From Actinoalloteichus hoggarensis (GTDB lineage: Bacteria > Actinomycetota > Actinomycetes > Mycobacteriales > Pseudonocardiaceae): a DNA stretch of 64,000 nucleotides. The position numbers were made by a program, and so were the translations under genes. Where the stretch lies: assembly GCF_002234535.1 (NCBI RefSeq), contig NZ_CP022521.1, forward strand, positions 1,364,001 through 1,428,000, given 5' to 3'. Below the pieces are notes generated by a model that made no database searches, was not told the DNA's origin, and saw only the letters and a list, made by a program, of their open reading frames with translations. This document shows positions 1 through 64,000 of this stretch, piece by piece. The number at the start of each line of letters is the position of its first letter. Positions within the stretch are counted from its first letter, which is position 1.

Positions 1-1
1 G

Positions 2-265
2 GAGCAGACCGCTCGGGCGGCGGGCGCGGTGCGCGTGCATGCCAGGACCGAGGAGTTCACCGCCGCGTTGTTCGGCTGGCCGGTGCGGACCTTCGAGGCG
101 GCGGTGCCGCCCGGAAAGCTGGGCTTCGGCTGGGCGATGTTCGCCTATCGCACCTGGCAGCGACTGTCCTGGCTGGACGAGAAGCTGCGGGGGCTGCTGC
201 CGAGGGACGTCTTCTACAACGTGCTGATCACCGGGCGCAAGGCCGCGCGAACCGACCGACGGTGA
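2..265 (+). CDS. C-terminal fragment, probable SAM-dependent methyltransferase
   Basis: The frame is open from the window edge to a stop at 265, so only the last 87 or so residues of a longer protein are visible. The fragment ends in FYNVLITGRKA, the kind of closing beta-hairpin seen at the end of class I SAM methyltransferases, but no SAM-binding motif is inside the window. Assignment also rests on context: the next genes match the mycobacterial Rv3037c-Rv3030 region, where Rv3037c is a methyltransferase. An internal GTG at 29 exists but is unlikely to be the true start because the frame stays open upstream. Family assignment is inference. Confidence 0.5.
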   Translation, partial: EQTARAAGAVRVHARTEEFTAALFGWPVRTFEAAVPPGKLGFGWAMFAYRTWQRLSWLDEKLRGLLPRDVFYNVLITGRKAARTDRR

Positions 266-666
266 CCCGCGGTGCGCGAGGCGCGGTGGTTCGACGTGTG
301 ACGACGGGCTGACGGAGCGCGGCGGGCGGGGCGATGACGGCGCCGTCCGCCGTCGCCTCCGCCGTGGTCGGGACCGGCTCGCCGGTGGAACGCTCGGTCG
401 TCTGCCGGTGCGGGCGGACGTCCGCCGTGGCCGGGGCGGGGCGCCTGCTCCGATCGGGCCCCATGACCGCGTCCGGCGCCGGGCGTCCACGGGCACACGA
501 ATCGGTCGGGGCGCCGTCGGAGAGACGGCCACGGCTCGGCCTCCGGTGCCCACCGGGCTCGGTCGCCCCGAACGGGCGGACACCGGCTCGCCCGGCCTTC
601 GATCCCACGGGTGTCACCTGCCCGGCGACGCGCGCCCGGATGCTAGCTTCTGGAGCGGTGAGCGGT
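266..666. other. intergenic region without a convincing gene
   Basis: This GC-rich stretch separates the methyltransferase tail from the acyltransferase. Open frames cross it but show no recognisable motif or ribosome-binding site. It probably holds the acyltransferase promoter and the end of the upstream transcript. A GGAG at 652-655 serves the next gene. Confidence 0.5.
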
Positions 667-1488
667 ATGTCGACACTGCTGATCCGCCTGCGGTCCTGGC
701 TGCGCCCGGACCCGAGGCAGGCCCGCTTCCTCACCAGGGAGTCGTTGCGCTGGGTGCTGCGCCATCGCGCCTACACCCCCTGGTATCTCGTGCGCTACTG
801 GCGGCTGCTGCGGCTTCGCCTGACCCGCCCGCACATCGTCCTGCGAGGCATGGTGTTCCTCGGCAAGAACGTCGAGATCGACTGCGAACCCGGTCTCGGC
901 AGGCTGGAGATCGGCCGCTGGGTGCACATCGGCGACGGCAACGCCATCCGCTGTCACGAGGGCTCGCTGCGGATCGGGGACAAGGCGGTCTTCGGCCGAC
1001 AGAACACGGTGAACTGCTACCTGGACGTGGAGATCGGCGGCGCGACCCTGGTCGCCGACTGGGTCTACGTGTGCGACTTCGACCATGTCGTCGAGGACGT
1101 CGAACGGCCGATCAAGGACCAGGGCATCGTCAAGACGCCGGTGCGCATCGGACCGGACTGCTGGCTGGGCACCAAGGTGACGGTGCTGCGCGGCAGCCGG
1201 GTCGGCCGGGGCGTGGTCCTGGGCGCCCATGCCGTGGTGCGCGGCGAGATCCCGGACTTCGCGGTCGCCGTCGGCGCGCCCGCGAGGGTCGTCCGGGATC
1301 GGTACGCCGACTTCGTCGCGGGCGCCGACGCCCGCGCCCGCCGGGCCGCCGCGCTCGCCGACATCACCCGCAAGGCGGAGGCGGCCGCGAGCACCGCCGC
1401 CGCGACGGCCGCCGAGGCCTTGCCTGCCACCGCCGTCCCCGGCCGCGCCGCCGCGGACCCGCCCGAGCGCGACGCCGATCCATGCTGA
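667..1488 (+). CDS. hexapeptide-repeat (LbH) acyltransferase
   Basis: The 273-residue protein has an N-terminal helical segment (about 1-55) followed by a left-handed beta-helix of the acetyl/acyltransferase type: turns such as IGRWVHIGDGN, IGDKAVFGRQN and IGPDCWLGTKVTVLRGSRVGRG, ending with the typical VGAPARVVRDR. A histidine in CDFDHVVED may be catalytic (inference). The ATG at 667 is chosen because GGAG lies 11 bases upstream; in-frame GTG 658 sits too close to it and the longer upstream frame is compositionally poor. The C-terminus (about 220-273) is an Ala/Arg-rich tail. By synteny it matches the Rv3034c acetyltransferase of the methylglucose lipopolysaccharide locus and may acylate a polysaccharide; the substrate is not visible. 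Confidence 0.85.
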   Translation: MSTLLIRLRSWLRPDPRQARFLTRESLRWVLRHRAYTPWYLVRYWRLLRLRLTRPHIVLRGMVFLGKNVEIDCEPGLGRLEIGRWVHIGDGNAIRCHEGSLRIGDKAVFGRQNTVNCYLDVEIGGATLVADWVYVCDFDHVVEDVERPIKDQGIVKTPVRIGPDCWLGTKVTVLRGSRVGRGVVLGAHAVVRGEIPDFAVAVGAPARVVRDRYADFVAGADARARRAAALADITRKAEAAASTAAATAAEALPATAVPGRAAADPPERDADPC

Positions 1489-1543
1489 GCCCGGCCGTCG
1501 TCCGGAAGATCGTCGCTCAGCCGGAATCCGCCGCTCACGCGCC

Positions 1544-4500
1544 TCAGCTCCGTCGGATCGTGAACAGCTCCGCGAGGGCGTCCGCCCGACCCGTGAGGTC
1601 CTCGGCGCTCACCAACGTGGTGAGTTCGTCGGCTCGGCCGACGTCGAGCCTGCGCAGGAGTTCTGCGGCCTCGGTGAGCGGCGCCCTGGCCTCCCCGGCC
1701 CGACCCGCCTCGATCAGCTCAGTGCCGAGCCTGCCGAGGGCGTGGGCGATGCTCCAGTCGTCCTCGGCGATGCGCTGGTAGTCCAACGCGAGGGAGAACA
1801 TCGCCACCGCGCTGTCGTGATTGCCGAGCAGTCGCTGACATTCGCCGAGGTTGTTCAGACACACGATCCGGTCGACCGAGTTGTCCGCGATCTCGAAGTC
1901 GCGCAGGGCCGCCGCATGCGCCCGCACCGCCTCGTGCAGAAGTCCCGCGCGTCGATACGCCTGTCCGAGCGAGTCCAGCGCCCGTCCGCGATCGTCGTTC
2001 AACTGGGGATAGTCCAGGCCGACCAGGACCTCCAGGCTGCGTCGGCCGGTGGCGACGGCCTCGTCCACGCGACCCGTCTGGAGATAGCCCATGGTCAGGT
2101 TGTTCAGCCCGATGTGCAGGCGTTGTGGCGCGTCCAGCCGTTCGCTCTGGGCCACGGCTCGTTCCAGCAGTTCCACGCCGAGTGCGTCGTCCCCGTGCAG
2201 CGAGTGCACGATGCCCAGGTTGCCCACGGCCATCAGCTCCGCCTCGGCGCGGCCGAGTTCGCCGAAGGTGCGCACGCTCTCGGTCAGGGCCTCGATGGAC
2301 TCCGGCAGCCGACGCAGCTGGGCCAAGAGCTTGCCCTCGGCGTTCTTCAGCCAGGCGCGGCCCTCCCGGTCGTCCGCGGCCAACGCCGCCGACATGCCCA
2401 GGTCCGAGGTCTCCTGCCATTCGGTCAGGCGAAGCCGCTGTTGCAGGTAGGTGGTGAGGCAGTAGCTGAGCATCCAGCAGACGCGGTGCAGGCCGTACTG
2501 CATCGCGCACCTGGTGGCGGCCGCGATGGTGGCACGTTCGAGGTCCCACCAGCGGAGCGTGGTCCAGCCCGCGGGCAGCGCGAAGGTCGCGGGATCGAAC
2601 TCGGTCAACTCCTCGTCGAGACCCGCCGGGCAGAACGTGCGGGCCTGCCCGATCGCCGTCCAGGCCCGTCCCAGATGCCAGCGCAGCACCCGGTTCACGG
2701 CCGTCGTGCGCTCGTGATGCGGGTCCTCCTGTTCGCTGCGCTCCTCGGCGAACTCGCGGACCGCGTCGTGCAGGCGGTACCGGTGGGTGCCGTGCTGTTG
2801 GAGGAGCTGATCGGCCTCGAGTCGGGCCAGCAGCCGATCGGCGCTCTCGACGTCGCAGCCGAGCACGACCGCCGCCGCTCGCGCGTCGATCTCCCGACCC
2901 GGCAGCCAGCTCAATCTGCGGAACAGGCGACGGACCTCCTCGGGCAGCGTCGCGTACGACTGGTCCAGGGCGGTGCGGACCGACGCCTGCGGGTCGCCCA
3001 GGATCTCCAGGGCGCTCAGCAGTCGCCCGGAGGCCAGCCGCCGGGTCAGTTCCGCGAACCGCCGCTCCGGCGCCTGACGAAGCTGCGCCGCCAGGATGCG
3101 CAGCGACAACGGCAGGCCGCCGCCGAGTCGGACCAGTGTGTCGAGCACATCGGGCCGTGCCGCGGGCTCCGGGCCGATGATCTCGGTCAGCAGGGCCCGC
3201 GCCTCGGCCTCGGGCAGCGGGTCCAGCGGCAGGGATCGGACGCCGTTCGGTGCGGGCAGCCCACCGAGTCTGCCTCTGCTGGTGACGACGAGCCGCGAGC
3301 CCGCACCGGCGGGCACCAGGGGACTCACCTGTGCCACGTCTCTGGCGTCGTCGGCGAGGATCAGCAGTCGTCGACCCGCCGAGATCGTGCGGTAGCGGGC
3401 GGTGGCCTCATGCAGGTCGCCGGGGATCTCGTCGCCGGGGACGCCCAGCGAGTACAACACTCGTCCCACGGCGGCGAGCGGGCTCAACGGCTCGTCCCCG
3501 GAATGGCCGCGCAAATCGACGAACAGCTGCCCGTCCGGATACTGCTCGGCCGCGGCGCGACACGCGCGCACCGCCAGCGTGGTCTTGCCCGAACCCGCCA
3601 TGCCGTTGACCGTCACCACCGTGCAGGCCCGCGCATCGGTGGTGTCCAGCAGGTCGCCGAGGACGGCGATCTCCTGCGCCCGTCCCTCGAAGTACGGCGA
3701 GGCGGGCGGCAGCTCCGAGGGGAACGCCTCGGGACGCGGCGGCACGGCCGAGAGGGCGCTGACCGCCGAGGTGGGTGCGCTCACCCCGAGGATGTGCAGC
3801 AGCGCGGCGGGCGACTCGCCGTCGAGGATGCCCGCGTAGAGCCGCCGCATCTCCTCGCTCGGTTCGATGCCCAGCTCGGTGGCCAGTGTGGCGTGCGCCT
3901 GATGGAAGACGTTCATCGCGTCGGCGCGGCTGCCGAGCTGGTTGCACAGCAGCGCCTTGCGAATCCACAGGTCCTCGCTGAGGGGATGCCGCGCCAGCTC
4001 CGCGTCGATCTCCCCGCCGAGGTCGCCGAGATCGTCGGTGGCCAGCCGCGCGTCGATCAGTCCCAGCTGGCAGCGGCGCATCGTCGCCAGGACGCGGGGT
4101 CGTTCGGTCAGGATCAGCGGCGAGGCGGGCACGTCGGAGAACGGGGTGTCGCGCCACAGGGTGCGCGCCCGGTGAAAGGAGTCGATCGCCTGACGGAACA
4201 GTCCGGAGCGCATCTGCCTCCCGCCCGCGTCGACGGCGGCGGTGAACATCGTCAGGTCGAGGTCCTCCGCGCCGACGTCGATGCGGTAGCCGTCGTCGTC
4301 CTGGTGGATCGGGTCGTCGCCGTGCTCGCGGAGGAACGCGCGGGTCTCGTCGACGTCCCGCCGCACGGCCTCCGCGCCGTCCTGCGGGGATCGCTCCGGC
4401 CACAGCTCGCCGAGCAGGGCGGTGACGGAGACGGGATGAGGCGCGTGTAGCAGTAGGACGGCGAGGGTCAGTCGCTGCTGGGGTGAGCCAGGACTGACCC

Positions 4501-4549
4501 ACTCGACGCCCGTGCGAGACTCCAGCGGGCCGAGCAGTCGGTAGCGCAC
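1544..4549 (-). CDS. AfsR/SARP-family transcriptional regulator
   Basis: A 1001-residue regulator. The N-terminus (MRYRLLGPLES, about 1-95) is an OmpR-type winged-helix DNA-binding domain, followed by a bacterial transcriptional activation domain (about 100-250). An NB-ARC/STAND ATPase follows, with Walker A GMAGSGKTT and Walker B LLILADD, and then a winged helix. The last 350 residues are tetratricopeptide repeats ending at 1544. This is the full AfsR arrangement. The GTG at 4549 is chosen because AAGGA lies 7 bases upstream. The gene sits between the acyltransferase and the GT4 gene and interrupts the conserved polysaccharide locus. Targets are unknown; it need not act on the biosynthetic cluster 13 kb away. 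It converges with the acyltransferase, with 55 bases between stops. Confidence 0.93.
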   Translation of the reverse strand: MRYRLLGPLESRTGVEWVSPGSPQQRLTLAVLLLHAPHPVSVTALLGELWPERSPQDGAEAVRRDVDETRAFLREHGDDPIHQDDDGYRIDVGAEDLDLTMFTAAVDAGGRQMRSGLFRQAIDSFHRARTLWRDTPFSDVPASPLILTERPRVLATMRRCQLGLIDARLATDDLGDLGGEIDAELARHPLSEDLWIRKALLCNQLGSRADAMNVFHQAHATLATELGIEPSEEMRRLYAGILDGESPAALLHILGVSAPTSAVSALSAVPPRPEAFPSELPPASPYFEGRAQEIAVLGDLLDTTDARACTVVTVNGMAGSGKTTLAVRACRAAAEQYPDGQLFVDLRGHSGDEPLSPLAAVGRVLYSLGVPGDEIPGDLHEATARYRTISAGRRLLILADDARDVAQVSPLVPAGAGSRLVVTSRGRLGGLPAPNGVRSLPLDPLPEAEARALLTEIIGPEPAARPDVLDTLVRLGGGLPLSLRILAAQLRQAPERRFAELTRRLASGRLLSALEILGDPQASVRTALDQSYATLPEEVRRLFRRLSWLPGREIDARAAAVVLGCDVESADRLLARLEADQLLQQHGTHRYRLHDAVREFAEERSEQEDPHHERTTAVNRVLRWHLGRAWTAIGQARTFCPAGLDEELTEFDPATFALPAGWTTLRWWDLERATIAAATRCAMQYGLHRVCWMLSYCLTTYLQQRLRLTEWQETSDLGMSAALAADDREGRAWLKNAEGKLLAQLRRLPESIEALTESVRTFGELGRAEAELMAVGNLGIVHSLHGDDALGVELLERAVAQSERLDAPQRLHIGLNNLTMGYLQTGRVDEAVATGRRSLEVLVGLDYPQLNDDRGRALDSLGQAYRRAGLLHEAVRAHAAALRDFEIADNSVDRIVCLNNLGECQRLLGNHDSAVAMFSLALDYQRIAEDDWSIAHALGRLGTELIEAGRAGEARAPLTEAAELLRRLDVGRADELTTLVSAEDLTGRADALAELFTIRRS

Positions 4550-4602
4550 GGTTCATCCTTGCACCGTCGTCGATCGCAGACCATCGGCCGCGCGGCCGTC
4601 GC

Positions 4603-4636
4603 GACACACTGTGTCACCGGTTGACCGTGTGTCACC
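4603..4636. promoter_or_regulatory. repeat cluster upstream of the AfsR-type gene
   Basis: Upstream of the regulator start (4549, minus strand) lies GACACACTGTGTC (4603-4615), almost palindromic. The nonamer TGTGTCACC occurs twice as a direct repeat, at 4610-4618 and 4628-4636, 18 bases apart. The second copy overlaps the end of the GT4 gene. SARP proteins bind short direct repeats, so autoregulation is conceivable, but the spacing is not the usual 11 or 22 bases. Function is inference. Confidence 0.35.
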
Positions 4637-5945
4637 CGGACAGCAGGTTCCCCGAGGGAATCTTGGGCCGGGACAGTTCGGCGCCGCGGCAGGCAGGCCA
4701 GCCGTCGACGGCGGCGGTCGGGGCAGCGGTCCGGCGGCGTGCCTGCTCGTGGTCGAGCGCGGCGGCGTAGACGTCCGCCGTCGCGGCGGCGATGGCGGGC
4801 CAGGCGAAATCGGTGCTCAGCCGGTCGCGCGCCGCCGAGGCCCGCCGGGCCGCGCTCGCGGGATCGGCCAGTACCCGGCGGACCCCCGAGGTCAGCCCGG
4901 CGACGTCGCCGGGTGTGAAGGACAGCCCCGTCTCACCGTCGAGCACGACCTCGCCGAGGCCGCCCGCCGTGGAGGCCACCAACGGGGCGCCCGCCGCGGC
5001 GGCCTCCAACGCCACGATGCCGAAAGGCTCGTACCTGCTGGGCAGCACGACGACGTCGGCGGCGGCGAGCAGTGCGGCCAGCTCCTCGTCGGACAGCTGG
5101 CCGGTGAGGCGCACGGCTCGCCGCACCCGGTGTCTGCGGGCCTCCTCGACGAGTCTTTCCTGGTAGCCGCCCTGCCCGGCGATCGCCAACACGGCGCCCG
5201 GATGGCTTCGGCGGATCGCGGGGAGCGCTGCGACGGCGTCCTGGGCTCCCTTCTCCCATTCGATGCGGCCGAAGAACAACAGCAGCGGCGCGTCCTTCGG
5301 CTGCACCGAGGTCCGCGCGTGCGCCACCTTGGCGGGTGACACTCGCCAAGGGCTCGGGCTGATCCCGTTGTGCAGCACGGCGACGTCCGCGGGCTCCACG
5401 TCGAAGAGCTGCGCGGCCTCCTGCCGCATGGCGGCCGAGCAGGTGATCAGTCGATCCGCCCGATGGGCCAGCCACCACTCGATCGAGTGGATCTGCTGAT
5501 TGAGCGGCTGAGAGAGCCAACCGCTGTGGCGACCGGCCTCGGTGGCGTGCAGGGTCGCGATCAGCGGCACCTCGGCGGCCTCGGCGAGGGCGATGGCGGG
5601 ATGAGCCACCAGCCAGTCGTGGGCGTGTACTACGTCGGGCCGCCGCTCCCGCAGCAGCGCGAGTCCCGCGCGGATCATCGCGTGCCCCATCGCCAGGGTC
5701 CAGGCGACCAGATCGCGTTCGAAGGACAGATGAGCCGGGTCCTCGGCGACTCGTACGACCCGCACGCCCGCCCTGCTGTCCACCTCGGTCGGGTGAGTGC
5801 TCGCATCGGTGCCGGTGGGCTGTCGACACAGCAGGGTCACCTCGTGCCCCTGGGCGGCCAGCTGCTCGGCCAAGGCATGGACGTGCCTGCCGAGCCCGCC
5901 GACGACCACCGGGGGGTACTCCCAGGACAACATCAGGACCCGCAT
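4632..5945 (-). CDS. GT4 glycosyltransferase, Rv3032-like alpha-glucosyltransferase
   Basis: A 437-residue GT-B enzyme. It starts MRVLMLSWEYPPVVVGGLGRH, the glycogen-synthase-like N-terminus with the glycine-rich donor loop, and contains VVHAHDWL, ITCSAAMRQEA, FFGRIEWEKGAQDA (lysine of the GT4 donor site) and a C-terminal ExF-x7-E-type motif in PSRYEPFGIVALEA. Such enzymes transfer glucose from a nucleotide sugar to an alpha-1,4-glucan. With the adjacent GH57 enzyme and methyltransferase the order equals mycobacterial Rv3030-Rv3032, which elongate the glucan backbone of methylglucose lipopolysaccharide. The C-terminal 30 residues are low complexity. The ATG at 5945 gives the expected family N-terminus. 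The enzyme class is seen directly; the pathway role is inferred from synteny. Confidence 0.88.
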   Translation of the reverse strand: MRVLMLSWEYPPVVVGGLGRHVHALAEQLAAQGHEVTLLCRQPTGTDASTHPTEVDSRAGVRVVRVAEDPAHLSFERDLVAWTLAMGHAMIRAGLALLRERRPDVVHAHDWLVAHPAIALAEAAEVPLIATLHATEAGRHSGWLSQPLNQQIHSIEWWLAHRADRLITCSAAMRQEAAQLFDVEPADVAVLHNGISPSPWRVSPAKVAHARTSVQPKDAPLLLFFGRIEWEKGAQDAVAALPAIRRSHPGAVLAIAGQGGYQERLVEEARRHRVRRAVRLTGQLSDEELAALLAAADVVVLPSRYEPFGIVALEAAAAGAPLVASTAGGLGEVVLDGETGLSFTPGDVAGLTSGVRRVLADPASAARRASAARDRLSTDFAWPAIAAATADVYAAALDHEQARRRTAAPTAAVDGWPACRGAELSRPKIPSGNLLSG

Positions 5946-6036
5946 CCACAGATCCTCGCAAACCCGCTGGGAGGATCACCCGGTCGGTACAGTGGAATCA
6001 CGGTGATCAACCGATGATCACGGCAGAGGGAGCGGC

Positions 6037-6255
6037 ATGGAACCGTCCGGATGGGCGCTGGCGGCGTTGGGCGTCTTCCTGGTCGCCAGGGTGGTCGACA
6101 TCGCCGCGAAGGACGGCCTCCTCGGCACCCGTTCCACATCGGACACCCCTGCGGGCATCCGCACCGTCGCCGTCGGAGGACTGCGCGCGGCCCGACAGGC
6201 CCAGGGCGAGCACTACAAGGTCATGCAGGCAGGCCAGGGCGTCGACGCAGGCTGA
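6037..6255 (+). CDS. small single-pass membrane protein, unknown function
   Basis: A 72-residue protein with one likely membrane segment near the N-terminus (WALAALGVFLVARVVDI, about residues 6-22) and a polar C-terminus. The ATG is preceded by AGAGGGAG at proper distance. It is divergent from the GT4 gene and convergent with the GH57 gene, so it sits inside the polysaccharide locus. I do not recognise the family; a membrane anchor for the glycan enzymes would be speculation. Confidence 0.6.
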   Translation: MEPSGWALAALGVFLVARVVDIAAKDGLLGTRSTSDTPAGIRTVAVGGLRAARQAQGEHYKVMQAGQGVDAG

Positions 6256-6336
6256 TCGACACCACATGCCACGCGGACTGGTCGGCGGCCCGCGCCGAGG
6301 GTGAGCATCGGGGCGGCGCGATCCGGCCCCGGACGG

Positions 6337-7890
6337 TCAGTGGGAGGCGCCGCGCCCGCGCAGCAGACCGCGCGCGTCCAGAGCGCCGAAGGGCCCGTCG
6401 ACCACCCGCAGGCGGGTCGCCGCCGCCTCCGCCTCGGCGCGGTCGCCCGCTTCCACCAGATCGGCCAGCCGATCGAAGGCGGCGGTGTGCTCGGCCGCCC
6501 GCGCCCGCGCGTAGTCGGCCGCCGAATCGCGGGTCACCATGAACGCCCAGTCGCTGGAGCAGGCCAGCAGTGCCTCCTGCCAGAGCTGATCGAGCACCCG
6601 GTCACGGCCCGCGCCGAAGCGGTGGCCGTCGACCACGGCGAGCAGCCGATGCTGGAGCCGATCGTTGTCCGCCACCAGATCCGCCACGGCGGGGCCGTTC
6701 CACACCCGCCAGTCCTTGCCCGAGCCCCACGACGACGCGGGCAGTTCGACCGGGGCGCCGACATGCCCGGCCGCGAGCACCCGCCGCGGCGTGGTCACCG
6801 TGACACCCGCCTCGGGCAGGCCGCGCAGGACGCCCGCCAGCCACGCCGGACCCTCATGCCACCAGTGACCGAACAGCTCGGTGTCGAAGGCCGCCACCAC
6901 CAGCGGCGGCCGTGCGGTGTCGGCGGCGTCGCGATGCTCCCGCAACCGGGTGACGACCGCGTCCACGAAGTCCGCGACGTGCTCCGCCACCGCCGCCGCC
7001 GCGACGTCGGGCAAGTAGGGCTGCTTGTCCTCGGGCGCGACGGTCCGACCGGTGACCCTCGCGGGCTTGAGCCCTGTCGGATGGTCGTAGGTGTGGAAGT
7101 CCCGATAGGCGGGATGCCCCGGATAGCCGACCTTCGGCGACCACACCCGCTCGGCGATCTCGCCGTCCCGGCCGAAGCAGACGACCTCGGAGTCCCACAC
7201 CGGTCGTGCCGCCGAGGTCCGGCCCGCGAGCGCGGGGGAGTCGACGAGGAAGTGCGTCACCCCGGCGTCGGCGTAGCCGAGCTCCATCCCGGGGTCGAAG
7301 CCGCACTCCGGCGCCCAGATCCCCGTGCCGCGGCTTCCCCGCCGCAGCTCCCCGTCCGCCAGCCCGACCCGCAGGGCCTCCGCGCGCAGACGCGGGTGCA
7401 GCAGCGGTTGGAACGGATGCGTCGCCGGGCCGCCCAGCAGCTCGATCACTCCGGAGTCCACCAGCGGCCGCAGCAGCGGTGACGCCCCGTGGCGCCAGCG
7501 GGTCTCGAACAGTCCCAGGGCGTCGACAGCCCGACGATGTTCGGCTGCGGCCAGGGCACGCAGCTCGGGCCTGCCCTGCTGCCAGCGGACGGCGGCGTGG
7601 CGGGTGCGCAGCACTCGATCGCCGAGCCAGTCGTGCAGGCCGCGCAGGCTGTAGGGATCGTCCAGTTGAGCGGCGAGAACCGGGGTGACGCCGAGGGCCA
7701 GCTGATCACGCAGGCCTTCGGCGGCCAGGTGTTCGAGGAGTTCGATCAGCGGCAGGTAGGAGTCGGCCCAGGCCTGGTAGAGCCACTCCTCGCCGACCGG
7801 CCAGCTGCCGTGCCGCGCCAGCCAGGGCAGATGGGTGTGCAGGACGAGACAGAACTCGCCGAGCGGCTCGGCGGATCGGCCGCCGATCAC
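6337..7890 (-). CDS. GH57-family glucan branching enzyme-like protein, Rv3031-like
   Basis: A 517-residue GH57 protein: LVLHTHLPWLARHGSWPVGEEWLYQA at the N-terminus (conserved HxHxP region), GIWAPECGFDPGME containing the catalytic glutamate-type motif, and VVAAFDTELFGHWWHEG with the second acidic residue and downstream histidine. The length and two-part layout (TIM-barrel-like domain, then an all-alpha domain) fit alpha-1,4-glucan branching enzymes of the family. The start is GTG 7890 because its GTGA overlaps the stop of the upstream methyltransferase gene (7887), implying translational coupling; the longer frame upstream is a shadow of that gene. In mycobacteria the equivalent protein works in methylglucose lipopolysaccharide synthesis. 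Confidence 0.9.
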   Translation of the reverse strand: MIGGRSAEPLGEFCLVLHTHLPWLARHGSWPVGEEWLYQAWADSYLPLIELLEHLAAEGLRDQLALGVTPVLAAQLDDPYSLRGLHDWLGDRVLRTRHAAVRWQQGRPELRALAAAEHRRAVDALGLFETRWRHGASPLLRPLVDSGVIELLGGPATHPFQPLLHPRLRAEALRVGLADGELRRGSRGTGIWAPECGFDPGMELGYADAGVTHFLVDSPALAGRTSAARPVWDSEVVCFGRDGEIAERVWSPKVGYPGHPAYRDFHTYDHPTGLKPARVTGRTVAPEDKQPYLPDVAAAAVAEHVADFVDAVVTRLREHRDAADTARPPLVVAAFDTELFGHWWHEGPAWLAGVLRGLPEAGVTVTTPRRVLAAGHVGAPVELPASSWGSGKDWRVWNGPAVADLVADNDRLQHRLLAVVDGHRFGAGRDRVLDQLWQEALLACSSDWAFMVTRDSAADYARARAAEHTAAFDRLADLVEAGDRAEAEAAATRLRVVDGPFGALDARGLLRGRGASH

Positions 7891-8639
7891 GGCCGCCGTC
7901 CCACGGCCAGCAGATCCAGACTGGACGTCTGCTCGGTGTCGGCGATGACGAAGTCCTCGGCGCGCACGGCCGAGACCTCGTCGATCAGGTCGGCGGGCCA
8001 GTCCCGCTGCTCGACCGCCAGCCGGATCTGCTCGTCGATCAGCGAGCCGCCCCGGCGTCGTTCCCGCTCGCGCAGTGCCGGACCGTGGTGCAGCCCGGCG
8101 AGCCGATCCACGACGAGGCCTGCGTCGGTCAGCAGCTCCGCCAGCTCGGTCGGGTCCAGCTCGCGGGTGTGAAAGGGGTTCGTGGTGCCGTTCGGCGAGA
8201 AGGTCAGCCGGTTGGGCGTGGTGAGCAGCAGCAGCCCGCCCGGCCGCAGCACTCGCCGACACTCCGCCAGGAAGGCCTGCTGATCCCACAGATGCTCGAT
8301 GACCTGGAGATTCGCCACGACGTCCACACTCGACGTCGCGACGGGCAGCCTGGTCAGCTCCGCCTGGACGACGCCGACCGCCGGATAGGACCGGCCGACG
8401 TGCGCGGCGGTCGGCGCGTCGAGGTCCGCCGCGACGACCAGCTCCGCCACCGAGGCCAACAGGGCGGCCCCGTAGCCCTCCCCGCAGCCCGCGTCCAAGA
8501 CCCGCGCCCCGCGGCAGTGCGGCAGCAGCGCCCGATACGCCGCCTCGTGGCGGCGGAACCAGTAGTTCTCTCTGGCGATGCCCGGCAGCGTGCGCTCCCC
8601 GGTGAGCGGCAGCGGATCGAGGACGTGATCGGCGGACAT
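7887..8639 (-). CDS. class I SAM-dependent methyltransferase, Rv3030-like
   Basis: A 250-residue methyltransferase with motif I VLDAGCGEGYGAALLA (about residues 47-62), an acidic residue at the end of strand 2 (VVAADLDAPT), motif III-like VVANLQVIEHL, and the post-motif LRPGGLLLLTTPNRL. The N-terminal ENYWFRRHEAAYRALLP is also typical of the group. It is the first gene of the three-gene minus-strand operon methyltransferase-GH57-GT4 and overlaps GH57 by four bases. By synteny it would methylate sugar hydroxyls of the glucan. Which position it methylates cannot be read from the sequence. Confidence 0.88.
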   Translation of the reverse strand: MSADHVLDPLPLTGERTLPGIARENYWFRRHEAAYRALLPHCRGARVLDAGCGEGYGAALLASVAELVVAADLDAPTAAHVGRSYPAVGVVQAELTRLPVATSSVDVVANLQVIEHLWDQQAFLAECRRVLRPGGLLLLTTPNRLTFSPNGTTNPFHTRELDPTELAELLTDAGLVVDRLAGLHHGPALRERERRRGGSLIDEQIRLAVEQRDWPADLIDEVSAVRAEDFVIADTEQTSSLDLLAVGRRP

Positions 8640-8932
8640 CGCCGCACCCTATCGGGCCGCGCCGCGGGGGAACGCGACCAGCTCCACCGTCTTCGCGCAT
8701 CGGCCCTTCGTCCCGCCGGTAGCGGTGGCCGCCCGAGCGGCCGGGGCCTGTCGGCGCTGGACGCCGTCTCCGTCCGGGTGCCGCGCCCGCGCCGAGCCTC
8801 GGCGAAGCGGACCGGCGGACGCGGACGGTCGGTGTGGGGGGCAGGCCGTGCGGGGCGGGCGAACGCCGACGCGGTGGTCCGCGGGTGGCGCGCCCTGCCC
8901 CGCCGCACCGGACGACCGCCCTCCCTTGTGCG

Positions 8933-9346
8933 TCAGAGTCGACCGAGGATCCTGTTCGGCGTCACGCGCACGGCCGTCACCTCGCCCGCGTACGCCGCTT
9001 CCGGCGTTCGTGCGATGTGTTCCGCGTGCGAGATCCCGACGTACTTCGCCGTCAGCTCGTCGCGGAGGGCCAGGGCGCGATCCGGTTCGAAGGTCGCCGT
9101 GCCCTGGATGACGGCGTAGGTGTAGGGGGCGTCGACGGGGTTCACCAGCACGCTCACTCGCGGGTCGCGACGCAGGTTCTTCTCCTTGCGGCTCCCCGCG
9201 GCGAGGTAGAACAGCACGTCGTCGCCGTCTCGGCCGATCCAGACCACGGACTGCTGCGGGGTGCCGTCGGGCTGGATCGTCGCGACGATGCCGAAGACGG
9301 GCGTGTCGAGGAGTCGTCGCAGGTTCCGGGGCGTCACGGGCCGCAT
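8933..9346 (-). CDS. PPOX-class F420-dependent oxidoreductase
   Basis: A 137-residue split-barrel flavin/F420-binding protein. It begins TPRNLRRLLDTPVFGIVATIQ, followed by QQSVVWIGRDGDDVLFYL and the KEKNLRRDPRVSVLV segment, all hallmarks of Rv1155-like proteins. ATG 9346 has a clear AAGGAG about 8 bases upstream; the longer frame is a shadow. It probably reduces or oxidises a small molecule with F420 (or FMN). The next gene upstream on the same strand is the SDR at 9544, about 200 bases away, so the two could share a transcript. Confidence 0.85.
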   Translation of the reverse strand: MRPVTPRNLRRLLDTPVFGIVATIQPDGTPQQSVVWIGRDGDDVLFYLAAGSRKEKNLRRDPRVSVLVNPVDAPYTYAVIQGTATFEPDRALALRDELTAKYVGISHAEHIARTPEAAYAGEVTAVRVTPNRILGRL

Positions 9347-9543
9347 GACGGGGTCTCCTTGCTGAGAGAGCGTGGTCGATCGTCGCGGGCGACGCCGTGT
9401 TCGTCGTCGCGGGGCGAGACCGTGGTCGAGGTCGTTCGGGCGTGGTGGCCGCCACGGCTTGACCGCGGTGACGGCGGGCTCGCCGCAGACGCGCTTCGTC
9501 GGCAGACAGGCGGTGAGGTCGGTTCGTCGCCGCCCGAGACGAT

Positions 9544-10410
9544 TCATCGTCGGAGCAGGCGCAGCGTCGCCGTGTGGAGTCGTCGTGCGTCCTCGACGTC
9601 GAAGGCGGGCCCGTCGACGCTGATCGGCGTGCCTGTCATGAAGGCGCTGAGCGGCGCGGTGGGCGGCTCGTCCAGCACGGCGAGGAGCGGGTGCACCGCC
9701 TGTTCGACGGGGACGGCGGTCTGACGCAGCGCGGCGATGCGGGCCGCGTCCGCCGCGTCGTACTCGCCTGCGAATCCGCTGTCGACGACGCCGGGGTGGA
9801 ACAGCACGTAGCGCACCGTCGTCGACGGCCGGTGCAGCGTGAATCCGACGCCGAGGAGATCGTTGAGCGGGCCTGCCTGTCGCATCGCCGTCCCGCCGTC
9901 GTAATCGTGTTCGAGGCCCGGATCGGCCCAGCGGATCGCGGGCGGGGCGGCGCCCGTGGGCCCGGCCACGTTGAGGATCACCGGTGCTGGAGCCGCTTCG
10001 AGCAGATCGGACATCTCGTGACACGCCACGAAACGGCTCAGATAGGACAACGCGAACGTGCTCTCGAAGCCCTCCGCGGTGACCGTCCTGGCCGAGCTGA
10101 AGTGCCGGGCGCACAGCACGAGGGCGTCGACCTCGGTGACCAGCGATCGGACTTCCTCGATCGCTTCTCTCGTCTCGCCGACGAGGCTCAGGTCGGCGGT
10201 GATGAAGTGCGCGCGGCCCGTCCCGAGTCGTGCCGCCTCCGCGAGCAGCGCGGCGCCCTTCGCCGGATCGCGACCGATGATCAGCACCGTGGCGTCCGCG
10301 GCGAGACGGTGTCGGACGACGGCTCGGCCCAGGCCGTCGGTGCCGCCGGTGACGACGATCGTCTCGGCGGTCGCCCTGGCGTACTCATTGGTGTATGGAA
10401 TTGAACTCAC
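9544..10410 (-). CDS. short-chain dehydrogenase/reductase (SDR)
   Basis: A 288-residue Rossmann protein with TGGTDGLGRAVV (residues about 21-32; TGxxxGxG cofactor loop), a DLS near residue 75, and a LVLCARH segment at the NNAG position, so the usual Asn-Asn-Ala-Gly is degenerate. No clear YxxxK pair is visible, so this may be an atypical or WWOX-like SDR. It starts with GTG 10410 and lies divergent from a TetR regulator, the standard arrangement for a regulated oxidoreductase. The start codon sits inside an inverted repeat, so repression by the neighbour is likely. Confidence 0.8.
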   Translation of the reverse strand: MSSIPYTNEYARATAETIVVTGGTDGLGRAVVRHRLAADATVLIIGRDPAKGAALLAEAARLGTGRAHFITADLSLVGETREAIEEVRSLVTEVDALVLCARHFSSARTVTAEGFESTFALSYLSRFVACHEMSDLLEAAPAPVILNVAGPTGAAPPAIRWADPGLEHDYDGGTAMRQAGPLNDLLGVGFTLHRPSTTVRYVLFHPGVVDSGFAGEYDAADAARIAALRQTAVPVEQAVHPLLAVLDEPPTAPLSAFMTGTPISVDGPAFDVEDARRLHTATLRLLRR

Positions 10411-10470
10411 CGGTTCAGTTTAGCTTGGGTGTATTAGTCGGTCCAGTGCGATGAACCGATGGGTTCATCG
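10402..10470. promoter_or_regulatory. two inverted repeats, probable TetR operator
   Basis: The divergent SDR-TetR spacer holds two related inverted repeats. One is TGAAC (10402-10406) with GTTCA (10413-10417). The other is a perfect 9-bp arm pair, CGATGAACC (10449-10457) and GGTTCATCG (10462-10470), with a 4-base spacer. Both share the half site TGAAC(C). This is the usual pattern for a TetR family protein controlling itself and the divergent enzyme. Confidence 0.65.
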
Positions 10471-10500
10471 ACGCTGCCTTCGGTCGATAGGCTGGCGACC

Positions 10501-11169
10501 ATGACCGGAGCGACGCCCCCTGCCGACCCGAGTCGGCTCGTCTCGCGCGGGCGCATCGACAAGCGGCGCGCGATCCTGGCCGCGGCCTTCACGGTGTTCG
10601 CCCGGGAGGGATACGCCCAGGCAGGCGTGAGTGTGATCGCCGCCGAGGCCGGGGTGGCGAAGCCGACGGTCTACCACCACTTCGGTGACAAGGAGAACCT
10701 GTTCCGCGCGGCGATCGCGGCCGATGCCGATCGGGCGATGGCTGAGAACCTCGCCGTGGTCGAGCGGCTGTCGGCCGACGGAACGGACGTCCGGGTGCTG
10801 CTGGAAGACGTCGGCGAGCACTTGGTCCGCTGCTACTGCGATGACCGCTCGTGGGCGCTGCGCAGGCTGCTCTACGCCGAACTCGCCCGGTTCCCCGACC
10901 TGATCGACATCGTGCGAGGTCGCGCCACCGACCGAGTGACCGAGGCCCTCGCCGACCGCCTGGCCAGGCTCTCGCTGGCGGGCAGGCTTCGTCGATGCGA
11001 TCCCGTCGAGGCGGCCGAGCAGCTCAGCGCCCTGCTCACCGGGCCGCTGGAGGGGCGGGCTCGGCTCGGAACCCGGCGCGTTCCCGAGACGGAGCTGTCG
11101 GCTGTGACCAGAACGGCGGTCCGCACCTTCCTGTGCGCCTACGGTCCCGAGGTCGCCGAGGTGGTCTGA
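10501..11169 (+). CDS. TetR-family transcriptional regulator
   Basis: A 222-residue protein with a classical TetR N-terminal helix-turn-helix: KRRAILAAAFTVFAREGYAQAGVSVIAAEAGVAKPTVYHHFGDKENLF across residues about 18-66. The rest is an all-helical ligand-binding domain of TetR_C type. ATG 10501 is preferred over in-frame ATG 10459 because 10459 lies inside the perfect inverted repeat likely to be the operator. It is divergently transcribed from the SDR gene. Its ligand is unknown. Confidence 0.9.
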   Translation: MTGATPPADPSRLVSRGRIDKRRAILAAAFTVFAREGYAQAGVSVIAAEAGVAKPTVYHHFGDKENLFRAAIAADADRAMAENLAVVERLSADGTDVRVLLEDVGEHLVRCYCDDRSWALRRLLYAELARFPDLIDIVRGRATDRVTEALADRLARLSLAGRLRRCDPVEAAEQLSALLTGPLEGRARLGTRRVPETELSAVTRTAVRTFLCAYGPEVAEVV

Positions 11170-11753
11170 TCGGCGGGGGCGTGGGAACCGACGTCGAACG
11201 AGCCGAGGACGAGCGAGCCAGGCGGCGGCAGGCGGGCACGGGGTCGCCTGGTCTCGCGCAGGCGCATCCGCCCCCGGGGCAAGGCGACGTCGCTGTCGAG
11301 ACACGGGCGGCAGGGGTCGGTCCTCGACGTCGACCGCTCCGGTGCGCCGACGCGACGGCGTCTCGTCGGCGTACACCGACGACGATCCCCGCAGATGTCG
11401 CTCGTGCGTACCCGGCTTGTGCGTGGACGGCTCCTCCGTTGACGCGGACGGCGCGGAGACCTCGTCGAAACCGGCCGCGCCGTGGGTGACGGCGGTGATC
11501 GACGGCGGAACACCACGAGCCGAACACGCCGATGAAGGACCGACGAACAGATATGGCGGTCGTGCGGCGGCACCGGGAAAGGGCCGCCGTATTCCGAGGC
11601 CGCGATTCGACGAAGGCAGCGGAGGTCGCCGTCGTCGTCGAATCCGCCGTCGAGTGGACCGGGTCGGCGATCACCTCGGATCGACGTGGGCGGACCACCG
11701 GTTCCCGCGTCACTCGTCCATTCGGCTTGTTAGCCTGCTCACAGATCGGGGGG
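11170..11753. other. intergenic region, nothing recognised
   Basis: This 584-base stretch is GC-rich with a slightly more AT-rich end (11690-11750). The open frames overlap on both strands and none has a recognisable domain or good ribosome-binding site. It presumably carries the promoter of the small protein at 11754. Confidence 0.4.
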
Positions 11754-12101
11754 ATGGTGGCCACGATGTTCGATGGGCTTCGACGATGGCTCGGCCGGTC
11801 GGGCGAGACCGTGGAATGGCAGCGCCGGGCTCGCCCGCGCCAGACCGAGTATCCGTTGTGGTGGGTGCGCGCACATGACCAGCCCGTGCAACACGGGATC
11901 AAGACCTCGCAGATCGGCCAGCCCGCGCACCCGGCGGGTTATGTCCCGGTCTGCGGCCGAGTGATGGTTCCGGCGGCCAGCGATCTCGATCCGATCGTGG
12001 CGCGCTGCGGTCGCTGTGCCCAGTGGGCCAGGGATCACGTCTACGAGATCCCGCCGCAGGCGCCGTGGAACGGCGATGAGGGCGACGCCGACTTCTATTG
12101 A
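11754..12101 (+). CDS. small cysteine-containing protein, probable metal-binding
   Basis: A 115-residue protein containing VPVCGRVMVP and CGRCAQWARDH, three cysteines and histidines that could hold a zinc ion. The core (YPLWWVRAHDQPVQHG, then AHPAGYVPVCGR) resembles uncharacterised proteins I associate with Pseudonocardiaceae. ATG 11754 directly follows a G-run; ATG 11766 is an alternative start with better spacing from it. It converges on the zinc-ribbon mini-gene at 12104. Function unknown. Confidence 0.65.
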   Translation: MVATMFDGLRRWLGRSGETVEWQRRARPRQTEYPLWWVRAHDQPVQHGIKTSQIGQPAHPAGYVPVCGRVMVPAASDLDPIVARCGRCAQWARDHVYEIPPQAPWNGDEGDADFY

Positions 12102-12103
12102 GA

Positions 12104-12202
12104 TCAGTTGCTACCGGTTCCCTGGCAGAACGGGCATTCGACCGGCCGCCTTTCCCTGTCGATCACGGTCCCGGTTCCATTGCAGGTGGCGCACACAAGC
12201 AT
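12104..12202 (-). CDS. 32-residue DnaJ-type zinc-finger mini-protein
   Basis: ATG 12202 to TGA 12104 encodes 32 residues with two CxxCxGxG-like units: CATCNGTG (residues 4-11) and CPFCQGTG (residues 23-30). These are the repeats that bind zinc in DnaJ. An AAAGG lies roughly 10 bases upstream of the ATG. The codons are normal for the genome, and both motifs in one short frame argue against chance. It converges with the gene ending at 12101. Tiny DnaJ-like zinc proteins occur in actinomycetes, but their role is not known to me. Confidence 0.6.
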   Translation of the reverse strand: MLVCATCNGTGTVIDRERRPVECPFCQGTGSN

Positions 12203-12603
12203 GTGATCGACTGCCTTTCCGCTGGCTGGGGACGAGCTGGGAGTCGGGCACGATCGACACTAGGAGAGAGCGCCGTTCTCGGCTACTCAGCGTCGGCAAG
12301 CGGTTGCCTCGCGTCGCCGGAAGGCGATGATCGTTCCGCTTCGCGGGTGCGCCGCGCGGCAGGCGTTCGCGGTAGGCGATCCTCTCGGGCAGGTCCTTCC
12401 CGTCGCGGGTCGCTCGCGGGCCGACTGGTGACCACGGTCACCTGCCGGTTGTCGTCCACCTGCGGGCCGGGAGAGGCTACTCGCAAGTAACATTGGTGTC
12501 GGTTGTGGCTGACACCACCGTGCCGCTGGGGCATGGACCTGGCATGGTCATGGCGATGATCCGCCGGGCGAACCCCGATTCCGCAGGAGGTCGACGAGGA
12601 CCC
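12203..12603. other. intergenic region upstream of etfB
   Basis: No gene is recognised here. The stretch presumably holds the promoters for the etfBA operon and the small zinc-finger gene. An AGGAGG at about 12585 and GAGGA just before 12604 precede etfB. An in-frame GTG extension of etfB to 12493 exists but lacks family similarity. Confidence 0.45.
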
Positions 12604-13386
12604 ATGAACATTGTCGTGCTGGTAAAGCAGGTGCCTGACACCTACTCCGAGCGCAAGCTCAACGACGCCGACCACACGCTGGACCGTGACTCGGCGGACG
12701 CGGTGATCGACGAGATCAACGAACGCGCCGTCGAGGAGGCGCTGCTCCTTCAGGAGGCCCACGGCGGCGAGGTCACCGTCCTGTCCATGGGGCCGGACCG
12801 CGCCACCGAGGCACTGCGCAAGGGCCTGGCGATGGGCGCGCACAAGGCCGTGCACGTCTCCGACGCCGCCCTCCACGGGACGGACATGATCCGGACCGCG
12901 ACGGTGCTGGCCAAGGCGATCGGCACCGTGGCCGACGTCGACCTGGTCGTGGCGGGCAACGAGGCCACCGACGGCCGGGGTGGCGCCGTGCCCGCGATGC
13001 TGGCCGAGCTGCTCGGCATGCCGCAGCTCACCCACGCCCGCAAGGTCGAGATCGACGGCCGGACCGTCAAGGTGGAGCGGGAGACCGACGAGGGCATCAC
13101 GCACCTGGAGGCCGAGCTGCCCGCGGTGGTGAGCGTCGGCGAGAAGATCAACGAGCCTCGCTACCCCTCCTTCAAGGGGATCATGGCGGCGAAGAAGAAG
13201 CCGACCACCACCCTGACGCTGGCCGACCTCGGTGTCGAACCGGCCGAGGTGGGGCTGGGCGGCTCCTGGACCGCGGTCGTGGAGTCCGCGCCCAAGCCGC
13301 CGCGCGGCGCGGGCGAGCGGGTGGAGGACCAGGGACGGGGCGGCACGCAGATCGCCGAGTACCTGGTCGGCCAGAAGCTCATCTGA
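12604..13386 (+). CDS. etfB: electron transfer flavoprotein beta subunit (FixA)
   Basis: A 260-residue EtfB/FixA. MNIVVLVKQVPDT is the canonical start, and the AMP-binding beta-subunit features VVAGNEATDGRGGAVPAMLAELLGMPQLT and the recognition-loop region follow. The C-terminal KPPRGAGERVEDQG region also fits. With EtfA it forms the heterodimer that passes electrons from acyl-CoA and other flavin dehydrogenases to ETF:quinone oxidoreductase. It is followed by etfA after 28 bases in one operon. The order etfB-etfA-cysteine desulfurase-mnmA is conserved in actinobacteria (Rv3029c-Rv3024c in M. tuberculosis). Confidence 0.96.
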   Translation: MNIVVLVKQVPDTYSERKLNDADHTLDRDSADAVIDEINERAVEEALLLQEAHGGEVTVLSMGPDRATEALRKGLAMGAHKAVHVSDAALHGTDMIRTATVLAKAIGTVADVDLVVAGNEATDGRGGAVPAMLAELLGMPQLTHARKVEIDGRTVKVERETDEGITHLEAELPAVVSVGEKINEPRYPSFKGIMAAKKKPTTTLTLADLGVEPAEVGLGGSWTAVVESAPKPPRGAGERVEDQGRGGTQIAEYLVGQKLI

Positions 13387-13414
13387 CGGCTGACGACGAG
13401 AGGAAGGCAACGTC

Positions 13415-14374
13415 ATGTCCGAGGTCCTGGTCCTCGTCGACCACGCCGACGGCGAGGTCAAGAAGAACACCTTCGAACTGCTGACCCTGGCTCGCGGGCT
13501 CGGTGAGCCCTCGGCCGTCGTGGTCGGCGCACCCGGCGTCGCGGCCAAGGCCCGTGAGGCGCTCGCGGGTCACGGCGCGGAGAAGGTCTACGCCGCCGAG
13601 TCCGACACCGCGGACAGCCGGCTCATCACCCCGTCGGTCGATGCGCTCGCACTGCTCGTCGAGCGCGCCGCGCCCGCCGCGGTGCTCGTCGGCGCGACGA
13701 TCACCGGCAAGGAGGTCGCGGGCAGGCTCGCCGTGCGCACCGGCTCCGGCGTGCTGGTGGAGGTCGACGGCGTCGACGCGGACGGCACCGCCACCCAGGC
13801 GGTGTTCGGCGGCGCCTACGTGGTGAAGTCCAAGGTCACCACCGGCGTCCCCGTGCTCAGCGTCCGCCCGGGCGCCGTGGAGGCCGAGGCCGTCGCGGGT
13901 GCGGGCGTCGAGGAGTCCGTGGAGGTCCCGGAGCGGGACGCCAGGCTCGTCACCCGCATCACCGGCAGCGAGCCGATCGTGGGGGGCGACCGTCCTGAGC
14001 TGACCGACGCCTCGGTGGTCGTCGCGGGCGGTCGTGGCGTCGGGAGCGCCGAGAGCTTCTCCGTGGTCGAACAGCTCGCCGACGCGTTCGGCGCCGCGGT
14101 GGGCGCCTCGCGCGCCGCCGTGGACTCCGGGTACTACCCCGGTCAGTTCCAGGTCGGCCAGACCGGCAAGTCGGTGTCTCCGCAGCTCTACATCGCGCTG
14201 GGCATCTCCGGTGCCATCCAGCACCGGGCCGGGATGCAGACGTCGAAGACGATCGTGGCGGTCAACAAGGACGCCGAGGCGCCGATCTTCGAGATCGCCG
14301 ACTTCGGCGTGGTGGGCGACCTCTTCTCGGTCGCACCGCAGCTGACCGAGGAGGTCACCCGGCGCAAGTCCTGA
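13415..14374 (+). CDS. etfA: electron transfer flavoprotein alpha subunit (FixB)
   Basis: A 319-residue EtfA/FixB. The C-terminal FAD-binding domain shows [33 protein letters not shown] and [26 protein letters not shown], which hold the FAD of the complex. An AGAGGAAGG ribosome-binding site lies upstream. It follows etfB directly and completes the electron transfer flavoprotein. In this locus it may accept electrons from dehydrogenases such as the dimethylglycine dehydrogenase-like protein at 40654, but that link is speculative. Confidence 0.96.
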
Positions 14375-14578
14375 CCGGGCCGGACGCCTGGGGACGACGG
14401 CCCGACGAACGATGTGGGCGTCGGGTCGGGTTCGGGGCGGGACGGTTCGGCCGAGATGCGGCCGGGCCGTCCGCCCACGTCCGTCGCCTGCCTGCGGTGA
14501 GACCCCGTTCACAGCGTCGGGCACGGAGGGTCTGGCGGCGACACGCCGTCGCACCCTCGCGGTTACGCTGATGAGACC

Positions 14579-15958
14579 ATGGCTTACCTCGACCACGCGG
14601 CCACCACTCCGATGCGGCGGTCGGCCGTTCTCGCGATGACCGAGGCGTTGACCGTGCTGGGCAACGCATCCTCGTTGCATGCGTCCGGCCGGCGGGCCCG
14701 CAGGCACGTGGAGGAGTGTCGGGAACGACTCGCCGTCGCCCTCGGCGCCCGCCCTTCGGAGATCATCTTCACCGCAAGCGGCACCGAGAGCGACAACCTT
14801 GCCGTCAAGGGCATCTACTGGGCCCGTCGGGATTCCGACGCCCGTCGACGCCGCATCCTCGCCTCGCCCACCGAGCATCACGCGGTACTGGACGCCGTGC
14901 AGTGGCTTGCCGACCACGAGGGCGCCGAGGTCGACTGGCTGCCCGTGGATCGGACGGGCCGTGTCGAGCCCGCCGCCCTGCGCGCCGCGATCGCCTCGGC
15001 ACCGGAGACGGTCGCCCTCGTCACGGTGATGTGGGCGAACAACGAGGTCGGCACGATCAACCCGATCGATCAGCTCGCCGGGGTCGCCGCCGAGTACGAC
15101 GTTCCGCTGCACACCGATGCCGTGCAGGCGGCCGGAATGCTGCCGATCGACTTCGGCGCCTGCGGTGCGGCCGCGTTGACGCTCACCGGGCACAAGCTGG
15201 GCGGTCCGGTCGGCGTCGGGGCGCTCCTGCTGCGCCGCGACGTCGCCTGCACACCGCTGCTCCACGGCGGCGGTCAGGAACGGGACGTCCGGTCCGGGAC
15301 GCTGGACGTGCCCGCCGTGATCGCGCTGAGCGCGGCGGTGGAGGAGTCGGCGGCGCAGCGGAAGGAGTCGGCGGCTCGCATCGCCGCACTGCGTGACGAA
15401 CTGATCGCCGGCGTCTTGGCGGCCGTTCCCGACGCGGTGGTCAACGGCGCGGCAGGCGTCCGAACCGCCGATGCCTCGCCACCGGACGCGCTGCCGGGCA
15501 TCGCGCACTTCACCTTCCCCGGCTGCGAGGGCGACGGCCTGCTGATGCTGTTGGACGCCAGAGGCATCGAGTGCTCGACGGGATCGGCCTGCACGGCGGG
15601 CGTCGCCGAGGCGAGTCATGTGCTGCTCGCCATGGGCGCGGACCGGGCGGCGGCCAGGGGCTCGCTGCGGTTCTCCCTGGGGCACGACTCCACGCTCGAT
15701 GACGTCCTGGAGCTGGGCGCGGTGATCGGTTCGGTGGTCGATCGGGCCAGGAACAGCGGTGTTCTCCGGCGGCGCCGGAGCGAGACGACGTCGAGTTCGC
15801 GGGCCGGCTCCTCGGCAGACGACGGCTCGCGAGGCGGCACGCCGCCGGAAACCGCGCGCCAGGCAGACGGGGGCAGGTCGACCGAGGGCGGCCCTTCGTA
15901 CGCGGCGACCGGTGAGGGCTCGGACTATTCGGCACGTACCGTGTCGGCGGAGGTGTGA
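14579..15958 (+). CDS. cysteine desulfurase (IscS/NifS family)
   Basis: A 459-residue class V aminotransferase-fold enzyme. It begins [15 protein letters not shown]; the PLP lysine is K206 in TGHKLGG, and the catalytic cysteine loop is [11 protein letters not shown] with C338. It removes sulfur from cysteine for iron-sulfur clusters and tRNA thiolation. The gene is immediately upstream of mnmA (stop 15958, start 15960), so the sulfur donor and tRNA thiolase are co-expressed. Unusually, about 70 residues of low-complexity Arg/Ser/Gly sequence follow the normal end of the enzyme (about residue 390 onward). The ATG at 14579 matches the family start. Confidence 0.94.
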
Positions 15959-15959
15959 G

Positions 15960-17057
15960 GTGGCGCGGATACTCGCGGCGATGAGCGGCGGCGTCGACTC
16001 CGCCGTGGCGGCGGCCAGGGCGGTCGAGGCGGGCCACGACGTCGTCGGCGTCCATCTGGCGTTGTCGGCGAAGCCGGGGACGCTGCGGACGGGCTCCCGG
16101 GGCTGCTGCACCGTCGAGGACGCGCACGACGCGCGTCGGGCGGCCGATCTGCTGGGCATCCCCTTCTACGTCTGGGACTTCGCCGAGCGGTTCACCGAGG
16201 ACGTCATCGAGGACTTCGTCGCCGAGTACGCGGCCGGGCGCACGCCGAACCCGTGCATGCGCTGCAACGAGCGCATCAAGTTCGAGGCATTGCTGGAGAA
16301 GGCTCTCGGTCTCGGCTTCGACGCGGTGTGCACGGGGCACTACGCGCGGCTGGCCGTCGACGCCGACGGTCGGGTGGAACTGCGGCGCGCGGTGGACGCG
16401 GACAAGGATCAGTCCTATGTGCTCGCGTCGCTGACCGGCGACCAGCTGCGACACTCGATGTTCCCGGTGGGTGACACACCCAAGTCGGAGATCCGAGCCG
16501 AGGCCCAGCGACGTGGTCTGACGGTGGCCGAGAAGCCCGACAGCCATGACATCTGCTTCATTCCCGACGGCGACACCCGTCGGTTCCTGGACTCGCGGAT
16601 CGGGCCGACCGGCGGTGCGCTCGTCGACGACGAGACGGGCGAGGTGCTCGGCACCCACGGCGGGGTGCACGGCTTCACCGTCGGCCAGCGCAAAGGCCTC
16701 GGCCTGCGCACGCCCGCCGCCGACGGCCGCGCCCGCTATGTGCTCTCGGTGGAGCCGGTCTCGCGCACCGTGCGGGTCGGCGCCGCGGAGCGGCTGGAGG
16801 TCCGGGAGATCATCACCGACGCGCCGGTCTGGCCGGGCGGACGTCCCGAGGGCGGACCCGCCGAGTGCGTGGTGCAGATCCGGGCGCATGGCGGCACCGC
16901 TCCGGCGGTCGTCGACGAGCAGGGCGACGCGCTCCGGCTGCGGCTCGCGGAGGGGGTTCGCGGGGTGGCGCCGGGTCAGGTCGCCGTCCTCTATCGACCG
17001 GACGCCGCCGCGGGTGATCTGGTGCTCGGCGCGGCGCGCATCAACTCGACACGCTGA
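15960..17057 (+). CDS. mnmA: tRNA-specific 2-thiouridylase
   Basis: A 365-residue MnmA/TrmU. The PP-loop [11 protein letters not shown] at residues 8-18 binds ATP; the catalytic cysteine is C99 in NPCMRCN, and the partner cysteine lies in [21 protein letters not shown] and the C-terminal beta-barrel are also typical. It makes 2-thiouridine at the wobble position of Lys, Glu and Gln tRNAs with sulfur supplied by the upstream desulfurase. GTG 15960 is chosen because it gives [11 protein letters not shown] and follows the upstream stop by one base; the longer frame is a shadow. Confidence 0.95.
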
Positions 17058-17572
17058 ACCGGGTCCGGGGCTCGGTCGAGTTCGGTCCCGGACCGGCCCG
17101 GGACCGACCGAGCCCGGATTCGATCTGGGCTCGGATTCGAGCCGAGGCCGCCGGCGGCAGTCCTCGGTGATCTCGTCGAGGCGGCCGACCCGCGCCTGAC
17201 GTGCCGGCCGGCGAGGCGGTGCGGGCGGATTGCTCGACGCGTCGGCATCGCGCGTGGCGGCCCGGCTCCCCGCAGCCCGCCCGATGGAGTGATAACGCTG
17301 CCCGGCGGGGAAACCCGGCGATCGCTCACGATCTGCTCGTCGGGTGGTGTTTCCTGGAAAAGACGCGGACTCGTCGCCGTGTGTACTTGTATTGCCCCCT
17401 TATCGAGTGAACGGATGCCTGAGTGGGCAGGGGTAAGCCGTCTGCCTCGGAAAGGCGAATCGGTTCGGTGAATAATCACCGAGGGTGTGATGTGCCCGGC
17501 GGGGAACTTATTTTGGACACCTTCAGGTAATACGGCCATTCGGGTGGCAAACTCGCTGTTACAGTTCTGACT
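17058..17572. other. promoter region of the biosynthetic cluster
   Basis: No convincing gene is seen. The right half (about 17290-17570) is clearly more AT-rich than its surroundings, with stretches such as GGAACTTATTTTGGACACC, as expected for the promoter of the first cluster gene at 17573. I could not identify a specific operator. Confidence 0.45.
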
Positions 17573-18646
17573 GTGATCGATGTCGAACACGATCGGCCGA
17601 AGACGTTGTCGGATCTGGCCGATCTGCTCACTCCTTGGGCAATTCGAGTGGCCGCGACCCTGCGGCTTCCCGAACTCGTCGACGAGGGCGTCACCACCGT
17701 GAGCGAGTTGGCCGCGCGAGTCTCGGCGGACGAGGTGGCGCTGACCCGGTTGCTTCGCCTGCTCGTGTGTCGCGGCGTGTTCGTGGAATCGTCCACAGGC
17801 ATTCTCGCGCTCACCGACGTCTCCCGCGAGATGATGGGCGGGGCGGCCAGAAGGTGGCTCGACCTCGACGGTGCGGGCGGACGGATGGAGACGGCCTACT
17901 CCGGCCTGCTGGAGTCGATCCGCACCGGCGAGGCGGCCTATCCGAAGGCCTTCGGCTGTTCGGTGTGGCGCGACTTCGAATCGAGCCCCCGCCTGTCGGA
18001 GTCGTTCGGTGCCTATCTCGCCGAGCTGGCGGGCGAATGGGGTCCCGAACTGGCCGAAAGACGAGACTGGTCCGGCGTGTCGAAGGTCGTGGACGTCGGG
18101 GGCGGTGACGGGACGCTGATCAGCACGCTGCTGCGCGGCCATCCCACGATGTGCGGAGTGCTCGTCGATCTGCCCGCCACCGCGCTCGCGGCCCGGCAAC
18201 GGCTCGCCGAGACCGGGGTCGCCGACCGCGCCACGGTGGTGGAGGGCAGCTTCTTCGAACGGCTGCCGGAGGGCGGTGACCTGTACATCCTCGCGCAGGT
18301 GCTGCACGACTGGCCGGACACCGAGGCCACCGCCATCCTGCGGCGCTGCGCCGAGGCGGCCGGGCCGGGCGGCAGGCTTCTCGTGATCGAGCGGGTCCGG
18401 GCCGACGAGTCGCCGGACGATGTGGTCGATGCCGCGCTTGCCGCGATGGACCTCCGGATGCTGCTCCTCTTCGGCAGCATGGAGCGGTCCGCGGACGAGT
18501 TCGCGCGGCTCGCCGCCGACGCGGGACTGAGCCTGCGGACCCGAGACCGCGTCGGCGAACTCGGCCTACTCGAGTTCGTGGTCGAGCCGGTCGCCGTCGA
18601 GTGCGGCCGAGAAAGTCGGCTTTCGGCTGCGACCGCCGCGAACTGA
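17573..18646 (+). CDS. O-methyltransferase (Methyltransf_2 family)
   Basis: A 357-residue small-molecule O-methyltransferase. The N-terminal winged-helix dimerisation domain (LADLLTPWAIRVAATLRLPELVDEG) is followed by a Rossmann SAM domain with VVDVGGGDGTLISTLL, the acid in VLVDLPA, and the catalytic region ILAQVLHDWPDTEA (histidine base, then aspartate). Members methylate phenolic hydroxyls in polyketide and phenolic pathways, which suits a 4-hydroxybenzoate-derived product (inference). It is the first gene of the cluster and begins with GTG 17573 with no strong ribosome-binding site. A 219-base gap separates it from the ligase. Confidence 0.87.
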   Translation: MIDVEHDRPKTLSDLADLLTPWAIRVAATLRLPELVDEGVTTVSELAARVSADEVALTRLLRLLVCRGVFVESSTGILALTDVSREMMGGAARRWLDLDGAGGRMETAYSGLLESIRTGEAAYPKAFGCSVWRDFESSPRLSESFGAYLAELAGEWGPELAERRDWSGVSKVVDVGGGDGTLISTLLRGHPTMCGVLVDLPATALAARQRLAETGVADRATVVEGSFFERLPEGGDLYILAQVLHDWPDTEATAILRRCAEAAGPGGRLLVIERVRADESPDDVVDAALAAMDLRMLLLFGSMERSADEFARLAADAGLSLRTRDRVGELGLLEFVVEPVAVECGRESRLSAATAAN

Positions 18647-18865
18647 CCCCCTGGGAGCAGCCGTACCCGCAACCGTGCAGGCGACGCTCTGATCGTCGGC
18701 TCGGCTGTGCCGCTGAACCGACGGCAGTCGAGAGAAAGGGATTCGACTGCCGGACCCATTCCATTCGACGATTGAGGTCGGATCGACTTCGCTGCCGATC
18801 GGAATTCGGCATGACGATTATTCAAGACTCGATCGGAACGGTCGGGTCACCCGTGGCGAGATCGG

Positions 18866-20284
18866 ATGATCGTGACGAAAGAGGACAGACCGGCGGACTG
18901 GGAGGCCCTGTCCACCTGGATCGCCGAGCTGATCGACGGCGCGGCCGACGACGTGGTGTGGATACACGATGCCGGGAACGTGACTCGCGGCGATCTGATC
19001 GCCAGGGTCGAGGAGTTCGCGGACCTTCTGCAACGGGACGGAATCGGTCCGGGCTGCACGGTGGCACTGCGCATCGGACCCAGCTGCACTCTGTTCTACG
19101 TACTGTTCGGGCTCTGGCGCTGTGGCGCTCAGGTCCTCCTGGTCGACTCACGAGCCAAGCCCGCGGAGGTCGACCGTCTGTTCCGCCGGTACGAGCCGCA
19201 GTTCGAGGTGCACTCGGACACCATCGGCGACGTCCGGGCGGTGTTCCAGGCCGACCGCGAGGTGCGGACCAGGTCGACCGGCGGCGGAACGCGGGCAGCG
19301 GGACCGCACTGTCTGGTGCAGAGCAGCTCCGGGGCGACCGGGCGGCCCAAGATCATCGGCAGGACGGCGGACTCGGTGCAGCGCGAGTTGGAGCGCATCG
19401 CCGCGCTGCCCGGCGCGCCTGCCGAGGGCGAACGGGTCCTGCTGCTCGGCTCGATGCTGCACTCCTTCGGACTGATCGTCGGAGTGCTGCACTCGCTGCG
19501 GGCGAAGGCCAGGCTCGTGCTGACGTTCAGCGTCCGACCGCGCGAGCTGCTGGATCTCGCCGCGCGACAGGACGTCACCATGATCCTCGGCGTTCCCACG
19601 CACTTCGAACTGCTCGCCTCGGTGTTCGACCCGCCGCCGCTGCCGAGCCTGCGGGGAGCGGTGTGCGCGGGCGACGTACTGGATCGCGGCGTCTTCGACC
19701 TGGTCGAACGCAGGCTGGGCATCCGGCTGGGCCAGGTCTACGGAATGACGGAGGTCGGGGTCGTCGCCGCCGACCTGACCGGACGGCTCGGCCCGCACTC
19801 GGTCGGCGTGCCGCTCCCGGGGATCGCGGTGCGCTGCTCGGACGGAGAGCTGTTCGTCGCCGTCGAGGAGAGCCCCTACCTGCGGTCGGACGGCATCGCG
19901 CGGGTCGTCGACGGCTGGTTGCGGACGTTCGACCGTGCCGATCAGAACCCCGACACCGGGGCGTTGCGCATCCTGGGTCGGACCGACTCGGTGATCGCGA
20001 TCGGCGGACTCAAGGTCGACCTGACCGAGATCGAGGCCGTGCTGCATGAGCACGAACAGGTTCACGAGGCCGTGGTGACCTATCACGAGGTGATCGAGGC
20101 CCACGTCGGCGTGTCCGGGGTGGTGAGCACCGCCGACCTCCTGTCCTGGTGCCGGGAGCGGCTGAGCCACGTGAAGGTGCCCAAACGGGTCCATCTCGGA
20201 CCAGCGCTGCCGCGCACCGCCACCGGGAAGCTCATACGCGATCGTGACCGCCTGCACGCCGCCCGATCCAGGATCGTCGACTGA
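18866..20284 (+). CDS. acyl/aryl-activating AMP-ligase (ANL superfamily)
   Basis: A 472-residue adenylate-forming enzyme. The P-loop-like SSSGATGRPK (around residue 152), VYGMTEVG (A5-type motif), a short C-terminal subdomain and the catalytic lysine in PRTATGKLIRDR are present. The A8 hinge reads GRTDSVIAIGGLKVD. It probably activates 4-hydroxybenzoate made by the chorismate lyase at 22938 and loads it onto one of the two ACPs that follow. It is the start of a tightly packed run of genes. GTG 18872 is an alternative start. Confidence 0.82.
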   Translation: MIVTKEDRPADWEALSTWIAELIDGAADDVVWIHDAGNVTRGDLIARVEEFADLLQRDGIGPGCTVALRIGPSCTLFYVLFGLWRCGAQVLLVDSRAKPAEVDRLFRRYEPQFEVHSDTIGDVRAVFQADREVRTRSTGGGTRAAGPHCLVQSSSGATGRPKIIGRTADSVQRELERIAALPGAPAEGERVLLLGSMLHSFGLIVGVLHSLRAKARLVLTFSVRPRELLDLAARQDVTMILGVPTHFELLASVFDPPPLPSLRGAVCAGDVLDRGVFDLVERRLGIRLGQVYGMTEVGVVAADLTGRLGPHSVGVPLPGIAVRCSDGELFVAVEESPYLRSDGIARVVDGWLRTFDRADQNPDTGALRILGRTDSVIAIGGLKVDLTEIEAVLHEHEQVHEAVVTYHEVIEAHVGVSGVVSTADLLSWCRERLSHVKVPKRVHLGPALPRTATGKLIRDRDRLHAARSRIVD

Positions 20285-20301
20285 ACCGAGAGGACAAGCG
20301 A

Positions 20302-20565
20302 GTGAAGACAGAGGTACGTGACTTCGTCATCGGGGTGCTGCGTGACGTGCTGCATCTGGAACTCGGGGAGGACGTCACCGACGAGACCCCGCTGGAGCTG
20401 GAGTCCTTGTTCCTGGTCGAGCTGATCGTGCAGGCGGAGGCGCGGTTCGGCATCGGACTGGACGACGAGGAGGTCTACCAGGACCCGCCCGCCACGGTCG
20501 GTGGGCTCGTCCAGCTGATCGTGGAGCGGCGCATGGCGGCGCAGCCGTCCGGGGTCGTCACGTGA
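20302..20565 (+). CDS. acyl carrier protein (first)
   Basis: An 87-residue carrier protein with a four-helix ACP pattern. The phosphopantetheine serine lies in LELESLFLVEL, where the usual DSL is ESL. Acidic helix III (GIGLDDEEVYQD) follows. It starts with GTG 20302 after GAGAGGA and overlaps the second ACP by 4 bases (GTGA). It likely carries the aryl starter or growing chain. The two ACPs differ strongly, so they probably have separate partners. Confidence 0.8.
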   Translation: MKTEVRDFVIGVLRDVLHLELGEDVTDETPLELESLFLVELIVQAEARFGIGLDDEEVYQDPPATVGGLVQLIVERRMAAQPSGVVT

Positions 20566-20822
20566 TCGGCATGGCGGTTCTGCGTGCCCTGCTGGCGGAG
20601 GCGGGTGTGCTCGCCGCGACCGAGGACGTCGACGTCGATGCCCACGAACTGGTGCTCGACTCCTTCTCTCTGGTCTGGTTCCTGTACGTGCTGGAGGAAC
20701 GGCACGGCGTCTGGATCGATCCACGCGACGAGGAACTGACCGAGTGCACGTCGATCCGCGGGCTGCACGAGTACCTCGGTCGGGCCGGGCGGTCGGTCTC
20801 GGAGGCACGCAGTGTCTGGTGA
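20562..20822 (+). CDS. acyl carrier protein (second)
   Basis: An 86-residue carrier protein. The serine is in ELVLDSFSLVWFLYVLEE, with DSF instead of DSL, and the helix III region is WIDPRDEELTECTSI. It overlaps the previous ACP by 4 bases and the ketosynthase by 11. It resembles stand-alone ACPs of type II systems. I cannot say which ACP loads which substrate. Confidence 0.75.
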   Translation: MIGMAVLRALLAEAGVLAATEDVDVDAHELVLDSFSLVWFLYVLEERHGVWIDPRDEELTECTSIRGLHEYLGRAGRSVSEARSVW

Positions 20823-22038
20823 GAAGGTCGTGGTGACCGGCTTAGGCGTCTTCACCGCGTTCGGTTTCGGTCTCGACGCGCTGCTGGACGGCGTCTTCGC
20901 CGGACGGGCGGCGTTCGGGCCGGTTCGACGGTTCGACATCGGCGGCTTCCGGGCTCGCAACGCCGCGATCTACCCGGCCGACGGACCGGACGCCGCGAGG
21001 CTCACGGGCCGGGCGGGCGGCAGGCCGCAACAACGTGCCGTGCTGCTCGCCTGCGCCCAGGATGCCCTGACGGAGGCCGGGCTGCGGGGCCCGACGGACG
21101 CCGCGCTGCTGCTGGGCACCGCGGGCGACGACTCGGCGCACACGGACTTCTGGCTCGACCTGGCCAGACGGGACGCCGACCCCGGGCCCTCGTCCCGGGC
21201 GGACGAGACGGCCGCGGATCTCGCCGACTGCGTGCCCGCCCACCTGGCCGAGGAGCTGGCCGCGAGCCTGGAGTTGACCGGACCCGTCCAGGCGTTCGTC
21301 AACGCCTGCGTCGCGTCGACCACGGCGATCATCCAGGGCGCGCAGCTGATTCGGGCGGGCCGGGCGCACACCGTCGTCTGCGGGGGCGCGTCGCTGGTCG
21401 GTCCGCATGCCTTTCGCAATTTCGACGCGGCCAAGGCGTTGACCAGATCGCCGCGGATGCAGCCCTTCTCCGCGCAACGCGCGGGCCTGCTGCTGGGCGA
21501 CGGCGCCGCGATGCTCGTGCTGGAGTCGGAGAGCAGGGCCCGGCGGCGGGGCGCCGACCTGCTCGGACGACTGGAAGGCTGGGGGATGTCCGCCGACGCG
21601 CATCACCTGGTCCGCCCCGATCCGGCGGGCATCGGGATCGCCGCATCGGCGGCCTCGGCACTACGGGTCGGGCGCGTCGGTCCCGAACAGATCGACTACG
21701 TCAACGCCCACGGCACCGCGACCCGGTCCAACGACACCGCGGAGACGGCCGCCCTGCACCGGGTGCTGGGCGCGCACGCTCCACTGGTCCCGGTCAGCTC
21801 CACGAAGGGCAGCACGGGGCACCTGTTGGAGGCCACCGGCGCCGTCGAACTGGTCATCGCGTTGCTGGCGTTGCGCGAGGGTCTGGTGCCGCCGACCGTG
21901 GGCTACGGCGATCCCGATCCGGCGTGCGACCTGGACTACGTGCCGGGGCGGGGCAGACGGATCGCGTTACGTCGAGTGCTCACGCTGAACTCGGCGGTCG
22001 GCGGGTTGAACGCCGCGATCCTGGCAGGCAGGCCGTGA
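20812..22038 (+). CDS. beta-ketoacyl-ACP synthase (KAS II-like)
   Basis: A 408-residue condensing enzyme with a complete catalytic triad: C166 in VNACVASTTAI, H300 in NAHGTATRSND and H337 in KGSTGHLLEA (K332). The C-terminal LNSAVGGLNAAI stands where FabF enzymes have NSFGFGG. It probably extends an ACP-bound aryl starter with a malonyl unit. No ketoreductase or dehydratase is nearby, so a single non-reduced extension is plausible. It overlaps both neighbours, so the enzymes are co-translated with the ACPs and the KS-like half protein. Confidence 0.88.
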   Translation: MSGEKVVVTGLGVFTAFGFGLDALLDGVFAGRAAFGPVRRFDIGGFRARNAAIYPADGPDAARLTGRAGGRPQQRAVLLACAQDALTEAGLRGPTDAALLLGTAGDDSAHTDFWLDLARRDADPGPSSRADETAADLADCVPAHLAEELAASLELTGPVQAFVNACVASTTAIIQGAQLIRAGRAHTVVCGGASLVGPHAFRNFDAAKALTRSPRMQPFSAQRAGLLLGDGAAMLVLESESRARRRGADLLGRLEGWGMSADAHHLVRPDPAGIGIAASAASALRVGRVGPEQIDYVNAHGTATRSNDTAETAALHRVLGAHAPLVPVSSTKGSTGHLLEATGAVELVIALLALREGLVPPTVGYGDPDPACDLDYVPGRGRRIALRRVLTLNSAVGGLNAAILAGRP

Positions 22039-22919
22039 TCGCCGAGGGAGACGCCGACGTGGCGGCGTCGTCGACCGGCTGGTCGGGCAGCCTGGAGGTC
22101 GTCGGAGCGTCCTGCCTGCTGCCCTGGGGCGAGGCCGCCGCCGGGCTGCCCGGCGCGGCCGGGCGCGCGCTGCCCGCGTTGCCCGGCTTCGCGATGTCGA
22201 GGTTCTCGCCGCTGGTCGTGGCGACCGCCCGGCTCCTGCTCACGGCGGAGTCGGGAGCGTCGATCGGCGGTGGCACGACCGGGATCGTGCTCGCCACGTT
22301 GTTCGGGGACTCGACCACGGTCGACCAGCACACCCGCAGGCAGCTTCGGGGGCTCCCGCACAACCCGTTGTTCTTCTACGAGTCGGTGCACAGCGCCTGC
22401 GTCGGCATGATCAGCATCGAGTACGGCATCAGCGGCCCGATCTCCTGCCTGTCGTTGCGCCGCGAGTTCACCGTCGAGGCGCTGGCGGCCGCCGATCTGC
22501 TGCTGGAGGACGACGCGGTCGAGCGGGTGGTGCTGATCGGGGCCGAGCTGGCACCGACCGAGCGCACCAGCGCCGTCCATCGGCGGTGGGCGGCGGAGGG
22601 GCACCGGGAGCCGTTGCCCGTGGACGACGTCGGGGTCGCGCTGCTGGTGCGGCGTCCGGCCGCCGACGGGTCCACCGCCTCGGCGTCGTCCACCAGGTCG
22701 GACGAGGGGAGCCCGGGAAGCCGGGCGAGCCGCGGCGCCCCGGAACGTCCCGCGACGGCCGATCCGGGGCTGCCCGTGCCCACCGACTCGCAGCGTGACC
22801 GGCTGGGACACCTCGCCGGTCTCGCCGCGATCCACTCGGCCCTGGACCGAGTCCACACCGCTGACCCCACCGGCCCGCTGCTGGTGCGGTCCACATCTGA
22901 GTCCCGTCGTCACCCGTGA
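22035..22919 (+). CDS. ketosynthase-like half protein (N-terminal thiolase fold)
   Basis: A 294-residue protein that starts at GTG 22035, overlapping the ketosynthase stop (GTGA). It covers only the N-terminal half of a ketosynthase: GTTGIVLATLFGDS, then FFYESVHSACVGMISIEYGISGP, where a cysteine sits at the nucleophile position, then VLIGAELAPTE. The His-containing C-terminal half is absent, replaced by a Ser/Arg-rich linker and a short helical end. This resembles Ketoacyl-synt_2 (PF13723)-type proteins of aryl polyene clusters. It may pair with the preceding ketosynthase as a chain-length factor-like partner (inference). Confidence 0.7.
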   Translation: MIAEGDADVAASSTGWSGSLEVVGASCLLPWGEAAAGLPGAAGRALPALPGFAMSRFSPLVVATARLLLTAESGASIGGGTTGIVLATLFGDSTTVDQHTRRQLRGLPHNPLFFYESVHSACVGMISIEYGISGPISCLSLRREFTVEALAAADLLLEDDAVERVVLIGAELAPTERTSAVHRRWAAEGHREPLPVDDVGVALLVRRPAADGSTASASSTRSDEGSPGSRASRGAPERPATADPGLPVPTDSQRDRLGHLAGLAAIHSALDRVHTADPTGPLLVRSTSESRRHP

Positions 22920-22937
22920 TCAGCAGGGAGTACCACC

Positions 22938-23678
22938 GTGTCCGCAGCAACGGGCAGCGACCCGATGACTCCACCGCGGCGAGCCGCGGAGACGCTTGAG
23001 AGGCGAGCCGCGGGCACCGGGGCCGTGGAGACCTCGCCACGGCCCGCCGCGGAACCGACACCGACCCGTCCGGTGGACGATGCCGTCGACGGATGGATCG
23101 CGGCCTTCGAACCCGCGGTCACCCGGCGGATACTGGAGCATCGCGGCTCGACGACGGCACTGCTGGGCGAACTGTCGGGCGCGCCGGTCTCCCTGCGGCT
23201 GCTGGAACAGCGGATCGTCGGCAGGCTCCTGGTGCCCGACGCCGTCAGCTCGGCACTGCACACGACGTCCGAGCACGCCGAGATGATCCTGCGCAGGTCC
23301 GCCCTGCTCGACGCCGGGGCTCGGCTGCTCTCGCTGAACCGCACCGTCGCGCCTGCCGGACTGCCCGCGGCCGTGGCGGCGGCGCTGACTAGTGCGCAGG
23401 TACCGATCGGAATCGGACTGAGCGCGTTGGGACGCGTGGAACGACGTGACTTCCTCGCGCGGGGACGCACCCGGTGGCCGGGGCGGGCCGAGGGTCGCTG
23501 CGCCTTTCGCGAGTATGTGATCCGGTTGGACGGACTGCCCGTGCTGTTCGTGCACGAGGCCTTCAATCCAGCCGTGTTCCCGGTCGGCGAAGTACCGGTC
23601 GGGCCGACGCCCGCCTTCACCACGCAATCCGATTCCGCGAGCCTGGTGCTCGGCGCGGTGGACGGTCGATCGGTATGA
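22938..23678 (+). CDS. chorismate pyruvate-lyase-like protein (DUF98, Rv2949c-like)
   Basis: A 246-residue protein with about 45 disordered residues then a domain that aligns by eye to Rv2949c: GSTTALLGELSGAPVSLRLLEQRI, LRRSALLDAG, LLSLNRTVAPAGLPAA, and REYVIRLDGLPVLFVHEAFNPAVF. Rv2949c releases pyruvate from chorismate to give 4-hydroxybenzoate, so this gene likely supplies the aryl starter. It starts with GTG 22938 after GGGAG, and its stop overlaps the NRPS start (ATGA). The assignment rests on remembered sequence features, not a search. Confidence 0.7.
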   Translation: MSAATGSDPMTPPRRAAETLERRAAGTGAVETSPRPAAEPTPTRPVDDAVDGWIAAFEPAVTRRILEHRGSTTALLGELSGAPVSLRLLEQRIVGRLLVPDAVSSALHTTSEHAEMILRRSALLDAGARLLSLNRTVAPAGLPAAVAAALTSAQVPIGIGLSALGRVERRDFLARGRTRWPGRAEGRCAFREYVIRLDGLPVLFVHEAFNPAVFPVGEVPVGPTPAFTTQSDSASLVLGAVDGRSV

Positions 23679-26600
23679 CGGACGTGATCGACCCGCGGCC
23701 GCCGGTCGGCGCCGCCGGGATGGGGGCCTCCTCCGCCGTCGCCACGAACCCCGCCGCTGCGGTGCATTCCTTCTCGGCGGAGGAGACAGGTCCGCCGCCA
23801 CCGGCCGGCCCGGAATCGGCCGACCCGGGTGCCACTCAGGCACCGGCGTTGCCGCTCACCGCCGCCCAGCACGAGGTCTGGCTGGCGCAGCGGCTCCGGC
23901 AGGCCGATCCGACGTACAACACCGGCGGCTGCCTGGAGATCCCCGGATCGCTGCGGCGGGCGGCGTTCGTGGCGGCGTTGCGAACGGCGGTGCGGGAGAC
24001 GGAGTCACTGCGACTTCGGTTCACCGAGTCGAACGGCGAGGTCCGACAGACGGTCGGTGACGCGGCCGAGCTGGACCGGGCGGTGGGCGAGTGGCTGATC
24101 GTGCGGGATCTGCGTGGCGACCCCGCTCCGGCGGCCTCGGCGGTGCGCTGGATGCACGAGGACCTCGCCGTGCCACGTGATCCGCTGCGTGACCGGCTGT
24201 TCGGGTTCGCGGTGTTCGTCCTGCCCGACGATCGGACGCTCTGGTATCAGCGCGTTCATCATCTGCTGCTCGACGGGTACAGCAGCGCACTGTTGCTGCG
24301 TCGGGTCGCCGCGCTGTACTCGGCGGCGGCCTCCGGAGCGACGCCGCCCGCGACGCCGTTCGGGCCGCTGGCCGTCCTGCTCGCCGAGGAGGCCGCCTAC
24401 CGGGAGTCTCCGGCGGCGGTGCGGGACCGTCGCTTCTGGGCGGATCGACTCGCCGAGGCAGCCGAGTCGGGCGGTGCGTCCGCCGTCGCCTCGCAGTGTC
24501 TCGGCGGCGACTCGACCACCGGCGGCGCCGCCGAGACGCCGTCCGGCGGCCGGGCTTCGGGGGCGCTCGCCGCCGAGTCGACGGGTGCCCGACTCCTGCC
24601 GTCGGCGGTGGTCTCGGAACCCGCCGCGACAGAACCCGCCGCGGCCGCGACCACCGTGGTGGACACCGCCGCAGCGGCCGACTCTCCGCCACCTGACGCC
24701 GTGCCGTCCGACGCGGGGCCGTCCGACGCGGGACCGATCACCGACGGCCCGACGTTCGCGCCGGTCATCCCGGCGGAGCCCGCCGCTCGCTCCGCGGCGA
24801 GCACCGGGCTCGACCGCGTCGGTTCCGAGGCGGCGGCCGACGACGTCGAACCGAACCTTCCGACGGACCGTTCCGGACGTACGTCGCCCGGCCTGCCGAC
24901 CGCGACCGCGGCGACGTCGGTCTCCTCGGCTCTCGCCGCGCTGCCCGTCTCGGGGACACGAAGCCGATGGCGGCTGAGCTGGTCGGCCGAGGACGCCGCC
25001 CGGCTGTCGGCATCCGCTCGTCGCACCGGCACCGGATGGAGCGTGTTCCTGCTCTCCGCCCTCGCGGGCTTCCTGACACCGCCGAACGGGCCGCAGGAGG
25101 TGACGCTGGGCCTGGCCGTCAAGGGCCGGGCGGGCGGGCTCGCTCTGAGCGTGCCCGGCATGACCGCCGACATCCTCCCGCTGCGTATACCGGTGTCGCC
25201 GTGGCAGACGCAGGCCGAACTCGTCCGTCAGGTGGCCGCCGAGGCCAGGGAAGTGGTGCTTCATCAGCGGCTTCCACAACGCGAACTGCGTGCCATGCGC
25301 GATCCCGGCGACCGCGGACCCCTCTACGGCGCGACGGTGAACATCAACCGGGTCGGCAGGCCGCTCCGGTTCGGCGAGCACGTCGCGAGCCTGCATCAGT
25401 TCGAGTCCGGGGGGCGCCACGCGGGCCTGAGCATCGACGTCCACGACGGCCCCGACGGCGGGATCGACATCGACCTCCTCGGCGATCGCGGTGTCGGCGC
25501 GGAGCTCGGCCTCGACGAGCTGGGCCGCGGACTGGCGGCCTATCTGACCGCGTTCGTCGCGTTGGACTCCGACCGCCCGATCGCGTCGATCCCGCGAGTA
25601 TCCGAAGACGAACGGGAGCGGTTGCTGCGGTGGGGAACGGGTTGTCCACCGCCGCCGGAACAGACCCTCGCCGAGCTGTTCGCCGCACAGGTCGCCGCCA
25701 CCCCGGCGGCGCCCGCCCTCGTCTTCGAGGACCGGGAGTGGAGTTACGCGGAGCTGAGCGCGCGGGTCAACCGACTGGCCAGGCTGCTGGTGTCCCAAGG
25801 CGTCGGACCGGAACGGGTGGTGGGCATAGCGCTGCCCCGCACGCCCGACTCGGTGGTGGCGACCCTCGCCGTCGCGGTGGCGGGCGGTGCCTTCCTCCCG
25901 ATCGACGGCGAGCTTCCACCCGACCGCATCCGCACCATGCTGTCTGATGCGCGACCGATGCTGCTGATCACCGATCAGGCGGGCGCCGTCGCGCGGCAGG
26001 ACGACGTGGACCGCAGCTGGACACCGTTGGATCAGGAATCGGCCGAGGTCCGGGCCGCCCTCGCGGCGATCTCCGCCGAACCGCTCGGCGACGCCGACCG
26101 TCTCGCGCCGACCAGCCCGGCCGATGCCGCCTACCTGATCTACACCTCCGGCTCGACGGGCCTGCCCAAGGGCGTCGTCGTCGAGCATCGCGGCCTCGCC
26201 GCGCTCGCCACCACCCGGCGCACCGGGTGGACCCTCGCACCGGGCGACCGCCTGCTGCGGTTCGCCTCGCCGGGCTTCGATGCCGCCGTCTGGGAACTGC
26301 TCCAGGCCGTCACCCACGGCGCCGCGCTGGTCTGCGCGCCCGCCCACCGGCTGCGACCGGGCCCGGAACTCACGAGGCTGTTCGCCGATCAGCGCATCAC
26401 CCACGTCGTGCTGTCGCCCTCGACGGTGGCGGCCCTGCCGCCCGACGGCCTCGCCGAGGTCCGCACCCTGGTGGTCGGCGGCGAGGCCTGCCCGCCCGAC
26501 CTGGTCCGGCAGCGGGCGGGAACCCGAGTGCTGATCAACGCCTACGGGCCGACCGAGGTCACGGTGTGCTCGGCGATGAGCGACCCGCTGGCGACGACGG

Positions 26601-27793
26601 ATCGCCCCGCCGTCGGCCGTCCGGTGTCGGGGATGCGGGTGCTGGTGCTGGACGCCTCGCTGCGGCTGGTCCCGCCCCGCACGGTGGGCGAGGTGTACCT
26701 GGCCGGTCCGGGCGTGGCCAGGGGCTATCTGAACCAGCCCGCGTTGACGGCGCTGCGCTTCCTGCCCGACCCGTTCGATCCCACAGGCGCCCGGATGTAC
26801 CGGACCGGCGATCTGGCCTGGTGGGACGACGAGGGCAGACTGCACGTGACCGGCCGGACGGACGCCCAGGTCAAGGTGCGGGGAGTCCGCGTCGAACTCG
26901 GCGAGATCGAGTCGGTGCTCCTCGACCATCCCGAGATCGCCGCCGCCGCCGTCATCCTCCGCACGGACGATCCCGGTGATCCCCGACTGTTCGCGTACGC
27001 GCGACCGGTCGAGGGAACGTCGCCCAGTTCGGCGGCGGTGCGTGAGCACTGCGCCAGAACCCTGCCCCGACATCTGGTGCCCTGGCATTGCGAGTTCCTC
27101 ACGGATCTGCCGCGCACTCCGTCCGGCAAGGTCGACCGGCGTGCGCTGGCAGGCCGCATCCCGCCCGTCGAAGTCGTCTCGGCGCGCTTCGTCCCGCCCC
27201 GAGGCGCGGGGGAGGAGCGGATCGCGGCGGTGTGGCGGGACGTGCTCGGGCGCTCGATGGTCGGATCGGGCGACAACTTCTTCGACCTCGGCGGGCACTC
27301 GCTGTCGATGACCCGGTTGCACAAGGCGCTCGTCGAACTCACCGGCCGGGACGTCTCGCTCGCCGATCTGTACGCGCATCCGACGGTGGCCGAACAGGCC
27401 CGGCTGTTCGCGGACCGGTCGGACTCCGCCTCGGCACGCCCGGCGGCGTGGCAGGAGCCGGGACGAGGCCTGCCGCCCTCGGCGTCGACGCCGATCCGGC
27501 CCCAGCCCGGTGCGGGTCCCTCCGCGTCGGGGTCGGGGGCTTCCGGGCCGGGGGCGGGCTTCGCGGGCTTCCTCGCGGTCCGGCCTGGCGAGGACGTGGT
27601 CGCGGTCGGGGAGGAAGTGCCCGCCGTCGGCCGGGGCCCCGACGCGAACGCCGGGCCGACCTCGGGGCCGGACGCCCGCCCGGAGTCGGATCTGGCGGCC
27701 CGCCCGGAGTCGGATCTGGCGGCCCGCCGCCGTCGGACCATCGCAGCCAGGAACTCGGCTAGGACACGAAGAGGAGCACCGCACGATGGCTGA
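23675..27793 (+). CDS. non-ribosomal peptide synthetase, C-A-T module
   Basis: A 1372-residue single module. Condensation domain from about residue 57 with HHLLLDG at 195-201; about 170 low-complexity residues (roughly 258-427) interrupt it before the domain resumes. Adenylation domain from about 655: IYTSGSTGLPKG (about 823), FDAAVWE, NAYGPTEVTVCSA, YRTGDLAWW, GRTDAQVKVRGVRVELGE and PRTPSGKVDRR. Aligning by eye to GrsA PheA gives specificity positions D-A-W-V-V-G-A-V-C-K, a hydrophobic or aromatic pocket; the amino acid is uncertain. Carrier domain serine in DLGGHSLSM (about 1209), then a Pro/Gly-rich tail with a duplicated RPESDLAA. No TE or epimerase. The ATG overlaps the upstream stop. 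The C domain probably joins the ACP-bound acyl group to the amino acid. Confidence 0.93.
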   Translation: MTDVIDPRPPVGAAGMGASSAVATNPAAAVHSFSAEETGPPPPAGPESADPGATQAPALPLTAAQHEVWLAQRLRQADPTYNTGGCLEIPGSLRRAAFVAALRTAVRETESLRLRFTESNGEVRQTVGDAAELDRAVGEWLIVRDLRGDPAPAASAVRWMHEDLAVPRDPLRDRLFGFAVFVLPDDRTLWYQRVHHLLLDGYSSALLLRRVAALYSAAASGATPPATPFGPLAVLLAEEAAYRESPAAVRDRRFWADRLAEAAESGGASAVASQCLGGDSTTGGAAETPSGGRASGALAAESTGARLLPSAVVSEPAATEPAAAATTVVDTAAAADSPPPDAVPSDAGPSDAGPITDGPTFAPVIPAEPAARSAASTGLDRVGSEAAADDVEPNLPTDRSGRTSPGLPTATAATSVSSALAALPVSGTRSRWRLSWSAEDAARLSASARRTGTGWSVFLLSALAGFLTPPNGPQEVTLGLAVKGRAGGLALSVPGMTADILPLRIPVSPWQTQAELVRQVAAEAREVVLHQRLPQRELRAMRDPGDRGPLYGATVNINRVGRPLRFGEHVASLHQFESGGRHAGLSIDVHDGPDGGIDIDLLGDRGVGAELGLDELGRGLAAYLTAFVALDSDRPIASIPRVSEDERERLLRWGTGCPPPPEQTLAELFAAQVAATPAAPALVFEDREWSYAELSARVNRLARLLVSQGVGPERVVGIALPRTPDSVVATLAVAVAGGAFLPIDGELPPDRIRTMLSDARPMLLITDQAGAVARQDDVDRSWTPLDQESAEVRAALAAISAEPLGDADRLAPTSPADAAYLIYTSGSTGLPKGVVVEHRGLAALATTRRTGWTLAPGDRLLRFASPGFDAAVWELLQAVTHGAALVCAPAHRLRPGPELTRLFADQRITHVVLSPSTVAALPPDGLAEVRTLVVGGEACPPDLVRQRAGTRVLINAYGPTEVTVCSAMSDPLATTDRPAVGRPVSGMRVLVLDASLRLVPPRTVGEVYLAGPGVARGYLNQPALTALRFLPDPFDPTGARMYRTGDLAWWDDEGRLHVTGRTDAQVKVRGVRVELGEIESVLLDHPEIAAAAVILRTDDPGDPRLFAYARPVEGTSPSSAAVREHCARTLPRHLVPWHCEFLTDLPRTPSGKVDRRALAGRIPPVEVVSARFVPPRGAGEERIAAVWRDVLGRSMVGSGDNFFDLGGHSLSMTRLHKALVELTGRDVSLADLYAHPTVAEQARLFADRSDSASARPAAWQEPGRGLPPSASTPIRPQPGAGPSASGSGASGPGAGFAGFLAVRPGEDVVAVGEEVPAVGRGPDANAGPTSGPDARPESDLAARPESDLAARRRRTIAARNSARTRRGAPHDG
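27674..27721 (+). repeat. two 24-bp in-frame tandem copies in the NRPS tail
   Basis: Two identical 24-base units (27674-27697 and 27698-27721) encode repeated ARPESDLA in the linker that ends the NRPS. They lengthen a flexible C-terminal tail before the PKS and suggest recent slippage in the linker. Confidence 0.85.
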
Positions 27794-30700
27794 CGGTTCC
27801 CCCGGCGTTCGTGACTTCGACATCGCGATCATCGGCATGGCAGGCCGGTTCCCCGGCGCACGGGACGTCGACGAGTTCTGGGCCGGTCTCGTCGCGGGCC
27901 GCGAGGCGCTGCGCCCCGTCGGCGACGAGGAGTTCCTCGCCGCCGGGGGCGATCCCGCGCTGCTCGCCGACGAGACCCACGTCCGGGTCGCCCTGTCCAT
28001 GCCGGACATCGACCTCTTCGACGCGGACTTCTTCGGATTCCTGCCCACCGACGCGGCGATGCTCGATCCGCAGCAGCGCGTCTTCCTGGAGACCTGCCAG
28101 CACGCGTTGGAGGACGCGGGCCACGACCCGGACCGCCCGGCCGGTCCCGTCGGCGTCTACGCGGGCTCCAGCCAGAACGAGTACTACCTGTCGCATGTCT
28201 ACCCGCGTTACGGCGGCGAGTTCTCGATGTCCAGCATGGTGGCCAAGGTCGCGAACCTGCCCGACACCCTGGCCAATCGCGTCTCCTACGCGTTGAACCT
28301 GACCGGCCCGGCGTTCGCCGTGCAGACGGCGTGCTCCACCTCCCTCGTCGCGATCCACCTCGCCTGCCAGGACCTGTTGAACCTGCAGTGCGACACGGCT
28401 CTGGCGGGCGGAGTCACGGTCATCCCGGACAAGCTGGGCTATCGCTACGTCGAGCAGGGCGCCTATTCGCCGGACGGTCGGTGCAGGCCCTTCGATCGCG
28501 AGGCGGCGGGCTTCATCGGCGGCGACGGCGTCGGCGTCGTCGTGCTGCGGCGGCTGGCCGACGCCCTCGCCGACGGCGACCACATCCGGGCCGTGATCAA
28601 GGGCTCGGCCGTCAACAACGACGGCGCGGGGAAGGCGAGCTTCACCGCGCCGAGCCGGTCCGGCCAGACGGCCGCGATCCTCGCCGCGCAGGCCAACGCC
28701 GAGATCGACGCCGCCGACATCGGTTACGTGGAGGCACACGGCACCGGCACGCTCGTCGGCGACCCCGTCGAGGTCGCCGCGCTGAGCGACGCCTTCCGGC
28801 GCACCACCGACCGCCGAGGCTTCTGCACGCTCGGCTCGGTGAAGGCCAACATCGGGCACCTGGACGCCGCGGCGGGAGTGGCGGGCCTGATCAAGACGGT
28901 GCTGGCGCTGGAACACGGTCTGATCCCGCCGCATCCGAACTTCACCCGGCCGAATCCGGCGATCGACTTCGAGAGCAGCCCCTTCCGGATCAACACCGAG
29001 CCGATCGACTGGACCGGGCCGGGACCTCGGCGGGCGGCCGTCAGCTCCTTCGGCGTCGGGGGAACGAACGCGCACGTCATCCTGGAGCAGGCGCCCGAGA
29101 TCGCGCGGACCGAGTCGTCCGCGGAGTGGACGGTGCTGCCGCTGTCGGCCCGTACACCCGCCGATCTCGAACGCATGAGCGCCGACCTGGCCGACCACCT
29201 CGCCGCTCGACCCGAACTCGACCTCCACGACGTGGGACACACCCTCCGCGTCGGCAGGCGCCTCCTGCCGCACCGGCGGACGGTGGTGTGTCGCGACCGG
29301 GACGGCGCTATCGATCGGCTCCGATCGCCCCTGGGCCCCCAGACGGCCGCGGCGGGGCCGCGCCCGGTGGTCCTGCTCTTCGGCGGGGGCGGCGCGCAGT
29401 ACGACGGGATGGGGCGAGAGCTCTACGCGACGCAGCCGATCTTCCGCGCCGAGCTGGACCGCTGCGCCGAGATCCTGCGGCCCGTGCTCGACGGCGACCT
29501 GCGCGCGGTGCTCTACCAGGGCGAACAGGTCGCCGTGCCTGCCGTACTGGCCGGGCTGCTGGCCACCCAGTACGCGATCGCCCGGCTGTTGACGGCTGCG
29601 GGCATCACACCGACCGCCCTGCTCGGGCACTCCCTCGGCGAGTACACCGCCGCGTGCCTCAGCGGAGTGATCTCCCTGGAGGACGTCCTGCCGCTCATGG
29701 TGGAGCGGGAACGACTGATCAGGCAGGCGGGCGGTGCCACGCTCAGCGTGTTCCTCGGTGCGGAGCAGACGGCCCCGTATCTGACCGATCGACTGTCGCT
29801 CGCGGCGATCAACGCACCGCAGGTCTGCTCGGTGTCCGGTCCCGTCGACGACGTCGCCGACCTGCGAAGCAGGCTCGATCTGGCCGGAGTGGGCAACCGT
29901 CGGCTCGACGTGGCGGGCGCCGCGCACTCCTGGCTGCTCGACGCGATCCTGCCCGACTACGCGGCGGCCGTGGAACGGGTGACGCTGCGCCCCCCGACCG
30001 TGCCCTACGTCTCCAACGTGACCGGTGACTGGGCCACCGAGGAGCAGGCGACCAGCCCGGGCTACTGGCTGGGACACCTGCGGGGGACCGTGCGGTTCGC
30101 CGACGGCCTGGCCGCGGTGGCGGGCCGGGACGATCCGATCCTGGTCGAGATCGGCCCTGGCCGCGGGCTGGGCAGGCTCGCCACCGAGTGTCTCGGCCCG
30201 GACGCGATCGTCGTCCAGGCAGCCAGGAGCCGGGAGGAGGAGCGCCCGGACTCGGCCGTGCTGCTCGGCGCCCTCGGCCGACTGTGGACCGAGGGCGTGG
30301 CGGTCGACTGGTCGAGCGTGCTGCCGCCCGGCAGACGCGTCCCCCTCACCCGCTACCCGTTCGCGAGACGACGCCATTGGCTGGACCGGGTCGTCCGTCC
30401 TGCGACGGGCACGGTCCTGCCCGGCGATTCGGTGGATGCGCCCCTCGCGGCACCGGATCGCCGGGACGGGGCGAACCGGGCCTCGTCGAGCCGCGGGTGT
30501 CGGGCGAGCGGACAGGTCTCGCCGGGCGAACCGACGGGCGAACCGACGGGCGAACCGACGGGCGAACCGACGTCGCGGGCGGACGGCGGGTCGGGGCAGG
30601 CCCGCCTCGGCGATCTCGCCGCGCACGACGGCCCGGGACAGGCCGAGCTGGGGCGGATGCTCACCCGTCCCAGCCTCCAGCCGCGTCCGATGCTCACCAC

Positions 30701-30962
30701 CGCGTTCCGCGAGCCGGTCACCGAGCTGGAACGGGCGGTGGTCGAATGCTGGCGGACGGTCCTGGGCATCGATCAGATCGGCGTGGACGACGGCTTCTTC
30801 GAGCTCGGCGGCGACTCGCTGCTGCTGCTGCGCATGGTGTCCTCGGTCCGCGAGCGGCTCGGGGTCTCGATGGTGGTGCGGAGGGTCTTCGAGACGCCGA
30901 CGGTGGGCGGCGTGATCGCCGCCATCGCGGCGGCCGAGGAGCCCGCGCCGAGCCACGACTGA
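27786..30962 (+). CDS. type I polyketide synthase, KS-AT-ACP module
   Basis: A 1058-residue module. KS domain with C183 in VQTACSTSL, H318 in EAHGTGT and H358 in KANIGHL, all catalytic residues present. AT domain with S616 in GHSLGEYTA; the usual HAFH (malonyl) or YASH (methylmalonyl) site reads GAAHS, so extender choice is unclear. Carrier domain with S1011 in LGGDSLLLL. No KR, DH, ER or TE. It starts at ATG 27786 (AGGAG upstream) and overlaps the NRPS end by 8 bases, so the order is NRPS then PKS: one extension of an acyl-aminoacyl chain. Release needs the stand-alone thioesterase or non-enzymatic decarboxylation or cyclisation. A variable linker with a 12-base repeat lies between AT and ACP. 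Confidence 0.94.
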   Translation: MADGSPGVRDFDIAIIGMAGRFPGARDVDEFWAGLVAGREALRPVGDEEFLAAGGDPALLADETHVRVALSMPDIDLFDADFFGFLPTDAAMLDPQQRVFLETCQHALEDAGHDPDRPAGPVGVYAGSSQNEYYLSHVYPRYGGEFSMSSMVAKVANLPDTLANRVSYALNLTGPAFAVQTACSTSLVAIHLACQDLLNLQCDTALAGGVTVIPDKLGYRYVEQGAYSPDGRCRPFDREAAGFIGGDGVGVVVLRRLADALADGDHIRAVIKGSAVNNDGAGKASFTAPSRSGQTAAILAAQANAEIDAADIGYVEAHGTGTLVGDPVEVAALSDAFRRTTDRRGFCTLGSVKANIGHLDAAAGVAGLIKTVLALEHGLIPPHPNFTRPNPAIDFESSPFRINTEPIDWTGPGPRRAAVSSFGVGGTNAHVILEQAPEIARTESSAEWTVLPLSARTPADLERMSADLADHLAARPELDLHDVGHTLRVGRRLLPHRRTVVCRDRDGAIDRLRSPLGPQTAAAGPRPVVLLFGGGGAQYDGMGRELYATQPIFRAELDRCAEILRPVLDGDLRAVLYQGEQVAVPAVLAGLLATQYAIARLLTAAGITPTALLGHSLGEYTAACLSGVISLEDVLPLMVERERLIRQAGGATLSVFLGAEQTAPYLTDRLSLAAINAPQVCSVSGPVDDVADLRSRLDLAGVGNRRLDVAGAAHSWLLDAILPDYAAAVERVTLRPPTVPYVSNVTGDWATEEQATSPGYWLGHLRGTVRFADGLAAVAGRDDPILVEIGPGRGLGRLATECLGPDAIVVQAARSREEERPDSAVLLGALGRLWTEGVAVDWSSVLPPGRRVPLTRYPFARRRHWLDRVVRPATGTVLPGDSVDAPLAAPDRRDGANRASSSRGCRASGQVSPGEPTGEPTGEPTGEPTSRADGGSGQARLGDLAAHDGPGQAELGRMLTRPSLQPRPMLTTAFREPVTELERAVVECWRTVLGIDQIGVDDGFFELGGDSLLLLRMVSSVRERLGVSMVVRRVFETPTVGGVIAAIAAAEEPAPSHD
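30524..30571 (+). repeat. four 12-bp tandem repeats in the PKS linker
   Basis: The unit GGGCGAACCGAC occurs four times head to tail and encodes repeated GEPT in the flexible stretch between the AT and carrier domains. Copy number is likely to vary between strains. Confidence 0.9.
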
Positions 30963-31104
30963 ACGGGTTCTGGGACGCGGCAGGCAGACCCCGCGAGACG
31001 CCGAACAGGGCTGGGCGCCTACGGGACACGACCGGCGTGGGCGCCGGTGGCCGTCGGAGCCTGGGGCAGGCGGGGAGCGGCGTGTGAACGAGAGGAGTGC
31101 CACG

Positions 31105-31326
31105 ATGACCGACTTCTTCGCCGATCCGGCATCGCGGGTCCGGGTGCTGGTGGACGACGCGGGCAGACACGCGCTGTGGCCCGCGCGTGCCCCGGTTCCG
31201 CCCGGCTGGCTGATCGGCATGGCCGAGGGCACCCCGGCCGAGTGCCGCGATCACGTGGTCGCACACTGGTCGGGCCCGGTGGTCGGCGGCGAACCGGCCT
31301 GCCCCGTCGAGGGCGCTGCCCGGTGA
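31105..31326 (+). CDS. MbtH-family NRPS partner protein
   Basis: A 73-residue MbtH-like protein: FADPASRVRVLVDDAGRHALWP, VPPGWLIGMAEGTPAECRDHV and a tryptophan in AHWSGP match the family pattern of conserved tryptophans. MbtH proteins bind adenylation domains and help them fold and work, so this one probably serves the NRPS at 23675. ATG 31105 is preferred over in-frame GTG 31084 because GAGGAG lies about 7 bases upstream. It converges with the thioesterase gene. Confidence 0.9.
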   Translation: MTDFFADPASRVRVLVDDAGRHALWPARAPVPPGWLIGMAEGTPAECRDHVVAHWSGPVVGGEPACPVEGAAR

Positions 31327-31381
31327 GAGCACCCGGCTGCCCCGGCCGGGAGCGGGGCGGGCCGGTGACTCCCCGACCGCT

Positions 31382-32152
31382 CTAGCGTCGGGTCGCCCGA
31401 CCTGTCGAGGAGAGGTGTCGGGTGATGTCGCTCGTCAGCTCCGCCTCCTGATCGACGAGGTAGAAGTGTCCACCGCGGAAGGTGCGGTGCGCGAACATCG
31501 CGGTGGTGACCTCTGCCCAGTCCACCACCCGATCGATCGGTGCCAGCGTGTCCTCCGCGGCGGCGTAGGCGACGACCGGAGTGGACAGCGGGCGGCCTCG
31601 AGTGGGGCGATAGGTGGTGAGCACCTTCCAGTCGGCGCGCAGCGCGGGCAGCATCAACTCCAGTAGCGCCGGGTCCAGGTCGGCCAGCTGCGGTCCGCCG
31701 ATGGATCGGATCTCGGCGAGCATCGTCGAGTCGTCCTGCGGCGCGAACGCCCGGACGTCGTGATGCAGGGGGGCCGGATAGCCGGACACGAACAGCACCG
31801 CCGCGGGCGTGCCGAGCTGTTCCAGCCGCACGGCGACCTCGTAGGCGACCGCGGCCCCCATGCTGTGGCCGAAGAGGGCGATCGGCTCCGTTCGGAACGG
31901 CTCCAGGGCGGCGACGATCGGTTCCACGAGATCGCCCATCCGCTCGGCCCCGGCTTCGCCGAGTCGGTCCTGTCTGCCGGGATAACGGACGGCGAGCATC
32001 TCGACATCCGGGGAAAGGCCCTTCGGCCAGCTGCGGAATGCGCTCGCGGCGCCGCCCGCGTGCGCGAAACAGAAAAGCCGGACGCGGGGCGCGGTGATCG
32101 GCAGGAAACGGCGGAACCACAATACCTCTGCGGGCACGACGGGAATGGTCAC
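31382..32152 (-). CDS. type II thioesterase
   Basis: A 256-residue alpha/beta hydrolase of the NRPS/PKS type II thioesterase group: RLFCFAHAGGAASAFRSWP, GHSMGAAVAYEV with the nucleophile serine, and FRGGHFYLVD with the catalytic histidine. Such enzymes clear misloaded carrier domains; because neither megaenzyme has its own TE, this one could also release product. It begins with GTG 32152 and faces the MbtH gene, so it has its own promoter in the gap to 32640. Confidence 0.92.
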   Translation of the reverse strand: MTIPVVPAEVLWFRRFLPITAPRVRLFCFAHAGGAASAFRSWPKGLSPDVEMLAVRYPGRQDRLGEAGAERMGDLVEPIVAALEPFRTEPIALFGHSMGAAVAYEVAVRLEQLGTPAAVLFVSGYPAPLHHDVRAFAPQDDSTMLAEIRSIGGPQLADLDPALLELMLPALRADWKVLTTYRPTRGRPLSTPVVAYAAAEDTLAPIDRVVDWAEVTTAMFAHRTFRGGHFYLVDQEAELTSDITRHLSSTGRATRR

Positions 32153-32639
32153 GAGAAAACCCCTGGTCTCGGCTGATTGACTGCCGGACTATAGCGACCA
32201 TACGACGCAGGTTCGGTCAGACGGCATTTTTCTACTCGAAAGTGCGATGCACGGCGATCGTGATGTCAGCCGAGCCGGACGGCTTGGCGTCGTGGCGGCG
32301 AACGAACGACGGCGATCGCGCCGCGAATCGGTGCCCGTGCCCGCCTCCTGTCGTGCGTACGCTCGCCGCCGGAGCGCCGTCCACGGGACACGCGGCGTCC
32401 GGGGTTCCGCCGTCCGTCGCGCGGTGCGCCGAAACCCGGCGAACCGCCCGCCGCAGGGCACCCGCCCGTCTCCGGAGTCGGCCGCCCGATCTCGGAGCCG
32501 CCCGCCGACGGACCCGCCGTCGACCGCACGCCTCGACCCATCCGATCGGCGCCGATTCGGAACGGGGTTCGCCGCGCCGTGCCGCCGACATCACGCGGGC
32601 CGACCGGGTCGTCACGCCGGCGCGCCGAGCCGTCCCGGT
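32153..32639. other. intergenic region at the cluster edge
   Basis: The first 80 bases (32160-32240) are more AT-rich and likely hold the thioesterase promoter. Open frames on both strands across the rest are Arg/Pro-rich with no motif. No gene is called. Confidence 0.4.
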
Positions 32640-33740
32640 TCAGTGCCCGGTCATCCCTGCGGGGACACGCCCCAGCAGCCGGTTGACCTCCCGCACCGCG
32701 AACCGGCCCGCGCGGGTGGCGCCCACGGTGGAGGCGGAGGGCCCGTATCCCACCAGCTGAACGCGCGGCTCGGCCGGGACACGGGTGTCCTCCACGACGA
32801 TGCCGCCGCCCGGCTCGCGCAGCCGCAGCGGACGCAGATGGTCCAGGGCGGCCCGGAAGCCGGTCGCGTAGAGGATCGCGTCGGCGGCCTCGAACCGTCC
32901 GTCGTGCCACACCGCCCCGTCGGCCGTCAGCTCGTCGAACATCGGCAGTCGGTCCAGCAGGCCCTCCGCCCGCATCCGCCGAACCTCCGGTGTGAGCAGG
33001 AGGCCCGTCACGCTGACCACGCTCTCCGGCGGACGTCCCGCCCGCACCGCCTCGTCCACCCGCGCGACGGCCGCCCGGCCGTGCTCGTGCGTGAACGGGC
33101 CCTCGTGGAAGACCGGCGGGCGCCGCGTCACCCAGGTCGTCTCGGCGACGGTCGCGATCTCGGCGAGAAGCTGGACGCCCGAGGCGCCGCCGCCGACGAC
33201 GATCACCTTCCGCCCGGCGAACTCGTCGGGGCCCTGATAGTCCACGGTGTGCAGCTGTCTGCCCCGGAAGACGGCCTGCCCGGGCACCCTCGGCCAGAAC
33301 GGGCGCGTCCAGGTGCCCGTCGCGTTGATCAGCGCCCGTGTCGAGAAGTCGCCGCGGTCGGTCGCGACGCGCAGCCTCCCCATCGGGTCGTCGTCCTCGG
33401 GCCACACCGATCGCACCCGCACCGGACGGTGCACCGGCAACGCGAAGTGCTGCTCGTAGGCCGCGAAGTACGCGGGCACCGCCGTCGCGGCCGGCTCGTC
33501 CTCGTCCACCGGACCCATGGGCAGTCCGGGGAGGTCGTGAACGCCGTGCACGGTGGCCATCCGCAGCGTCGGCCAGCGGAACCGCCACGCCCCGCCGGGT
33601 GCGGACGGCGCGTCGAGCAGCACGAAGCCGGCCTCGGGTCGATGACCGGTCCGTCGCAGGTGGTAGCCCGTCGACAACCCGGCCTGGCCGGCGCCGATCA
33701 CCACCACGTCGACGGCGGTGGGTTCTGCCTCGATCCTCAC
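32640..33740 (-). CDS. FAD-dependent NAD(P)-binding monooxygenase/oxidoreductase
   Basis: A 366-residue two-dinucleotide-fold flavoprotein. FAD-binding GAGQAGLSTGYHL near the N-terminus, a second GGGASGVQLLAEI for NAD(P)H, and a C-terminal ATGFRAALDHLRPL segment typical of flavin monooxygenase-like and CzcO-type proteins. The GTG at 33740 gives the expected distance to the first motif, but the GGAG touches the start, so an upstream GTG at 33794 is possible. It lies next to the biosynthetic cluster and might tailor the product, or it may be unrelated; the sequence does not decide. Confidence 0.78.
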   Translation of the reverse strand: MRIEAEPTAVDVVVIGAGQAGLSTGYHLRRTGHRPEAGFVLLDAPSAPGGAWRFRWPTLRMATVHGVHDLPGLPMGPVDEDEPAATAVPAYFAAYEQHFALPVHRPVRVRSVWPEDDDPMGRLRVATDRGDFSTRALINATGTWTRPFWPRVPGQAVFRGRQLHTVDYQGPDEFAGRKVIVVGGGASGVQLLAEIATVAETTWVTRRPPVFHEGPFTHEHGRAAVARVDEAVRAGRPPESVVSVTGLLLTPEVRRMRAEGLLDRLPMFDELTADGAVWHDGRFEAADAILYATGFRAALDHLRPLRLREPGGGIVVEDTRVPAEPRVQLVGYGPSASTVGATRAGRFAVREVNRLLGRVPAGMTGH

Positions 33741-34041
33741 CTCCGGTGCAACCAGCGGTGGGCATCGTGTCTTCCCGAGGCACGTCCGGGACACGCCGCG
33801 GGTCGGCGACGGCGTGCCGAGACCCGCGCCCGCGCAGCCGGTAACCGGCCTCGGCGCGGAACGCGGGCGTCGATGAGCGACCTCCGATCACCTCGCGCGG
33901 CGAGGTCGATCGCGTGTCGATACTCGGGCAACCTCCGATCAGTGAACACCGTGGGGATCGAGAGACCACGGTAGGACGGAGCCGTGTTCCGTGGTTGCCC
34001 GCCGCTGCGGATCGCGAATGAGAACGGTCCGGCGTCCGTGC
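33741..34041. other. intergenic region, nothing recognised
   Basis: No gene or repeat stands out between the flavoprotein and the probable immunity gene. The right part is a little more AT-rich. Confidence 0.35.
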
Positions 34042-34383
34042 TCAGATCACGCATTCGCCGTTCTTGTACGACCCGTTGGCCTGGTAATCGACGCTGGTGA
34101 CGAACGGCGACTCCTGTTTGATCCGAGCGGCCAGCTCCTTTCCCCTCTCGACCCAGGCGGCTCTCGCCTCGGGGGACGGAAATCGTGAGTCAGGAGGGTA
34201 GTCGTCGTCGTAGGTCGCCTGATACTCGTCGTCCCATGCCGCGAGGTCGGCAACGAGTTCTGTGCTGAGGCGAAGGTCTTCGCCTGCCTGTGTCGGCGAG
34301 TGATTCATCCAATCGCCGTCCTCGTCGAAGTGGAACAGTGGTCCCTCGAAGAACCCGGCCAGCATGGAGATGTCACCCTGCAT
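34042..34383 (-). CDS. probable immunity protein of the adjacent toxin
   Basis: A 113-residue, strongly acidic protein (AAWDDEYQATYDDDYPPDSRFP) with no membrane segment. ATG 34383 overlaps the ancestral stop of the toxin gene (34373-34375), the coupling typical of toxin-immunity pairs; ATG 34407 and ATG 34365 are alternatives. Its composition and position fit an immunity protein that neutralises a basic C-terminal toxin domain, but I do not recognise a named family. It appears intact although the toxin is not. Confidence 0.6.
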   Translation of the reverse strand: MQGDISMLAGFFEGPLFHFDEDGDWMNHSPTQAGEDLRLSTELVADLAAWDDEYQATYDDDYPPDSRFPSPEARAAWVERGKELAARIKQESPFVTSVDYQANGSYKNGECVI

Positions 34384-35169
34384 CGAAGGCCTGCTTTCCC
34401 GTGTCATGTGACCGTGAGATGCTGATCTTTCCTTTCCAAGGGTGCGCGGTGACTATGTACCCATTGCTTGCTACGACGATTCACACCAGGCGAGTTCCCC
34501 GAGTCGTGCTCACTTCGTAGATCGATCCATCACGTCCGCTGTAACCGACGGGGTCCCCTTCTTCAAGTCGGCTGAAGATCATAGAGATGACGTCGGAGGG
34601 GGCGACCCCTGCTGACATGAATTGCAGACGACGATCCGGGCGGAGTATATGTGCCCGCCCTGACGAATCCTCGCGGCTCTCTTCCAGCCAGACGATTCGT
34701 CCACCTCGATGGCGTCCCATCCGGACGATGCGCTCCGGACTGATCTTCGTCCCCCTGCGCGCCGGAGTTCGGCGATCCACTCGGCATGGCGGGTGGCCGG
34801 ATCGGCGAGCGTCGCCTCGGGTGGGCGCGGTGTGATCTCGTCCGGGACGAGGCGTCCGTCGTTCCTCGCCAGCGCGGTGGTTGTGACCTCGTGCTCCGCT
34901 ATGCCATGTCCGGTGAGGTCATGACAGTAGGTATCGATGAGGTCCTGGGTCTGGATGAAGAGGATGTGGGCGGCCCGGACCTCAGCTCCGGAGGCAGCGG
35001 CGAGACGGTGGATTCTCTCGACCTCTGGTCGGCCGGAGCCGGTGGTGGCGGCGGCGAAGATCGTCGCACCGTCGGCGATGGCGGTGCAGGCCAGGGCGGC
35101 AGCTCGGCATTCGTCGGTGAGACGGGCATGCGTGTGACGAAGGCGGGCGACGATCTCGGTGACGGACAC
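34373..35169 (-). pseudogene. polymorphic-toxin-like gene, frameshifted and with an in-frame stop
   Basis: The N-terminal frame starts at GTG 35169 (AGGAG upstream) and gives a helical region, SVTEIVARLRHTHARL onward, ending in WIAELRR. At about 34751-34761 the sequence CGCGCAGGGGGACG shifts the frame. The second frame continues RGTKISPERIVRMGR, GGRIVWLEE, AHILRPDRR and GDPVGYSGRDGSIYEV, then hits TGA at 34483-34481. Reading through that stop gives VASNGYIVTAHP up to a stop at 34373. WIAELRR-RGTKISPE is what the intact family would read, so a 2-base GC insertion (or one-base loss) plus a nonsense change broke the gene. From memory the C-terminal pattern occurs in actinobacterial secreted toxins; the activity is unknown. 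Confidence 0.7.
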
Positions 35170-35339
35170 GGCTCGACTCCTCACGGCGTGTGTTCAGCCA
35201 TGGCGCCGTAGCGGAGAAACGGTGCGTCCAGCGCCTCCCGCTCGCCCGAGCGACCCATTTCCCGGAGGCGCAGGCGGAAAAGCGGGAGAGGGACGGGACG
35301 GGCGGCCCGCCGAGCGCTCGTACCGCCCGCCCCCTCGGG

Positions 35340-37073
35340 TCAGCCCACCAGCCTGCCCGCCTGCATCGTGACGATCCGGCCGGTGAAGCGGGAGCGCAGC
35401 ATTCGATCGTGCGAGACGATCACCACCGCGCCCGCGTACTCGGCCAGCGCCTCCTCCAGCTGCTCCACCAGCGCGGGGGAGAGGTGGTTGGTCGGCTCGT
35501 CGAGCAGCAGGACGTCCACCTCGCGGCGGAACAGCCGAGCCAGCAGCAGTCGCCTGCGCTGCCCGATCGAGAGACGCCCCACCGGTGTGTCGAGTTCGCC
35601 CGCGCGGAAGAGGCCCGAGGCCGTCAGCCCGCCCCGATGCTCGGTCGACGGTCCCGGCAGGCCCGCCGCGAAGGCCTCCGCGAGCGTGCGGTCCGGGTCG
35701 CCGATCGGAACGTCCTGCGGCAGCCACCCGAGCCGTCTCGGCCTGCGCACCCGACCCTGATCGGGTTGGAGGTCGCCCGCGAGCACCCGGAGCAGCGTGC
35801 TCTTGCCCGCGCCGTTCGGCCCGGTGATCAGGACGCGCTCCCCGCCGCCCACCGCGAAGGACGCGACGTCGAGACGATCGCCCACGGACACCTGGTCGGC
35901 GTGCAGCAGCGCCGATCGTGAGCCGTCGGCCTCGCCGCCCCGCAGTGTCGCGCGGAACCGCAACGGCTGAGGCGGACGCTCCACGGGCGACTCGTGCAGC
36001 CGCCGCAGCCGTTCCCTCGCCTGCCGCACACGGGCGGAGATCTGCTTCTCGACCGAGCGCTGGTGGCGCTGCGGCGACTTCTCGGCATCACGGCGCGGCC
36101 CCGCCGCCAGGACGTTCGCCGCCGACGACGCCAGCGTCGTCTGTCGGCTGATCTCCGCCAGCCAGTCGCGATGCGCCTGTTCCCAGCGGTCGCGCTCGGC
36201 CTGCTTGTCCCGCAGATAGCCCTGATATCCGCCGCCGTGCCGCTCCACGACACGCCGATCGGCGTCCACGGCGAGCAGGACCGTGGTCACCCGTTCGAGG
36301 AACACCCGATCATGCGACACGACGACCACGGTGCCCCGGTGCGTACGCAGCCGATCCTCCAACCACGTCAGCGCGCCGACGTCGAGATGGTTGGTCGGCT
36401 CGTCGAGCAGCAGCAGCTCCGGCGACGCCGCCAGCAGACAGGCGAGACCCAGCCGGGACTGCTCGCCGCCGGAGAGGGAGCCGAGCAGTCGATCGCGGTC
36501 GATGTGGACGAGCCCCAGCCCGTCCATCGCGGCGTCCACCCTGGCGTCGGCGGCATAGCCGTCCCGCAGCTCGAAGGCCTCGACGAGGTTCCCGTAGTCG
36601 ACGAGCCGCTCGGGCAGCTCCTCCGGCGGTGCGTCGGTGAGGTCCTGTTCGGCCGTCCGCATCCGGTGTTCCAGTTCGCGGAGATCGGCCAGGGCATGGT
36701 CGATCGCGTCTTGCACGGTGTCGGAGGGCGGCAGGTCCGGGACCTGACCGAGATAGCCGACGCCGCCGGGCGCGGTGACGGTCACCTCCCCGCCGTCCGG
36801 TCGGTCGAGCCCCGCGATCAGCCGCAACAGCGTGGACTTGCCCGAGCCGTTCTCGCCGATCACGCCGGCTCGCTCGCCTGCGGCGACGGACACGGTGACG
36901 CCGTCGAGCAGCGTCCGTCCGCCCGGCGCCCGCACGGCGTCGCGCAGGGCGAGCTGGAAGACACGCCCCGTGCGGGCGGCGGGGGTCATGGGGATCTCCC
37001 CGGCTGCCGCCTCGGCGGTCTCTCGGGGGTCGGCGCTGGTCAGCACAGTGGTTCTCGGTCGGTTGGTGCGCAT
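35340..37073 (-). CDS. ABC-F family ATPase (antibiotic resistance/ribosome protection type)
   Basis: A 577-residue protein with two ABC cassettes and no membrane domain. First: GENGSGKST, LSGGEQSRLGLA, LLLDEPTNHLD. Second: GPNGAGKST, LSIGQRRRLLLARL, VLLLDEPTNHL. A long charged linker (WEQAHRDWLAEISRQ onward) lies between them, as in the ribosome-acting arm. This is the layout of actinomycete resistance proteins that dislodge macrolides, lincosamides and related drugs from the ribosome. ATG 37073 has GGTGG upstream; the first 50 residues are unconserved. It is preceded by a leader ORF and hairpin, suggesting drug-sensing attenuation. It could give self-protection, but it is not inside the cluster. 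Confidence 0.9.
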   Translation of the reverse strand: MRTNRPRTTVLTSADPRETAEAAAGEIPMTPAARTGRVFQLALRDAVRAPGGRTLLDGVTVSVAAGERAGVIGENGSGKSTLLRLIAGLDRPDGGEVTVTAPGGVGYLGQVPDLPPSDTVQDAIDHALADLRELEHRMRTAEQDLTDAPPEELPERLVDYGNLVEAFELRDGYAADARVDAAMDGLGLVHIDRDRLLGSLSGGEQSRLGLACLLAASPELLLLDEPTNHLDVGALTWLEDRLRTHRGTVVVVSHDRVFLERVTTVLLAVDADRRVVERHGGGYQGYLRDKQAERDRWEQAHRDWLAEISRQTTLASSAANVLAAGPRRDAEKSPQRHQRSVEKQISARVRQARERLRRLHESPVERPPQPLRFRATLRGGEADGSRSALLHADQVSVGDRLDVASFAVGGGERVLITGPNGAGKSTLLRVLAGDLQPDQGRVRRPRRLGWLPQDVPIGDPDRTLAEAFAAGLPGPSTEHRGGLTASGLFRAGELDTPVGRLSIGQRRRLLLARLFRREVDVLLLDEPTNHLSPALVEQLEEALAEYAGAVVIVSHDRMLRSRFTGRIVTMQAGRLVG

Positions 37074-37406
37074 GGTGAATCCACCTTCGGTGTGAGGAGA
37101 GACGAGATCACCGAGGGGAGCTGCGGGCGGCACGACGAATCCGGCCGCGCGGCACCGTGATCGGCGCGGGGCGCGGCGTGGAGGGTTCGCTCGGCGCCGG
37201 ACGGCCCGCCGGACGCAGCCTTGAGCGGCTGCGCATCAGCGGAGAACGGTCCGGCGAGAGAGCAGCCCGGCGGGCAGGGCTCAGCGGGGAGCGGCCTGCG
37301 GGGTGTGCCGTCGTGCCGACTCGGGTCGGCTGCACCGAGGAGGTCGCCGGGCGCGGCGTCGGGGCCGGCGAGGCCCAGGACGCGGCGGCTGATCAGGCGA
37401 CGTCAC
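37074..37406. other. leader region of the ABC-F gene
   Basis: This is the transcribed leader between the 14-codon ORF and the ABC-F start on the minus strand. It is rich in short GC inverted repeats that could form alternative stems, but I could not settle a single terminator/antiterminator pair by eye. No protein gene is seen. Confidence 0.4.
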
Positions 37407-37423
37407 AGCTCCGAGGAGGAGCT
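37407..37423 (-). promoter_or_regulatory. hairpin directly after the leader ORF
   Basis: AGCTCC (37407-37412) and GGAGCT (37418-37423) form a 6-bp stem with a 5-base loop, starting right after the stop codon of the leader ORF on the minus strand. A ribosome stalled in the leader would cover it. This fits attenuation control of the ABC-F gene. Confidence 0.5.
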
Positions 37424-37468
37424 TCAGTGGAAGTACAAGCGCAGGATGCGGGCGCCGGAGCATGTCAT
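37424..37468 (-). CDS. 14-residue leader peptide upstream of the ABC-F gene
   Basis: ATG 37468 to TGA 37424 reads MTCSGARILRLYFH. A GGGTGG lies about 6 bases before the ATG. The peptide ends in an Arg-Leu-aromatic run, similar in spirit to drug-sensing arrest peptides, and is followed at once by a hairpin. Short leader ORFs upstream of ABC-F resistance genes are established for attenuation in Gram-positive bacteria; that this one works so is inference. Confidence 0.55.
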   Translation of the reverse strand: MTCSGARILRLYFH

Positions 37469-37633
37469 GCGGTCCACCCTACCGATGATGTCCAGTGCTT
37501 TCCTCCCGCGCGGCAGGTGAGTGGTCGCGCGGCACGCCGAGCCTGGAGCGTGGCCCGGCCGTGACCTGCGAAGAGACCGGCGGCCCGCGGCCCGATCGTG
37601 CCGACGCCCTCGACGCGTGATCCGGTGCGGTCG

Positions 37634-38914
37634 TCACGTCGAGGCCGCCGGAGACGACTCGACGGCCCGGTCGGTCGCGGTGCGCAGCTCGCGCCGCAGC
37701 CGAGTGAAGCCTCGGCCCCGGTTCATCGCGACGACGCCGGTGAGCCTGCCCCGCCTGCGATAGACGGCGACGAAGTCGCGGTCGACGAAGGAGCCCTCGA
37801 CCACCTCCAGATCGTCTGCGGCGTCGGGGCACCCGGCGAGCTGGACACGGGTCGAGTACTGGTCGGACCAGAAGTACGGCACGCGGTTGGGCACCGGGTC
37901 GGTGCCGCCCTCGCCGTGCGACCGACCGGTCAGCAGTGTCCGCACCGCGACGGGCGCCTGTTCCACGGCCGCCGTCCAGTGTTCGTGCCGCCGCGAGCCG
38001 CCCCTGGGGTCGGCGTAGCGCGCGACGTCGCCGAGCGCGACGACCCCGGGGAGCGCGGTGGCCCCCACGGCGTCGCAGCCGACGCCGTCGGTGATGTCGA
38101 GCCCGGAGCCCGCCAGCCATTCCACCTCCGGCCGTGAGCCGATCCCCACCACGACGACGTCGGCGGCCAGTTCCCGTCCGTCGCGACCCAGGACGGCCGT
38201 GACGCGGGACGCGCCCTCGGTACGCGGGGCCTTCCAGCGGGTCCCGTCCCCGGCGCCGTCGCGGCGGTACGGCGCGGTCCGCAGTCCGGCGACGCCGAAG
38301 CCGCAGTGCATCGTCACGCCGTGGTCCCGATGCAGCTCGCCGCAGATCGCGCCCACCGTCGGACCGAGAACTCGCGCCAACGGCACCTCGGCGGCCTCCA
38401 CCACCGTGACCGGCAGACCGAGAGCATGGCAGGTGGCCGCCACCTCGGCGCCGATGAAGCCCGCGCCGATCACCACGGTCCTCGGCGTGCCCTCGGTCAA
38501 GGCCGCACGCAACGCCCGTGCATCGGCCAGCGTGCGCAGGGTGTGCACTCCGGCGACCCCGGTCAGGCCGGGCAGCGTCGTGGCCCGAGCACCGGTCGCG
38601 ATCACCACCCCGTCGGAACGGATCGCCGTGCCGTCGTCCAGTTCGACCGTCCTGGTACGTCGATCGAGGCGTGTCGCGTGGCGACCGGTGATCCAGTGCG
38701 CGTCGACCTCGGTCAGTTCCGCCTCGTCGGACAGGGCCAGTCGTGCCTCGTCGACCTCCCCGCGGAGGAACCGCTTGGACAGCGGCGGCCGGTCATAGGG
38801 CAGCCGCGGCTCCGCGCCGATCACCGTGATCGTGTCGTCGAAGCCCTGCGCGCGTAGTTCGCGGGCGGCGTGCCAGCCCGCCAGTCCCGCACCGACGATC
38901 GTCACGGCTCTCAC
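37634..38914 (-). CDS. NAD(P)H-dependent ferredoxin reductase
   Basis: A 426-residue FAD/NAD flavoprotein of the oxygenase-reductase family. FAD motif GAGLAGWHAARELR at the N-terminus, PYDRPPLSKRFL, NAD motif VVIGAGFIGAEVAATC, and PGVVALGDVARY where the second FAD contact lies. A C-terminal reductase domain (VPYFWSDQYSTRVQLAG) is typical. It passes electrons from NAD(P)H to the Rieske ferredoxin encoded just upstream, whose stop overlaps this GTG 38914 start by four bases (GTGA). The pair likely feeds the Rieske oxygenase at 43468. Confidence 0.9.
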   Translation of the reverse strand: MRAVTIVGAGLAGWHAARELRAQGFDDTITVIGAEPRLPYDRPPLSKRFLRGEVDEARLALSDEAELTEVDAHWITGRHATRLDRRTRTVELDDGTAIRSDGVVIATGARATTLPGLTGVAGVHTLRTLADARALRAALTEGTPRTVVIGAGFIGAEVAATCHALGLPVTVVEAAEVPLARVLGPTVGAICGELHRDHGVTMHCGFGVAGLRTAPYRRDGAGDGTRWKAPRTEGASRVTAVLGRDGRELAADVVVVGIGSRPEVEWLAGSGLDITDGVGCDAVGATALPGVVALGDVARYADPRGGSRRHEHWTAAVEQAPVAVRTLLTGRSHGEGGTDPVPNRVPYFWSDQYSTRVQLAGCPDAADDLEVVEGSFVDRDFVAVYRRRGRLTGVVAMNRGRGFTRLRRELRTATDRAVESSPAAST

Positions 38915-39228
38915 GGAACCGGCTCCCGTACCGACGTGTCGACGTGGATCACGTCGTCGACGAGGACCACGGGATAGGTGCGGACCGGCCGTCGGGCGGG
39001 TGGCCCGGTCGGCATCCCGGTGCGCAGGTCGAACATCGCGGCGTGGAGTGGACACTCGACGAGGCAGCCCTCCAGCCAGCCCTCGGAGAGCGAGGCGTCC
39101 TGATGCGAGCAGGTGTCGTCGATCGCGTAGAGCTCCCCGTCGGCGTTGAAGACCGCGACGGGGCGGGGCGCGAGGATACGGACGGATTCGCCGGGCGGGA
39201 GTTCGGCCAGGGTGCAGACGGGGATCAT
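38911..39228 (-). CDS. Rieske [2Fe-2S] ferredoxin
   Basis: A 105-residue Rieske protein. The ligand motifs are CSHQDASL and CPLHAAMFDL, with 16 residues between, as in NirD/bphF-like ferredoxins. It moves one electron at a time to an oxygenase. ATG 39228 has GGAGG upstream; the longer frame is a shadow. It overlaps the reductase gene by four bases and is divergent from the IclR gene, so the promoter lies in 39229-39358. Confidence 0.92.
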   Translation of the reverse strand: MIPVCTLAELPPGESVRILAPRPVAVFNADGELYAIDDTCSHQDASLSEGWLEGCLVECPLHAAMFDLRTGMPTGPPARRPVRTYPVVLVDDVIHVDTSVREPVP

Positions 39229-39239
39229 GGCGGCCTCCA

Positions 39240-39275
39240 GTTGCGCAGAGCGAAACAAGGTGTGGAGTACGCAAC
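39240..39275. promoter_or_regulatory. predicted IclR operator A
   Basis: GTTGCG (39240-39245) and CGCAAC (39270-39275), exact reverse complements, enclose 24 bases in the divergent promoter of the Rieske ferredoxin and IclR genes. Operator B at 40377 has the same GTTGCG and 24-base spacing. Both contain GCGAMACA after the left arm. Confidence 0.5.
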
Positions 39276-39358
39276 ACTCTGCGGCGTGGCTTCCGCCGCC
39301 GTCAATACGCCGCTCGGGTTGTCCGACGGGGCTTCTCCCGGCGGCTACGGTTGGCGCC

Positions 39359-40168
39359 ATGGGCGATGACACGGTGGTGAACGGGCGGGACAGGGCATCG
39401 GCCAAGACCGGCGGAAACCTGGTGCAGTCGGTGGACCGGGCGATCAGCGTCCTCGAGCTGCTCGCGAAGAACGGCGAGTCCGGGATCACCGAGATCGCCG
39501 CCGAACTCGGCGTGCACAAGTCGACGGCCTCCCGGCTGCTCACCGTTCTGGAGCAGCGCGGCCTGGTCGAACAGCTCGGGCAGCGCGGCAAGTACGTCAT
39601 CGGCTTCGGCATCGTCCGCCTGGCGGGCGCGGCCACCGGACGGATGGACCTCGCCCAGCTGGCGCAGACGGTGTGCCAGTCGCTGGCCGAACAGCTCGGC
39701 GAGACGGTGAACGTCGCCGTGCCGGACAGCGGGGTCGCCATCAACATCAGTCAGGTTCGCGGCGCCGCATCGGTGACCACGCACAACTGGGTCGGTCAGC
39801 GCACCCCGCTGCACGCCACGTCCAGCGGGAAGGTGCTCCTCGCCCACCTGCCCGACCGGCAGCGTGAGGAACTGCTGAGCGAGGAACTGGAGAGCTACAC
39901 CCCCAGGACCGTCACCGACATCGCCGACCTGCGGGCCGAACTCGACCAGGTGTTGCGCGACGGTTACACCGCCTGCTTCGAGGAGCTGGAGCTGGGACTC
40001 AACGCGCTGGCCGCGCCGGTCCGAGGGCCCGACGGCGGCGTGCTCGCCGCGATCAGCGCCTCCGGGCCCTCCTACCGACTGTCGCGCAGGCGGATTCGAC
40101 AGGTCGCGCCGCAACTCATCGCGGCAGCGGGCGAGCTTTCCCAGCGGCTCGGCTACCTCGGCGACTGA
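39359..40168 (+). CDS. IclR-family transcriptional regulator
   Basis: A 269-residue IclR protein. Winged helix-turn-helix (AISVLELLAKNGESGITEIAAELGVHKSTASRLLTVLEQRGLVE, about residues 24-70) followed by the ligand-binding GAF-like domain with GQRTPLHATSSGKVLLAHLP and RGYTACFEELELGLNALAAPVRG-type C-terminus (here DGYTACFEELE). ATG 39359 gives the expected N-terminus. It is divergent from the Rieske ferredoxin-reductase operon and upstream of the dehydrogenase, and predicted operators occur in both promoters. It probably senses betaine or a breakdown product (inference). Confidence 0.92.
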   Translation: MGDDTVVNGRDRASAKTGGNLVQSVDRAISVLELLAKNGESGITEIAAELGVHKSTASRLLTVLEQRGLVEQLGQRGKYVIGFGIVRLAGAATGRMDLAQLAQTVCQSLAEQLGETVNVAVPDSGVAINISQVRGAASVTTHNWVGQRTPLHATSSGKVLLAHLPDRQREELLSEELESYTPRTVTDIADLRAELDQVLRDGYTACFEELELGLNALAAPVRGPDGGVLAAISASGPSYRLSRRRIRQVAPQLIAAAGELSQRLGYLGD

Positions 40169-40376
40169 TCCGCACCGCGTCATTCGTTCGGAACCCCCAC
40201 CCGGACTGCCCCGACGGTCATGGCTCGGGCGACACCCGCCGCGACCTGCGTCGTCAGCCGCCCACCCCGCGCGATGGTCCGTGCGGCGTCGACGCCAGGC
40301 ACCAGATCCGGGCCGCCCATGCCGTACGGGGACGCCGAAACGGCCTATTGACACTGCCCGGCGGGGCGAGGATTTT

Positions 40377-40412
40377 GTTGCGTATTGAGCGACACACTTC
40401 GTGCTGTGCAAC
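40377..40412. promoter_or_regulatory. predicted IclR operator B (in the 40169-40653 gap)
   Basis: GTTGCG (40377-40382) and TGCAAC (40407-40412) enclose 24 bases, matching operator A in spacing and in five of six right-arm bases. The surrounding 485-base gap has no gene and is locally AT-rich at 40360-40400, fitting a promoter for the dehydrogenase at 40654. Confidence 0.5.
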
Positions 40413-40653
40413 ACCTTGGGGCGGTCGCGTCGTGGAAGGACGGGGTCGGATGAACGATGCCTCACCCGGTCCGGACCTCCACGTCGGCCGCTCGGTCCGC
40501 CGCGCAACGGCGGCGACCCGTCTCGTCCGGCCGGTCCGGACTCTCCCGTCGCACTGATCCACGTCTCGGCGACCCCGTCGGGGTCTCGTCCTCCGCCTGA
40601 CTCCACACGGAGATCGCAGGCGTCTCGTTGTCGAATCCGTAGGAGGTTCCGAG

Positions 40654-43155
40654 GTGGCCGCATCCCCGAGGGTGGTCGTCATCGGCGCGGGAATCGTCGG
40701 CTGCGCGCTCGCCGACGAACTCACCGAACGCGGCTGGACCGACGTCACCGTGGTGGAACAGGGACCGCTGTTCGAGACCGGCGGTTCGTCCTCACACGCT
40801 CCCGGTCTGGTGTTCCAGACCACCGGAGATCAGACCATGACGCGGTTCGCCCGCTACACCGTCGAGAAGTACCGCGGACTGGCGGACCGGACGTCGACGG
40901 TCGGCGCGCGCTGCTTCCGGTCGGTCGGCGGCCTGGAGGTGGCCCGTACTCCCGGGCGATGGGCCGACCTGCGACGTCGGCACGGGTGGGCGACGTCCTG
41001 GGGCGTGCCCTCGATGCTCGTCGACGCCGAAGAGGCCGCCCGCCTGCATCCGCTGCTCGACCCGGATCGCATCCTCGGCGCACTGCACATTCCCTCCGAC
41101 GGCCTCGCCGCGCCGGTCGCGGCGGCCCGCGCCCAGGCTGAGCGGGCCGCGAGCCGAGGCGCCCGGCTCCTCGCTGGTCGGCGAGTGATCGGCGTCGACC
41201 GCGCGGGCGGCCGAGTCAGCGCGGTGCGGACCGAGGACGAACGCTTCCGCGCCGACGTCGTGGTGTGCTGCGCGGGCATGTGGGGACCCCGCGTCGGCGC
41301 GTTGCTCGATCTGCGGATCCCGCTCACCCCGATGGCCCACCAGTACGCCAGGACCACGGCGCTTCCCGTGCTGGGCGAGGCGGCGGGCCGACCGGACTCG
41401 GGAGCGGGGCTGCCGATCCTGCGGCATCAGGAGGCCGGACTCTACTTCCGACCCCACGGCGACCGACTCGGCATCGGTGCCTACGGACACCGCCCCATGC
41501 CGATCTCGGCATGGGAGATCGCCGACGAGCGGTACCCCGTGCGCGGCGACCTCGCCGCCGAGGACCGGCCGCTCACGCGGCTGCCGTCGGTGCTGGAGTT
41601 CACCGCCGAGGACTTCGAGTCGTCGTGGTCGGCAGCGCAGGATCTGCTCCCGGTGTTGGGCGATGCCAAGGTGGACGAGGGGATCAACGGCCTCTTCTCC
41701 TTCACCGCCGACGGGATGCCGCTGCTCGGCGAGCATCCCGACCTGGAGGGATGCTGGTTCGCCGAGGCGGTGTGGATCACGCATTCGGCGGGCGTCGCGC
41801 GGGCCGTGGCGGAATGGCTGGTGGACGGGCAGCCCTCCCTGGACCTGCACGGCTGCGACCTCAATCGGTTCGAGCGGGTGCAGACCACGCCGGACTACGT
41901 CCGGGTACGCAGTGCGCGCAGCTTCGCCGAGGTCTACGACGTCGTCCACCCGCACCGGCCGATCGAGGCCCCGCGGGCCCTGCGCACCAGCCCGTTCTAC
42001 GAACGCCAGCAGCGGCTCGGCGCCCGCTTCGCCGAGGTGCGGGGCTGGGAAAGGCCGCAGTGGTATGCCGAGAACGAGAACCTTCCCGAGCTGGCCGAGG
42101 TCGCCGCGCCCGGCGAGTGGGCGGCGCGGCACTGGTCGCGGACCGTCGGTGCCGAGGCCCTGCACGCCCGACGCCGGGCGGCGCTGTTCGACATGACGCC
42201 GCTGACGCGCCTGGAGGTCACCGGGCCCGGCGCCGCCGACTTCCTTCAGGCCATGACCAGTAACGACGTCGTCCGTCGCCTCGGCTCGGTCACCTACACG
42301 CTGCTGCTCGGCGAGGACGGCGGCATCCGCAGCGACCTCACCGTGGCCCGGCTGGGGGAGGAGCGTTTCCAGCTCGGCGCCAACGGCCCGCTCGACGTGG
42401 ACTGGCTGCGGCGACACCTGCCCGGCGACGGTTCGGCGCAGGTCCGCGACATCACCGCGGGCACCTGCTGTCTCGGCCTGTGGGGTCCGCACGCCCGCGA
42501 GGTGCTGAGCGGACTGACCGACGACGACGTGTCCCATCGGGGCCTGCGGTACTACCGGGCGCGCGACATCCACGTCGGCGGCGTCCCCGTGACGGCGATG
42601 CGGCTCTCCTATGTGGGCGAACTCGGCTGGGAGCTGTACACCACCGCCGACCTCGGCAGGCTGCTGTGGGACACGCTCTGGGACGCGGGACGGCCACACG
42701 GTCTCATCGCGGCGGGCCGCGGCGCCTTCGACAGCATGCGGCTGGAGAAGGGCTATCGGTCCTGGGGTCTGGACATGACCACCGAGCACGCCCCGGACGA
42801 GGCAGGCGTCGACTTCGCGGTGCGCCTGGACAAGGGCTACTTCGTCGGCCGCGACGCCATCGAGGCGCGGCGGGCGACCTCGCCGACTCGCAGGCTGTGT
42901 GCCCTGGTCTCGCCGGAACCGGCCGCCACCGTCGTCGGCGCCGAGCCGGTGTTCGTCGCCGGTCGACCCCTCGGTTACGTCACCAGCGCGGGGTTCGGCC
43001 ACACCCTGCGCCTGGCCGTCGCCTACGCCTGGCTGCCCGCCGAGCACGCGGTGCCGGGTGTGCCGGTCGAGATCGAGTACTTCGGGGAGCGACTGCCCTA
43101 CACGGTCGCGGCCGAACCGCTCTTCGACCCGGAGGGCAGCCGAATGCGCCGATGA
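40654..43155 (+). CDS. dimethylglycine/sarcosine dehydrogenase-like FAD protein with GcvT domain
   Basis: An 833-residue fusion. N-terminal DAO-type FAD domain: VVVIGAGIVGCALADELTERG at residues 6-26, then GGSSSHAPGLVFQ at the covalent-flavin histidine region. From about residue 430 a folate-binding GcvT (aminomethyltransferase) part: FDMTPLTRLEVTGPGAADFLQ, RLSYVGELGWELY and FDSMRLEKGYRSWGLDM. These enzymes oxidise a methyl group of dimethylglycine or sarcosine and pass the carbon to tetrahydrofolate. GTG 40654 has TAGGAGG about 8 bases upstream. With the Rieske oxygenase downstream it would form the betaine-to-glycine route. Confidence 0.9.
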   Translation: MAASPRVVVIGAGIVGCALADELTERGWTDVTVVEQGPLFETGGSSSHAPGLVFQTTGDQTMTRFARYTVEKYRGLADRTSTVGARCFRSVGGLEVARTPGRWADLRRRHGWATSWGVPSMLVDAEEAARLHPLLDPDRILGALHIPSDGLAAPVAAARAQAERAASRGARLLAGRRVIGVDRAGGRVSAVRTEDERFRADVVVCCAGMWGPRVGALLDLRIPLTPMAHQYARTTALPVLGEAAGRPDSGAGLPILRHQEAGLYFRPHGDRLGIGAYGHRPMPISAWEIADERYPVRGDLAAEDRPLTRLPSVLEFTAEDFESSWSAAQDLLPVLGDAKVDEGINGLFSFTADGMPLLGEHPDLEGCWFAEAVWITHSAGVARAVAEWLVDGQPSLDLHGCDLNRFERVQTTPDYVRVRSARSFAEVYDVVHPHRPIEAPRALRTSPFYERQQRLGARFAEVRGWERPQWYAENENLPELAEVAAPGEWAARHWSRTVGAEALHARRRAALFDMTPLTRLEVTGPGAADFLQAMTSNDVVRRLGSVTYTLLLGEDGGIRSDLTVARLGEERFQLGANGPLDVDWLRRHLPGDGSAQVRDITAGTCCLGLWGPHAREVLSGLTDDDVSHRGLRYYRARDIHVGGVPVTAMRLSYVGELGWELYTTADLGRLLWDTLWDAGRPHGLIAAGRGAFDSMRLEKGYRSWGLDMTTEHAPDEAGVDFAVRLDKGYFVGRDAIEARRATSPTRRLCALVSPEPAATVVGAEPVFVAGRPLGYVTSAGFGHTLRLAVAYAWLPAEHAVPGVPVEIEYFGERLPYTVAAEPLFDPEGSRMRR

Positions 43156-43467
43156 CCGCCCGAGGACGAACAGGCCGCGGCGCCCGCCCGTGCCCGCGAG
43201 ACCGGTCTCCGGGTCCTCGGCAGGGCACGGGCGAGAGACAGGCACCTCGCGCGCGGCGGGGCGATCCGCCGCGCGGCATCCGACTCCGTCGGGCCCGCGG
43301 GACGTGACGGCGGGCCCCGCACCGTGCGCCCACTCCGGCGCGGCGTGCACACCAGGACAGCAGCCCCTGTACGAGGGCCGATTCGCCGCGGGCGGCATCC
43401 CGCCGCGGGCCGGACCGACCTCGTCCGGCGATCGCGTCTCGACTCGGCATCCGAGAGGTGAGTGATC
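43156..43467. other. intergenic region between the two demethylation genes
   Basis: No gene is seen. GAGAGGTGAG at its right end serves the Rieske oxygenase. I found no copy of the GTTGCG-N24-TGCAAC element here, so this gene may be cotranscribed with the dehydrogenase. Confidence 0.4.
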
Positions 43468-44586
43468 ATGACGACCACCGACGACCCCACCGGACTCGTC
43501 GCCACCCTGCCCGGCCGCTACTACACCGATCCGGCCGTCTTCGAGCGGGAGCGGCAGCGGATCTTCGAGGCCGAGTGGATCTGCGCCGCCCGTACCGCCG
43601 ATCTCCGCGACCCCGGGGACTTTCGCACGGTGCGGGTCGGTCGCGAGAGCGTGCTCATGGTGCTGGGGCGGGACGGCGTGGCGCGCGCCTTCCTCAACGT
43701 CTGCCGCCACCGGGGCGCCCGGCTGTGTCTCGCGGAGTCGGGAACGGCGCGGCGCAGCCTCCAGTGTCCCTACCACGCCTGGACCTACGGGTTCGACGGC
43801 CGACTCACGGCCGCGCCGAACCTGAGTTCCCTCGGTGCGGTCGACCGCACCGAGTACGGCCTGATCCCGGTGGCGCTGCGGCACTGGCTCGGCTATCTGT
43901 GGGTGTGCCTGGCGTCGGAGCCGCCCTCCTTCGAGGACACGGTGATCGAGGCGGTGACCGAGCGACTCGGCGATCCGGCCGCCGTGCGGCGCTACGAGGT
44001 GGAGGGCCTCGCGCTGGGCAGACGGATCTCCTACGACGTCCGGGCGAACTGGAAGCTCATCGTCGAGAACTTCATGGAGTGCTACCACTGCGCGACGATC
44101 CATCCCGAGCTGACCGACGTGCTGCCCGAGTTCGCGGAGGGGTACGCGGCGCAGTACTACGTGGGGCACGGTGCCGCGTTCGCCGAGGAGGCCGAGGGGT
44201 TCACCGTCGACGGTCGATCGGGTTTCGGCAGGCTGCCGGGGATCACGGCCGACCAGGACCGCCGGTACTACGCCGCGACGGTGCGGCCGCAGGTGTTCCT
44301 CAATCTGGTTCCGGACCATGTGATCCTGCACCGGATGTATCCCCTCGCCGTGGATCGCACGCTGGTGGAGTGCGACTGGCTCTACGCCCCGGAGGTGGTG
44401 GACTCGGGAGCGGATCTCTCGGCGTCGGTCGAGCTGTTCGATCGGGTCAATCGGCAGGACTTCGAGGCATGCGAACGCTGTCAGCCCGCGATGAGCTCGA
44501 GGGCTTATGCCCGAGGCGGCGTGCTCGTCCCGGTCGAGCACCACATCGGCCGCTTCCATGAGTGGGTTCTCGATCGACTCGGGTGA
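43468..44586 (+). CDS. Rieske oxygenase alpha subunit, glycine betaine monooxygenase-like
   Basis: A 372-residue ring-hydroxylating-type oxygenase. Rieske centre CRHRGARL and CPYHAWTYG (C-x-H 17-residue gap C-x2-H), then the mononuclear iron site ENFMECYHCATIHPE with two histidines and an aspartate expected further on. This sequence is the GbcA-type motif of enzymes that remove a methyl from glycine betaine; proline betaine or carnitine demethylases are close relatives. ATG 43468 has GAGAGGTG upstream. Electrons probably come from the Rieske ferredoxin and reductase at 37634-39228. The neighbouring dimethylglycine-type dehydrogenase favours betaine as substrate. Confidence 0.88.
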   Translation: MTTTDDPTGLVATLPGRYYTDPAVFERERQRIFEAEWICAARTADLRDPGDFRTVRVGRESVLMVLGRDGVARAFLNVCRHRGARLCLAESGTARRSLQCPYHAWTYGFDGRLTAAPNLSSLGAVDRTEYGLIPVALRHWLGYLWVCLASEPPSFEDTVIEAVTERLGDPAAVRRYEVEGLALGRRISYDVRANWKLIVENFMECYHCATIHPELTDVLPEFAEGYAAQYYVGHGAAFAEEAEGFTVDGRSGFGRLPGITADQDRRYYAATVRPQVFLNLVPDHVILHRMYPLAVDRTLVECDWLYAPEVVDSGADLSASVELFDRVNRQDFEACERCQPAMSSRAYARGGVLVPVEHHIGRFHEWVLDRLG

Positions 44587-45040
44587 GGTCGGGCGAGCGA
44601 CGGCGGCGGGCGTGGTGCGGCGGCGTGCGCCGGTCGACACGGACGCGGGTGCGGCGATCTCGGCCTCCGCACCGTGCCCGTGCGGGCGGTGGTCTGAGCC
44701 GGGCGGCGTGCCGAGGCGGGGACGGGTGAGGCGGGGACGGGCGAGGCGGACGACCGACCGCGTGGGCGGCGGCATCGTGGACGGGTCGCCGAGCCGCGCG
44801 ACGCCGCGTCCCACCACAGGGAGTCGGCAGGTGTCGAAGGGGCGGCGGGCTCGGAGTGGTCCCTTCTCGGCGTCGTCTGTTCTCGGATGCTGTTAGCCTC
44901 CGGCGACGCGCGGGCACCGTGCCGGGCGTCTCGCAGGGCCCGGTGCAGCCGGGCCGCCGGGTTCGGGCCGCCGGGCCCGGGGGAGATCACGGTCCTCGGG
45001 GACCGCGCCTCCCGGGCGTGCTACGTCGGAGGACGGGATC
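44587..45040. other. intergenic region, GC-rich, nothing recognised
   Basis: Several long open frames cross this stretch on both strands but are Arg/Pro/Ala-rich with no motif. CGGAGGA at about 45027-45033 serves the next gene. Confidence 0.4.
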
Positions 45041-45634
45041 ATGACGGCAGGTCGGACGGCGACGGAATCCGCGGTCCGACCGCCCATGGTCGGTGTGGTG
45101 GCCGCCGCCGCGGGCGGCCTGTCAGGGCTGCGCATCGGCCTCGTGGAACCCGTTCTGGCCAGGGGATGGCGGGTCGGCGTCACGCTCACCCCGACGGCCG
45201 CGCGGTGGTTGACCGCGATCGGCGAGGTCGAGGCGCTGGCCGCGGCCACCGGCTTTCCGGTGCGCTCGGAGTCCCGGCTGCCGGAAGAGCCCCGACCGCA
45301 CCCGCCCGTCGACTGTTACGTGCTCGCCCCCGCGTCGGCCAACACCGTGGCCAAGCTCGCGCTGGGCATCGGCGACAACCAGGCGCTGACTCAGGTCGGG
45401 GAGGCTCTGGGTGATGTTCGGGTGCCGGTGGTGGTGTCTCCTCGGGTCAACGCCGCGCAGGCACGGCATCCGGCCTGGTCCGGTCACCTGGCCGCCCTGC
45501 GGCTGGCGGGGGCCCGTCTGGTCGACGGGGCCGGGGAGTTCCCGCTGACCGAGCCTGCGGACGAGCCGGAACGCGGCCTTCCGTGGTCGTCCGTCCTGGC
45601 CGCGGTGGTCGAGGCGGTCGACGCGAGGAAGTGA
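45041..45634 (+). CDS. flavoprotein, PPC decarboxylase-like (HFCD family)
   Basis: A 197-residue flavin-binding protein. VGVVAAAAGGLSGLRIGLVEPVLARGWRVGVTLTPTA is the FMN-binding N-terminal pattern, and APASANTVAKLALGIGDNQAL is the PASANT motif of HFCD proteins (phosphopantothenoylcysteine decarboxylase, EpiD, dipicolinate synthase B). ATG 45041 has GGAGG upstream. The usual C-terminal substrate clamp is not obvious, so I call it only a flavoprotein. It is a single gene with no partner here. Confidence 0.8.
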   Translation: MTAGRTATESAVRPPMVGVVAAAAGGLSGLRIGLVEPVLARGWRVGVTLTPTAARWLTAIGEVEALAAATGFPVRSESRLPEEPRPHPPVDCYVLAPASANTVAKLALGIGDNQALTQVGEALGDVRVPVVVSPRVNAAQARHPAWSGHLAALRLAGARLVDGAGEFPLTEPADEPERGLPWSSVLAAVVEAVDARK

Positions 45635-45724
45635 CCGCTCCTGTGGCTCGACGGCCCTTGCCGCGCCGGTCGACGGGGAGGTTCCGCGCGAGGACGGAAT
45701 GGGCCCCAGGTCGCGTCCAAACTA

Positions 45725-45738
45725 TGGGAGCGTTCCCA
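45725..45738. promoter_or_regulatory. CebR-like operator 1, imperfect
   Basis: TGGGAGCGTTCCCA differs from the consensus CebR box TGGGAGCGCTCCCA by one base. CebR is the LacI-family repressor of cellulose and cellobiose genes in Streptomyces, Thermobifida and relatives. It lies over 600 bases before the cellulase and not directly before any gene I can recognise. Confidence 0.75.
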
Positions 45739-46289
45739 AGGCGGACCGCGAATCGTCCGGTGCCGCTCGTACTCCGTGTAGGGCGCCCGGTGGTCGTCGG
45801 TGGTGCTCCGTAGCGTGGCGAATCGCTTCGATCGACGCGAGAGAGCCTGGTCGTCTCTGGATTTAGGCGCGCACATCGTCGAATTCGCCGCGTCGAATTC
45901 GACGCCCTTTCTCTCGAATGTCGAAGCGCCGGAATGTAGCCTCGGGGTCGAGAAGTCGATCGTGCACAGCGCGAGACATGCGCTGCGGAGTCGAGTATAA
46001 CCCCAGTTCAGAAGCACTTCATCGGGCGTGAGGGGTGTCGGCGTCCGCTGGTGTCGATGGGGTCGGTCGGGTGTCGTCGGTCGGACTCCTTCGTGTCAAC
46101 CGCAGCGTTTTCGCGATCACGGATCTCGTGGAGGAGAATTATTCGCCGCCGCCCGAGCGGCCTCCGCTGCCCGTACCTGGTGTTTTCTGTCCGGTCCGAC
46201 GTCAAGGTAGATCAGCTTTGATGATCGACGAGACAATTTTCGCGTTACGCCCTCTTTTCAGCCTGTTACCGCATTGGTACAGTCCGTTC

Positions 46290-46303
46290 TGGGAGCGCTC
46301 CCA
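46290..46303. promoter_or_regulatory. CebR operator 2, perfect
   Basis: TGGGAGCGCTCCCA is a perfect 14-base palindrome identical to the CebR consensus, 67 bases upstream of the cellulase start. It predicts cellobiose-induced expression of the GH6 gene. Confidence 0.88.
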
Positions 46304-46370
46304 ATGGTCTACGGCGTAGCGCTACCCGCCTCGGACAAGGGTGTCGTGAGGTAACAAGCAAGGAGCCGAA

Positions 46371-48152
46371 ATGAGATATGACTCCCCAAGCAAGGCGAGG
46401 GAATCAGGTCGCCGTCGCGGCACCGCCGCAGCATCGGCCGTGGTTCTCGCCGCCGGACTCCTCCTCGCCGTCGGACAGACGGCCAGCGGTGCCGAGAATG
46501 ATCCGGCACCCGCACAGCAGCGGGTCGACAACCCGTACGACGGTGCTCAGGTCTATGTGAACCCGGTCTGGGCGGCCAATGCCGCCGCCGAGCCCGGCGG
46601 ATCGGCCATCGCCGACCAGCCGACCTACGTGTGGCTGGATCGGATCGGCGCCATCGAGGGCAACGACAGCCCGACGACGGGCGACTACGGATTGCGCGAC
46701 CACCTGGACGAGGCCGTCTCCCAGGGCGCGGACCTGTTCCAGGTCGTCATCTACAACCTGCCCGGTCGGGACTGCGCCGCGCTCGCCTCCAACGGTGAAC
46801 TGGGCCCGGACGAGCTCGACAGGTACGAGTCGGAGTACATCGACCCGATCGCGGAGATCCTCGCCGACCCGGCGTACGCCGGCCTGCGCATCGCGACGAT
46901 CATCGAGATCGACTCGCTGCCCAACCTGATCACCAACGTCGGCAGCCGTGAGACCGCGACGCCCCAGTGCGACGAGATGCTGGCCAACGGCAACTACGTC
47001 AACGGCGTCGGCTACGCGCTGGCGCAGCTGGGCGCGATCCCGAACGTCTACAACTACGTCGACGCGGGTCACCACGGCTGGATCGGCTGGGATAACAACT
47101 TCGGGGCCTCGGCCGACCTGTTCTTCGAGGCGGCCAACGCCAACGGAGCGTCTCCCGACGACGTGCACGGCTTCATCGCCAACACCGCCAACTACTCGGC
47201 CTTGAAGGAAGATCACTTCGCGGTCGGCGACATCGTCAACGGCCAGCCGATCCGCGGCGAGGCGAGCTGGATCGACTGGAACAACTACGTCGACGAGCTG
47301 TCCTTCGCCCAGGCCTTCCGTGAGGAGGCGATCTCGGCGGGCTTCAACTCCGACATCGGCATGCTGATCGACACCTCTCGCAACGGCTGGGGCGGCAGCG
47401 AACGGCCGAGCGGCCCCGGCCCGCAGACCAGCGCCGACGAGTACGTCGACGGCGGACGCTACGACCGCCGCATCCACCTCGGGAACTGGTGCAACCAGGC
47501 CGGTGCGGGCCTCGGCGAGCGGCCGACCGCCTCCCCCGAACCCGGCATCGACGCCTACGTCTGGGCGAAGCCGCCGGGAGAGTCGGACGGATCCAGCGAG
47601 GAGATCCCGAACGACGAGGGCAAGGGCTTCGACCGGATGTGCGACCCCACCTACGAGGGCAACCCGCGCAACCAGTACAACATGTCCGGCGCGCTGGACC
47701 ACGCGCCGCTCTCCGGTCACTGGTTCTCCGCGCAGTTCCAGGAGCTCCTCGCCAACGCCCACCCGCCGCTGGGCTCCGAGCCCGGCGAGCCCGGCGAGCC
47801 CGGTGAGCCCGGTGAGCCTGGCGAGCCCGGCCCCGTCACCGGCTGCAGCGTGGACTACAGCCTGCAGTCGCAGTGGAACGCGGGCTACGTCGTCGAGGTG
47901 ACGGTGACCAACACCAGCAGCACCGCGCTGCCCAGCTGGTCGCTCGTCTGGACGAACCCGAACGGTCAGCAGGTGACCAGCGCCTGGAACGCCTCGGTCA
48001 CCCAGCAGGGCACCCAGGTCACCGCCAGCGGCAGCGGATGGAACGGAAGCATCCCGGCGGGCGGCTCGGTGAGCTTCGGCTTCCAGGGCACGTCGAACGG
48101 GGCGCACGTCGCACCGGCCGCGTTCAGCCTGAACGACTCCGTGTGCAGCTGA
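46371..48152 (+). CDS. secreted GH6 cellulase with C-terminal CBM2
   Basis: A 593-residue exported enzyme. Signal peptide in residues 1-41 with a twin-Arg-like RRRG and hydrophobic core VVLAAGLLLAVGQTASGA. GH6 domain about 45-465: VIYNLPGRDCAALASNGE, IATIIEIDSLPN and VYNYVDAGHHGWIGWDNN, plus the loop-forming GNWCNQAGAGLGERP. A GEP repeat linker (about 470-486) joins a CBM2 cellulose-binding module starting at GCSVDYSLQSQWN and ending VCS. Length and loops suit a cellobiohydrolase (exo type), but endo activity cannot be excluded. AAGGAG lies before the ATG. It has a CebR box upstream and a strong hairpin after it. Confidence 0.95.
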   Translation: MRYDSPSKARESGRRRGTAAASAVVLAAGLLLAVGQTASGAENDPAPAQQRVDNPYDGAQVYVNPVWAANAAAEPGGSAIADQPTYVWLDRIGAIEGNDSPTTGDYGLRDHLDEAVSQGADLFQVVIYNLPGRDCAALASNGELGPDELDRYESEYIDPIAEILADPAYAGLRIATIIEIDSLPNLITNVGSRETATPQCDEMLANGNYVNGVGYALAQLGAIPNVYNYVDAGHHGWIGWDNNFGASADLFFEAANANGASPDDVHGFIANTANYSALKEDHFAVGDIVNGQPIRGEASWIDWNNYVDELSFAQAFREEAISAGFNSDIGMLIDTSRNGWGGSERPSGPGPQTSADEYVDGGRYDRRIHLGNWCNQAGAGLGERPTASPEPGIDAYVWAKPPGESDGSSEEIPNDEGKGFDRMCDPTYEGNPRNQYNMSGALDHAPLSGHWFSAQFQELLANAHPPLGSEPGEPGEPGEPGEPGEPGPVTGCSVDYSLQSQWNAGYVVEVTVTNTSSTALPSWSLVWTNPNGQQVTSAWNASVTQQGTQVTASGSGWNGSIPAGGSVSFGFQGTSNGAHVAPAAFSLNDSVCS

Positions 48153-48178
48153 CGCTCGACGTCCCATCGCACCACCAC

Positions 48179-48212
48179 GGGTGGGGAGAGCCTGACCAGG
48201 CTCTCCCCACCC
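48179..48212 (+). terminator. strong hairpin after the cellulase gene
   Basis: A perfect 16-bp stem (48179-48194 and 48197-48212) with a two-base loop follows the cellulase stop by 26 bases. It lacks a long T run, as is usual in high-GC actinomycetes, and is symmetric, so it could stop transcription from either side. Confidence 0.85.
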
Positions 48213-48459
48213 GGTCTGTTCCGATCGGTCCTACTACCAGGGCGGGCGATTCTCACCCGACCGGACGTCACTGGAAAGCATGGTCGCGCTGTCCAGACCC
48301 CGCCGACCCGGCGGACCGGATCGCGATCGAGCTCGTGGGGAGGTCGTGGCTACCCCGCCCACCTTGGCCGGTGCTCCGACAGGCACGGTGCGTCCGTCGT
48401 CGCCGGGCGAGGCAGCGAACCTCCCCACGGAGAAGACGACTCGATCACCGTGTGACCGG

Positions 48460-49229
48460 CTGCCGGCTCGACCACGTCCACCGGCCGGCCAGGGCCGCGA
48501 AGTCCGCCTACTCCACAGGGAAGGAGATCCGGGCGGAGACGGCGCGATGGGGTTTCGATCACTGCCGCCTCCCGCAGGTCGCGCGGGGCCTCCCCGTGCC
48601 GCTCGGCGACACGCAGGCGTACCTGGCGGCCGGCGAGCACCTGGTCATCCTGGCGTTCCGAGGCACCGAGGTCACTCCGCTCAAGGACTGGGCTGACCGA
48701 TGCGACCTCCCCCCGTCGCTCCGGAGTCCGTCGCCAAGGGCCTGGTCCATCTGGCTTCGACCGCGCCTGCGACGGTGCCTCCTCTGGTGCGGCAGGGCAT
48801 CGAGGAACCGCGCACCACGGCCGGAGCGTCTGGCTGACCGGCCACAGCCTCGGCGGCGCGCAGGCAGTGCAGGCGGCGAACCGCACCTCGCGGAGCCGAA
48901 TCCGGCTACCGACGGCGTCTACGCCTTCGGGCAGCCGCGTGTCTGTGATCCGCTGCCCGCGCCTACGCCGAGGCATTGAAGGACCGGAGCCTCCGGTTCG
49001 TCGACAGCAACGACATCGTGCCTCAGCTCCCGCCCGAGTCGGTGTTCCGGCGGGTGAAGGTCCCTCGATGCTTCGACCGCTCCGGGACGCTGCCCGAGCC
49101 GCCGTCGCTGTGGGGCGGCGTGGTCGACAAGGTGGCAGGCCATGCGGACGAGCTGCTGTCGCCGGGCAGCGACGCACTCCGGGATCACCCGATGGATCGA
49201 TACTGGCGAGCATCGAGAAGAACCTGTAG
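48460..49229 (+). pseudogene. class 3 lipase, broken by several frameshifts
   Basis: The pieces of one lipase gene are spread over three frames. AYSTGKEIRAETARWGF and VILAFRGTEVTPLKDWAD (about 48500-48690) in one; GFDRACDG through VWLTGHSLGGAQAVQAAN, with the nucleophile serine, in a second (about 48750-48890); TDGVYAFGQPRVCDPL back in the first (to about 48957); LRFVDSNDIVPQLPP in a third (48985 on); and SIEKNL at the end in the second. At least four indels are needed. Every intact motif appears in order, so it is a recent decay of a full-length gene. No ribosome-binding site or clear start is visible. Confidence 0.85.
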
Positions 49230-49258
49230 CGACGGGCCGAGGGACGACGGTCGCGAGC

Positions 49259-49603
49259 TCAGAACGCGACCGCCACGGCGACCAGGAAGACGGCCCCGTA
49301 GAACAGCCAGGGCCAGGCCACCCAGCCGGGTACCGGTAGGCCCGCGCGGATCGCCCGTTCGCCGCCGATCCCGCCCGCGATCACGCCGATCAACAATGTC
49401 GCCGTCGGCCCGAAGGCCACGAAGTACACCCGCGCCATCGGGCAGGTCGCCGCGTCCACGCAGGAGAACGCGACGGCCGCCACGAGCAGGTAGTTCACCC
49501 AGGCCAGCACCAGCCCGATCGCCAGGAGACCGCCCAGCCCGAGCCAGAGGACCAGTCGGGGACGCCTCGCCGAGAGCGCTGCCCTGGCCTCCGACGGTGA
49601 CAT
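49259..49603 (-). CDS. small integral membrane protein
   Basis: A 114-residue protein with three likely membrane helices: LVLWLGLGGLLAIGLVLAWV, ARVYFVAFGPTATLLIGVIAG and VAWPWLFYGAVFLVAVAVAF at the C-terminus. Two cysteines lie in the first loop (SCVDAATCP). The ATG at 49603 is chosen because the longer frame upstream is a shadow. Function unknown. Confidence 0.65.
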   Translation of the reverse strand: MSPSEARAALSARRPRLVLWLGLGGLLAIGLVLAWVNYLLVAAVAFSCVDAATCPMARVYFVAFGPTATLLIGVIAGGIGGERAIRAGLPVPGWVAWPWLFYGAVFLVAVAVAF

Positions 49604-49687
49604 GGGACGACTGTAGGCGATGGGGGCGCCACGCGACCGGCGAAGAGCCGTCGTCGCCGCCCTGCCCGGTGTCGCAGAATCGTCCGC

Positions 49688-50092
49688 GTGATCCGACTGC
49701 ATGACATCGTCGTGGACTGTGCTCGACCCGCCGCACTCGCCCGATTCTGGGCGGCGGCGTTGGACGACTACGAGATCGCCCCGTATGACGAGGAGGAACT
49801 GGCACGGCTGCGTGCCGAGGGCATCGACGGTCCCGAGGACGATCCACTCGTCTTGGTCGAGCCCGCCGCCGACGGCGCCCCCAGGCTGTTCTTCCAGCTC
49901 GTACCCGAATCCAAGGCCGGCAAGAATCGGCTGCACCTGGATCTGCGGTGTGACGACCTGGCCGTCGGAATCGACCGGTTGACCGAGCTGGGCGCTCGAG
50001 TGCTGAGCAGGACCGACGACTGGATCGTCCTGGCTGATCCCGAGGGCAACGAGTTCTGTCTCAGCGCCGAGACGGTCTCGTCAGGGAGCTGA
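49688..50092 (+). CDS. VOC-family (glyoxalase/bleomycin resistance-like) protein
   Basis: A 134-residue protein of the vicinal oxygen chelate fold: LHDIVVDCARPAALARFWAAAL at the N-terminus, and a second half ending in DDWIVLADPEGNEFCL, a near-universal VOC ending. The metal positions are not clearly conserved, so it may bind rather than convert a ligand. It starts with GTG 49688 and its end overlaps the convergent PfpI-like gene by 12 bases. Confidence 0.87.
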   Translation: MIRLHDIVVDCARPAALARFWAAALDDYEIAPYDEEELARLRAEGIDGPEDDPLVLVEPAADGAPRLFFQLVPESKAGKNRLHLDLRCDDLAVGIDRLTELGARVLSRTDDWIVLADPEGNEFCLSAETVSSGS

Positions 50093-50773
50093 CCGGCCGA
50101 GGCGCGCCGCAGCCCGCCTGACCGCCTCCCGGCGGGCGTCGTCCACGCGGCTGACCGTCGACGCCACCAGTTCCGGGTCCGCCTTCGCGGGTGACCCCGC
50201 GTCGAACGGCGGCGCGGGATCGTACTCGAGTCGTAGCTGGACCTGCTTCGCCACGTCCTCGCCGAAGAGCCGCGCCGCGAGCACGAACGCGAAGTCGATC
50301 CCGGAGGTCACCCCGGCCCCGGTGATCCGGTTCCCGTCGATCACCACTCGTTCGCTCGTCGGGATCGCCCCTAGTTCGGCCAGCATGGGCAGCGCGGACC
50401 AGTGGCTGGTCGCGCGGCGACCCGTGAGCAGCCCGGCCGCCGCCAACGTGAACGAGCCGGTGCACACCGACGTGACCCACGAGGCACCGCCGGCCTGCCT
50501 GCGCAGGAAGTCCAGCGCGACGGCGTCGTCGAAGAGATCGAACGCACCCTGGCCGCCCGGGACGAACAACACGTCGGCCTGTGGACAGTCGGCCAGCGTC
50601 GTCGTCGGCACGATCGACCACCCGCTGTCGGTGGCCACCGGCCGGGTGTCGTGCCAGGCGACGTGTACCTCGGCGCCCGGCAGCCTGGAGAAGACCTGCG
50701 CGGGGCCGGTGAAGTCGAGCTGGGTGACGTTCGGGAACAACAACGCGACGATCCGCAGCGGCGAAGGGCTCAC
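50081..50773 (-). CDS. DJ-1/PfpI-family protein (isonitrile hydratase-like)
   Basis: A 230-residue protein. LRIVALLFPNVTQLDFTGPAQVF is the start of GATase1-like and InhA-type proteins, ADVLFVPGGQGAFDLF follows, and SVCTGSFTLAAAGLLTGRRATSHW holds the nucleophile-elbow cysteine. The remaining ATH(W) stretch is typical of isonitrile hydratases and AraC N-domains, but no AraC DNA-binding domain follows. GTG 50773 is chosen by the length of the conserved N-terminus; no good ribosome-binding site is seen. Confidence 0.87.
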   Translation of the reverse strand: MSPSPLRIVALLFPNVTQLDFTGPAQVFSRLPGAEVHVAWHDTRPVATDSGWSIVPTTTLADCPQADVLFVPGGQGAFDLFDDAVALDFLRRQAGGASWVTSVCTGSFTLAAAGLLTGRRATSHWSALPMLAELGAIPTSERVVIDGNRITGAGVTSGIDFAFVLAARLFGEDVAKQVQLRLEYDPAPPFDAGSPAKADPELVASTVSRVDDARREAVRRAAARLGRSAP

Positions 50774-50884
50774 GGAGGTGAGCCTAGGCAGCTCCGATCG
50801 GCGCCGAAAGCCCGTGCCCGACGTGGGTTTCCCGAGCCGGTCCACGATTGACCGCGCAGCGTGATCGTTGCTAACTTCGCCCGC

Positions 50885-51196
50885 ATGTCGGCTCCGGTGG
50901 ACTCTGCGGCGCGGGAATCGCTCGGCGGCTGGCTGATCGTCGTCGGCGGCCTGTCCGCAGCCCTCGCCGTCGTCCTGCTCGTCGTCTCCTTCCCGCTGGC
51001 ACCGCTCCCGGGCGTGGCGGCGATCGTGCTCGGAGTCCTGGGGCTGCGCCGCGGGGCGCGCCGCCATCGCGGCCTGTATCAGACGATCCTGGCCGTCGGA
51101 GTCTTCGGCGTGGTGCTCGGGGTCCTGGCGATGCTCTTCCTGCTCAGCGCGGGAACGGGAACCATCGAGGTCACGGTCGTCGAACGGATCGAGTAG
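50885..51196 (+). CDS. DUF4190-like small membrane protein
   Basis: A 103-residue protein with two strongly hydrophobic regions: WLIVVGGLSAALAVVLLVVSF followed closely by LPGVAAIVLGVLGLRRGARR, and then TILAVGVFGVVLGVLAMLFLLS. The middle GVLGLRRGARRHRGL is a common pattern in DUF4190-type proteins. The ATG at 50885 has no Shine-Dalgarno but TTGACC and TAACTT lie nearby, so it may be leaderless. GTG 50861 is an alternative start. Function unknown. Confidence 0.6.
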   Translation: MSAPVDSAARESLGGWLIVVGGLSAALAVVLLVVSFPLAPLPGVAAIVLGVLGLRRGARRHRGLYQTILAVGVFGVVLGVLAMLFLLSAGTGTIEVTVVERIE

Positions 51197-51509
51197 CGCC
51201 GGGCGGAGTCGGCGACGCTCTCACCACGAGGGTCGATGCCCTCGGACCCGGGGCTCGACGAGACGGCCCGCGAGTACGCCGGGACTCCACGCCGAGAGGC
51301 CGCTCACAGAGTCGATCTCATGTACGCAGGCTCCGGGTGCGACACGCGGGACATCGTAGGTCGGATCGGTACGGCCAAGCGGGACGTCGCCCGTCAGGGC
51401 CGGTCAGTACGGCGAGGTCCGGTGAGGTCACCGCGGTCATGACCACAGGCGATCACGATCTGTCGGACACGACGGCCATGATGCCCGTACGAGCCGGCGA
51501 GGGGGCATC
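51197..51509. other. intergenic region, nothing recognised
   Basis: No gene or repeat is recognised. GAGGGGG at about 51499-51505 serves the following GTG start. Confidence 0.35.
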
Positions 51510-52007
51510 GTGCTGGTGCACGCGATCACGACGACGGTCTTCATTGATTTTCATATCTTCCGACTGGTCGGCGAGGACGGATTCGACGACGTCGTCCCCG
51601 GCGGGAAAGAACGACCTCCGGTGTACGGTGTTCTTCCCCGAGGAGTCCTCCTGCATAGCGCGGTGAACGCGCATGAACCGACGGTCCACCTTCAGATCTG
51701 GGATGCCCCGCCGGAGCAGGACCCGAGCGAATGGGATGCCGTCGCCGATGGGGAGTTCTCCACCAGGGGCAACACGCTGATACTCGCGTGCACGACCGGG
51801 GCGCCGAACGACTCCGCCGTCGACCTGCCGTGGTGTGGAGCCGTACGCTTCCGGGCGCATTATCGGAATCCACTGGGCCTCGACGAGACCAGCGTGACCA
51901 GAGAGACCCAGCACACCGAGGAGCACCTCATCCAGCTCTGGCCCGGAGGCGCTCGTGCCGAGGATCGCGTCGCCCCGCCGGTCGCTGGTCATCCCGACCC
52001 CGTTTGA
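51510..52007 (+). CDS. conserved hypothetical protein
   Basis: A 165-residue protein with no membrane segment or named motif: TTTVFIDFHIFRLVGEDG, then VHLQIWDAPPEQDPSEWDAVADGEF and FRAHYRN. The regular alternation of strands suggests an all-beta fold. I recall similar actinomycete proteins without known function. GTG 51510 is preceded by a good GAGGGGG. The C-terminus is Pro-rich. Confidence 0.6.
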   Translation: MLVHAITTTVFIDFHIFRLVGEDGFDDVVPGGKERPPVYGVLPRGVLLHSAVNAHEPTVHLQIWDAPPEQDPSEWDAVADGEFSTRGNTLILACTTGAPNDSAVDLPWCGAVRFRAHYRNPLGLDETSVTRETQHTEEHLIQLWPGGARAEDRVAPPVAGHPDPV

Positions 52008-52301
52008 GCGGCCCCCGGCATCCGCACCGCCGTCAGCTCGGCAGCCTCGCCCCACTCCCACGGATCATGCGGCATAGACGGGGAGGATCGGGGCGCTACC
52101 TCGGCGCGCACGCGGTGCCAGCGTCGGCCGCAACGAGAGCCGCCGCTGATCCGGACGTTCCGCCGAGGGGACACCCAACCCGAGGCTGTTTCGGGCCGCC
52201 CGGTGCGAGCCTCCTTCCCAGGTGGTCGTGCAGGGCCTTCCCGCCTGCGAGCGGCCGGGGACGGTGCGCCGGACGGAATCGCGACCGCGCGCTACGGGGG
52301 C

Positions 52302-52772
52302 TCAGGTGTAGAAGGGCTCGCGGCGGTCCTCGAACCCGTGTCGGATGCGGAGTCGGATCGAGGGGTGGATGCTCAGCCTGTCCAGATCCGCGTGCGCGAC
52401 CCAGAGCACTTCTGTGCTTTCGCTGCTGGTGTGAAGTTCGCCGCCGGCGGGTCGGGCGCGGAAGCAGATCGAGAACTCCTGTCGTACCTCGCCGTCGTCG
52501 TAGGCGATGAGGTGGGCGGGGTTGGAGTACAGGCCGATGACGCCGGTCGGCTCGACGGCGATCCCGGTCTCCTCGTCGACTTCCCGGACGACCGTCCGCG
52601 CGAGGGTCTCGCCGAGTTCGAGTTGTCCGCCGGGGATGGCGTAGAGGCCGTTGTCGCTGCGGCGGATCATCAGCAGCTCGCCCGTCTCGTTGAGTACGAA
52701 GGCACTGACGGCGATGGCGATGCCGTTCGGCGGGGGCGCGTCGGGATCGTGGAAGTAGTCGGTGCGTGCCAT
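52302..52772 (-). CDS. NUDIX hydrolase, paralogue of the AICE NUDIX protein
   Basis: A 156-residue NUDIX protein; the box starts GGQLELGETLARTVVRE and continues VDEETGI, matching GX5EX7REUXEEXGU. It is the same length as the NUDIX protein at 56050 inside the AICE and, by an ungapped hand alignment, identical at 102 of 156 positions. In pSAM2 the Pif protein, which blocks transfer between carriers, has a NUDIX motif. This copy lies outside the left attachment site, so it may remain from an earlier element. ATG 52772 begins MARTDYFHDP, as in the paralogue. Confidence 0.85.
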   Translation of the reverse strand: MARTDYFHDPDAPPPNGIAIAVSAFVLNETGELLMIRRSDNGLYAIPGGQLELGETLARTVVREVDEETGIAVEPTGVIGLYSNPAHLIAYDDGEVRQEFSICFRARPAGGELHTSSESTEVLWVAHADLDRLSIHPSIRLRIRHGFEDRREPFYT

Positions 52773-53268
52773 GGGGCGGCTCCTCGTCGGAGAGCGGCTG
52801 CCGTCGACGCGATCCACAGCACTGCGGAGTACGCCCGAAGTACGTCAGCTGTGGAGCGTCCACGCAGGAGGAACGGCGTGCGGGAGGATCGCGCCTGCGG
52901 GGGAGGTCGCCGACGAGCGTAGTGAAGGGTGCCGCGTCGTGAGAAGCAGGAGATCGCCGCGCAGGGCGGCACTCGAACCCGGTCTCGACGTTGATCGAGC
53001 GTCGCCGTGGTGTCCGGTCCCAGGTGGTCCCGAGGCGGTTCGGTATCCCGATCGCCCTGCCTCGCCGCCGGCCCCGGCAGAACGGGCGACCATGATCAGC
53101 GTTCCGGTGCCCGGGGCATAGCCGGTGAGGTCCTTGACGCGCTTCGTTCTGGCCATGGACGCACGCTAGCGCCGATCTATGGGACACCGTGTAGGACAGA
53201 TGCCCGGCAGACCGGCGCTGGTGTGATCTTGGTTTGTGACATACGCACTGGCCAACGGAATCTTGACC
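52773..53268. other. region between chromosomal NUDIX gene and attL
   Basis: No intact gene is recognised. On the minus strand a frame starting at 53156 (MARTKRVKDLTGYAPGTG) has a reasonable beginning but soon becomes Arg/Ser-rich without motif; it could be a remnant. No regulator gene accompanies the NUDIX gene here, unlike inside the element. Confidence 0.4.
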
Positions 53269-53309
53269 TTGGTGCGGCATCAGGGACTTGAACCCCGAAC
53301 CCGCTGATT
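53269..53309. repeat. attL of the AICE
   Basis: This 41-base copy of the tRNA-Lys 3' end, including the CCA complement TGG and ending in the anticodon loop, exactly matches 63632-63672. No tRNA 5' half is attached, so it is the duplicated attachment site left by integration. Confidence 0.93.
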
Positions 53310-53861
53310 CATGATCTCTCTTCATCGTCGTTCGGCGTCGGTGCTCGACATGGCCCCTCACCTGCTTGGACGCGGTAGCCGGGTCCACTGTCGAGCATCG
53401 GCGCCCTTCGTCGTTCAGCGTTGTTCTCTGGGGGTATTCCGGGGTCGTGATCTTGAGATGAGCCGGTCATCCGGTGGCAAGGCGGCGAAGCCGTCGCGGC
53501 AGTCGAGCGCCATGACCAGCGTTGCCAGGATGCCCCGCTCGGCGCTCTGTCGGACCGGAGTCGCGGCCTAGCCCTGCTCAGCCTTCTCGCGCGTCGTCTG
53601 CGGTGGCGCATCCCGGAACCCGGCGGCTGGGCGTCGGCCAGGCCGAGGACGCGCGTCAGCGCGCCCGCAGGACTGAGCCGCGCGCCCGGCCTACCCGAGG
53701 TGACCCGGCAGCGCGCCGCCTACGGCGGCGCGCCTTGATCCCCTAGAGCCAGATTCGGCAACGAAAAGTACAGTTAATCAGGAAGAAATTTTCTCGCAGC
53801 GACAGTAGTGGCGTGCCTAATGAAAATCGTGCTAAAGTCGAGTAAAAGAATGGAGAATCGA
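53310..53861. other. left end of the AICE before the cargo
   Basis: No gene is recognised. A perfect hairpin with 10-bp arms (53711-53720 and 53724-53733, loop TAC) followed by CTTGATCCCC could be a terminator that insulates the cargo. From 53755 the composition changes abruptly to AT-rich, and the promoter of the cargo operon must lie at about 53755-53850. Confidence 0.5.
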
Positions 53862-54836
53862 ATGGGTAAAAACAAGTCCCGAAAGAAGACGGTTTCCTTC
53901 TTCGAGGTGCGCGGCAAGGATGGGGAAGCTATCGAGGAGCCGATCGACTGGAAGCACATTCTTAGCCGGTTGGCGAATCGCGGACACATGGAAAGGCTTC
54001 GCGAAATAGGCGGGACCTCCTATTGGTACAATGTGCAGACTCATGATGGCGAAGACGTGTTTGTATTTCTGCGCCACCGCGACGAAGGTGTCTCGTCCTA
54101 CAATCTAATAGCCGACAAGGTTATCGAAAATGATCCAGTCGATGTCGATAGGCCCTACGTGGAGTACTCGGTTGTTAAGTTTATTTCCGGAACCAACAAG
54201 TTTGGCTTCGTCTTGGGTTCCAATGCGTCCGCGCGCACGGCATCTCTTCAGTCTTACTTGAACAAAGCTGATATATTCAGCGAGGAGATAACTATTGGCC
54301 CAGACTGGGGGGCGGACGCTAAGGAAAGAATTCTTGCGGCCGAGGAGGCGGTCTCGTTTGAAGTTGTCCTTGAACCAGATCATTTGTCTGCAATTCAGTC
54401 GTCCTCAGGAGTTTTTGCTACTTCTGATATCATTAAGTCTGCACCGTCTAGCTTGAGCCTGCGTCTCGAATTCAAATCGAAAGGGCGTATAGTTAAGGCC
54501 GACGCGGAAAAACGCAGAGAAATTGCAGAGATAGCGAAGGCTTATGTAAACTTGCCGGCAATGAGGGCTGCCGTGTACTTGCCGAAGCCGCTGAAAAATG
54601 GGAAGTTTGATAGGGAAAAGATTGACTTCTACGAAAATCAGCTTACGACCAAAATATCGGTCGTGTTTCGTGGGGACGATCCCGAATCGAGCAAAATAAG
54701 AATGTACATCGAGGCTATTGACGCTGCTACCGAGCAGCTCCACGATCAGCTATTCCGACCGGACGTTCTGTCGGTAGGTTGGGATAGTATCGTGTCGGAG
54801 GTGGTTGAGGGCCATGGACGGCAGATATGTCGATAA
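53862..54836 (+). CDS. AICE cargo protein 1, unknown, soluble
   Basis: A 324-residue soluble protein, strikingly AT-rich compared with everything around it and using codons rare in this genome (AAA, ATA, AAT), so it came from another source. Begins MGKNKSRKKTVSFFEVRGKDGE and contains alternating strands (YWYNVQTHDGEDVFVFLRH) and charged helices (KRREIAEIAKAYVN). I recognise no catalytic motif or named family. ATG 53862 has GGAG about 8 bases upstream; GTG 53808 is possible but unsupported. It overlaps the membrane protein gene by 23 bases, so the two are coupled. A cytosolic plus membrane pair on a mobile element suggests a defence or exclusion system (inference). Confidence 0.75.
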   Translation: MGKNKSRKKTVSFFEVRGKDGEAIEEPIDWKHILSRLANRGHMERLREIGGTSYWYNVQTHDGEDVFVFLRHRDEGVSSYNLIADKVIENDPVDVDRPYVEYSVVKFISGTNKFGFVLGSNASARTASLQSYLNKADIFSEEITIGPDWGADAKERILAAEEAVSFEVVLEPDHLSAIQSSSGVFATSDIIKSAPSSLSLRLEFKSKGRIVKADAEKRREIAEIAKAYVNLPAMRAAVYLPKPLKNGKFDREKIDFYENQLTTKISVVFRGDDPESSKIRMYIEAIDAATEQLHDQLFRPDVLSVGWDSIVSEVVEGHGRQICR

Positions 54837-55380
54837 AGTGCAAGAAAAAAGTATCCTCAAAAGGAGTGGCTTAAAGATTCGCGAATGGTGGCTTCGGCAT
54901 CCAAATCTCGATCTGGCAATTTCTATTATGTTGGTACTTGCAGCGCATGTGGCTTCGAGTCTGGCGAAAAAGGAGCTTGGATCATGGATGGATAGTGGAC
55001 AAAGAACCGACGCCTACGCGGCGGGGGCGGGGGTGATGTCGCTTCTTGGTGGCTTCGTAAGTGTTAGCGTATCTCAGTATTTGTCCACAGGGGGAGCGAC
55101 TTTCGAAGCTGTGCGCCAGCGGCATGGAAGCGTGCTGAATAAGAATTATATGAGCATAATAAAGTGGCTTTTCGGCGGTGCCCTACTTTGCTTGCTTGCC
55201 ATGCTTTTAGACACCGATAGATTCTACAGTGCATCCTTTTCAATCTTTTTAACAAGCCTGGTGTTGTCTGTCGCAAAATTTACCAGACTCGCGGTGGTTT
55301 TTGCTATTTTTCTAGGTACCATTGTGATTGATGGCAGACCTAAGGCTCTCAGGAAAAGATCTATCGGGGTGAAGATCTGA
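54814..55380 (+). CDS. AICE cargo protein 2, multi-spanning membrane protein
   Basis: A 188-residue membrane protein with four or five predicted helices: about 32-50 (LDLAISIMLVLAAHVASSL), 68-90, 114-132 (SIIKWLFGGALLCLLAMLL), 138-153 and 156-172, and Lys/Arg-rich N- and C-termini. It has two TTA leucine codons (residues 20 and 132), rare in streptomycete-type genomes, so it may depend on the bldA tRNA. It overlaps the upstream gene by 23 bases. TTG 54805 is an alternative start. The unit looks like a two-gene effector/sensor pair. I do not recognise a family. Confidence 0.72.
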   Translation: MDGRYVDKVQEKSILKRSGLKIREWWLRHPNLDLAISIMLVLAAHVASSLAKKELGSWMDSGQRTDAYAAGAGVMSLLGGFVSVSVSQYLSTGGATFEAVRQRHGSVLNKNYMSIIKWLFGGALLCLLAMLLDTDRFYSASFSIFLTSLVLSVAKFTRLAVVFAIFLGTIVIDGRPKALRKRSIGVKI

Positions 55381-55501
55381 ATGAATCATTTCGTGTAGAT
55401 CGCGTCCCAGTGGTATGATTCTCCTCATCCGATCTTCAGCTGGTGGTGTCTGATTAGCCACCCTGGTGACGTCGCGTGGAGACTTCAGATACAGTAACTG
55501 A

Positions 55502-56062
55502 ATGAGATTGCAGCGGCAGGCTCGCCAGCTCGCGTTTGACCAATTGGCGGTGATAATGCCTCGCCGGTGGCGCCACGTTCAGGGTGTCGCGGATCGCGCA
55601 GCTAAAACTTCTGCACTAGTCGTTGGCAACGGGTCCGAGATAGTTTCCGCAGCGTTTTTGCACGACGTGGGCTATTCTCCTGGACTGGTAGTTACAGGCT
55701 TTCATCCATTGGATGGTGCTCGATGGCTTCGCGGTGCCGGTGTCTCACAGCGAGTAGTGAACCTCGTAGCTCACCACTCTTGTGCGCGGCTGGAGGCTCG
55801 GCTGCGCGGCTTGTCGGCCGAACTCGACGAGTTTCCCGATGAGGGGCCGACTCCAGTGCGGGATGCCTTGTGGTGGGCGGACATGACGACGTCTCCGGAT
55901 GGTGTTCCGGTGACCTTCGATGAGCGCATATCGGAGATTCAGCGCCGGTACGGCCCTGAAGACCTTGTGTCCCGCTTCATCCGAGAGGCTGAGCCTGAGC
56001 TACGGGCCGCTGTTGAGAGAACGGAGAGACGCTTGCTCGCTGCGGGGAATCATGAGAAGTAG
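55502..56062 (+). CDS. HD-domain protein
   Basis: A 186-residue HD-fold protein: HVQGVADRAAK, AAFLHDVGYSPGL (the HD pair) and VVNLVAHHSCARLEAR give the metal-binding His...HD...H arrangement of phosphohydrolases. It lies convergent with the NUDIX gene and overlaps its end by 13 bases. Together with NUDIX and XRE proteins it forms a group seen in actinomycete elements; both HD and NUDIX enzymes act on nucleotides, so they may control a signal nucleotide. The actual substrate is unknown. Confidence 0.8.
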   Translation: MRLQRQARQLAFDQLAVIMPRRWRHVQGVADRAAKTSALVVGNGSEIVSAAFLHDVGYSPGLVVTGFHPLDGARWLRGAGVSQRVVNLVAHHSCARLEARLRGLSAELDEFPDEGPTPVRDALWWADMTTSPDGVPVTFDERISEIQRRYGPEDLVSRFIREAEPELRAAVERTERRLLAAGNHEK

Positions 56063-56520
56063 GGTTCCCCGCTGCGCTCGATGCCGTGTGTGATGCGGAG
56101 TCGGATCGATGGGTGGATGTTGAGGGCGTCGAGGTCATCAGGTTCGACCCATAGCACTTCTTTGCTTTCGTTGCTGGTGCGGAGTTCTCCGCCGGTGGGG
56201 ATGGCTCGAAAGCAGATGGAGAACTCTTGTCGTACTTCTCCGTCGGTGTATGCGATGACGTGTTCGGGATCGGTGTAGATGCCGGTGATTTTCTGGACTT
56301 CGACGTCGATGCCGGTCTCTTCCTTCACTTCGCGTACGACGGTGTGGGAGATGGTCTCGCCGATGTCTTGGGCTCCGCCGGGGATGGCGTAGAGGTCGTT
56401 GTCGGTGCGACGGATCATGAGGAGTCGGCCGGTCTCGTCCTGGATGACGGCGGTCACGGCGACGACGATGCTGTTGGCCTGGGGTGCGGTGGGGTCTTGG
56501 TAGTAGTCGGTGCGTGCCAT
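56050..56520 (-). CDS. NUDIX hydrolase (Pif-like) of the AICE
   Basis: A 156-residue NUDIX protein with box GGAQDIGETISHTVVRE then VKEETGI. Starts MARTDYYQDPTAPQANSIVV. In pSAM2 the Pif protein with a NUDIX motif prevents redundant transfer between element-bearing cells, so this gene likely plays that role. It lies directly downstream of the XRE gene (four bases apart, same strand), hence in one operon. Its paralogue at 52302 lies outside the element. Confidence 0.86.
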   Translation of the reverse strand: MARTDYYQDPTAPQANSIVVAVTAVIQDETGRLLMIRRTDNDLYAIPGGAQDIGETISHTVVREVKEETGIDVEVQKITGIYTDPEHVIAYTDGEVRQEFSICFRAIPTGGELRTSNESKEVLWVEPDDLDALNIHPSIRLRITHGIERSGEPYFS

Positions 56521-56524
56521 GGTG

Positions 56525-57277
56525 TTACTCCTTTGCCCACTTGGGTTCTTTGGCGGACTTCCAGACGGATTCCAGGCTCTCGGAGTAGTTCTCGAAGAGG
56601 TCGCCTGCGGAGAGCCGTCGGAGGTGCAGGGCTGGTGCGTGTGCGGCTTGGAAGCCGTAGAGGTGGGTGTTGACCACCATCTCGTCGTCGAAGCGGTAGA
56701 TGGAGTTGTAAAGCGTTGTGCCGTGGCAGCGGATCTCGATGTTGGGTTCATCGCGGAGCGGGCGGAAGAACGCGAGTGCGTTACGGACCTTGGCGGCGAG
56801 CGTGGTCTTACCGATGCCCTCGTCTTCGCTGCGGCGGGTGACTTCGCGGCTGACGGGGTCGCCGAAGAGCAGTCGGATACGGGTTCCGCCTTGTGCCTTC
56901 TCGCGGAACTGGTGAATGAGCTTCGGATACTCGGTGAGGAACATGCCTGCGTAGACGAGGATCTCGATGTCCTCATGTGCGTTGTCGATCAGCCGCGACC
57001 AGAGCTCGCGCGGGACGGCGTGTCGGTGGGGGTAGACCTTGATGACCTCCGACACCGCGACCTCGGCCTTGCGCTCGGTGGGAAGCGCGTCGGGCCAGAG
57101 GTAGTTCTCTGATTCGCGGACCATGGCGGCGATGGTGTGGCGATGTTTCGGGTACGGGATGCGGTTCTTGGTGATCCACCGCTCCACGGTCTTCGGGTCC
57201 ACTTTGGCCGCACGGGCGACGTGATCGAGGTTCAGGCCTTGGCGGAGCAAGGCGTCACGGAGTCGTTCGTTGGGCAT
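56525..57277 (-). CDS. XRE-type regulator of the AICE (DUF5919-like)
   Basis: A 250-residue protein. N-terminal helix-turn-helix: LRDALLRQGLNLDHVARAAKVDPKTVERWITKNRIP, about residues 5-40. The C-terminal domain is of the DUF5919 type: IEILVYAGMFLTEYPKLIHQFREKAQ, TRIRLLFGDPVS and IRCHGTTLYNSIYRFDDEMVVNTHLYG, similar to phospholipase D-like sensor domains, but no HKD motif is visible. It may repress the divergent Pra operon through the GGGACGT repeats between them. ATG 57277 is chosen from the family N-terminus. Confidence 0.85.
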   Translation of the reverse strand: MPNERLRDALLRQGLNLDHVARAAKVDPKTVERWITKNRIPYPKHRHTIAAMVRESENYLWPDALPTERKAEVAVSEVIKVYPHRHAVPRELWSRLIDNAHEDIEILVYAGMFLTEYPKLIHQFREKAQGGTRIRLLFGDPVSREVTRRSEDEGIGKTTLAAKVRNALAFFRPLRDEPNIEIRCHGTTLYNSIYRFDDEMVVNTHLYGFQAAHAPALHLRRLSAGDLFENYSESLESVWKSAKEPKWAKE

Positions 57278-57290
57278 GACCACCCTCTTG

Positions 57291-57362
57291 GGGACACGTA
57301 GGGACGTCTTCGACGGTAGCAGGGACGTCCCGAGAAGTCCCACGGTGTGGTGTGTACGTCCC
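57291..57362. promoter_or_regulatory. GGGACGT operator cluster between XRE and Pra genes
   Basis: The divergent spacer carries GGGACACGT at 57291, GGGACGT at 57301-57307, the palindrome GGGACGTCCC at 57322-57331 and inverted ACGTCCC at 57356-57362. Repeated sites of one motif in the only divergent promoter of the element are a likely target of the XRE regulator. Confidence 0.65.
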
Positions 57363-57431
57363 GCTGGAACGCCGATGGTGGTGGTCAGAGTCGCCGTACT
57401 AGCTCGGCGACGTGACGCCTGGAGGCTGGTT

Positions 57432-57857
57432 ATGCCTGTGCCCAACGGTTATCGGTTCGCGGTGCCCTTCGACGACGTGTTCCCGGACGGGGCGTTCGTC
57501 TTGGGGGTGGAACAGGGGATGGATTTCGACAACGGCCAGCGGCGTCCGGCCAAGGACAAGGTGACGGGTCGTCTGGTGTGGAATGTGCAGGTCACCGACC
57601 CGGCTGCGAACGGGCGGAACACCGGTGTGGTGGTCAAGATCGCCGCTGACGTGCAGCCGGTTCCGCCGGAGGCATTGCCGGGGACGCCGTTTCGTCCGGT
57701 GTTCTTCGAGGGGCTGACGGCGACGGCGTATGAGCAGAACGGGCGGGTCGCGTTCAGCCTGCGGGCGGCGTCGATGCGCGCTCCCGGCGCTGGTACCGGC
57801 GTGGGTAGGGCCTCGTCGGGGAAGTCGTCCGCGTCGTCGACGCAGGAAGCGGCGTGA
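57432..57857 (+). CDS. Pra-like activator of replication, integration and excision
   Basis: A 141-residue protein matching, from memory, the family named after the pSAM2 activator Pra: FPDGAFVLGVEQGMDFDNGQ, KDKVTGRLVWNVQVTDP, VVVKIAADVQPVPPEALPGTPFRPVFFEGLT and AFSLRAASMRAP. In pSAM2 Pra switches on the rep-xis-int operon. The ATG at 57432 is preceded by GGAGG at 57421-57425. It is divergent from XRE and starts a run of plus-strand genes toward Rep and Int, so the XRE-Pra spacer is the likely switch of the element. Confidence 0.8.
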   Translation: MPVPNGYRFAVPFDDVFPDGAFVLGVEQGMDFDNGQRRPAKDKVTGRLVWNVQVTDPAANGRNTGVVVKIAADVQPVPPEALPGTPFRPVFFEGLTATAYEQNGRVAFSLRAASMRAPGAGTGVGRASSGKSSASSTQEAA

Positions 57858-57870
57858 GGGCGTGGCACCG

Positions 57871-58083
57871 ATGCGGGACATGGTGACCGTCCACATCACC
57901 CACGATCTCCCGATCCGGGTCATGGCCTTGCCGTATGCGGCGCGGGTGGAGATCCGGTTCGGGAAGGCGTTCCCGGTGGCCCTGGTCGTCGACCGCGACG
58001 CACTACACCGGCTGGGCGGGGCAGTGGCCGAGGGAATCGACGCGCTTGCGTCGGCCGATGAGCACACGCGGGGGCCACGATGA
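57871..58083 (+). CDS. small AICE protein, unknown
   Basis: A 70-residue protein with alternating hydrophobic strands (VTVHITHDLPIRVMALPYAARVEIRFGKA). GAGGG lies about 10 bases before ATG 57871. Its end overlaps the next gene by four bases (ATGA). It lies downstream of Pra in the element's main transcript. No family recognised. Confidence 0.6.
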   Translation: MRDMVTVHITHDLPIRVMALPYAARVEIRFGKAFPVALVVDRDALHRLGGAVAEGIDALASADEHTRGPR

Positions 58084-58532
58084 ACGCGCAGCGGCCGATT
58101 CCTCGACTGGTGGCCATCCCGGAACCGGCCTCGACGGCGGTGTTCTTCGCGAACCTGCCCGGCCACGGCCCCATCTTCCTGATGGACCTGGGTTCGGTGC
58201 ATGTAGAGGTTCCCGTGCTCACCGATCCCGCCGGCCGCGTCATCGTCGCGGATCTGCTGCGGGCGGTGGCGTTCTCGGCTTCGCGGGCGGTGGAGTGGCT
58301 GGAACAGACGGCGGGACTGGCAGCCGGACCACTGATCCACACGGACCAACGGCCGCCCTCGGGCGGGTTGACCTCGGGATACCGGGAGGTCCGAGGCCAG
58401 TGGAACGAGGACGGGTCGCCGCCGAATCCGGGTGTGCTGCCGCAGGGCCGTCATGCCTGGCCGGAGGAGTCAGATCATCCGCCCTCACCGCAGGATTCGA
58501 ACGAACGGGCCGAGCGGGGGTGGTGGTCATGA
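58080..58532 (+). CDS. AICE protein, unknown
   Basis: A 150-residue protein with a folded first half (LPGHGPIFLMDLGSVHVEVPVLTD) and a Pro/Ser-rich disordered C-terminus. It is coupled by ATGA overlaps to both neighbours. Conserved position between Pra and the transfer gene suggests a role in the element's spread or maintenance, but no motif is visible. Confidence 0.6.
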   Translation: MNAQRPIPRLVAIPEPASTAVFFANLPGHGPIFLMDLGSVHVEVPVLTDPAGRVIVADLLRAVAFSASRAVEWLEQTAGLAAGPLIHTDQRPPSGGLTSGYREVRGQWNEDGSPPNPGVLPQGRHAWPEESDHPPSPQDSNERAERGWWS

Positions 58533-58699
58533 GACGGCTATTCGCCTGGTGGCGGCGCAACATCGGCCGGTTCTGTGCTCGTTCGGGATGCCGCGCGTGG
58601 GTGCAGGCTCCGCGCTGGCTATGTGAAGACTGCCGCGCCACAACGCCACGCATGGGGGTGTCGCCGGGGGCGTTTCGCAACTGTCACTCGGGTGACTGA
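58529..58699 (+). CDS. 56-residue zinc-ribbon-like protein
   Basis: ATG 58529 overlaps the previous stop (ATGA). The protein has cysteines in CARSGCRAWVQ and CEDCRATT, and a further cysteine and histidine at the end (NCHSGD), spaced like a small zinc ribbon. The Arg/Trp-rich N-terminus (MRRLFAWWRRN) is basic. Small zinc proteins of this sort are frequent before AICE transfer genes; no function is known to me. Confidence 0.6.
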   Translation: MRRLFAWWRRNIGRFCARSGCRAWVQAPRWLCEDCRATTPRMGVSPGAFRNCHSGD

Positions 58700-58822
58700 G
58701 AAGACCACCCGCTGAACACCAACGCGGGTGTGGAAAGGAAAGGCGCAGAGGCGGTTATAGGCCTGGAAACCGGCCGCCTCTGCGCTGTCCACTTCAACCA
58801 TTTCTAACCGGAGTGAACAACG

Positions 58823-59011
58823 ATGAGCTTAGAGCAACCACAGAACGTGTCAAGTCCTCACGGACAGTCAGTTCCGCGCAGGTGTCCTGCCTGCCACAAG
58901 TTCGGCAAGTTCGCCCCCGGCCACGCGCGCTGTCTGCGGTGTCTTGGGTGGCTGCCGTTGGACTTCGGCCCGGCCGTGAACACCCTGGGGCGGGGTGGTC
59001 GGGATGCCTGA
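58823..59011 (+). CDS. 62-residue zinc-finger-like protein
   Basis: CPACHKFGKFAPGHARCLRCLGW gives a C-x2-C...C-x2-C zinc site in a 62-residue protein. CCGGAGTG precedes ATG 58823. Its end overlaps the start of the FtsK-like gene at 59004, so the two are coupled. Function unknown. Confidence 0.65.
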   Translation: MSLEQPQNVSSPHGQSVPRRCPACHKFGKFAPGHARCLRCLGWLPLDFGPAVNTLGRGGRDA

Positions 59012-60536
59012 GCGCTCCAGGTGGATCGATCCCGCCCCGTTGGAGGTCTCCCGGCCTCGGTTGCCGTGGTGGACCCATTCGCCCCGGTGGGCGCTGGTCC
59101 TGGCGGTGCCGTTCCTCGCTGTCGGCCTGGTGGTGTGGTTATCGGTGGTGGTGCTGCGCAAGGCCTCCCGGTATCCGGTCGTCGCGTTCGTGGTCCTGGT
59201 GCTCGTCGTGATCGGCCCGCTCTGGGGTTGGACCGTCGCCCTGATCCTTGGTGCGGTCTTGGCTCTGGTGCTGGTCGGCTGGTGGTGGCGGTTTCGGCCG
59301 TCGTTCCTGCGCCTGGTGCTCGGCGAGGTGCGGTCGGAGTGGCGGCGGCTCGTGGTCTACGCGCCGGTGTGGCATCGGACGATGCTGTTCTGCCATCTCG
59401 ACCGGAAGGTTGACCGCAAGACCCACGTTCCGGTGTTCGTGCGGGTCCGTGCCGACGGGTGGCGAGACCGGGTCACGGTCGCGTTGTTGCATGGTCAAGC
59501 ACCCGGTGAGTTCGAGGCACGAGCTGAGGCGTTGGCGCACTCCTTCGGCGCTCGGTCCTGCCGAGTCCGGGTACTCAGTCCTCGGCGGATCGTCCTGGAT
59601 CTGCTGCACGGTGACCCGCTGACACGGCCGGTGCTGCCTCCTCCGCTGCCCGACACTGCCGACGACGTCACCGGCTTCACTGCGAAAGACCTGGAGCGGG
59701 TCCCGGTCGGGGTGACGGAGGCGGGTCGGCCGTGGCTGCTTCGACTCCTCGGCTCCCACATCCTCGCCGTCGGAGCGACCGGCGCTGGCAAGGCCTCGGT
59801 GGTCTGGTCGCTGCTCTGGTCCCTCGCCCCGCTCCTGCGCTCGGGGCTGGTCCGGGTCTACGGGATCGACCCCAAAGGTGGAATGGAACTCGGCAAGGCA
59901 CCCGGCCTGTTCCACCGGCTGGTGTTCGACAACGGACTTGAGGCTGTCGAGCTGTTGGAAGAGGTTGCGGCCGAGGTGAAGCAGCGGGCCGCAGCGTTCC
60001 GGGGGCAGCGGCGAGGGTGGTCGGTCGACTGCGGTCAACCGTTCCTCCTGCTCATCGTGGACGAGTTGGCCGATGTCGTGGCCTACCCGACCGACCGCAA
60101 GCTCAAGGAACGCGCGAACTCGGCCTTACAGACCATCACCAGCCAAGGGCGCGCACCCGGCGTCTGCGTCATCGGCGAACTCCAAGACCCCCGCAAGGAA
60201 GTCCTGTCCTTCCGGCACCTATTCCCGACCCGCGTAGCGCTGCGGGTGGATGAACCGGGCCAGGTGGACATGGTCCTGGGCGACGGCGTCCGGGAACGCG
60301 GTGCGGCGGCACACGAGATTTCAGAGACGACTCCGGGCGTGGCGTGGGTGAAGTACACCGACCGACGCGAACCCCTCCGAGTCCGAGCGTTCCACGTCAC
60401 CGATACCGACCTAGACCGACTCGTCGACTACGTCACCGAACCCGCCTCGGCCGAACAGTCGGCGATCGTGCACGCCTTCCCGACCCTGCCGGAGATTCCG
60501 GGTCCGGACTCGGCCGTGCGGGGTGAGGCCGCGTGA
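59004..60536 (+). CDS. FtsK/SpoIIIE-type DNA translocase for conjugal transfer (TraSA-like)
   Basis: A 510-residue DNA pump. Two N-terminal membrane helices (about 30-50 and 58-95), then the ATPase domain with Walker A GATGAGKAS (about residue 255; family usually GKGS), VYGIDPKGGMEL, Walker B LLLIVDELADV, and a QGRAPGVCVIGELQDPRKEV C-terminal segment. AICEs move double-stranded DNA between mycelia with a single protein of this class. ATG 59004 is chosen; GTG 58995 is possible. It overlaps Rep by four bases (GTGA). Confidence 0.9.
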   Translation: MPERSRWIDPAPLEVSRPRLPWWTHSPRWALVLAVPFLAVGLVVWLSVVVLRKASRYPVVAFVVLVLVVIGPLWGWTVALILGAVLALVLVGWWWRFRPSFLRLVLGEVRSEWRRLVVYAPVWHRTMLFCHLDRKVDRKTHVPVFVRVRADGWRDRVTVALLHGQAPGEFEARAEALAHSFGARSCRVRVLSPRRIVLDLLHGDPLTRPVLPPPLPDTADDVTGFTAKDLERVPVGVTEAGRPWLLRLLGSHILAVGATGAGKASVVWSLLWSLAPLLRSGLVRVYGIDPKGGMELGKAPGLFHRLVFDNGLEAVELLEEVAAEVKQRAAAFRGQRRGWSVDCGQPFLLLIVDELADVVAYPTDRKLKERANSALQTITSQGRAPGVCVIGELQDPRKEVLSFRHLFPTRVALRVDEPGQVDMVLGDGVRERGAAAHEISETTPGVAWVKYTDRREPLRVRAFHVTDTDLDRLVDYVTEPASAEQSAIVHAFPTLPEIPGPDSAVRGEAA

Positions 60537-62182
60537 GTGCCGATCTGACGACCGTTCCCGGTGACGTGCAGGGCTTCACCCGTGCCGAGCGGATGCGCCA
60601 ACCCCTGGCGGGGAAGGTCTTGGAGGCGACTGCGGATCACCACGGGGTGTGTATCCGGCCGTTCATGATGGAGACCGTCGACTACGACACCGGGGAGATG
60701 CGCTACGTCGGCGTCCCCTGCGGCTCCACCGTGGAAACCCAGTGCGGGCCGTGCGCTCGGAAGGCACGTGCCCTGCGGCAGACCCAGTGCCGCGAAGGAT
60801 GGCACCTCGACGACGAACCCGACTTCACCCCCGAACCCCCCACCGACCAACAGAAACTCCTCGTCGCCTACCGCGCGGACCTGGTCGCCGAATACCGAAA
60901 GGCCCTCGCCGAGGGTGCCGAGACCGACGCCGAAGAACTCCGCGAAGCCATCCACACCGCCGACGCCGACCTCCGCAACCTCGGCGTGCGGGGGAAGCTG
61001 CCCAACCCGGACGCCCCGGCCACTGCGGTGCGTAAGCGGTCCACTCGGCGGCGGCAGGACGCGCCGAACCTCCCTCGACGGCGAGTGGAGAAACGCACCC
61101 TCGGCCGCGAGTACGCCGGAAAGTTCCGGCCCTCGATGTTCCTCACGTTGACCCTGGACACCTACGGGCGGGTCCGACGCGATGGAACACCCGTCGACTT
61201 CGCCACCTACGACTACCGACGCGCCGCACGCGACGTCGTCCACTTCGCCGCACTGGTCGACCGCTGGTGGCAGAACCTCCGCCGCTGCGTCGGCTGGGAC
61301 GTCCAATACTTCGCGACGGTAGAACCGCAGAAACGCGGTGCTCCGCATCTGCACGCCGCACTCCGGGGCTCTATCCCCCACTCGGTGATCAAAGACGTGA
61401 CGGCGGCGACGTATCACCAGGTGTGGTGGCCGAACCATGATCGGCTGCTCTACGAGACAGATCGGCTGCCGGTCTGGGATCACGAACGACGCAGCTTCGT
61501 CGACCCTGGCACCCGACAGGCCCTACCGACCTGGGACGAGGCTGTCGCCAACCTGGATGCACCCGCGCATGTCTCGACGTTCGGCGAGCAGGTCCACTCC
61601 AAGGGCATCCTCGGCGGCACCCCCGAAGCCGGACGCCACATCGGCTACCTCACCAAATACCTCACCAAATCCGTCTCCGAGGTCGTCGAACAAGACACCA
61701 CCCGGCAACGGGAACACGCCGACCGACTCCACACCGAGCTGGCCGTCACCCCCTGCTCACCCCGGTGCCCGATCTGGCTGCGCTATGGCGTTCAGCCTCT
61801 CGGGGCTCGGTCTCAGACGGCCTCGGCGCACTGCAAGGGCAAAGCACACCGACGCACCACCCTCGGCCTCCCCGGCCGCCGAGTGCTCGTGTCACGGAAG
61901 TGGTCGGGCAAGTCGCTGGCCGACCACCGGGCCGACCGCAAGCGCTTCGTCGCCGAAACCCTCGCAGCCGCCGGAATCGAGAAACCACCACAGAACACCT
62001 CCCGACTCGGCTGGCAGAAAGTCCGACCCGGCGACCCCGGCGTACCACCACGCGCACACGTCCTGCTGCACGCCATCTCCGAACGCCTCACCTGGAAAGC
62101 CGAATACGACCGGGCCTTACTCGCCGCACAACCACCACCAGGCGGCGACACAGAACTTTCGGCAACTCCGCTCGCAGCCTGA
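60533..62182 (+). CDS. replication initiator, RepSA-like
   Basis: A 549-residue rolling-circle-type initiator. Cysteine-rich N-terminal segment (CGPCARKARALRQTQC), then FLTLTL (motif 1), GAPHLHAALRG with the metal-binding HLH (motif 2) and HIGYLTKYLTKS, where the tyrosine lies (motif 3). Further cysteines in CSPRCPIW follow. Such proteins nick the origin so the excised element can replicate. GTG 60533 overlaps the transfer gene. It is co-transcribed with xis and int. Confidence 0.88.
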   Translation: MSADLTTVPGDVQGFTRAERMRQPLAGKVLEATADHHGVCIRPFMMETVDYDTGEMRYVGVPCGSTVETQCGPCARKARALRQTQCREGWHLDDEPDFTPEPPTDQQKLLVAYRADLVAEYRKALAEGAETDAEELREAIHTADADLRNLGVRGKLPNPDAPATAVRKRSTRRRQDAPNLPRRRVEKRTLGREYAGKFRPSMFLTLTLDTYGRVRRDGTPVDFATYDYRRAARDVVHFAALVDRWWQNLRRCVGWDVQYFATVEPQKRGAPHLHAALRGSIPHSVIKDVTAATYHQVWWPNHDRLLYETDRLPVWDHERRSFVDPGTRQALPTWDEAVANLDAPAHVSTFGEQVHSKGILGGTPEAGRHIGYLTKYLTKSVSEVVEQDTTRQREHADRLHTELAVTPCSPRCPIWLRYGVQPLGARSQTASAHCKGKAHRRTTLGLPGRRVLVSRKWSGKSLADHRADRKRFVAETLAAAGIEKPPQNTSRLGWQKVRPGDPGVPPRAHVLLHAISERLTWKAEYDRALLAAQPPPGGDTELSATPLAA

Positions 62183-62202
62183 TGACCTGGGGGAACAACG
62201 AC

Positions 62203-62397
62203 ATGACCGCGACCCGACTCGAACCACTTTGGACCGTCGACGACGTCTCCACCTACCTCGGCATCCCGGTGCACACGCTCTACGGCTGGCGAGCCAAGAA
62301 CTACGGCCCACCCGCCCGCCGCATCGGCAAGTACCTCCGATACCGACCCGACGACGTCCGCCAGTGGGTGGATGCCCTCGACACCGAGGCGGCCTGA
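62203..62397 (+). CDS. excisionase (MerR/HTH-17-type Xis)
   Basis: A 64-residue DNA-binding protein: WTVDDVSTYLGIPVHTLYGWRAKNYGPPARRIGKYLRYRPDDVRQWVD is the helix-turn-helix 17/Xis pattern. ATG 62203 has GGGGGA upstream and is preferred over ATG 62182. It overlaps the integrase start (TGATG). It steers the integrase toward excision. Confidence 0.9.
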   Translation: MTATRLEPLWTVDDVSTYLGIPVHTLYGWRAKNYGPPARRIGKYLRYRPDDVRQWVDALDTEAA

Positions 62398-63581
62398 TGC
62401 CGCGACCACCGCTCCCGCTGGGCACCCACGGCAAGATCAAGACTTATCACGTCGGCCCGAAGAGATACCGGGCTCGCTGCCGCTACCGCGACGTCAACGG
62501 ACGAACCTACGAAGTCGAACGGTACGACTCGACACGAGCAAAGGCCGAGACACGACTCAAAGAGGCCGTCCGCGACTGGGTCCCGCCGCTGGCTTCCGCC
62601 GAGATCACCGGAAATACTCGGCTTGCGGTGGTCGGCGCGGCCTGGCTGGCCGAGCTGGAAGCGGACGCCGAACGTGGGCATCTGTCCTGGGGAACGGTGG
62701 ACACCTATCGAAGTCGGCTCAATGGAACGGTCGTTCCTGCACTGGGCGAACTGCGGATGCGGGAGTCCTCGCCCCAGGTGCTGGACGCTCTGTGCCGTCG
62801 TATCCGTGATCAGTCCAGCGCCAGTTCGGCCAGAACCGTGCGGGCCGTGCTCGCTGGCATCTGCGCCTACGCCGTACGTGTAGGCGCGTTGGAGACCAAC
62901 CCCGTGCGTGACATCGGCAAACTGGAGTCACGGAAAGCCCGGCACAAGCCCTCGGTCTCTCGTGCCCTGACCGCTGAGCAGGTGGTCGATCTCCTCGGCA
63001 AGCTGGACGCGGACTCGGCGGCGGTGGATGCGGATCTTCCCGACCTCATCCGCTTCTTCCTCGCGACCGGGGAGCGCACCGGGGAGGCCCTGGGGGCGTA
63101 CTGGTCCGACTTCGACGAGAAAGCAAAGCTGATCACCATGACCGGCAACGTCATCCGGGCCACGGGACGGGGCAAGATCCGCAACGACGGCAAGACCGAG
63201 AACTCCGGCCGTCCGATCCCATTACCCGACTGGTGCGTGCGGATGCTCGTCGAGCGGCGGGCCACTGCTCGCACGCTGGAAGGGCCGATCTTCCCGAGCA
63301 CGACCGGCACCGTTCGCGAGGCATCCAACGTCCGAAATCGGGCGTGGAAGCCGTTCACCGTGCGATCCGGCTACGACTGGGTCACCTTCCGCACCTTCCG
63401 TAAGACCGTGGCGACCCTGCTCGACGACGCAGGCTTGACCGCTCGACAGATCGCGGACATCCTCGGGCACGCACGCCCCTCGATGACCCAGGACGTCTAC
63501 ATGGGCCGCCGGTCGGTGTCCCGCCTCGGGGCCGATGCCCTCGGCGGGCTCGACGGGACAGCCCGCGAAAAGGCGGGGTAA
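62397..63581 (+). CDS. tyrosine site-specific integrase of the AICE
   Basis: A 394-residue phage-type integrase. N-terminal arm-binding and core-binding domains, then the catalytic domain with the first arginine in FLATGERTGEALG, the second box RTFRKTVATLLDDAGL, ADILGHARPSMT and the tyrosine in QDVYMGR. In the H-x-x-R box the first residue is Arg rather than His; Arg/Lys/Tyr substitutions are tolerated in some family members. It lies immediately next to attR and the tRNA, the normal place. It should recombine the 41-bp att repeats with Xis for excision. Confidence 0.93.
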   Translation: MPRPPLPLGTHGKIKTYHVGPKRYRARCRYRDVNGRTYEVERYDSTRAKAETRLKEAVRDWVPPLASAEITGNTRLAVVGAAWLAELEADAERGHLSWGTVDTYRSRLNGTVVPALGELRMRESSPQVLDALCRRIRDQSSASSARTVRAVLAGICAYAVRVGALETNPVRDIGKLESRKARHKPSVSRALTAEQVVDLLGKLDADSAAVDADLPDLIRFFLATGERTGEALGAYWSDFDEKAKLITMTGNVIRATGRGKIRNDGKTENSGRPIPLPDWCVRMLVERRATARTLEGPIFPSTTGTVREASNVRNRAWKPFTVRSGYDWVTFRTFRKTVATLLDDAGLTARQIADILGHARPSMTQDVYMGRRSVSRLGADALGGLDGTAREKAG

Positions 63582-63606
63582 ACGCGGGGTTTGATCTCCA
63601 ATGCAA

Positions 63607-63631
63607 AAACCCCAGGCCTTTGACCTGGGGT

Positions 63632-63633
<2 letters not shown>
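63607..63633 (-). terminator. terminator downstream of tRNA-Lys, supplied by the element
   Basis: AAACCCCAGG (63607-63616) pairs with CCTGGGGTTT (63624-63633) around a 7-base loop; on the minus strand a run of five T follows (63605-63609). It can end tRNA transcription and, from the plus side, that of int. It lies inside the element boundary, so the element replaced whatever followed the tRNA before integration. Confidence 0.85.
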
Positions 63634-63708
<75 letters not shown>

Positions 63709-64000
63709 ATGTTCACTTCTCTCGCTCCGCCGGAGGCCCTCCGTGCGGTGCGGCAGAACAGTAACACAGGCATCGTCGGACCCTGAAATCCGGCCCCCCT
63801 CTCCATCGGACCGGTGCCGGGAAGGGCGGGCGACGGCCGGCGCGGCGGTCGGGCGGGAGCCGCCGCGGCCTGCGGTGACTGGGAAGTGGATCGAGACTGA
63901 CGGGCTCCCCCATTAGGCTGATCGAAGAACCTCGGCGTCGATTGACCCGGGGATGCAACCAGGTGCGGTGTTGCGGCGTCTATCTGGGCAAAGAGGTTTC

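Follow-up and report, generated by a model that had tools for sequence, protein, structure and literature searches.

What kind of system is encoded by the two overlapping, AT-rich genes that lie at one end of a mobile element in Actinoalloteichus hoggarensis? The pair is part of a stretch of 64,000 nucleotides (contig NZ_CP022521.1, positions 1,364,001 to 1,428,000), which has been analysed as a whole and is referred to here as the window. The comparisons described below make it likely that the pair, which an AICE carries as cargo, is an abortive-infection (exclusion) system of the RexAB type.

The initial annotation had described an overlapping, AT-rich pair at the end of an AICE, and this description holds. 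The two ORFs share 23 bp (54814-54836), and the 1.5 kb that they occupy has the lowest GC content of any 1.5-kb segment in the window (0.487 vs a mean of 0.702, sd 0.044). The pair begins 552 bp inside attL, at the end of the element distal to the integrase. The GC3 values of the first and second genes are 0.57 and 0.49, against 0.79–0.83 for the FtsK, RepSA and Int genes of the element, and the neighbouring HD gene is likewise low (0.61). TTA codons had been claimed for both genes; three are found in the second and none in the first. A GGAG motif is present at 53852-53855, upstream of the first gene, and no consensus promoter or terminator beyond chance has been found between 53300 and 55600. 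The ~450 bp between the att copy and the pair (53310-53760) are GC-rich (0.70) and contain no clear gene, and the break in composition, at about 53760, is abrupt.

The carrier is an AICE of 10.4 kb inserted in a tRNA-Lys gene, since the att repeat at the tRNA, a tyrosine integrase, RepSA and an FtsK-type transfer protein are all present (Table 1). Its HD, NUDIX and DUF5919 genes resemble the mdp-nud-xre cluster that has been described for AICEs (PMC3218068). The host genome has one copy of the pair, which was not found in two congeners that were searched. The search for RNA families found none besides the tRNA.

Table 1. Coordinates of the gene pair and of its carrier element within the window.
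Feature	Position	Strand	Description and evidence
att copy, 41 bp, AICE end distal to integrase	53269-53309	.	Exact repeat of 63632-63672
Gene of RexA-like soluble protein (putative sensor/activator)	53862-54836	+	ATG start, 324 aa; profile of 21 relatives matches lambda RexA 8TWQ
Gene of RexB-like four-helix membrane protein (putative effector)	54814-55380	+	ATG start, 188 aa; four hydrophobic segments; co-occurs and co-varies with RexA-like gene
HD-domain protein of AICE	55502-56062	+	Pfam HD E 5e-4, slightly under curated cut-off
Frame with NUDIX hydrolase of AICE, candidate Pif-like exclusion factor	56050-56976	-	PF00293 E 1e-17
Frame with regulator carrying DUF5919	56525-57445	-	PF19319 E 1.4e-10
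FtsK/TraB-type transfer protein	58995-60536	+	tblastn E 2e-8 to L041 ORF with PF01580 (kinship via that ORF)
RepSA replication initiator	60533-62182	+	PF20199 E 5.8e-100
Tyrosine integrase, start approximate	62391-63581	+	PF00589 E 3.9e-12 in open frame 61437-63581
att copy, 41 bp, inside tRNA-Lys gene	63632-63672	.	Exact repeat of 53269-53309
tRNA-Lys(CTT), integration site	63633-63708	-	

Neither window protein has a match better than E 0.05 in Pfam, PADLOC, PHROGs or NCBIfam (the best is a PHROG at 0.058); the initial annotation had seen no recognisable motifs in the 324-aa protein. It had suggested running PADLOC on the element, and PADLOC names neither protein of the pair at E ≤ 1. As a control, ten proteins were compared with PADLOC, which holds models of RexA and RexB. 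These models match the two lambda proteins (9e-110 and 8.6e-61), and no match was obtained for the remaining eight: the CarolAnn pair, the RexA-like proteins of RavenCo17, G112, G604 and G317, and the RexB-like proteins of G604 and G317. These models (PDLC02339 and PDLC02340 of PADLOC-DB 2.0.0) recognise lambda and miss the experimentally proven CarolAnn pair, and as a result the actinobacterial Rex counts obtained from them are likely too low.

Searches with single sequences were similarly unproductive. With phmmer, either window protein gave chance-level matches only in the PDB. With tblastn, the soluble protein found a single match in phages (RavenCo17, E 6e-3) and none in plasmids, while the membrane protein found none in phages at E ≤ 1, the RavenCo17 ORF included, for which the low-complexity filter may be the cause. 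Phage searches with RavenCo17 gp42 and with the G317 and G268 proteins detected no other phage. Four scans of viral contigs were empty, as was the scan of genome contigs with the window soluble protein; the family protein A7 found one locus there, in Micromonospora humi.

A resemblance to Kiwa (KwaA/KwaB) had also been suggested. Kiwa consists of a four-helix membrane protein and a partner of about 315 aa, and the PADLOC library presumably holds Kwa models. However, its gene order is the reverse of that of the pair, the kinship of the window protein is to RexA, and the PDB profile search gave no credible match but RexA. With no PADLOC family at E ≤ 1, the resemblance to Kiwa is not supported.

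The kinship of the soluble protein becomes visible when profiles of its relatives are used. Against 177,635 distinct PDB sequences, a nine-row profile has lambda RexA (8TWQ) as its only match up to E 10, at E 0.0016. With 13 rows, RexA is found at 8.8e-5 and the next match at 0.19. With 21 rows (the 24 pairs described below minus three near-identical plasmid copies), the values are 2e-6 for 8TWQ and 0.12 for the next match, the runners-up being designed proteins. Profile-profile comparison with lambda RexA alone gives P 0.0022 (13%) for five rows, 1.8e-4 (49%) for nine and 1.2e-5 (81%) for 24. Against four lambda-type RexA sequences, the values are 1.4e-6 (90.4%) for 13 rows, 1.9e-7 (93.7%) for 19 and 6e-7 (92.2%) for 24. 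Reversed RexA, used as a control, gives 0.1–0.2%. The best of 200 column shuffles reaches P 0.094 with 13 rows and 0.027 with 24, and 103 real neighbour proteins, compared one sequence at a time, reach 0.078 at best. When each of the 13 rows is left out in turn, P stays at 1.3e-5 or better. The matched span of RexA varies with the comparison, from residues 27-189 to 52-209. The split globular domain of RexA is reported to comprise residues 1-139 and 248-279, and its dimerisation domain residues 143-234 (PMC11077077); by these limits, the match reaches both domains. Taken together, these comparisons indicate that the soluble component is related to lambda RexA, from which an RdgC-type fold and a dimer may be predicted for it.

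The membrane protein had been described as having four or five helices and basic ends. The hydropathy rule gives four (32-50, 69-87, 114-132 and 149-167) rather than five, and both the N-end and the C-end are basic, as is the TM2-TM3 loop. Four hydrophobic segments are present in all 18 membrane proteins measured (13/13 and 5/5, with six later-found ones outside this count) at a mean hydropathy cut-off of 1.2; the stricter cut-off of 1.5, which was used first, gives two to four. Among 55 neighbour genes of 140-230 aa, the same cut-off gives three to five segments in 4. The TM2-TM3 loop is net basic in 13/13 family proteins and in each of the three lambda-type RexB; by the same count, that of Sbash gp31 is not. 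Profile-profile comparison of the family membrane protein with RexB gives P 0.005-0.037, the best of 100 shuffles being 0.072, and a PDB search with the membrane protein A10 returned nothing credible. These values do not establish kinship by sequence, and it is for its topology and position that protein 2 is called RexB-like. That sequence kinship to RexB is not established would fit a two-gene toxin unit, or an unrelated membrane system that merely resembles RexAB. Such a system is quite improbable given the profile kinship of protein 1 to RexA, from which the decoys are far off.

A further check proposed in the initial annotation, whether the pair is conserved among homologues, bears out the pairing. 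Twenty-four intact pairs have been collected, from the window, one Gordonia phage, 17 further genomes and five Streptomyces linear plasmids, and in all of them the membrane gene is directly downstream of the soluble gene. The genomes come from three samples, which may overlap and whose counts include the window's own genome. In the order sample, the window soluble protein alone finds 5 of 397 genomes and the five-row profile 10 of 397, one of which (G347) is false. The nine-row profile finds 8 of 394 genomes in the class sample, with G593 and G770 doubtful, and the 13-row profile finds 1 of 296 in the phylum sample, the window's own. The family spans six family-level groups of one class (f1, f8, f15, f16, f33 and f41).

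At intact rexA-like loci, the next gene encodes the membrane protein. The pairing is also recovered from the other side. The 13-row membrane-protein profile alone matches 19 of the 397 genomes of the order, 15 of them with the pair. These are the window's own genome, seven already-known intact ones, six newly found (G302, G375, G231, G301, G309 and G397) and G248, whose first gene is broken. In all six new genomes, the upstream gene matches the RexA-like profile (E 1e-23 to 1e-78; 286 ORFs searched). The remaining four (G213, G251, G247 and G126) have weak rexB-like matches and no rexA-like neighbour in the stretch examined, which in G213 is at a contig end. The identity matrices of the two proteins co-vary with r 0.95 over the 24 pairs and 0.92 over 21 pairs after three near-copies are dropped, and 0 of 2000 permutations reach either value.

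Some matches have been left out of the pair count. In G347, the match is 56 aa inside a secreted-looking protein, and the matches in G593 and G770 are about 50 aa long. In G248, an in-frame stop interrupts the rexA-like gene and the membrane gene is divided between two frames. Its close relative in G229 has no such defects, and the G248 copy looks like a case of recent decay. On the five linear plasmids, one of them recorded as [Kitasatospora] papulosa, the pairs are annotated as hypothetical proteins, their genes are 19-24 bp apart, and they lie 3 to 31 kb from the plasmid end. Close to each of these plasmid pairs (L073-L077) is a gene that the records call 'helicase associated domain protein'.

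The phage member of the family is found in Gordonia phage RavenCo17. Its gp42 aligns with the window soluble protein at E 1e-9 and 22% identity (BLASTP of the two sequences alone); among the PHROGs it matches phrog_10865 (1.8e-5), whose function is unknown. The immunity repressor gp43 is immediately upstream of gp42, and the ORF behind gp42 is 35% identical to the window membrane protein (BLASTP E 6e-13). This RexB-like partner is an unannotated ORF at 7001-7600 (+) of OP434446.1, where the record shows no gene; its open frame, which is antisense to the integrase gene, extends as far as 7999. The resulting order of repressor, RexA-like and RexB-like genes is that of lambda cI-rexA-rexB and also that of CarolAnn.

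The position next to a repressor raises the possibility that the pair regulates the integrated/excised switch of its own element, with any exclusion being a by-product. Lambda RexA has been reported to influence the CI/Cro switch (PMC11077077), and the pair in G661 is beside an ORF that is HTH-like by eye, without a Pfam match. However, other copies are located beside defence genes with no immunity region among the genes scanned, and the AICE has a regulator gene of its own, which makes this role highly unlikely.

The genomic settings of the relatives have been assessed from selected neighbours (30 proteins in Pfam and eight in PADLOC) at 11 of the 12 long-flank genomic loci, and with a tblastn panel at all 12. 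Mobile or defence genes, i.e., integrases, AICE genes and defence genes, are nearby in 8 of 11 loci, a raw count over selected neighbours without a background rate. The pair in G658 is 126 bp from HmaC of an HmaABC set. In G314, a type ISP restriction enzyme and a ResIII helicase flank it, and GmrSD lies farther out. In G423, MmeI, a DEAD helicase and a T5orf172 protein are close by, and a TrwC relaxase is present on the opposite side. The surroundings of the G423 pair (L029, 1710-7593, 10245-15737 and 15842-19000), which also include a NACHT-type NTPase, look like a mobile defence island. The pair adjoins a tyrosine integrase in G317. In G260 there are a C5 methylase and, 0.3 kb from the pair, a piece of an integrase, and in G661 a serine recombinase follows 0.8 kb downstream. 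For G112, G229 and G268, no mobile or defence genes were found among the one or two Pfam-scanned neighbours of each.

Both G742 and G604 have the pair on an AICE-like element, at the far end from the integrase. The G742 element has a 56-bp att repeat at tRNA-Pro. The G604 element has HD, NUDIX and DUF5919 genes in common with the window AICE, at 46-59% identity, and an 18-bp repeat as its only candidate att. In G742 (L041/L050/L051), there are three tRNA-Pro att copies (4811801, 4822026 and 4836649), as if two elements were in tandem; the one adjoining the tRNA carries the pair.

Together with the window, these two genomes place the pair on three AICE-like elements, each time distal to the integrase. 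This would suit entry exclusion or incompatibility, with the pair acting against a further AICE or plasmid and not against phages. Entry exclusion had been offered in the initial annotation and is very improbable, because relatives also occur within the immunity region of a phage, in restriction islands and on linear plasmids, and because AICE exclusion has been ascribed to Nudix proteins such as Pif (PMC3218068). The window element has its own, separate NUDIX gene, of a kind linked to conjugal immunity. The more general proposal that a cytosolic and membrane pair serves defence finds good support in the conserved pairing, the mobile and defence contexts and the RexA kinship of protein 1.

The pair can be compared with several characterized systems. 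As in lambda, the order is a soluble protein followed by a four-helix membrane protein. Protein 1 is related to RexA by profile, the TM2-TM3 loop of protein 2 is net basic like that of lambda RexB, and the RavenCo17 member follows a repressor as lambda rexA follows cI. The pair differs from lambda in that protein 1 is longer (324 vs 279 aa), its kinship to RexA is below single-sequence detection, and protein 2 has no established sequence link to RexB. In the window, moreover, the two genes overlap and are carried by an AICE, with no repressor in front of them. RexAB of P. putida (PP_5643/PP_5644), likened here by description, also combines a cytosolic RexA-like protein with a four-helix membrane effector and is prophage-borne, downstream of a CI-like repressor (PMC12894663).

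Closer in host range are gp44/gp43 of the Gordonia phage CarolAnn and gp30/gp31 of the Mycobacterium phage Sbash, which have the two-gene order, four helices, actinobacterial hosts and overlapping genes (26 bp and 41 bp). Profile comparison with the family gives P 0.30-0.66 for the soluble and 0.012-0.057 for the membrane proteins, with power limited by three sequences on their side. The CarolAnn/Sbash/Sejanus group (three sequences) has no match to lambda-type RexA (P 0.32). The gp30/gp31 pair of the Mycobacterium phage Butters is likewise a soluble protein with a four-helix partner and has reported actinobacterial orthologues (PMC7542560). With a single sequence on the Butters side, it has no convincing match to the family (P 0.054 and 0.072), and gp30 matches lambda-type RexA weakly (P 0.01 over 27 columns). 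Toast gp42, another published RexA homologue, lies outside the set compared here. Membership of the family in the CarolAnn/Sbash or the Butters group has been rejected on these profile comparisons, with few sequences on the side of those groups. The link of the family to lambda RexA is clearer than that of the other actinobacterial systems compared, which are represented by fewer sequences.

The Butters system suggests a different division of labour, in which inhibition of the phage is the work of the RexA-like protein itself, and the role of the membrane protein is only to anchor or restrain that protein. Butters gp30 alone has been reported to inhibit phage, with gp31 attenuating gp30 (PMC7542560), and gene order and topology are the same as in the window. 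This arrangement is unlikely for the present family, which lacks a profile match to gp30/gp31 and links to lambda RexA instead.

The functional details of RexAB-type systems come from several reports. In CarolAnn, gp43 and gp44 are both required for defence, and Sbash gp30 and gp31 are together necessary and sufficient; the model proposed for both is a depolarisation set off by the phage, and Sbash defence is lost with two substitutions in the middle, cytoplasmic region of gp31 (PMC6426606, PMC6426596). In P. putida, overproduced RexA leads to RexB-dependent growth arrest and membrane damage, no depolarisation was observed, and the two-hybrid assay of RexA-RexB binding was negative (PMC12894663). 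Lambda RexA is described as binding DNA non-specifically, and DNA binding as not correlated with exclusion (PMC11077077).

By analogy with the lambda, CarolAnn, Sbash and P. putida systems, we infer DNA binding, activation by phage, membrane damage and defence for the RexAB-type pair of the window. The RexA-like protein would be idle in the cytosol, probably on DNA, until an infection, when a phage protein or phage replication complex would activate it. The activated protein would then act on the four-helix RexB-like protein, probably via the basic TM2-TM3 loop, and the RexB-like protein would either leak ions or break membrane integrity. Growth would stop ahead of phage progeny, so that the host population and the element survive. 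The element thus probably protects its host from viruses.

The initial annotation had called the system undescribed. The RexAB kind is long known, which removes this claim for the type as such, and it stands for the actinobacterial branch in that none of the four libraries used here has a label for it. A literature search of titles and the beginnings of abstracts, with most subscription papers and all preprints outside its scope, did not find RexAB on AICEs or linear plasmids. The Butters orthologues reported in actinobacteria (PMC7542560) belong to a group that has no profile match to the present family, and RexA homologues in actinophages, along with orphan ones outside prophages, have been mentioned (PMC11077077). 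The term 'Rex' gave no match in the main text of a survey from 2023 on the antiviral systems of actinobacteria (PMC10482375). A 2022 survey reports RexAB only in Proteobacteria and concedes that its models may be limited in reach (PMC9090908).

A broader and rather doubtful reading is that a RexAB branch has moved out of the prophage to become a general alarm for DNA invasion on conjugative elements, linear plasmids and restriction islands. It is similarly speculative that the RexA-like sensor would react to foreign replication or recombination complexes of phages, competing AICEs and plasmids alike. If this were true, the pair would serve both antiviral defence and competition between elements. 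The family profile makes such actinobacterial systems findable. Since the pair described here stands apart from any lambda-type switch, the old question of whether Rex exclusion truly serves defence or only follows from the lambda switch is now directly testable.
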